A stretch of 33,183 nt of DNA from Micromonosporaceae bacterium (GTDB lineage Bacteria > Actinomycetota > Actinomycetes > Mycobacteriales > Micromonosporaceae), in NCBI GenBank assembly GCA_019690055.1, contig JADGGF010000002.1:1-33183 (forward strand). Reading direction: 5' to 3'. The notes beneath the pieces are model-generated. The model was not told the DNA's origin. It did no database searches and was given only the letters and a program-made list of their open reading frames with translations. Made by a program: the position numbers and the translations under genes. Positions 1-33,183 of this stretch are shown here, in pieces; position 1 is the first letter of the stretch, and each line of letters starts with the position of its first letter.

Positions 1-603
1 ACACCCCCCGGGCCCCGCGCCGCCCCCCACCCCCCCCCCCCACCCCCCGCCGCCCCGCGCGGCGGCGCGGGGGCGGACCGCCTCCGCGTGACTGACCAGC
101 CGGTAGAGGTTGACCAGATGCAGCCGTGCCTCGGCCAGCAGTGCACGTTCCCGCGCCGAGAACTCCGTGCCGTCGCGGTTGATCACCAGCGCCACGCGGA
201 TCCCCGGCAGCGCCGGCAACAGGAACGCGATCTGGCTGCGAATCCCGCGCGGCGCGTACAACTTTCGATACAGCACGCTGCGCAGGAACTCGCCGGAGGG
301 GTCGACGTCGGACCAGCTCGTGACGCCGCTCTCACCGGTCGTCTCGAAGTGCCGCAGGATCGGGTTGTCGATCATGTGCCGCCGAAATGCCTCGGCGTAG
401 CGGGCGTACGCCTTCGGCTCGATCGGTGGGTACACGACGTGGAAGGCTCGGCGGGCCGCCGTGTTGGCCTCGAGGTACGTCGCGTTGATCCCGGGCACGA
501 GTCGCAGCAGCTCGCGGCAGCACCGAGTGGCGAAGTCATGGATGTTGTCGGCCTCACCGATGATTCGCAGCGCCTCCAGCAGCCCGTCCTCGGGACTCGG
601 CAC
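1..603 (-). CDS. LuxR-family-like regulator, N-terminal sensor region only (C-terminus lies beyond the window edge or is lost in low-complexity sequence)
   Basis: Manual minus-strand translation from GTG at 603: VPSPEDGLLEALRIIGEADNIHDFATRCCRELLRLVPGINATYLEAN...LPALPGIRVALVINRDGTEFSARERALLAEARLHLVNLYRLVSHAEA, clearly paralogous to the adjacent 605-1723 protein. Not listed in the ORF track because it is open at the edge. Confidence 0.75.
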   Translation of the reverse strand, partial: MPSPEDGLLEALRIIGEADNIHDFATRCCRELLRLVPGINATYLEANTAARRAFHVVYPPIEPKAYARYAEAFRRHMIDNPILRHFETTGESGVTSWSDVDPSGEFLRSVLYRKLYAPRGIRSQIAFLLPALPGIRVALVINRDGTEFSARERALLAEARLHLVNLYRLVSHAEAVRPRAAARGGGGWGGGVGGGAGPGGC

Positions 604-604
604 C

Positions 605-1723
605 CTAGCCTCCGTGTACGTCCTGAGAAGAGGATCGGGATCCATCCGGCGAAGAGGGTCGGGGTCCGTCCAGCGAGGCGGATCGGACGGCGGCCCCCCA
701 GAGCCGGCCGACCACGGCGGCCCGGGAGGAGACCTTGAGCCGGCGGAACACCCCGTCCAGGTGCGCCCGGACCGTACCGGTGGAGATGCCCAGCCGTTGG
801 GCGATGCGCTCGTTGGTGAGCCCGTCGACGAGCAGCACCGCCACCTCGGCCTGCCGTTCGGTGAGCCCGAGCGCCATCGCGTCCGCTACGGTCACCCGGT
901 TGGGCTGGCGGATCCACAGCACGTGGGGGCCGATCGGTGAGCGCTCCAGTCGGGCCTCGAACGGGGCATCGCGACCAGATCGCGTCCAGTCGACGTCGGA
1001 CAGCACCCTTCCCAATGGTCCGTCTCCCAGCCGAGCCCCCGGGGTGAGATCCACGCCAGCGGTCTGGCCGATGGTCACGGCGAGGTCGTTGGACTCCACC
1101 ACGGTCCCGGCGTCGTCGACGAGCACCACCGACCAGCCGTCGTCGGCCAGCGCGACGTCTCGCTGGCGTCCCGCCTCCGCGTGGAGAACCAGTCGGTAGA
1201 GGTTGACCAGGTGCTGCCGCAGCTCGGCCACCAACGCCCGCTCGCGAGCGGTGAACTCCGCCCCGTCCCGGTTGATCACCAGCCCCACGTGGATTCCCGG
1301 CGGTGCCGGCAGCAGGAACCCGAGCTGGCTGTGAATGCCGTTCGGCGCGTAGAACTCGCGGTACAGCGGGCTCTCGAAGAACGCCCCGTCCGGGTCGAGA
1401 TCGGACCAGGTAACGATATCGTTCTCTCCGGTCACCTCGAAGTAGCGCACGATCGGGTTGTCCCGCAGGTGGGCCTCCAGCACGCCGGAGTACTGGAGGA
1501 ACCACTCTCGCCCCGGGTCGGGGTGCAGGAACCCGGCCACCCGGCCGGCGGCCAGGTTGACCTCGTTGTACGAGGCGCTGACTCCCGGCACCAGGCGCAG
1601 CAGCTCCCGACAGACCAGTTCGGCGAAGTCGTTGATGCTGTCCGCCGCACCGATGACACGCAGCGCCTCCAGCACCTGGCGTCGGTCATTCGGCGCGAGC
1701 GGGCTGTCGGGTGAAGCGGTCAC
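605..1723 (-). CDS. LuxR-family transcriptional regulator with N-terminal sensor domain
   Basis: C-terminal HTH LuxR signature (ALGLTERQAEVAVLLVDGLTNERIAQRLGISTGTVRAHLDGVFRRLKVSSRAAVVGRL). GTG at 1723 (VTASPDSPLAPNDRRQVLEALRVIG) is preferred over the long upstream ORF extension because it aligns with the paralog start. Confidence 0.85.
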   Translation of the reverse strand: MTASPDSPLAPNDRRQVLEALRVIGAADSINDFAELVCRELLRLVPGVSASYNEVNLAAGRVAGFLHPDPGREWFLQYSGVLEAHLRDNPIVRYFEVTGENDIVTWSDLDPDGAFFESPLYREFYAPNGIHSQLGFLLPAPPGIHVGLVINRDGAEFTARERALVAELRQHLVNLYRLVLHAEAGRQRDVALADDGWSVVLVDDAGTVVESNDLAVTIGQTAGVDLTPGARLGDGPLGRVLSDVDWTRSGRDAPFEARLERSPIGPHVLWIRQPNRVTVADAMALGLTERQAEVAVLLVDGLTNERIAQRLGISTGTVRAHLDGVFRRLKVSSRAAVVGRLWGAAVRSASLDGPRPSSPDGSRSSSQDVHGG

Positions 1724-1875
1724 CTGGTTCCTTTGGCGGCGACGACATCGAAACCGTTGGCGGCGATCGTACCGTTTGCCCCGATGCCAACGCGACACCG
1801 CAGCCGTCGCAGATACGTCATTCGACCCATGGCCCGGCCGGCGGCGCAACCGTAGCCTTCGGGCCGGGGGGTCGT

Positions 1876-1925
1876 GACGACCACAGTCCGCACGGGAGCG
1901 GCGACTCGTGCGGGCTGTGGTCGTC
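1876..1925. repeat. Inverted repeat, 19-bp arms (one T/G wobble) and 12-nt loop, between divergent genes
   Basis: gacgaccacagtccgcacg - ggagcggcgact - cgtgcgggctgtggtcgtc. Confidence 0.9.
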
Positions 1926-1966
1926 GAGGACCCATGATCGGCTCGGCCCGACAACGTCACCGGCTC

Positions 1967-2040
1967 GCGTACCACATGATCCGTTCAGCCGTACGGCATG
2001 ATCACCTCGACCGTACGGCATGATCGCCTGGTCGTACGCT
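1967..2040 (+). promoter_or_regulatory. 22-bp-period CGTAC..CATGATC repeat array with candidate leaderless -10 (TACGCT, 2035-2040) upstream of the SHMT-like gene
   Basis: GCGTACCACATGATCCGTTCAG / CCGTACGGCATGATCACCTCGA / CCGTACGGCATGATCGCCTGGT / CGTACG..; no Shine-Dalgarno before ATG 2048. Confidence 0.6.
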
Positions 2041-2047
2041 TGCTCGC

Positions 2048-3388
2048 ATGCCGAGCTTCACCGATCGTCACCTGGCGTCCCGGGACTGGCTTCCCGCGGC
2101 CAGCGAGCGGCTCGTCGGCGAGGTGGCGGAGAGCGTGGCCGGCGCGCCGGCGTCCGCCGTGCTCGCCGAGCTGGACCGGCTCGTCGCCGAAAACCATCGC
2201 ATCCACGACAAAGAGTGCATTAACCTCAATCCCGCCACAAACGTGATGAACCCTCGGGCCGAGGCGATGCTCTCGTCCGGGCTGGGCCCGCGCGCCTCGC
2301 TGGGCCACCCGGGCGACAAGTACGAGACCGGCCTGGAGGCCATCGAGAGAATTGAGATTATTGCGGCTGAACTCGCCGCCGAGGTGTTCGGCGCGCGGTA
2401 CGCCGAGGTGCGGGTCGGCTCCGGCGCCCTGGCCAACCTGTACGCGTTCCTCGCCACCTGTCGGCCAGGCGACACGATCATCGCTCCGCCGGCCACCATC
2501 GGCGGCCACATCACGCACCACGGCGCCGGCGCGGCCGGGCTGTACGGCCTGACCACCGTGCCGGCCCCGGTCGACGCCGACGGCTACACCGTGGACGTGG
2601 CCGGTCTACGCGCCCTCGCCCACGAGGTGCGGCCCGCGCTCATCACCCTCGGGTCGAGCCTGAACCTCTTCCCCCACCCGGTCGCTGCGGTGCGGGAGAT
2701 CGCCGACGAGGTGGGGGCGCGGGTGCTCTTCGACGCGGCGCACCTGTGCGGGATGATCGCCGGCGGTACGTGGCCGCGGCCGCTCGACGAGGGTGCCCAC
2801 ATCATGACGATGAGCACCTACAAGAGCCTGGGCGGGCCGCCCGGTGGCCTGGTCCTCACCAACGACGCCGAGCTCGCCCAACGCATCGACGCCATCGCCT
2901 ATCCCGGTCTGACGGCCAACTTCGACGTCGCCCGGGTCGCCGCGCTCGCCGTGACGCTGGTCGACTGGCGGGTCGCCGGTGCCGACTACGCGCGGGCGAT
3001 GGTCGCGACCGCGCGGCGGCTCGCCGACGAACTGGCTGCGCTGGGCCTGCCCGTCTTCGCCCACGAGCGGGGTGCCACCACATCCCACCAGTTCGCCCTG
3101 GTCGCGCGCCGCTGGCAGGGCGGCCAGCGGGCGTCCCGGCGGCTGCGCCAGGCAAACCTCCTCGCCTGCGGCATCGGCCTGCCGGTCGAGCCGATCGCCG
3201 ACGACACCAACGGCCTTCGCCTGGGCACTCCCGAGGTGGCCCGGCTCGGCATGACCGAGGCGGACATGCCGGAACTGGCCCGGTTCATCGCCCGCGGACT
3301 CGACCCGGAGACGGACCCGGCCACGGTCGCGGCTGATGTGGCCGCGTGGCGGGCCCGATTCTCCGGTGTCGCGTTCACCGCAAGCTGA
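2048..3388 (+). CDS. Divergent serine hydroxymethyltransferase-like PLP-dependent enzyme
   Basis: 446 aa; fold-type-I features (VRVGSGALANLYAFLA; FDAAHLCGMI; PLP-lysine context MSTYKSLGGPPGGLVLT). Active-site loop departs from canonical SHMT TTTHKTLRGPRGG. Confidence 0.75.
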   Translation: MPSFTDRHLASRDWLPAASERLVGEVAESVAGAPASAVLAELDRLVAENHRIHDKECINLNPATNVMNPRAEAMLSSGLGPRASLGHPGDKYETGLEAIERIEIIAAELAAEVFGARYAEVRVGSGALANLYAFLATCRPGDTIIAPPATIGGHITHHGAGAAGLYGLTTVPAPVDADGYTVDVAGLRALAHEVRPALITLGSSLNLFPHPVAAVREIADEVGARVLFDAAHLCGMIAGGTWPRPLDEGAHIMTMSTYKSLGGPPGGLVLTNDAELAQRIDAIAYPGLTANFDVARVAALAVTLVDWRVAGADYARAMVATARRLADELAALGLPVFAHERGATTSHQFALVARRWQGGQRASRRLRQANLLACGIGLPVEPIADDTNGLRLGTPEVARLGMTEADMPELARFIARGLDPETDPATVAADVAAWRARFSGVAFTAS

Positions 3389-3415
3389 GCCACCGGCGAG
3401 ACCGGTGGCGCCGCA

Positions 3416-4989
<1,574 letters not shown>

Positions 4990-4993
<4 letters not shown>

Positions 4994-6330
4994 GCCGACC
5001 CGACCCCCTCCATGTGCTCGTTCGGCTCCAGCTCGTCCGGCCCGAACTGCTCCTCCTCGGTCGACCCGCGCAGCGCCACCGTCTCCGCGGCGGGGTTCAG
5101 CACGGTGCTGATCAGGTCGAAGTAACCGGTGCCGACCTCGCGCTGGTGCTTGACCGCCGTGTATCCGTACGCCTCGGCGGCGAACTCGCGCTCCTGCAGG
5201 GCGACGTACGCCGGCATGCCCTCGGCGGCGTAGCCGCGGGCCAGGTCGAACATCGAGTGGTTGAGCGCGTGGAAACCGGCCAGCGTGATGAACTGGAACT
5301 TGTACCCCATGTGGCCCAACTCGTTCTGGAACTTGGCGATCGTGGCGTCGTCGAGGTGCCGGCGCCAGTTGAACGACGGCGAGCAGTTGTAAGCGAGCAT
5401 CTTGTCCGGGTACTCGGCCTTGATCGCCTCGGCGAACTGCCGCGCCACGTCGAGGTCGGGCGTGCTCGTCTCCATCCACAGCAGGTCGGCGTAGGGCGCG
5501 TAGGCCAGACCGCGGGCGATGCAGGGCTCGATGCCGTTGCGGACCCGGTAGAAGCCCTCGGCCGTCCGCTCGCCGGTGACGAACGGGCGGTCCCGCTCAT
5601 CGACGTCGCTGGTGAGCAGCGTGGCGGCCTGCGCATCGGTCCGGGCGATGATGATCGTGGGCACGCCGGCGACGTCGGCCGCGAGCCGGGCGGCGTTGAG
5701 CGTCCGAATGTGGGCGCCCGTCGGCACCAGCACCTTGCCCCCGAGGTGCCCGCACTTCTTCTCCGAGGCGAGCTGGTCCTCCCAGTGCACCCCGGCCGCA
5801 CCCGCGGCGATCATCGCGGTCATCAGCTCGTAGGCGTTGAGCGGTCCGCCGAACCCGGCCTCGGCGTCGGCCACGATCGGCACCAGCCAGTCCACATCGG
5901 AGGTTCCCTTCTCGGCGACCTCGATCTGACCCGCGCGCAGCAGGGCGTTGTTGATGCGCCGCACCACGGCGGGCACCGAGTTGGCCGGGTAGAGGCTCTG
6001 GTCCGGGTAGGTCTGGCCGGCCAGGTTCGCGTCCGCGGCCACCTGCCAGCCCGACAGGTAGATCGCCTTCAGCCCGGCCCGGACCATCTGCACGGCCTGG
6101 TTGCCGGTGAGCGCGCCCAGCGCCCGGATGTACGGCTCCTCGTGCAGTAACCGCCACAAGCGCTGCGCGCCCCGGCGGGCCAGGGTGTGCTCCTCCTGGA
6201 CCTGCCCGCGCAGGCGGATCACCTGCTCCGGTCCGTACGTCCGCTGGACCCCCTGCCACCGCGGGTCGGTGGCCCACTCATGGTCGAGCTGCTCGGCCGC
6301 TCGGGCCTGGTCGATCGTTGCAGGCGGCAT
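4990..6330 (-). CDS. aceA: Isocitrate lyase
   Basis: 446 aa with [46 protein letters not shown] and [26 protein letters not shown], hallmark ICL motifs. Confidence 0.96.
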
Positions 6331-6354
6331 GGCTCCTCCCTCACGTCGTCGTGA

Positions 6355-6447
6355 TTTCGCAACCTTGGCATGGGGGGAATCGCCCGTCCAGTACCTAAAT
6401 CAGCCAAATTCTGAGAAGCCGAGGCCGCCTTTTGCGAAGTTGCGAAT
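6355..6447. promoter_or_regulatory. Candidate operator region in the aceA/regulator divergent promoter: three TTCGCAA motifs
   Basis: TTTCGCAAC at 6355-6363 (+); GTTGCGAAT (6439-6447) and TTTTGCGAAG (6430-6439) read as adjacent TTCGCAA copies on the minus strand. Confidence 0.55.
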
Positions 6448-6487
6448 GGTTCCTTGGCAGACGGCCAACGTATGCTGGGTCGCACGT

Positions 6488-6541
6488 GTCAGGAAGGACG
6501 CCCTCCTGACGCCTGGTGCACAACAAGGCGTCCCTCCTGAC
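6488..6541 (+). repeat. Composite hairpin repeat, copy A
   Basis: GTCAGGAAGGACGCCCTCCTGACGCCTGGTGCACAACAAGGCGTCCCTCCTGAC; the first 23 nt form an imperfect palindrome with 10-nt arms. Same element in inverse orientation at 26656-26710. Confidence 0.85.
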
Positions 6542-6565
6542 ATCGGTCGTGGGAGGGGGTGACGG

Positions 6566-7960
6566 ATGAGCAAGACCTTCGCGGGCGCCCGATTGCGCCG
6601 CCTGCGCGAGGAGCGCCGGATGAGCCAGATCGAGCTGGCCCGCCAGCTGAACATCTCGCCGAGCTACCTCAACCAGATCGAGCACGACGCTCGCCCGCTG
6701 ACCGTCCCGGTGCTGATCCGACTCACCGAGGTCTTCGGGGTGGATACCGCCTACTTCGCGCCGCAGGACACCTCGCGGCTGGTGAGCGATTTGCGCGAGG
6801 CCCTGCCCGCCCGGGCGAGCCTGGCCGACCTGACCGAGCTGGCGACCAAGCTGCCGGAGGTGGCCGAGGCGGTCATCGAACTGTATCGACGCTACCGGCA
6901 GACCTCCGACCAACTCGCCGAGCTCGTCGGGGACCGCGACGCCGTGGCCCTGCAGTCGCCCCACGACCAGGTCACCGACTTCTTCTACCGACGGCAGAAC
7001 TACGTGCCGGAACTGGACGAGGCGGCGGAGGCCCTGGCCGCCCGGATCGGCATCCGGCCGACCAATACCCTGCCCGCGCTGCAGCGCCACATCACCGAGC
7101 GGCACGGGGTGCGCATCCAGCTCGACGACGCCGGCTCGATGGGCGGCGAGCTGCACCGCTACCGGCCGGGCACCAAGACGCTGCACCTGTCGACGTCACT
7201 GCGCCCCGGGCAGCAGGCCATCCGGATCGCGGCTCAGATCGGTCTGCTCGAGTATGCCGATATCATCGACGAAATTATCGAAGAGGAGCAGTACGACGAT
7301 CTGCAGACACGCATCCTGTTGCGGGTCGGGTTGGCGAACTACTTCGCGGCGGCGCTGATCCTGCCGTACGGTCAGTTCCTCGTGGCCGCGGAGGCTCTGC
7401 GCTACGACATCGAGCTGCTCACCGAGCACTTCGCGATGGGGTGGGAGAGCGTCTGCCACCGGCTGTCCACATTGCAGCGTCCGAAGGCCCGGGGGGTGCC
7501 GTTCTCGTTCGTCCGCGTGGACCGGGCCGGCAACATGTCCAAACGGCAGTCGGCCACCGGCTTCCCGTTCTCCCGGTCGGGCGGGACGTGTCCACTGTGG
7601 AACGTCTACGAGGCGTTCAGCTCCCCCGGGCGGGTCGTGACCCAGGTTGCGGCGATGCCCGACGGCCAGCGCTACCTGTGGATCGCCCGCACGGTCACCC
7701 GGCACCACGGCGGCTACGGGAAGCCCGGGAAGGTCTTCGCCATCGGACTGGGCTGCGAGCTGCGCCACGCCCCGCGGCTGGTCTACTCGGCCGGCGTGGA
7801 CCTCGACGCCGCCGGGGCCGCCACCCCGATCGGCCCAGGGTGCCGCACCTGTGAACGGCTGACCTGCCCGCAGCGCGCGGCCCCGCCGATTGGCAGCCGC
7901 CTGGACCTCGACGAGAACCGCAGCACCTTCGTCCCCTATCCGCTGCGGATCGACTCGTAG
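6566..7960 (+). CDS. ramB: XRE-family short-chain fatty acyl transcriptional regulator (RamB/ScfR type)
   Basis: N-terminal HTH (GARLRRLREERRMSQIELARQLNISPSYLNQIEHDARPLTVPVLIRL) followed by ScfR-like sensor region; divergent from aceA; C-terminal Cys cluster GPGCRTCERLTCPQRA. Confidence 0.88.
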   Translation: MSKTFAGARLRRLREERRMSQIELARQLNISPSYLNQIEHDARPLTVPVLIRLTEVFGVDTAYFAPQDTSRLVSDLREALPARASLADLTELATKLPEVAEAVIELYRRYRQTSDQLAELVGDRDAVALQSPHDQVTDFFYRRQNYVPELDEAAEALAARIGIRPTNTLPALQRHITERHGVRIQLDDAGSMGGELHRYRPGTKTLHLSTSLRPGQQAIRIAAQIGLLEYADIIDEIIEEEQYDDLQTRILLRVGLANYFAAALILPYGQFLVAAEALRYDIELLTEHFAMGWESVCHRLSTLQRPKARGVPFSFVRVDRAGNMSKRQSATGFPFSRSGGTCPLWNVYEAFSSPGRVVTQVAAMPDGQRYLWIARTVTRHHGGYGKPGKVFAIGLGCELRHAPRLVYSAGVDLDAAGAATPIGPGCRTCERLTCPQRAAPPIGSRLDLDENRSTFVPYPLRIDS

Positions 7961-7966
7961 CCGGCG

Positions 7967-8842
7967 TCACCGGGAGCGGGCCAGCAGCGGCGCCGACGCG
8001 TGCGCGATCGCCCAGTTGAGGGCGTAGTCGGCCACCGTCTCCCACCCCGGCGCACCGCAGGTCCAGTGGTCACGGTCGCCGAACTCGTGGTACTCGGTGA
8101 GCGCCCCGGACTTCTGGTAGCGCTTGGCGTTGGCGCGTTGCACCGCTGGCGGCATGGTGTGGTCCTTTCCACCGGCGATGAACAGCAGGGGCGGCCGGTC
8201 GGCCGTGTAGTCCACCCACGTCTCCTGGTGACCGGGCTTGAGGTTGGCGATGAACCCGTACTCCCAGATCAGGTTGCCCGGGGCCGGGATGTGGTAGCGG
8301 TCCCACACCGCCCGGGACTCCTCTTCGGACAACGTGTTCGTGAACGCGTAGTGGAACTGTTCGGGCGTGAACCCGAACGCCTTGTGCCGGTTGGCCGGGT
8401 TCTTCAGCGCGGGGAACAGCGACTTCGCCTGCACCGGCGGCAGCACGTAGACGCCCTCGGTCGGGGCCGAGTTGATCGCCACGCCCGCACATCCGAGACC
8501 ACGGGCCAACAGCAGCTGCGTCAGCGTGCCGCCGAAGGAGTGGCCCATGATGATGGGCGGCCGCGGCAGCGACCGGATCACGCGGGCCAGCAGATCGACG
8601 GTCTCCGGCACGGTCACGGCGGCGATGATGTCCGGGTTCTCCCGCAACGCTTCGACTTCGATCTCGAAGCCGGGGTAGGTGGGGGTGAACACCGTCATCC
8701 CCCGGGCCTGGTAGTGATCGACCCAGTGCTCCCAACTCCGGGGCGTCATCCACAACCCGTGAATGAGGACGACGGTGTCCGGCTTCTCCCTCTCCGGCGT
8801 CCCCCGATCCGGCATCCCCTTGTCCGGCGTCATCGTCTCCAT
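7967..8842 (-). CDS. Alpha/beta hydrolase
   Basis: VVLIHGLWMTPRSWEHW (HG oxyanion), GHSFGGTLTQLL nucleophile elbow, DHWTCGAPGWE terminal His context. Start METMTPDKG at 8842. Confidence 0.88.
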   Translation of the reverse strand: METMTPDKGMPDRGTPEREKPDTVVLIHGLWMTPRSWEHWVDHYQARGMTVFTPTYPGFEIEVEALRENPDIIAAVTVPETVDLLARVIRSLPRPPIIMGHSFGGTLTQLLLARGLGCAGVAINSAPTEGVYVLPPVQAKSLFPALKNPANRHKAFGFTPEQFHYAFTNTLSEEESRAVWDRYHIPAPGNLIWEYGFIANLKPGHQETWVDYTADRPPLLFIAGGKDHTMPPAVQRANAKRYQKSGALTEYHEFGDRDHWTCGAPGWETVADYALNWAIAHASAPLLARSR

Positions 8843-8942
8843 AGGGCCAGTCTGATGGCCCAACCGGAGTCGGCATCGGGATTCCGCCGATCGGCTGCGG
8901 CGAGCGCGCATCGGTGGTAGACGTCGCGTCGCAGGCCCGCCC

Positions 8943-9015
8943 GCCGGGGTACTAGGGTCCGTCGCAGCATCAGGGTCCGTCGTGATACCTGAGTCCGTCG
9001 CGTCACCAGGGGCGG
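8943..9015. repeat. Degenerate short tandem repeat, about 18-20 bp unit (AGGGTCCGTCG...)
   Basis: agggtccgtcgcagcatc / agggtccgtcgtgatacctg / agtccgtcgcgtcacc. Confidence 0.6.
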
Positions 9016-9052
9016 GTGACCGAGGCTGAGGCGGGAAGGAGCCACCGAGGCA

Positions 9053-9406
9053 ATGTTGATCTATAAGATCGCCAGCGTCGATGACTGGACCACCGCCAAG
9101 GCGGCCGGGGAGTTCCGGGGATCGGCCGTCGACCTCGCCGATGGCTTCATCCACTTCTCGACCGCCGAGCAGGTCGTCGAGACGGCCGCGCGGCACTTCG
9201 CCGGCCAGCGCGGCCTGATGCTGTTGGCCATCGATACGGAGCAGCTGGGCGAGCATCTGCGCTGGGAGCCGGCCCCGAACCGGGGCAGCCTCTTCCCGCA
9301 CCTGTACGCCAGCCTGCCGCTGTCCGCGGTGGTCGCCGAGGTCGGGCTGCCCGACGACGTGCCGGTTGACGAGGCCGTCGCCCGCGCCCTCGCGACGGGC
9401 GGCTGA
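9053..9406 (+). CDS. DUF952 family protein
   Basis: MLIYKIASVDDWTTAKAAGEFRGSAVDLADGFIHFSTAEQVVETAARHFAG..., characteristic DUF952 DGFIHFS motif. Confidence 0.9.
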   Translation: MLIYKIASVDDWTTAKAAGEFRGSAVDLADGFIHFSTAEQVVETAARHFAGQRGLMLLAIDTEQLGEHLRWEPAPNRGSLFPHLYASLPLSAVVAEVGLPDDVPVDEAVARALATGG

Positions 9407-9426
9407 ACTAGATAGGAGGCCGCTGA

Positions 9427-9495
9427 TTACAGGTCGAGGCCGGCAGCGAGGGCGGTGGTGACGGCGGCCGTACGGTCCGTGACGCCGAGCCTCAG
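9427..9495 (-). pseudogene. Remnant of a LuxR-type HTH C-terminus
   Basis: Minus-strand RLGVTDRTAAVTTALAAGLDL* resembles the terminal segment of NarL/LuxR response regulators; no upstream HTH, and its 5' end overlaps the LLM stop codon. Confidence 0.5.
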
Positions 9496-10508
9496 GATTC
9501 GTGGCTCAGCGACGGGGCCACGTACTTGGCGAAGGACTCCAGCAGGCGGGCGTTGTACTCCACCCCGAGCATGTTCGGCACCGTGATGAGCAGGGTGTCC
9601 GCTAGCCGGACGGCCTCGTCGCGGGCCAACTCCTCGGCCACGACATCCGGCTCCCCGATGTAGCTGCGACCGAACCGCGCGACCGCGCCCTCGAGCAGGC
9701 CTACCTGGTCCTGCGACTCCTCCCGGCCATCGCCGAAGTAGGCGCGGTCCTCGTCCGTGGTGATCGGAACGACGCTCCGGCTCACCGACACCCGTGGCGT
9801 CCAGGACCAGCCCGCCTCGGCCCAGGCCGAGCGGAACACCCGGATCTGCTCGGCCTGGAGCTCGTGAAACGGCACGCCGGTGTCTTCCGTGAGCAACGTC
9901 GAACTCATGAGATTCAAACCCTGCTGGGCCGCCCAGCGCGCGGTGTCGCGGGTGCCCGATCCCCACCAGATCCGCTGCCGCAGGCCCGGCGACTGCGGCT
10001 GGATCGGTACCAGGCCAGCCGGACCCCGGCGGGGATCCGCCGGCGCGATCCCCGCCCCCTCGATCGCCCGCAGGAACTGCGCCGTCTTGGCCCGGGCCTC
10101 GTCGGCCGCCGTGCGGCCCGGCGCCGGAGTGTAGCCGAATGTCTCGTAGCCATTGATAACGGTCTCCGGTGATCCCCGGCTCACCCCGAGCTGCAACCGG
10201 CCGCCGCTGAGCAGGTCCGTGGCGGCGGCCTCCTCGGCCATGTAGAGCGGGTTCTCGTACCTCATGTCGATGACGCCCGTGCCCATCTCGATCCGGCTCG
10301 TCCGCAACGCGATGGCGGCCAGGAGCGGGAACGGCGAGGCGAGCTGGCGGGCGAAATGGTGCACGCGGACGTAGGCGCCGGCCGCACCAAGCTCCTCGGC
10401 CGCGACGGCCAGTTCGACGGTCTGCCGCAGCGCGTCCGCGGCCGTACGCACCCGCGACCCGGGGACGGCCCGCCAGTGTCCAAATGAGAGGAACCCGAAG
10501 CCCTGCAC
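9492..10508 (-). CDS. LLM-class flavin-dependent oxidoreductase
   Basis: VQGFGFLSFGHWRAVPGSRVRTAADALRQTVELAVAAEELGAAGAYVRVHHFARQLASPFPLLAAIALRTSRIEMGTGVIDMRYENPLYMAEEAAATDLLSGGRLQLGVSRGSPE; ORF extension beyond ~10508 is repeat-derived. Confidence 0.88.
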   Translation of the reverse strand: MQGFGFLSFGHWRAVPGSRVRTAADALRQTVELAVAAEELGAAGAYVRVHHFARQLASPFPLLAAIALRTSRIEMGTGVIDMRYENPLYMAEEAAATDLLSGGRLQLGVSRGSPETVINGYETFGYTPAPGRTAADEARAKTAQFLRAIEGAGIAPADPRRGPAGLVPIQPQSPGLRQRIWWGSGTRDTARWAAQQGLNLMSSTLLTEDTGVPFHELQAEQIRVFRSAWAEAGWSWTPRVSVSRSVVPITTDEDRAYFGDGREESQDQVGLLEGAVARFGRSYIGEPDVVAEELARDEAVRLADTLLITVPNMLGVEYNARLLESFAKYVAPSLSHES

Positions 10509-10667
10509 GGTGACAACTCCTCCGCTCGGTGTCGGCGTCGCCACCAACCCTAGGCCCACTCGACGGCGGCCCCGCTGCACGGCCAGGTGATCTCTGCCAT
10601 TCCCGACCCAGGCGTACGATTCAGCCCAGCCGTCGCAGCTGTCCCGGGCGTCCCGGCGCCACGGAGC

Positions 10668-10748
10668 CACAGTGGTGGCCGGAGGCCACAGGACCACAGT
10701 GGTGGCCGGAGGCCACAGGACCACAGTGGTGGCCGGAGGCCACAGTGA
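10668..10748. repeat. 27-bp tandem repeat, 3 copies (third imperfect at its end)
   Basis: CACAGTGGTGGCCGGAGGCCACAGGAC x2 then CACAGTGGTGGCCGGAGGCCACAGTGA; contains CCACAGTGG and GGCC-GGA-GGCC dyads. Confidence 0.95.
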
Positions 10749-10882
10749 TGGACCGGTCGCGCCAAGTTCCCGGAACCCCCGACACGCGGGAAGCGCGCCG
10801 GTAGCGTGGCCCACGTCAGAGAACGCCGAGGTCGGTACGGCGACCGCCGACCGGCCGCCCCAAACGGGGGAGGAGGCAATCG

Positions 10883-11599
10883 ATGACCACCCAGCAACTG
10901 CCCCGACTGCAGGGACTAGCCGTCTTTGACAGCGCGGGTCAGCGAATCGGCGATGTCCAGCGGGTGTTCTACGACCAGGTCACCAACGAGCCGGCCTGGA
11001 TAACGGTCCGTGGCCTCGGTGCCCGGGAAGCCTTTGTGCCCTTGACGGGAGCGCGTATCGACCCGTCGGGTGTCACGGTGGCCCTGCGCAAGGACGTGAT
11101 CGAGGGTGCACCGATGATTGAGGCGGGTACTGAGCTGAGCGCGGACGATGCGGCCAAATTGGACCGTTACTACACGGGCATGCTCAGCACTATGTCCGAG
11201 GCGCCGCCGAGCGCCCCGTCCGAACCCGAACAATCCGCGGAGCTGACCAGCTTCGAGGAGCGAGTTCGCGTCGACACCGAGCCGGTAGAGAGCGGCACCG
11301 TCCGGCTGCACAAGAAGGTGGTGACCGAACCGGTGGAGACGTCGGTTCCGGTTCGCCACGAAGAGGTGCGGGTGGAGCGCGTGCCAGCGAGTTCGCCCGC
11401 ACCCACACCGGGGCATCGCTTCGAGGACGAGACCGTGGAGGTCACCCTGCACGAGGAGCGGCCGACTGTCGCCAAGGAGGCGGTGCCGGTCGAGACCGTG
11501 CGGGTGACGGCCAAGTCGGAGACCGACGAGCGGCCGGTGTCCGACCAGGTCCGCCGCGAGCGCATCGAGGTTCAGGACCAGCGCCCGGGCCAGCGGTGA
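10883..11599 (+). CDS. PRC-barrel domain protein with C-terminal DUF2382
   Basis: LQGLAVFDSAGQRIGDVQRVFYDQVTNEPAWITVRGLG (PRC barrel); LTSFEERVRVDTEPVESGTVRLHKKVVTEPVETSVPVRHEEVRVERV (DUF2382); strong SD gggaggagg. Confidence 0.92.
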   Translation: MTTQQLPRLQGLAVFDSAGQRIGDVQRVFYDQVTNEPAWITVRGLGAREAFVPLTGARIDPSGVTVALRKDVIEGAPMIEAGTELSADDAAKLDRYYTGMLSTMSEAPPSAPSEPEQSAELTSFEERVRVDTEPVESGTVRLHKKVVTEPVETSVPVRHEEVRVERVPASSPAPTPGHRFEDETVEVTLHEERPTVAKEAVPVETVRVTAKSETDERPVSDQVRRERIEVQDQRPGQR

Positions 11600-11624
11600 C
11601 CGCCAAGCCGCGGACGGGCAGAGT

Positions 11625-11660
11625 CGATGGACGGTCGGAGGCTACTCCGGCCGTCCATCG
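11625..11660 (+). terminator. Candidate intrinsic (U-poor) terminator hairpin
   Basis: CGATGGACGGTCGGAG - GCTA - CTCCGGCCGTCCATCG, 16-bp stem with one wobble, 4-nt loop, 25 bp after the PRC-barrel stop. Confidence 0.75.
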
Positions 11661-11809
11661 TCCATCTCCGCGTACTGGCCATCACTGCTGACTGGCTCCC
11701 CCATCACTGCTCGCTGATGAGCGCCAGCAGGCTGGCCGTCCACTGTGGTGGTACGCCACTGGACGGGGGGATCGGGCCGCTGTTCGGCGAGCGGGACGCA
11801 TGCATCACC

Positions 11810-12814
11810 TCACTGTACGCTGCCCGGCGGGCGCAGGCGGCCGGTCGCGACAAAGGACGCATGCAGATCGGTCAACGTCTGGCGGAGCGGCCGCGGCTCG
11901 TGGCCCAGCTCCCGCCGGGCCTTGGCGCCGTCGACGATCGGGAAGGTGTCGAGTGCGTGCAACGACTCCCGCGTCGGCAGCAGCGGCCACCCGGTCCACC
12001 GCACCAGCGGCTCGGCGACCGGGGCCACGGCCCGGGCCAGGCCGGACGGAGCGACCCGGTGGGTGACCGGCGAGCCGCGGACGGCGGCGGCCAGCTGGGC
12101 CAGCTCCGCGAGGCTCGCGCGGTGTCCGGGCACCAGATAGTTCTCACCCGTATGGCCCCGGGCGCCCGCCGCGCGGAGGGCGTGCACGACGTCGCGGACG
12201 TCGACCCAGTCGAACCCGCCCGGCACCAGCGCCGGCGTCCGGCGCCGCCACAGCGCGAGCAGCACGGCCCCCCCCATGCGCGACGGGCTGTCGTCGACCG
12301 GGCCGATGATGCCGCTCGGGTTGACCACCACCGCGTCCAAGCCGCGGTCGACAACCCGCCGGAGCTCGACTTCGCCCGCGGCCTTCGAGCGGTCATAGGC
12401 GGGCAGCTGCGGCCGGAGGGCGCGCGGGGCGCTCTCGTCGACGGGCCGGCCCGCGGCGGCGGCCAGGTCGAAGGCGTGCACCGAGCTGCAGTGCACGAAT
12501 CGCCGCACCCCGCGGTCCAGCGCCGCCTGGGCCAGAATCCGTACGCCGTCGACGTTGACCGAGTGCACCAGACCGCGCAGGCCGCCGACAATGGAGATGA
12601 CGGCGGCGAGGTGATAGACGATCTCACATCCCTGCAGCGCGGGGCCGATCGCCGCGGCCTCGCGGATGTCGGCCCGCACCCACCGGGCGCCGTGCCGGAC
12701 CGCCCGCACCGGCTCGCGGAGGTCAACGGCCCGCACCTCGTGGCCGTCGGACAGCAGCGCGAGGCACAGGTTCGTCCCTACATACCCGGCCGCCCCGGTC
12801 ACCACGATCGTCAT
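11810..12814 (-). CDS. NAD-dependent epimerase/dehydratase family protein (extended SDR)
   Basis: MTIVVTGAAGYVGTNLCLALLSDGHEV (Rossmann TGxxGxxG) and YDRSKAAGE (YxxxK); start at 12814. Confidence 0.9.
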   Translation of the reverse strand: MTIVVTGAAGYVGTNLCLALLSDGHEVRAVDLREPVRAVRHGARWVRADIREAAAIGPALQGCEIVYHLAAVISIVGGLRGLVHSVNVDGVRILAQAALDRGVRRFVHCSSVHAFDLAAAAGRPVDESAPRALRPQLPAYDRSKAAGEVELRRVVDRGLDAVVVNPSGIIGPVDDSPSRMGGAVLLALWRRRTPALVPGGFDWVDVRDVVHALRAAGARGHTGENYLVPGHRASLAELAQLAAAVRGSPVTHRVAPSGLARAVAPVAEPLVRWTGWPLLPTRESLHALDTFPIVDGAKARRELGHEPRPLRQTLTDLHASFVATGRLRPPGSVQ

Positions 12815-12901
12815 GCCCACCGAGTGTGCCGGCGACCCGGCTCGGCCGCGAGACACCCGCGCGCACCGAGACCTCAGCGCGGCTACTCCGTGGCCTCGGT
12901 G

Positions 12902-13339
12902 CTACTTGCAGGTGGGCACGTCGTCGCTCGTCTTGCGGTAGATAATGACCTCGACCTCGCTAGCAAAGTGATCTTGGTCGATGACGAAGCGGGCGGTCTC
13001 GGCGTCGAGCAGCTCCAGCGTCCCGGCGATGTACCCGGGAAGCGCGCCGTGGTAAGGCTGCTCGGCGCGCCAGGTTGCGCCAGCGAACTGGACAAGCTCG
13101 ATCCCACAGTGCGCGTAGAGTTCAAAGGGGTACGCGACGCCGAGCTCGGGAGCTGGCGGGAGTCCGCGGATGTTGGTCATGTCGAACGGTTCGACATCCG
13201 CGGGAACGTACGGCGGGTAGGTCGCGGTCGCGCTGGCCGGGCTCGCCGCCGCTGGCTCGCTCACTGTGTCGAGCCGACCGGCACAGCCTCCTCCGCCCGC
13301 GATCATGAGCAGAAGCACAGGAACGACGAGCCGACGCAT
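12902..13339 (-). CDS. Small predicted lipoprotein of unknown function
   Basis: MRRLVVPVLLLMIAGGGGCAGRLDT... signal peptide with a lipobox-like Cys, 145 aa; Thr/Ser/Pro/Ala-rich linker after Cys. Confidence 0.7.
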   Translation of the reverse strand: MRRLVVPVLLLMIAGGGGCAGRLDTVSEPAAASPASATATYPPYVPADVEPFDMTNIRGLPPAPELGVAYPFELYAHCGIELVQFAGATWRAEQPYHGALPGYIAGTLELLDAETARFVIDQDHFASEVEVIIYRKTSDDVPTCK

Positions 13340-13469
13340 AGCGAACTCCCATCTATCCGGACCACGCGTGGGCTTCGCACACTCCGCCCCGTTGACCGAC
13401 CGCCTTTCGTCGATTCGTTGGAGATGGATTCTGCCACGCCGGGGGGTGTTCCGCGCTGTTCCGCCGGCT

Positions 13470-13639
13470 CTTCGCCGACGGAGGCGCAGGCGATCCTCAC
13501 CGTGCTCGACGAGCGGGGCGTCGCCGTGCCGCCCGAGGCGCGCGACCGGATCCTCGCCTGCGCCGATCTGACCCAGCTCACCGCCTGGCTGCGCCGGGCG
13601 GTCCGGGCGACCACCGTCGACGACGTTCTCGCCGCCTGA
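13470..13639 (+). pseudogene. C-terminal remnant resembling Rpn/PD-(D/E)XK nuclease-family proteins
   Basis: SPTEAQAILTVLDERGVAVPPEARDRILACADLTQLTAWLRRAVRATTVDDVLAA* matches the typical C-terminal tail of actinobacterial Rpn-like proteins by eye; no nuclease domain upstream. Confidence 0.5.
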
Positions 13640-13689
13640 CACACACTGCGCTTCCGCGGCCTCGCTCGACGGGCCGGGTTTCTCGCGGC

Positions 13690-16107
<2,418 letters not shown>

Positions 16108-16174
16108 GGCCGGCCAGCCTACCCGATCAGCCCCTTTTTCCCGCCGTCCGCGGTGAGCATCGAGACTGGAGATC

Positions 16175-16993
16175 ATGCCGGAGCTTCCTGAGGTCGAGTC
16201 GGCCCGCGCGGTCATCGCCCGCTACGCGCTGCGGCGGCCGATCGCCGACGTCGACGACGCCGACACGTACGTCTGCCGGCCGCACCGCCCCGGCGAGATG
16301 CGCGCGGCGCTGGTGGGCCGCCGGCTGACCGCCGTTCACCGGCGCGGCAAGAGCATGTGGTGTGAGACGTCCGGCATTGGGCGGTCGCGGGCACCCGGGC
16401 CGGTCCTGGGCATCCATCTGGGCATGTCCGGGAAGATCGTCTTCGGTGACGGTCGCGGGCGGGAAATCGACGGTGGCGACTACTGGGAGCGGGGCCGGAA
16501 GCCCGGCGACCATCGATTCGCCCGGTTCACGCTCACCTTCGCCGATGGCAGTTTTCTGATGCTCGTCGATCCGCGTCGGCTCGGCCGGATCCGCCTCGAT
16601 CCTCCGGTCGAGGCGCTGGGACCGGACGCGCTCGACATCCCGCCGGATCAGTTCCGGGCCGCGCTGGCCCGGGGCACCGCGCCGGTGAAGGCGCGCCTCC
16701 TCGACCAGGAGGCGCTGGCCGGGGTTGGGAACCTCCTCGCCGATGAGGCCCTCTGGCAGGCCGGCATCCGGCCCTCCCGCCCCGTGGACGACCTGACGCC
16801 GGAGGAGATCGATCGTCTTCATCAGGCCGTGGTCGCGGCGGTGGCGGCCGCGCTCCGCGAGGGCGGGGTGCACACGCTGCCCGTGGTCCCGTTCCGGACA
16901 AAGGGCGCCACCTGCCCGCGCTGCGGCACCCCGATGGTGAGCGGCACCGTGGGCGGCCGGACCACCTGGTGGTGCCCCCGCGACCAGACCTGA
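16175..16993 (+). CDS. mutM: Formamidopyrimidine-DNA glycosylase / Fpg-Nei family
   Basis: MPELPEVESARAV N-terminus; GVGNLLADEALWQAGI; C-terminal zinc finger CPRCGTPMVSGTVGGRTTWWCPRDQ. Confidence 0.93.
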   Translation: MPELPEVESARAVIARYALRRPIADVDDADTYVCRPHRPGEMRAALVGRRLTAVHRRGKSMWCETSGIGRSRAPGPVLGIHLGMSGKIVFGDGRGREIDGGDYWERGRKPGDHRFARFTLTFADGSFLMLVDPRRLGRIRLDPPVEALGPDALDIPPDQFRAALARGTAPVKARLLDQEALAGVGNLLADEALWQAGIRPSRPVDDLTPEEIDRLHQAVVAAVAAALREGGVHTLPVVPFRTKGATCPRCGTPMVSGTVGGRTTWWCPRDQT

Positions 16994-17138
16994 TCTCGTC
17001 CCGGTCGCCCCGCTCGCACCCCGGTCGAGGCCGCCCCCACCTCACGACATCCACGACGGTCAGCTCCATGCTGCTCGATCGGATGGCCGGCACACCCGGC
17101 CACGGATCGAGGATGCCCGCTCGGCCCATTGATAACGG

Positions 17139-17197
17139 ATTAGTAAAGGGTCCTAACCAAGTACTGGACCAGTTTGTTTGTTTGGTGTACTAACCAA
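17139..17197 (+). promoter_or_regulatory. AT-rich promoter/operator upstream of the ROK regulator
   Basis: Direct repeat CTAACCAA (17153-17160 and 17190-17197); palindrome ACTGGaCCAGT (17163-17173); dyad TTGGTgtactaACCAA (17182-17197). Confidence 0.55.
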
Positions 17198-17200
17198 CGC

Positions 17201-18415
17201 ATGACCGCGATGGAGACGCCACCCGGCTACTCCGCGACCCGGGCGCTCCGGCCCAGCGCGAAGTCGCTCCCCGAGCACGCGCGGGGTCACAACCGGTCGT
17301 TGGTCCTGCAGACGCTGTACCGCAACGGCGAGCTCAGTCGGGCGGACCTTGCCCGGGCGACCGGGCTGACCCGGGTCACGATCAGCGACCTGGTGGCGGA
17401 CCTCATCGCGGCCGGGCTGGTCGTGGAGCTCGGCCAACGTGACGAGGCCCGACCCGGCAAGCCCGCCACGCTGCTCGGCATCAACCGCACCGGGCACTGC
17501 ATCATCGGCCTCGACCTGTCCGGCGCGCAGAGCTTTCTCGGTGCGCTGCTCGACCTCGACGGCGGCGTGATCGAGCACCGGGAGGTCCTGCTGCACGACG
17601 CGACCGGCCCGGAGGCGCTCGAGTGCGTGGTGGACCTGGCCCGGCAGTTGGTCGCGGCGGCGCGGACACCCGTCCTCGGCGTCGGCGTCGGCTCGCCCGG
17701 CATCGTCGACCGCGACGGCGTGGTCCTCACCGCCCCGAACCTGGGCTGGACCAACGTCGCGCTGCGGGACGGACTCGCCGAGGCGACCGGGCTACCCGTC
17801 TTCGTTGCCAACGACGCCAACGCCGCCACCCTCGCCGAGCTGACCTTCGGCGACCCGCGGCCCCGCGCCGGACGCGAGTCGGGAGCCCAACCGTCCGGGG
17901 GCGAGCCGCGCGGTCACGGGGAGCGGGGCGACCTCATGGTCGTGACCGTCGGTCATGGTGTCGGCGCCGGGCTCATCATCGATGGGCGCCTCATCGTGGG
18001 TAGCGGCTCGGCGGCCGGCGAGATCGGTCATGTCGTGGTCGGCACCGACGGCGGCTCGGAGTGCGCCTGCGGCAAGCACGGCTGCCTGGAGACCTGGCTC
18101 GCCGCGCCGCGCCTGGAGGCGGCGATCGCCGCCGACCCGGCCGCCCGCGACGCCGTCCTGGACGAGGCGGGCCGGCGGCTGGGCATCGCCCTCGCCCCGG
18201 TCGTGGCCGCCCTCAACCTCGCGGAGGTCGTGCTCAGCGGCCCCGCGCACCTACTCGACGGCCGACTGCTCGCCTCGGCCGTCGCCACGCTCCGCAGCCG
18301 CACCCTGGACGAGCTCCACGGTGACCTCACGCTGCGGATGTCGGCTCTGGGGAAGGACATCGTGCTGCGCGGCGCCGCCGCCATGGTCCTCTCCGGCCGG
18401 CTTGGGGTCGCCTGA
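17201..18415 (+). CDS. ROK-family transcriptional regulator (NagC/XylR type)
   Basis: wHTH (NGELSRADLARATGLTRVTISDLVADLIAAGLVVE) plus ROK domain (CACGKHGCLETWLA zinc motif). ATG at 17201 preferred over 17174. Confidence 0.92.
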   Translation: MTAMETPPGYSATRALRPSAKSLPEHARGHNRSLVLQTLYRNGELSRADLARATGLTRVTISDLVADLIAAGLVVELGQRDEARPGKPATLLGINRTGHCIIGLDLSGAQSFLGALLDLDGGVIEHREVLLHDATGPEALECVVDLARQLVAAARTPVLGVGVGSPGIVDRDGVVLTAPNLGWTNVALRDGLAEATGLPVFVANDANAATLAELTFGDPRPRAGRESGAQPSGGEPRGHGERGDLMVVTVGHGVGAGLIIDGRLIVGSGSAAGEIGHVVVGTDGGSECACGKHGCLETWLAAPRLEAAIAADPAARDAVLDEAGRRLGIALAPVVAALNLAEVVLSGPAHLLDGRLLASAVATLRSRTLDELHGDLTLRMSALGKDIVLRGAAAMVLSGRLGVA

Positions 18416-18488
18416 CCCGCTCCACCGCACAGCACCACGGGGTGTCCGCAACTCGCGGCCACCATCGCCCTAGGAAAGGTAACCAGTT

Positions 18489-19739
18489 ATGCGAAAGATC
18501 GGAGTCGTGGCGGGTATCGCCGCGACCGCCCTGATCCTCGCCGGGTGTGGCAGTACCCCGGCCGAGGAGGAAGCGGAGACCGGCACCATCCGGGTCTGGC
18601 TCAACGGCACCGACACGCCCCAGGAGGCGCGCGACTACCTCAAGCAGACCTTCGAGGCGCAGAACCCCGGCTGGACGCTGACCATCGAGGAACAGCAGTG
18701 GACCGGCTTGGTCGACAAGCTGACCACCGCGCTGTCGAGCTCGGACAGCCCGGACATCGTCGAGGTCGGTAACACCCAGGCCCCGGGCTTCACGTCGGCC
18801 GGGGCGTTCCTGGACCTGACCGACGACTTCCCGACCCAGGGCCTGCTGCCCGGTTTCGTCGAGATCGGCTCGTACGAGGGCCGGTTCTACGCGGCGCCGT
18901 ACTACTCGGGGGCCCGCCTGGTCTTCTACAACAAGCAGATGTACGCCGACGCCGGCGTCGAGGTGCCGAAGACGCTCGACGAGTACGTCGCGAACGCGGC
19001 GAAGCTCCAGGCCGCCGACCGGGACGGCGTCTACTGGGCCGGCCAGGACTGGTACGACGCACTGCCGTTCATCTGGGAGAACGGCGGCGAGATCGCGGTC
19101 TTCAAGGACGGTCGCTGGGACGCGCAGCTGTCCAGCCCCGGGTCGCTCGCGGGCCTGCGGCAGGTCGCGGCGATCACCTCGAACGTGACCGTGGCGGACA
19201 AGAACGGCAACGAGACCGACGAGTGGGTTCCGTTCTACGAGAAGCGGGCCGCGGCCGTGTCCGTGCCGAGCTGGGCCTACTGGTCGATCCTCTACGACGC
19301 CGACAAGAACCCCAACGGCCTCAAGCCCGAGGAGTTCGGCTACTTCAACCTGCCGGGCAAGAACGGCGGGGTGGCCAAGGTCTTCGCGGGCGGCTCGAAC
19401 ATCGCGATCTCCAAGAACTCCAAGCACCCGGAGCAGGCGAAGAAGGCCCTGAAGATCATCCTGAGCGAGGAGTACCAGCGGATCCTGGCGAAGAACGGCC
19501 TCGTGCCGGCGCTCACCTCGCTCTCCAATGAGGTCGCGGCGGCCACGCCGGAGCTGGCCAAGCTGATCGCGGACGCGGCCGTCAACGCCAAGCTCACGCC
19601 GGCCTCGCCCAAGTGGATCGACGTCGAGGAGTCCCGGGTCCTGCAGGACCTGTTCGTCCAGATCGCCAACGGCGGCGACGTCGAGGCGCTGGCCAAGGCG
19701 GCGGACGAGAAGATCGAAGAGATTCTCAACGATGTCTGA
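18489..19739 (+). CDS. Extracellular sugar-binding lipoprotein of ABC transporter (DasA-like)
   Basis: MRKIGVVAGIAATALILAGCGS lipobox; family 1 SBP features (TGTIRVWLNGTDTPQEARDYLKQTFEAQNPGWTLTIEEQQWTGLVDKLTTALSSSDSPDIVEVGNTQ). Confidence 0.92.
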   Translation: MRKIGVVAGIAATALILAGCGSTPAEEEAETGTIRVWLNGTDTPQEARDYLKQTFEAQNPGWTLTIEEQQWTGLVDKLTTALSSSDSPDIVEVGNTQAPGFTSAGAFLDLTDDFPTQGLLPGFVEIGSYEGRFYAAPYYSGARLVFYNKQMYADAGVEVPKTLDEYVANAAKLQAADRDGVYWAGQDWYDALPFIWENGGEIAVFKDGRWDAQLSSPGSLAGLRQVAAITSNVTVADKNGNETDEWVPFYEKRAAAVSVPSWAYWSILYDADKNPNGLKPEEFGYFNLPGKNGGVAKVFAGGSNIAISKNSKHPEQAKKALKIILSEEYQRILAKNGLVPALTSLSNEVAAATPELAKLIADAAVNAKLTPASPKWIDVEESRVLQDLFVQIANGGDVEALAKAADEKIEEILNDV

Positions 19740-19799
19740 GCGCTTCGCGCAGTGACGTCTGAGGCCTCGCTCAGCTGGGCATCTGAGGCCTCGCTCGCC
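19735..19799. repeat. ~24-bp direct repeat, 3 copies, first containing the SBP stop codon
   Basis: TCTGAGCGCTTCGCGCAGTGACG / TCTGAGGCCTCGCTCAGCTGGGCA / TCTGAGGCCTCGCTCGCC. Confidence 0.75.
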
Positions 19800-19817
19800 G
19801 GAAAGCCACAACGAGGT

Positions 19818-19846
19818 GGCCGGCGCGGGTACTCTCCGCGCCGGCC
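19818..19846 (+). terminator. GC-rich hairpin 1 between SBP and permease (possible attenuator or mRNA-stabilising stem-loop)
   Basis: GGCCGGCGCGG - gtactct - CCGCGCCGGCC, perfect 11-bp stem. Confidence 0.6.
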
Positions 19847-19875
19847 CGAGCGAGGGATACTCCCCCTGGCCCGGT

Positions 19876-19903
19876 CGGCACCGCGGTGCGGGCCGCGGTG
19901 CCG
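19876..19903 (+). terminator. GC-rich hairpin 2 between SBP and permease
   Basis: CGGCACCGCGG - tgcggg - CCGCGGTGCCG, perfect 11-bp stem. Confidence 0.6.
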
Positions 19904-20041
19904 GCTCCGGCCGGATCACCCCCGCCCTCGTTGTGCCCATCGCCCTAGGACAGCGTTCCGGGGCACCCTCTCACCCTATCCACCGCGCACCTGTCCACCC
20001 GTCACCCTGTCCACCCGCCTACGTGAGTCCGGAGGGCCGCC

Positions 20042-21031
20042 ATGTCCTCAGCCGTGCGTGCCGCGCGGGCCCGCGAGCTCGGCGAACTGGTGAGCCCGCC
20101 GGGACGCTCCCCGATCACCTCGCCGCGGCGACGCCTCGCTGCATCCGCGTTCCTCCGCGGTCCGTGGCTCCTGCTCGGACCCGCGCTCGCGGTCGTCGCC
20201 GTCATCACGGGCTGGCCGCTGGTGCAGCTCGTCGTGATGTCGTTCCAGAAGTACGGTCGTGCCCAGATCTTCGGCGCGCCCCCGGAGTTCGTCGGGTTCG
20301 ACAACTACGTCGAGGTCCTGACCGACACCGAGTTCTGGGTGGTCCTCGGGCGCAGCCTGCTGCTGTGCGCGGCCTGCGTGGTGGCGACCATGGGGCTGGG
20401 CGTCGCGGTCGCCGTGCTCATGACCCGCCTCGGGCGCGGGCTACGGCTGCTCGTCTCGGTCGGCCTGCTGCTCGCCTGGGCCATGCCCGCCTTGACGGCC
20501 ACCACCATCTGGGGCTGGCTCTTCGACACGCGTCGTGGCCTCATCAACTACCTGATCACCCAGTTCACGGGCGCCGACTTCATGGGTCACTCCTGGCTCA
20601 ACAACTGGGTCAGCTTCTACTTCGTGGCCACGGTCGTCATCACCTGGCAGTCGGTGCCCTTCGTCGCCTTCACCACCTATGCGGCGCTGACCCAGGTGCC
20701 CCGGGAGGTGCTCGAGGCGGCGAGCATCGACGGGGCTTCGAGCTGGCAGCGGTTCCGCCAGATCGTCGTGCCGCACATTCGCGCGGTGCTCGTGGTCCTG
20801 CTGGTGCTCCAGATCATCTGGGACATGCGGGTCTTCACCCAGATCTACACGCTCCAGGCCATCGGCGGCATCGCCGAACAGACCAATACCATCGGCGTAT
20901 ACATCTACGTCACCTCCGTGGTGAGCGGTGACATGGGCGCTGGCGGCGCGATCGCCGTGTTGCTCGTCATCATCATGCTCGCCATGTCCGGCTACTACAT
21001 CCGCAGCGTCCTGCGCGAGGAGGGCATATGA
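20042..21031 (+). CDS. Sugar ABC transporter permease (MalF/DasB-like)
   Basis: Multiple TM segments and EAA-loop motif (EVLEAASIDGASSWQRFRQIVVPHIR); SD ggaggg. Confidence 0.93.
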   Translation: MSSAVRAARARELGELVSPPGRSPITSPRRRLAASAFLRGPWLLLGPALAVVAVITGWPLVQLVVMSFQKYGRAQIFGAPPEFVGFDNYVEVLTDTEFWVVLGRSLLLCAACVVATMGLGVAVAVLMTRLGRGLRLLVSVGLLLAWAMPALTATTIWGWLFDTRRGLINYLITQFTGADFMGHSWLNNWVSFYFVATVVITWQSVPFVAFTTYAALTQVPREVLEAASIDGASSWQRFRQIVVPHIRAVLVVLLVLQIIWDMRVFTQIYTLQAIGGIAEQTNTIGVYIYVTSVVSGDMGAGGAIAVLLVIIMLAMSGYYIRSVLREEGI

Positions 21032-21960
21032 GCACGCAGGCTCCACCGCGAGCGGGGCGCCCTACGGCCGCGCCGACACGGGTCGGATCGGGCCAGCCGG
21101 TCGGCCGGCGGCGTCAGCGTCGGGTGACCCTCGGGGGCACGATCCGGACGATCTGCGCGCTCGTGGTCTTCGTCGCCTCCGTCTTCCCGGTGTACTGGAT
21201 GGTCAACTCGTCCCTGCTGCCGGGCGCGGCCGTGCGCTCCTCGACGCCGCACCTGTGGCCGGACGAGTTCACGCTGGACAACTACGTCACGGTCCTCACG
21301 CCGGGCACCCGATCCATCGACTTCCTCCCCGCACTGCGCATCTCGCTCATCGTGACCCTGAGCACCGTGGTCTTCGCGCTGCTGTTCGCCTTCCTGGCAG
21401 CGCTCGCCCTGAGCCGGTTCCAGTTCCGCAGCCGGCGCATGCTCATCGTCGGTGTGCTGGCCATCCAGATGATCCCGGCTGAAGCCATGATGATCTCCAC
21501 CTTCCGGGTCCTGGACGGATGGAACCTGGTCAACACCACGGCCGGCCTGACGCTGGTCTACATCGCCGCCGTCCTGCCGTTCACGATCTGGACGCTGCGC
21601 GGCTTCGTCAACGGCGTGCCGGCGGAGCTCGAGGAGGCGGCCATGGTGGACGGCTGCAGCCGCATGGGCGCCTTCTGGCGCGTCACCTTCCCGCTGCTGG
21701 CCCCGGGCCTGGCCGCCACCGGTGTCTTCGCCTTCATCCAAGCTTGGAACGAATTCACATTCGCACTCATCATCATGAACCGCGCCGACCAACGGCCGCT
21801 GCCGGTGTGGCTGCGCGCCTTCGTCCAGGCGACCAAGGAGACGGACTGGGCGGTCATCATGGCGGGCTCCACCCTGGTCGCGATCCCGGTCATCATCTTC
21901 TTCCTCATCGTGCAGAGCCGCATGACCAGCGGCCTCGTTGCGGGGGCGGTGAAGGGTTGA
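21028..21960 (+). CDS. Carbohydrate ABC transporter permease (MalG/DasC-like)
   Basis: EAA loop ELEEAAMVDGCSRMGAFWRVTFPLLAPGL; ATGA overlap with the upstream permease. Confidence 0.93.
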   Translation: MSTQAPPRAGRPTAAPTRVGSGQPVGRRRQRRVTLGGTIRTICALVVFVASVFPVYWMVNSSLLPGAAVRSSTPHLWPDEFTLDNYVTVLTPGTRSIDFLPALRISLIVTLSTVVFALLFAFLAALALSRFQFRSRRMLIVGVLAIQMIPAEAMMISTFRVLDGWNLVNTTAGLTLVYIAAVLPFTIWTLRGFVNGVPAELEEAAMVDGCSRMGAFWRVTFPLLAPGLAATGVFAFIQAWNEFTFALIIMNRADQRPLPVWLRAFVQATKETDWAVIMAGSTLVAIPVIIFFLIVQSRMTSGLVAGAVKG

Positions 21961-23471
21961 CCCACCAAATAACGGAGTACCGACGTCTTGCGGCAGCCGT
22001 CCTCCTGCCGGGATTCCGCGGCACCACGCTGCCCGACTGGTTGCGGGCGCGCCTGGCGTCGGGCCTGGCCGGGGTGTGCCTGTTCGCAGAAAACATCGTC
22101 GATGACTCAGCCATGCGGCCGACGGACGGCGGCGAGGACAGCGACGCCCGGTCGGCGGCCGCCGGCGACAGCGACGCCCGGCTGGCCGAGCTGACCGGCC
22201 AGATCCGGGCGGAGAACCCGACCGCCGTCGTGGCGATCGACGAAGAGGGCGGCGACGTCACGCGCTTGGCCGCCGCCACGGGCTCGCCCTACCCCGGCAA
22301 CGCGGTGCTGGGCCGGCTCGACGACCCCGCGCTCACCGCCGCCGTGGCGCGCGCGGTCGCCACGCGGCTCGCCGCCGGCGGAGTGACGCTCAACTTCGCG
22401 CCCGTGGCCGACGTCAACTCCAACCCGCTCAACCCGGTCATCGGCGTGCGCAGCTTCGGCGCCTCCGCCGAGCTGGCCGCCCGGCACGTGGCCGCTTGGA
22501 CCGCGGCCCACGAACAGGCCGGGGTGGCAACCTCGGTCAAGCACTTCCCCGGACACGGCGACGTCGCGATCGACTCGCACCACGACCTGCCCGTGCTCGA
22601 CATCGACCCCGATCTGTTGCGGTCCCGCGAGCTCGTGCCGTTCGCGGCGGCGATCGCGGCGGGAGCCCGTACGGTCATGACCTCGCACATCGTGGTGCGA
22701 CCGGTGGACCCGACGGGACCGGCGACATTCTCGGCCCCGGTCCTGCAGGGCCTGCTCCGCGACGAGCTGGGCTTTTCCGGGGTCATCGTCTCCGACGCGC
22801 TCGACATGCGCGGCGCGAGCGGTGCCATCGGCATCCCGGCCGCGGCCGTGCGGGCGTTGGCGGCCGGGGTCGACCTGCTCTGCCTCGGCACTCGAAACAC
22901 GGACGCGCAACTGGCCGCGATCGAATCAGCGATCGTCGCCGCCGTGGAGTCCGGTGCGCTGCCGGCTGAGCGGTTGCGCGAGGCCGCGGCTCGGGTGGCC
23001 GGCCTGAGCGCGGTACGCACGGGGCCGGCGGTCCGGGCCGACGCTGGCGGCCTGCCAGACGCTGGCCGCCTGCCCGACGCCGACCGGATCGCCGAGGCCT
23101 TCGACGTGCGTCCGGGGGCGGTGCCCCCCGCGGGCGCCCGCGTCGTGCAGATCGAGACGACGGCCAACATGGCGGTCGGCACGATCCCGTGGGGGCTCGC
23201 CGCCGCCGGCGTGGCCGTCGACCGGGTCCACCCCGGCGACCCGGTACCGTCGGGCCCGCTGGTCCTGGTCGGCAAGGACAACCATCGCTACCCATCGGTA
23301 TGTGACATGATCGATAAAGCCCGCGCCGCCGGACCCACCCTGGTGGTCGACATGGGCTGGCCCGCTCCGGACCGGGCGTACGCGGACGTGGCGACGTTCG
23401 GCGCATCCCGCGCGGTCGGCCTGGCGCTTCATCAATGGCTCATCGCGCACGGTCTGGGGCACGCGCGATGA
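21957..23471 (+). CDS. Glycoside hydrolase family 3, beta-N-acetylhexosaminidase (NagZ/DasD-like)
   Basis: TSVKHFPGHGDVAIDSHHDLP (NagZ-type KHFPGHG..DSH..P motif); proposed TTG start at 21957 overlapping the permease stop (TTGA). Confidence 0.9.
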   Translation: MTHQITEYRRLAAAVLLPGFRGTTLPDWLRARLASGLAGVCLFAENIVDDSAMRPTDGGEDSDARSAAAGDSDARLAELTGQIRAENPTAVVAIDEEGGDVTRLAAATGSPYPGNAVLGRLDDPALTAAVARAVATRLAAGGVTLNFAPVADVNSNPLNPVIGVRSFGASAELAARHVAAWTAAHEQAGVATSVKHFPGHGDVAIDSHHDLPVLDIDPDLLRSRELVPFAAAIAAGARTVMTSHIVVRPVDPTGPATFSAPVLQGLLRDELGFSGVIVSDALDMRGASGAIGIPAAAVRALAAGVDLLCLGTRNTDAQLAAIESAIVAAVESGALPAERLREAAARVAGLSAVRTGPAVRADAGGLPDAGRLPDADRIAEAFDVRPGAVPPAGARVVQIETTANMAVGTIPWGLAAAGVAVDRVHPGDPVPSGPLVLVGKDNHRYPSVCDMIDKARAAGPTLVVDMGWPAPDRAYADVATFGASRAVGLALHQWLIAHGLGHAR

Positions 23472-24436
23472 GGCTCGCGGACGTGACGGGTGGCTTGCGG
23501 CTCGGCATCGACGTCGGCGCCACCAAGACGGCGGCGGTCCTGATCGACCCGGCCGGGGCGGTCGCCCACGAAGTGCGGCTGCCCACCGCGCCCGGCGAAG
23601 AGGGGGTGCTTGCCACGATCGGGGCCGCCATCGAGGGCATCGCCGCCGCAGCCCGGGTGGACGGCACCGGCTTCACCTCCGTCGGCATCGGCATCCCCGG
23701 CACGGTCGACCCGGTCACCGGCCGGGTGTCGCACGCGGTGAACCTCGGCGTCGAGGACCTCGACCTCGCTACCCTCGTGGCGGCCCGCACCGGCCTGGCC
23801 GTACGCGTGGAGAACGACGTCAAGGCGGCCGCGCTCGGGGCCTACCATGCGCTGCGCGAACCGGCCGCGCCCGACGGCTCGGAGGAGATCCACTCAATGG
23901 CCTACCTCAATCTCGGCACCGGGCTGGCCGCCGGGTTCGTCCTCGGCGGCGAGCTGTGGCGCGGGGCGCGGGGCGTGGCCGGCGAGATCGGCCACATCCC
24001 GATCGCCGAGGGCCCCGCCTGCCCGTGCGGTCAACGGGGGTGCCTCGAGCTCTACGCCTCCGGATCGGCGCTGACCCGGATGTGGCCGACCGATGATCCG
24101 CAACCCGTACGGGCGCTCTTCGACGCGGCCGACGGCGGTGACGACGCGGCGGTGAAGGTCCGCCGGAGCTTCATGGCCTCGGTCGCCTCCGCGGTGCGCA
24201 TCCTCGTCCTCACGATGGACGTCGATCTCGTCGTGATCGGCGGCGGCATCAGCAACCTCGGCCAGCGGCTGCTGGACGCGCTGCGCGAGGCGTTGGACGC
24301 GCAGGCGAGCACCAGCCGGTTCCTGGCGAGCCAGAACCTCTCACCGCGCGTACGGCTCGTGCCGCGCGGCGTGCCGGTGGCCGCGGTCGGCGCCGCGTTC
24401 ATCGGGGTCCCCGGGTACGCGGTGGGGCGGCGGTAG
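23468..24436 (+). CDS. ROK-family sugar kinase (N-acetylglucosamine/glucosamine kinase candidate)
   Basis: LGIDVGATKTAAVLID; ROK zinc motif CPCGQRGCLELYASG; ATGA overlap with GH3 stop. Confidence 0.9.
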   Translation: MRLADVTGGLRLGIDVGATKTAAVLIDPAGAVAHEVRLPTAPGEEGVLATIGAAIEGIAAAARVDGTGFTSVGIGIPGTVDPVTGRVSHAVNLGVEDLDLATLVAARTGLAVRVENDVKAAALGAYHALREPAAPDGSEEIHSMAYLNLGTGLAAGFVLGGELWRGARGVAGEIGHIPIAEGPACPCGQRGCLELYASGSALTRMWPTDDPQPVRALFDAADGGDDAAVKVRRSFMASVASAVRILVLTMDVDLVVIGGGISNLGQRLLDALREALDAQASTSRFLASQNLSPRVRLVPRGVPVAAVGAAFIGVPGYAVGRR

Positions 24437-24437
24437 C

Positions 24438-25241
24438 GTGGCCGAGGTCGTCATCGTTCCCGACGAGCGGGCCGGCGGTCGGCTCGCCGCCGCCCGCATC
24501 GCCCGTCTCGTCACCGCCAAACCCGACGCCGTGCTGGGGCTGGCCACTGGTGCGACCCCGCTGTCGACCTGGGCCGCGCTGGCCGAGTACGGACTGGACC
24601 TGTCGCGGGTGCGTGGTTTCGCGCTGGACGAGTACGTGGGCCTGCCGGCCGGGCACCCGGAGAGCTATCGCGAGGTCCTCATGCGGACGGTCGTGAAGCC
24701 GCTGGGCCTCTCGCCGGACCTCGTCCACGTGCCCGGGGACGACGGCGGCGACATCGCCACCGCCGGGCAGCGCTACGAAGAGGCGATCCGGGCCGCGGGC
24801 GGGGTCGACCTGCAGGTGCTCGGCATCGGTCGCACCGGCCACATCGGCTTCAACGAACCCGGCTCGTCGCTCGCCTCGCTCACCCGCGTCAAGACGCTGA
24901 CCGAACAGACGCGGCGCGACAACGCCCGCTTCTTCGCCTCGCTCGACGAGGTGCCCCGGCACTGCATCACGCAGGGACTCGGCACGATCCTGCGCGCCCG
25001 CGAGCTGCTGCTGCTGGCCTGGGGCGAGGCGAAGGCCGAGGCGCTGGCCGCGGCCGTCGAGGGCCCGGTCACCGCGTCCCTGCCCGCCTCGGCGATCCAA
25101 CTGCACCCCGAGGTGACGGTCATCGTCGACGAGGCCGCCGCCTCCCGACTGCGGTTCGCCGACTACTACCGCTACGCCTGGGAGAACCGACCCGACTGGG
25201 CCCGCGACGAGGACCTGCCGTCCTCGGTCACCGGCGCCTGA
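24438..25241 (+). CDS. nagB: Glucosamine-6-phosphate deaminase
   Basis: VLGLATGATPLSTWAALAEYGLDLSRVRGFALDEYVGLPAGHPESYREVL; GIGRTGHIGFNEPGSSLASLTRVKTL. Confidence 0.95.
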   Translation: MAEVVIVPDERAGGRLAAARIARLVTAKPDAVLGLATGATPLSTWAALAEYGLDLSRVRGFALDEYVGLPAGHPESYREVLMRTVVKPLGLSPDLVHVPGDDGGDIATAGQRYEEAIRAAGGVDLQVLGIGRTGHIGFNEPGSSLASLTRVKTLTEQTRRDNARFFASLDEVPRHCITQGLGTILRARELLLLAWGEAKAEALAAAVEGPVTASLPASAIQLHPEVTVIVDEAAASRLRFADYYRYAWENRPDWARDEDLPSSVTGA

Positions 25242-25244
25242 ACG

Positions 25245-25300
25245 CCCGTCCGAGCCGTTGATCTAGAGCAAACCCGTCCGAGCCGTTGATCTAGGGCAAA
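25245..25300. repeat. 28-bp tandem duplication
   Basis: CCCGTCCGAGCCGTTGATCTAGAGCAAA / CCCGTCCGAGCCGTTGATCTAGGGCAAA. Confidence 0.95.
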
Positions 25301-25348
25301 GAGTGGTGGTTGAAGATCAACTCACCACGCTACGCCCTAGATCAACGG
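25283..25348. repeat. Long inverted repeat (15-bp perfect outer arms, nested inner dyad) after nagB
   Basis: CCGTTGATCTAGGGC (25283-25297) ... GCCCTAGATCAACGG (25334-25348); inner GTGGTGgTTGA/TCAActCACCAC. Confidence 0.9.
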
Positions 25349-25414
25349 GAATAGGGGGCGTTGGTCGCCGGCCGAGCCTAGGCTGGGATCACGGCCAGCA
25401 CGGGGGGAGCGATC

Positions 25415-25978
25415 ATGGCAGACGAACCGGATCTGGTGGACGTCCTGGTGGCCGACCACGACGAGCTGCGGACCCTGGTCAGCACCCTCACCACCCCCGA
25501 CGGGGACGATCAGGACCCGCTCACGGTCACCATCGCCGAGCTGTCCCGACACCTCGTGGTCGAGGAGGACTACCTCTACCCGGCCGTGCGCGAGACCGTG
25601 CCCGACGGCGTCCCGCTGGCCAACGAGGCCCTAGCCGCCAGCGCCCAGACCGAGCGACTGGCGCAGCACATCGAGAAAACGTCACATATCGATACAGACC
25701 GCGCCGGGCTGATGCGAAGCCTGACTGACGCCGTGCACCGCCACATCGAGACGACCGAACGGGCGCTGTTCCCACGGCTACGGCAGCACTGTCCGCCGGC
25801 GCAGCTGCGTTTCCTCGCCGGCCAGGCCATGATGGCCAAGCGGACGGCGCCGACCCGACCGCACCCGCACGATCCGCGAACCCCACCGATGAACCAGATC
25901 CTCACGCCGGGCATCGGCCTGGTCGACCGAGTCCGCGACGCCCTGAGCGGCCGGCCCACCAAGCCAAACCAGCTCTGA
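25415..25978 (+). CDS. Hemerythrin (HHE) domain protein
   Basis: DVLVADHDELRTLV ... LSRHLVVEEDYLYPAVRE ... VHRHIETTERALFPRLR, spaced H/E ligands of HHE domains. Confidence 0.9.
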   Translation: MADEPDLVDVLVADHDELRTLVSTLTTPDGDDQDPLTVTIAELSRHLVVEEDYLYPAVRETVPDGVPLANEALAASAQTERLAQHIEKTSHIDTDRAGLMRSLTDAVHRHIETTERALFPRLRQHCPPAQLRFLAGQAMMAKRTAPTRPHPHDPRTPPMNQILTPGIGLVDRVRDALSGRPTKPNQL

Positions 25979-25980
25979 CA

Positions 25981-26640
25981 TCACCCCGCGAGCGGTTCGA
26001 CAATCTCACCGTTGTCGGGGATGCCCTCCTCGACCAGGTGCGGCTGGGCGGCTCCGCGCGACCACAGGCGGTACGAGCGAAAGGCCAGCGGTACCCCGCG
26101 AGCGCGGTAAGGATCGACGGAGTCCATGGCCTGGATGTGCAGGTGCGGCTGCGTCGAGTTGCCCGAGTTTCCGCAGGCGCCGAGCGTTTGGCCGGCGACG
26201 ACCGGGTCCCCCACCGCCACCCGGATGGAGCCGGCCCGCAGGTGGGCGAGCAGGACGTACACCCCGCCGTCGAGCTCAAGGATCACATGGTTGCCCGCGA
26301 TGGCGCCCGGCCCTTGGCGCACGCGCCCGGCCTGGCTCAGCGCGTACGGGATCAGGGCGAACGGAGACCGGCGGGCCTCGTGGTCGGGCTCGCCATCGTG
26401 CACCGCCGCGACCCGGCCGGGCGCGGGCGCGAGGATGGGCTGGCCGTAGCCCACGAAGCGCTCCGGCGGCTCCACCGAGAACAGGGTGCGCCAGTCCACG
26501 GCGCTGGCCGTCCGCCGCCCGTGCACAGCCACGAAGTCGATGGCGTAGGTCGTGGCGAACAGGTGCGTCCCGTGGCTGGGGATCCGGCGGGCCGGACTCA
26601 TCTGGGCCAGCCAGCGCCCCTGAAACGGTAGGGCCAGCAC
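25981..26640 (-). CDS. M23-family peptidase (LytM-like)
   Basis: SHGTHLFATTYAIDFV; ILAPAPGRVAAVHDG; GNHVILELDGGVYVLLAHLRAGSIRVAVGDPVVAGQTLGACGNSGNSTQPHLHIQAM (HxH). GTG at 26640 proposed; longer ORF to 26823 is a read-through of repeat plus GNAT remnant. Confidence 0.85.
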   Translation of the reverse strand: MLALPFQGRWLAQMSPARRIPSHGTHLFATTYAIDFVAVHGRRTASAVDWRTLFSVEPPERFVGYGQPILAPAPGRVAAVHDGEPDHEARRSPFALIPYALSQAGRVRQGPGAIAGNHVILELDGGVYVLLAHLRAGSIRVAVGDPVVAGQTLGACGNSGNSTQPHLHIQAMDSVDPYRARGVPLAFRSYRLWSRGAAQPHLVEEGIPDNGEIVEPLAG

Positions 26641-26655
26641 GACGGCCGGCCTCGG

Positions 26656-26710
26656 CGCAGGAAGGCGTCCTTCCTGGTCATTGGGCGTCAAGAGGGCGTC
26701 CTTCCTGAAC
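26656..26710 (-). repeat. Composite hairpin repeat, copy B (inverse orientation to copy A)
   Basis: Minus strand: GTTCAGGAAGGACGCCCTCTTGACGCCCAATGACCAGGAAGGACGCCTTCCTGCGCC; contains perfect palindrome CAGGAAGG-CGT-CCTTCCTG (26658-26676). Confidence 0.85.
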
Positions 26711-26711
26711 A

Positions 26712-26847
26712 GTGAGGCGATGGCGGGGGCGTTGTCGGTCTCCACTCCGAGGCTAATCACGCGGGGCAGGTCGAATCGGTCCGCCAGCCACGCCTCGGCC
26801 GCCCGCATCAGGGCGGTAGCCACGCCCCTGCGGCCGCACCTGTCCCT
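26712..26847 (-). pseudogene. Truncated GNAT acetyltransferase remnant
   Basis: RCGRRGVATALMRAAEAWLADRFDLPRVISLGVETDNAPAIASLF: GNAT motif A-like plus following helix, missing both the N-terminal half and the C-terminus; ends at the repeat. Confidence 0.7.
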
Positions 26848-26853
26848 CGGTGC

Positions 26854-27420
26854 TCATCCCGCCCGGTGCCGCCGGTAGTGCCGGGCGACCCGAACCCGGT
26901 TGCCGCACCGCGCCGGCGAGCACCAGATCCGCCGGGGATGGGCGGGCAGGAAAAGCAGGACGCAGTCGTCGGCCGCGCACTGTCGCACCCGGGCGACCGC
27001 GGGATCGGCGAGAAACTCCGCGCACGCCTCCGCGAGCCACGCACCCAAGCGGGCCCCGAGCGAGCCCGTACGGCGGCGGATCACGGCGACGCGAGCGCCA
27101 TCCCACACGGGCTCCAGCACGGCGGGCGCGACGCGCTGGACTCGGACGAGGACGGCCAGGTCCTCCGCCACCGGCGGCTCGCCGGCGCGCAGCCGATCGA
27201 GAGCACGCGCGGTGTGGTCCCGGACCTCGCGCACGATCCGCAGCGACTCCTTGTCCAGACCCGCCGCACGCAGCTCGGCCGCCTCGGCGAACCGCTCCGC
27301 TTGCACGGCGAGCCAGTCCGCCAGCCGGTCGGGGCCGGTCAGCAGATCTCCCGCCGCGGTGCGGGTGTTGACCAGGTCCAGCGCGAGCGGCTCGCCGGTC
27401 AGCGGGAACGGGTCGGTCAC
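26854..27420 (-). CDS. ABATE domain / CGNR zinc-finger protein (putative regulator)
   Basis: DPFPLTGEPLALDLVNTRTAAGDLLTGPDRLADWL; C-terminal CAADDCVLLFLPAHPRRIWCSPARCGNRVRVARHYRRHR. Confidence 0.9.
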   Translation of the reverse strand: MTDPFPLTGEPLALDLVNTRTAAGDLLTGPDRLADWLAVQAERFAEAAELRAAGLDKESLRIVREVRDHTARALDRLRAGEPPVAEDLAVLVRVQRVAPAVLEPVWDGARVAVIRRRTGSLGARLGAWLAEACAEFLADPAVARVRQCAADDCVLLFLPAHPRRIWCSPARCGNRVRVARHYRRHRAG

Positions 27421-27423
27421 GGG

Positions 27424-27478
27424 GCTAATGCTACTCAACCGTGTTGACGCGTTAGCACCACGCTGGTATGTCTAATGC
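27424..27478 (+). promoter_or_regulatory. Divergent promoter with GCTAATGC-type half-sites
   Basis: GCTAATGC (27424-27431), GCGTTAGC (27449-27456), CTAATGC (27472-27478); TTGACG (27444) - 17 bp - TATGTC (27467). Confidence 0.5.
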
Positions 27479-27504
27479 GACCTCACCGAGAGAAGGAGTT
27501 AGCC

Positions 27505-28425
27505 GTGATCGCCCGCACCGTCCACCGCCACATCGACGTCGGAGACGTTCGCGTCTTCTTCCGCGAGTCCGTGCCCGACCGGCCCGACGCGCCGGTGCTG
27601 CTGCTCCTGCACGGGTTCCCGTCCGGGTCGCACCAGTTCCGGCGGCTCATCGACGTGCTCGGGTCCCGCTACCGGCTCATCGCTCCGGACTACCCGGGCT
27701 TCGGCCGGACCGAGGCGCCCCCGGACTTCGCCTACACGTTCGACCGGCTCGCCGACGTCGTCGAGGGCTTCGTGCGCATGCTCGACCTGACCCGGTTCGT
27801 CATGTACGTGTTCGACTTCGGCGCGCCGGTCGGGTTCCGCATCGCCGAGCGGCATCCGGAGTGGATCGCGGGTCTCGTCGTGCAGAACGGCAATGCCTAC
27901 GCGGAGGGGTTGTCCGACGCCGCCCGCGACTTCATCGCGCTGCGCCCGGAGACGCCGGGCGCGCTCGACGAGGTCCGCGCGCTGCTCACGCTCGACGGCA
28001 CCCGCATGCAGTACGAGGCCGGGGTGCCCGACCCGGCGCTCGTCGCCCCGGACGGCTGGTTGCTCGACCAGCACTACCTGGACCTCCCCGGCCGCACGGA
28101 GGCCCAGATCGCGCTGGCTTTCGACTACCGCTCCAACGTCGATCGGTACGACCGGTGGCAGCGCTGGCTGCGCACGCACACCCCGCCAACGCTCATCGTC
28201 TGGGGCGTCGGGGACCCGTTCTTCCCCGAGCCGGGCGCCCGCGCCTATCTGCGCGATCTCCCCGACGCCGAGCTGCACCTGTTCGACACCGGCCACTTCG
28301 CGCTGGAGACGCACCTGGGCGAGATCGCCCCGCTGATCGCGGACTTCCTCGACCGCACCTGGTTCAGCGGCGCGTCAGCGCAATCGCGGCAAGCAGCACC
28401 GCCAGCAGAAACTGCACGGGCATGA
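27505..28425 (+). CDS. Alpha/beta hydrolase (epoxide hydrolase/haloalkane dehalogenase-like)
   Basis: LLLLHGFPSGSHQFRRLIDVL; DYPGFGRTEAP; nucleophile region FDFGAPVGFRIAERHPEWIAGLVVQNGNAY; GTG start at 27505. Confidence 0.9.
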   Translation: MIARTVHRHIDVGDVRVFFRESVPDRPDAPVLLLLHGFPSGSHQFRRLIDVLGSRYRLIAPDYPGFGRTEAPPDFAYTFDRLADVVEGFVRMLDLTRFVMYVFDFGAPVGFRIAERHPEWIAGLVVQNGNAYAEGLSDAARDFIALRPETPGALDEVRALLTLDGTRMQYEAGVPDPALVAPDGWLLDQHYLDLPGRTEAQIALAFDYRSNVDRYDRWQRWLRTHTPPTLIVWGVGDPFFPEPGARAYLRDLPDAELHLFDTGHFALETHLGEIAPLIADFLDRTWFSGASAQSRQAAPPAETARA

Positions 28426-28461
28426 TCGGCGGGTACCCCGGGTAGCGAGTCCAGGAGGGCC

Positions 28462-29898
28462 ATGGTGATCCGGGGATACGTCGAGCAGCCGAGCCCGCGG
28501 CCGGGGGAAGCGTTCACGCTGCGGGTCGCCACCGACGCACCGCAGTTCCGAGTCGAGTTCTACCGCTACGGGGCCGAGCTGGCGCTGTGCGGCGGCACCG
28601 GACCGCTGGCCGGCCGGGACGCGCCGCTGCACCTGCCGTTCCAGGACTGGGGGCAGCCGGGCGTCGACCTGTACGGGCACGAGCTGCCGGCCTGGTCGGC
28701 GTACCGCTTCGTGGTGCCCCCGGACTGGCGGTCTGGGGTGTACGTGGCGGTGCTCATCGAGGGTGACGAGCCAGCCCCCCGTCCGACCACAGTGGACGCC
28801 CGGCAGGGGCGAGCGCTGTTCGTGGTGCGCGCGCCGGCCCAGGCGCCGACCGCCCCGATCCTCTACAAGGTCCCGCTGCTCACCTACCACGCCTACAACG
28901 TGGTCGATGGCCCGCACTACGACCGGACGGCCGGGGCCGGGCACTGGTGCCTCTACAACACCCCGGACGCCGACGACGTGCCGTGCCCGATCTCGCCCGG
29001 GGTGAGCCTGCACCGGCCGGGCGGTGGAACGGGCGGTACGCCGTACGACATCGACCTCAACCCGGACCCGTTCGATCCGACGCCCCGCCAGACGTTCCAG
29101 CACTGGGACGCGCGGTTCGTGGCCTGGCTGGAGCGGGCCGGCTACCACGCGGACTATTGCACCGACGTCGACCTGCACCGCGACGGCCTGGCCCAACTGG
29201 CTCCCTACCGGTTGATGGTCAGCGTGGGTCACGACGAGTACTGGAGCGACGAGATGCGCGCGGCGCTCGACGCGTACGTGGACTCCGGCGGCAACGCGGC
29301 CTTCTTCGGGGGGAACACCTGCTGGTGGCGCGTCGTCTTCCACGACGACGTCACCTTCTCGCGGGTGCAGTACTGGCACGAGGCCGGCCGACCCGAGAAC
29401 ACGTCGATCGGCGTCAGCTTCCGCAACGGCGGCGAGCGCGACCGCGACGAGCACCCCATCCCGGTCGGGTACCGAGTGCAGCACGACGACCACTGGCTCT
29501 ACCGACACACCGGACTGTCCAATGGGGACCAGTTCGGGGCCGGCGCCGACGAGTACCTCATCGGGTACGAGTGCGACGGGGCCGAGTTCGACCGCGCCGA
29601 CCTCACGGCCGGTCGCCCCGTGCGCCCGACCGGGGCCGACGGGACGCCCGAGGACTTCACGATCCTGGCCGTGGGCGACACCCGGCCCAGTGGCTGGGGC
29701 TACGGCAACGCGGCCGCGACCATGGGGCTGATCGAGCGACGGGGCCCAGAGCAACGGAACCCGGCGCAACGGGGCGCCGGGCGACCGTCCACAGTGTTCA
29801 CCGCGGCGACCACCGACTGGGCCCGGGTGTTGAGCGCCGGCACCACCCCCGTGGTGGACCAGATCACCCGCAACGTGCTGGACCGGCTCACCGAGTGA
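28462..29898 (+). CDS. N,N-dimethylformamidase beta-subunit-like domain protein
   Basis: PLLTYHAYNVVDG ... DVDLHRDGLAQLAPYRLMVSVGHDEYWSDEMRAALDAYVDSGGNAAFFGGNTCWWRV, typical of the DMFase large-subunit-like family; SD gaggg. Confidence 0.8.
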   Translation: MVIRGYVEQPSPRPGEAFTLRVATDAPQFRVEFYRYGAELALCGGTGPLAGRDAPLHLPFQDWGQPGVDLYGHELPAWSAYRFVVPPDWRSGVYVAVLIEGDEPAPRPTTVDARQGRALFVVRAPAQAPTAPILYKVPLLTYHAYNVVDGPHYDRTAGAGHWCLYNTPDADDVPCPISPGVSLHRPGGGTGGTPYDIDLNPDPFDPTPRQTFQHWDARFVAWLERAGYHADYCTDVDLHRDGLAQLAPYRLMVSVGHDEYWSDEMRAALDAYVDSGGNAAFFGGNTCWWRVVFHDDVTFSRVQYWHEAGRPENTSIGVSFRNGGERDRDEHPIPVGYRVQHDDHWLYRHTGLSNGDQFGAGADEYLIGYECDGAEFDRADLTAGRPVRPTGADGTPEDFTILAVGDTRPSGWGYGNAAATMGLIERRGPEQRNPAQRGAGRPSTVFTAATTDWARVLSAGTTPVVDQITRNVLDRLTE

Positions 29899-29916
29899 CG
29901 TCAACCAGTAGTTCTA

Positions 29917-31617
29917 TCAGTACGTCTCCATTGGCGGGGACCAGGTCCGGCCGGGCACCGGCGGCTCGTCGCGCTTGGTGATGAGGTACGGCGGCAGCAC
30001 CAGGGCGTGCAGGCCCGTCCGGTACAGGGTCTCGACAGCCTGCTCCGGGGTCTCCACCAGCGGGTCGCCCGGGCCGTTGAGCGAGGTGTTGATGAGCACG
30101 GGCGACCCGGTCCGGTCCTGCCAGGCGGTCAGCAGCTGATGCAGGAACGGGGTGTTGACCGGCTCGACGGTCTGCAGCCGGGCACTGTTGTCGATGTGTG
30201 TGATGCCGGGCAACTGGGCGCGGTACTCCGGCCGGACGTCGGCGGCGTACTGCATGAACGGTGCCGGCCGGTCGACGGCGAAGATGCGCTCGGCCTGGTC
30301 GGCGAGCACGAGCGGCGCCAGGGGCCGGAACCACTCGCGCCCCTTCACCTCGAAGTTGATGTAGTCGCGCATCTCGGGCACGCGCGGATCGGCGATGATG
30401 CTGCGGTTGCCGAGCGCCCGCGGACCCGACTCGCTGCGCCCCTGGCACAGCCCGACGGTCCGGGCATCGGCCAGCAGGTCGACCATGGCCGCCACGAGAT
30501 CGTCCGGGCGCTGCACGGACAGCCCGTCCGGCAGGTGCCGTACGGCCGCCTCGACCTGGGCCGGGTCGGGGTCCGGGCCGAGAAAGTCGTTCTCCCACCG
30601 GAACTCGCAGGGCTGGCCCAGCAGGTCCACCAGGCCGTAGATGGCGCAGCCCAACGCGGTGCCACCGTCGTGCGGGCTGGGCGGGATGAAGACCCGCCGG
30701 AACGCCGACTCACGGATGATGCGCCCATTGGCGGTGCAGTTCAGGGCGGTGCCGCCCGCGAAGACGAGGTTCTCCTCGCCGGTCTGCTCGTGCAGCCAGG
30801 CGACCAGTTGCAGCACGGCGTTCTCGAACGCGCGCTGCCCGGCGGCGGCCAGGTTGGCGCAGTCGGCGAACGAGCCGGTGCCGTCGATGAAGTACCGGTA
30901 CCGGTCGGCCTGCTCGAGCTGGCGCAGCCACGCGTCCGGGATGAACACCTCGTGGCCCCGCACCTCCAGCTCGGGCAGACCGTCGGCGTCCGGATCGCCG
31001 AACGGCGCCAGCCCCATGACCTTGCCCTCGTTGCCGTCACCGGTCGGCCACAACCGTCGGGTCAGCAGCATGTAGAAGCAGCCAAGCCCGACCGGCTCGA
31101 GCCAGTCGCCGTGCCACAGCTGCTTGGCGATGCACTCGACGCGACCCCGTTCACAGCGGTAGAAGGAGCTGACCTCCAGCCGGTCGCCGGTCGTGGCGGC
31201 GGGAAGCCGGACGCGCTCGGTGAAGTCGGCGACCCGGCTGCCCTGCGCATCGATGACCAGCCCGGCCGCCCGGTCGAACGGTGAGGGGTAGAACGCGCTG
31301 TAGAGGTGGCTGAGGTGGTGCGACACCAGCGCGGCCCGAGCAACGTCGAGGTTCTCGGCCAACTCCGATCGGTAGGCCTCGAGGTTCTCCAGCTCGGCGT
31401 CCGACGAGAACCCCTCGACCACGAGGTCGATCGGCCCGGACAGTTGCGGCAGGTGGGGCAGGTAGTGCTTGGGCAGGTCCCCCAACCGCCCCCAGTGGTG
31501 CTTGCGCCGGCTGAACCGCTCCTTCTGCACGCTGTACGCGAGTGACCGTCCAGACAGGACGGCGATCGAGCCGTCCTGCGTCCGGTTGATGCCGACGACC
31601 GTGGGCTGCTCGTTCAT
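29917..31617 (-). CDS. NodU/CmcH-family carbamoyltransferase
   Basis: SHHLSHLYSAFYPSPFDRAAGLVIDAQGS; LVFAGGTALNCTANGRI; GLCQGRSESGPRALGNRSIIADPR; TVEPVNTPFLHQLLTAWQDRTGSPVLINTSLN. Confidence 0.93.
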   Translation of the reverse strand: MNEQPTVVGINRTQDGSIAVLSGRSLAYSVQKERFSRRKHHWGRLGDLPKHYLPHLPQLSGPIDLVVEGFSSDAELENLEAYRSELAENLDVARAALVSHHLSHLYSAFYPSPFDRAAGLVIDAQGSRVADFTERVRLPAATTGDRLEVSSFYRCERGRVECIAKQLWHGDWLEPVGLGCFYMLLTRRLWPTGDGNEGKVMGLAPFGDPDADGLPELEVRGHEVFIPDAWLRQLEQADRYRYFIDGTGSFADCANLAAAGQRAFENAVLQLVAWLHEQTGEENLVFAGGTALNCTANGRIIRESAFRRVFIPPSPHDGGTALGCAIYGLVDLLGQPCEFRWENDFLGPDPDPAQVEAAVRHLPDGLSVQRPDDLVAAMVDLLADARTVGLCQGRSESGPRALGNRSIIADPRVPEMRDYINFEVKGREWFRPLAPLVLADQAERIFAVDRPAPFMQYAADVRPEYRAQLPGITHIDNSARLQTVEPVNTPFLHQLLTAWQDRTGSPVLINTSLNGPGDPLVETPEQAVETLYRTGLHALVLPPYLITKRDEPPVPGRTWSPPMETY

Positions 31618-32507
31618 TCGCGCACTCCTTCACCGACCGGCCGTCTGGCCGGGTAGCACTGAACGCTTCGATCGACGATCGTCGTCGGTGTCTCCAAGTG
31701 GTACGCCCCGCTGGGCACGATGCCGGCCCCGCCGAAGCGCCGCATGACGGCGAGCTGGGCGGCGACATCCTCGCCAGCGTGGTTGGGCGGGAAGTCCGCC
31801 CAGAAGTCGAACCCACCGCAGGCGAGGAGCTTCTCGCGGTCGTAGAGCACGCAGGCGCCGATCCAGGCCACCTTGTACGCCCGCCACTCCCCGGGGGCCA
31901 GGCCGAGCCGCTGCGTCACGTGCTGAAGGTTCGCCGCACTGTGCACGTAATGGCGGAGCCACCGGTGGTCGTCGGGACCGACGTCCTCCGGGACGACCGG
32001 ACCGTCCCACGGCTCGAACACGCTCTGCTGGTCCGGCCGTACGTCGTCCAGATAGGACAGACCGTGGACGGCGTTGCCGACAAACCCGCAGCGCAGCTCG
32101 CCGATCGCCCGGTACAGCCGGGCGAGACTGCCCGGAGCCAACCAGACGTCGTCGTCGAGGGTGAGCACGTACCGGGCGGCCGAGTGAGCGAGCAGGAACG
32201 CGCGCTGGTGCGCGATGCCGCGCCGCGGGAGGTTGCGCCGCAGCAGCACGGGCCGGCCTTGGTGGCGCAGGACCCGGACCATCGAGGCCACGGCCGGGTG
32301 ACGCCAGGCCGGATCGTGATCGGACTGGTCGCTGACCATGACCCCGAAGGGCGGGGCGTCGGTCTGGGCGGCCAGCCCGGCCAGTGTGGCCGCCAGCTCG
32401 GCCGGCCGGTTGCGGGTCGGGATCAGCACGTCCACCGGCCTGGCCTCGGAAAAGCTGACTGGATCGCCCAACGGCAGCGGGCGCCCGGCGACGACCTCGG
32501 TGATCAT
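31614..32507 (-). CDS. Glycosyltransferase family 2-like protein
   Basis: VDVLIPTRNRPAELAATLAGLAAQ ... ARYVLTLDDDVWLAPGSLARLY (DDD/DxD) ... FDFWADFPPNHAGEDVAAQLAVMRRFGG; ATGA overlaps on both sides. Confidence 0.88.
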   Translation of the reverse strand: MITEVVAGRPLPLGDPVSFSEARPVDVLIPTRNRPAELAATLAGLAAQTDAPPFGVMVSDQSDHDPAWRHPAVASMVRVLRHQGRPVLLRRNLPRRGIAHQRAFLLAHSAARYVLTLDDDVWLAPGSLARLYRAIGELRCGFVGNAVHGLSYLDDVRPDQQSVFEPWDGPVVPEDVGPDDHRWLRHYVHSAANLQHVTQRLGLAPGEWRAYKVAWIGACVLYDREKLLACGGFDFWADFPPNHAGEDVAAQLAVMRRFGGAGIVPSGAYHLETPTTIVDRSVQCYPARRPVGEGVRE

Positions 32508-33183
32508 CGACCCGCCCCGAGGAGCTGGTCCACCTCGGCGATGACCTCCGCGACCGGGATGTCGTCCACAAAGGAGTCGTCGTGCTCGCAGCCGGTGCCA
32601 CCGCCCCGCTCGGGGTACAGGTCGCGGGTGCAGTCCAGGCCGCACCGGGGACAGTGGATCCGCCACGAGATCAGCGGCCGGTACCGGGCCCGTTCGGGCC
32701 GGGCGAAGTTGATGACGTTGCCGACCCAGAACAGCCCCACGGCCGGTGTACCAACGGCGCTGGCCAGGTGCAGCGGACCGGTGTCGTTGGCCAGGACCAC
32801 GGCGGAGTGCGCGAGCAGCGCCGCGAGCCCACCCACGGTCAGCTCGCCGACGACCGCGCGGATGCCGGGTCCCGCGCCGGCGCAGACGCGGCGAACGAGG
32901 TCGCGCTCGGCCGGCGTCCCGGTGACCACGACGTCCAGGCCGCGCTCGGCCAGCACCCGGGCCACCACCACGAAACGCTCGACGGGCCAGCGCCGGCGCG
33001 GATCGGTCGCCCCGGGATGGATGACGACCCGGGGAGCCGGGCCGGGCGGGACCACCCGGTCGGCTTCCTGGCGGTCAGCGGCGACGAGCGGGAACCGGGG
33101 CCGGTGCGTGATCGCCGGAGCGCCCACGAGCTCGGCCACCTCGAGGTAGCGGAAGACCTCGGGTTGGTAGAAGTAGTACGGCA
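32504..33183 (-). CDS. Glycosyltransferase family 9 (ADP-heptose:LPS heptosyltransferase-like), 5' end beyond window
   Basis: VVIHPGATDPRRRWPVERFVVVARVLAERGLDVVVTGTPAERDLVRRV; LLAHSAVVLANDTGPLHLASAVGTPAVGLF; reading frame continues to the edge (PYYFYQPEVFRYLEVAELVGAP). Confidence 0.9.
   Translation of the reverse strand, partial: PYYFYQPEVFRYLEVAELVGAPAITHRPRFPLVAADRQEADRVVPPGPAPRVVIHPGATDPRRRWPVERFVVVARVLAERGLDVVVTGTPAERDLVRRVCAGAGPGIRAVVGELTVGGLAALLAHSAVVLANDTGPLHLASAVGTPAVGLFWVGNVINFARPERARYRPLISWRIHCPRCGLDCTRDLYPERGGGTGCEHDDSFVDDIPVAEVIAEVDQLLGAGR

Follow-up and report, generated by a model that had tools for sequence, protein, structure and literature searches.

A REP-like double-palindrome repeat family of a Micromonosporaceae genome and its copy in the predicted leader of a ramB-like gene

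Proteobacteria are the group from which REP-type repeats are best known. The REP and BIME sequences of E. coli are located at gene 3' ends, are rare in divergent gaps and are presumed to have a role at the 3' ends of mRNAs. The open-licence literature searched contained neither the exact form of the arm sequences described below nor anything on point that joins REPs with Micromonosporaceae. In the survey of CGTC REPs by Di Nocera et al. 2013 (PMC3733652), these repeats are assigned to five phyla, Actinobacteria not among them, and TGTC is given as a variant of the CGTC tag. The survey places REPs in intergenic regions 3' of genes, within unidirectional or convergent gaps, and describes GTAG REPs whose termini provide stop codons.

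Structure and abundance of the element

The window (the whole 33,183-nucleotide stretch of contig JADGGF010000002.1 that was analysed) belongs to a Micromonosporaceae genome, G000, a 4.85 Mb draft of 782 contigs that is 94% complete and is the one genome representing its genus. The initial annotation had reported a hairpin repeat, copy A, at 6488-6541, with a reverse-complement partner, copy B, at 26656-26710; the sequence, the position and the partner are all confirmed. Copy A forms a 51-nt inverted repeat with 26658-26708, 76% complementary, and no other inverted pair in the window is as long. Two small corrections apply: the conserved element, GTGTCAGG...CCTGACAY, is slightly longer (~58 nt), and the part described as a loop and a right arm includes a second palindromic unit 31 nt from the first. 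The features are:

6486..6543, plus strand: copy A, a 58-nt double-palindrome element with a 52-nt core, TCAGGAAGG...CCCTCCTGA, plus GTG/CAT ends
6490..6508, plus strand: 5' palindromic unit of copy A, CAGGAAGGACGCCCTCCTG
6521..6539, plus strand: 3' palindromic unit of copy A, CAACAAGGCGTCCCTCCTG, 31 nt downstream of the 5' unit
26654..26711, minus strand: copy B, the element of copy A on the minus strand

Copy B either precedes an M23-peptidase ORF (25981-26823, minus strand) or lies in the 5' portion that was called for it. The window's contig has no family members beyond these two. The window also contains a tandem repeat of three ~27-nt units (GGTGGCCGGAGGCCACAGGACCACAGT) at 10647-10745.

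The 19-nt unit pattern CAGGARGGNCGYCYTYCTG, with one mismatch or none, has 139 matches in G000 (61+78) compared to 0 for the reversed control, and a longer 24-nt unit pattern has 177 (83+94) compared to 7 (3+4). The likeness of copies A and B is thus not due to chance. Mapping over 71 genome stretches (246 kb) yielded 79 complete elements, 76 of which have exactly 52 nt between the TCAGG and CCTGA arms. The original description of a dispersed, structured, REP-like element is therefore strongly supported, with about 80 or more copies in the genome.

The element is a double palindrome, in which two AGGAAGG-nnn-CCTTCCT units about 31 nt apart can also pair with each other into one long hairpin. 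Each unit has a stem of 7-8 bp, with G-C as the second pair, and the triplet as its loop. The consensus in G000 is GTG-TCAGGAAGGACGCCCTCTTGACGCC-loop-CCCARGAAGG(ACG or CGT)CCTTCCTGA-CAC. Most arm columns are 97-100% conserved among the 79 elements, the loops are variable, and the 3' triplet is ACG in about half of the copies and CGT in about half. Outside the element, TGTC is found at 48 of the 79 5' ends and 57 of the 79 3' ends, and CGTC at 4 of each. A search of Rfam with the element returned sub-threshold hits only, with no match above the gathering score.

Copy A is able to form one long hairpin because its triplets, ACG and CGT, are complementary. The predicted energy of this hairpin is -20.3 kcal/mol, compared to -5.4 kcal/mol for two short hairpins, and the folding of both copies is stronger than that of shuffled sequence (z = -4.4 and about -3.5 for copies A and B, respectively), in agreement with the structured character first ascribed to them. 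Neither the long nor the short hairpins show covariation among the copies in G000, so that within this genome the structure is unproven by compensation.

Placement relative to genes and comparison with known repeats

Genes were called by a simple codon-bias procedure; the calls are rough, and the choice of start codons, if anything, biases against an intergenic or stop-adjacent result. The intergenic bias that had been proposed as a check is nevertheless evident: 53 of the 62 placeable copies in G000 are intergenic, though coding sequence makes up about 86% of the total (binomial p about 3e-36). Of the intergenic copies, 17 are between convergent genes and 8 between divergent genes. A copy is present in 17 of 23 convergent gaps, compared to 36 of 99 gaps of other types (p = 0.002, indicative only, the loci having been selected for the element). 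Copies in tandem gaps are mostly nearer to the upstream stop codon (22 of 28, p = 0.004), and the tendency to adjoin stops recurs in three other genome sets.

Fourteen genes have their 3' ends inside a copy, mostly in one frame and at one position, and about 11 of them acquire the tail ...SGRTPS* or a close variant. Genes of G000 that end within a copy with a tail of this type are found at C529_619, C148_8880, C579_3220, C632 and C775, and further ones at C743, C65, C766 and C485. Where genes end outside copies, the median distance to the copy is 21 nt. A few copies do not follow the pattern: some are in ORFs, and one is in the ramB leader.

These placement habits are those given for CGTC REPs by Di Nocera et al. 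(PMC3733652), which lie between genes, past gene ends, where the gap is unidirectional or convergent. Further similarities to the repeats described there are the short palindromes with ~8-bp stems, the frequent dimers, the convergent copies near stop codons, the stop codons provided by repeat termini (a trait of GTAG REPs there) and the lack of a dedicated transposase. The variant tag TGTC stands outside many G000 elements, as counted above, but the outer end of the element depends on the genus (CGTT, CGA or TAC). The stem described for CGTC REPs (8-9 bp, A-T in the first two positions, loop of 4-5 nt) is not the one found here, the G000 loop having 3 nt and its second stem pair being G-C. Like REPINs and GTAG REPs, the family has two inverted REP-like units in one long hairpin, an extragenic location and a lineage-specific abundance, but it has no GTAG tag, and the RAYT (Y1) transposase associated with REPINs was found neither in the 94%-complete G000 nor in the complete genome G331, from another genus. 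The 3'-end location, the scarcity in divergent gaps and the presumed role at mRNA 3' ends are shared with E. coli REP/BIME, whose sequence is unrelated and which form mosaic arrays, whereas here the dimer is fixed at 52 nt. Actinobacterial intrinsic terminators without a U-tract are likewise GC-rich hairpins just past stop codons, often between convergent genes. Unlike them, the present elements are one repeated sequence family, some members of which occupy a 5' leader or ORFs. The family is a REP-dimer, or REPIN-like, repeat.

Copy A in the predicted ramB leader

The genes and candidate signals around copy A are:

3416-4993, minus strand: malate synthase A gene, following aceA
4990..6330, minus strand: aceA, isocitrate lyase, divergent from ramB
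6471..6476, plus strand: possible ramB -10 box, TATGCT (TANNNT type), predicted by reading the sequence and its alignment to relatives
6550..6558, plus strand: purine-rich ramB ribosome-binding region, with partial complementarity to copy A's 3' arm
6566..7960, plus strand: ramB-like regulator gene (HTH, Peptidase_M78 and ScfRs domains; NF038139 at 639.6 bits, below its 700-bit cut-off)

The ATG of the ramB-like gene is 24 nt past position 6541, as previously noted. With a predicted transcript start near 6483, copy A would be at the 5' end of the ramB mRNA, between the candidate -10 box and the ribosome-binding site. A comparison of orthologous loci, suggested together with the original description, supports an insertion near ramB: the aceA-ramB gaps of 14 related genomes lack the element, and their leaders are about 60 nt shorter. 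Copy A is therefore explained most simply as an insertion.

It is plausible that copy A affects ramB. Sequestration of the ribosome-binding site was considered and rejected. The unpaired probability of the site is 0.28 with copy A, compared to 0.25 with shuffled elements and 0.34 with the element deleted from the leader; a translational switch is unsupported, since the accessibility is similar in all three. The modelled hairpin at the 5' end of the predicted ramB mRNA could stabilise or attenuate the message.

Relatives, mobility and origin of the family

Among 354 other Micromonosporaceae genomes, the exact GGACGCC version of the element is all but missing. The exception is G159, from a different genus, in which one 2.5-kb contig has a copy split by ~270 bp. 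The split of this G000-type copy (contig C293; L203 1-420) is in the loop, and the contig may be real or contaminating. A genus-wide family, as first suggested, is conjectural with one genome in the genus. Several other genera have elements of homologous architecture in which the triplets differ; the exact version is known from one further genome only. The generic palindrome RGRAAGGNNNCCTTYCY has 92 matches in G107, 86 in G331, 58 in G334 and up to 32 in some Micromonospora, and is at background level in most genera. A core length of 48 nt is common to different genera. The central triplets are ACG/CGT in G000, GCA/TGC in G107, GCC/GGC in G331 and Micromonospora, and CCC/GGG in G521/G443, which belong to a different family of the same order; they are complementary in 10 of 11 elements of G107 and in 20 of 25 of G331. 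One convergent site, orthologous among species of genus g9, has GCA/TGC in some of them and GCG/CGC in G114, and pairing across the element therefore appears to be kept between species. Six species have the element at this site, and three (G110, G111 and G113; L223, L224 and L225) have an unrelated perfect hairpin (GGCGGCCGGGTGACC...) in its place.

Pattern matches differ sharply between sister species (86 in G331, 4 in G332 and 3 in G333). Two G331 sites aligned with G332/G333 gave no clean empty site: one has a possibly decayed look-alike in the sisters and the other a larger deletion. No plasmid or phage copies were matched. A link to RAYT was tried and rejected: PF01797 was found neither in the 94% of G000 that the draft covers nor in the complete G331, and the Y1 genes of other genomes have no strict palindrome units next to them.

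The label MITE, also given in the initial annotation, implies a cut-and-paste transposon that is non-autonomous, has terminal inverted repeats (TGTCAGGAAGG) and depends on an IS transposase acting in trans. Inverted ends, a fixed length and abundance in one genome would all suit such an element, but match lengths in the flanks of the elements equal those in shuffled flanks, no IS with these ends was found among the loci read, and the copies are at gene 3' ends and not at random intergenic places. With target-site duplication no more frequent than chance predicts, and no autonomous partner seen, the label is unsupported, and such an origin is improbable. A stronger competitor, though still an unlikely one, is that the elements are native bidirectional terminators which never moved and are similar by gene conversion or convergence. 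The 3'-end placement, the exchange for an unrelated hairpin at the g9 site and the possibly decayed look-alike in a sister species all agree with this. Nevertheless, native terminators have no structural need for loops that are alike across copies, and they do not readily account for copies inside ORFs or within the leader of ramB, or for the jump in copy number between G331 and its sisters.

The near-invariant arms, together with loops and some paired positions that vary without compensation, could instead point to a DNA-level binding site for a nucleoid, replication or supercoiling protein, the hairpin being incidental. We give this little credence, as the bias towards stop codons and the complementary triplets across genera point to a function of the RNA or hairpin. 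That the family is an artefact of assembly or contamination is hardly credible: the 782-contig draft and the several copies at contig ends might raise the suspicion, but the copies are distributed over more than 60 contigs, where their unique flanks differ, and complete single-contig genomes such as G331 have the same architecture.

We consider it probable that copy A belongs to a lineage-specific REP-dimer family of bidirectional 3'-end hairpins, copied without target duplication, and that it is an off-pattern insertion in the ramB leader which alters the ramB mRNA. When transcribed, the elements would form a strong, symmetric hairpin, acting as a two-way factor-independent terminator or as a barrier to 3' exonucleases; the 3'-end hairpins are probably terminators or mRNA stabilisers. 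The elements would spread by copying that leaves no target duplication. Copy A, having landed off-pattern in the predicted 5' leader, may then change the stability or level of the ramB mRNA and with it the regulation of the glyoxylate-shunt genes aceA/aceB.

The relatives have central letters of their own, and the family is therefore, by the open-licence literature searched, apparently an undescribed actinobacterial branch of a known bacterial repeat class. A bolder proposal is possible but doubtful: that these are undescribed actinobacterial double-palindrome terminator repeats with constant arms and genus-switched complementary triplets, spreading without RAYT or target duplication and donating stop codons and C-terminal tails to host genes, and that copy A has become a new 5'-leader control element of RamB, the glyoxylate-shunt regulator. 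Since many sequenced genomes contain the family, and sister species differ so sharply in copy number, its spread, homogenisation and terminator role are directly testable, and the ramB leader offers one concrete gene whose control a repeat may have changed.

In genus g9 a further palindromic repeat (GATGATCGCCGTTT...AAACAGCGATCATC) is also dispersed, and lies between or beside the hairpin elements in G107 (L192 6230-6330, L187 and L191). One G107 copy of the hairpin element, at L193 around 940, is seemingly in frame inside an ORF, like an insertion in the protein.
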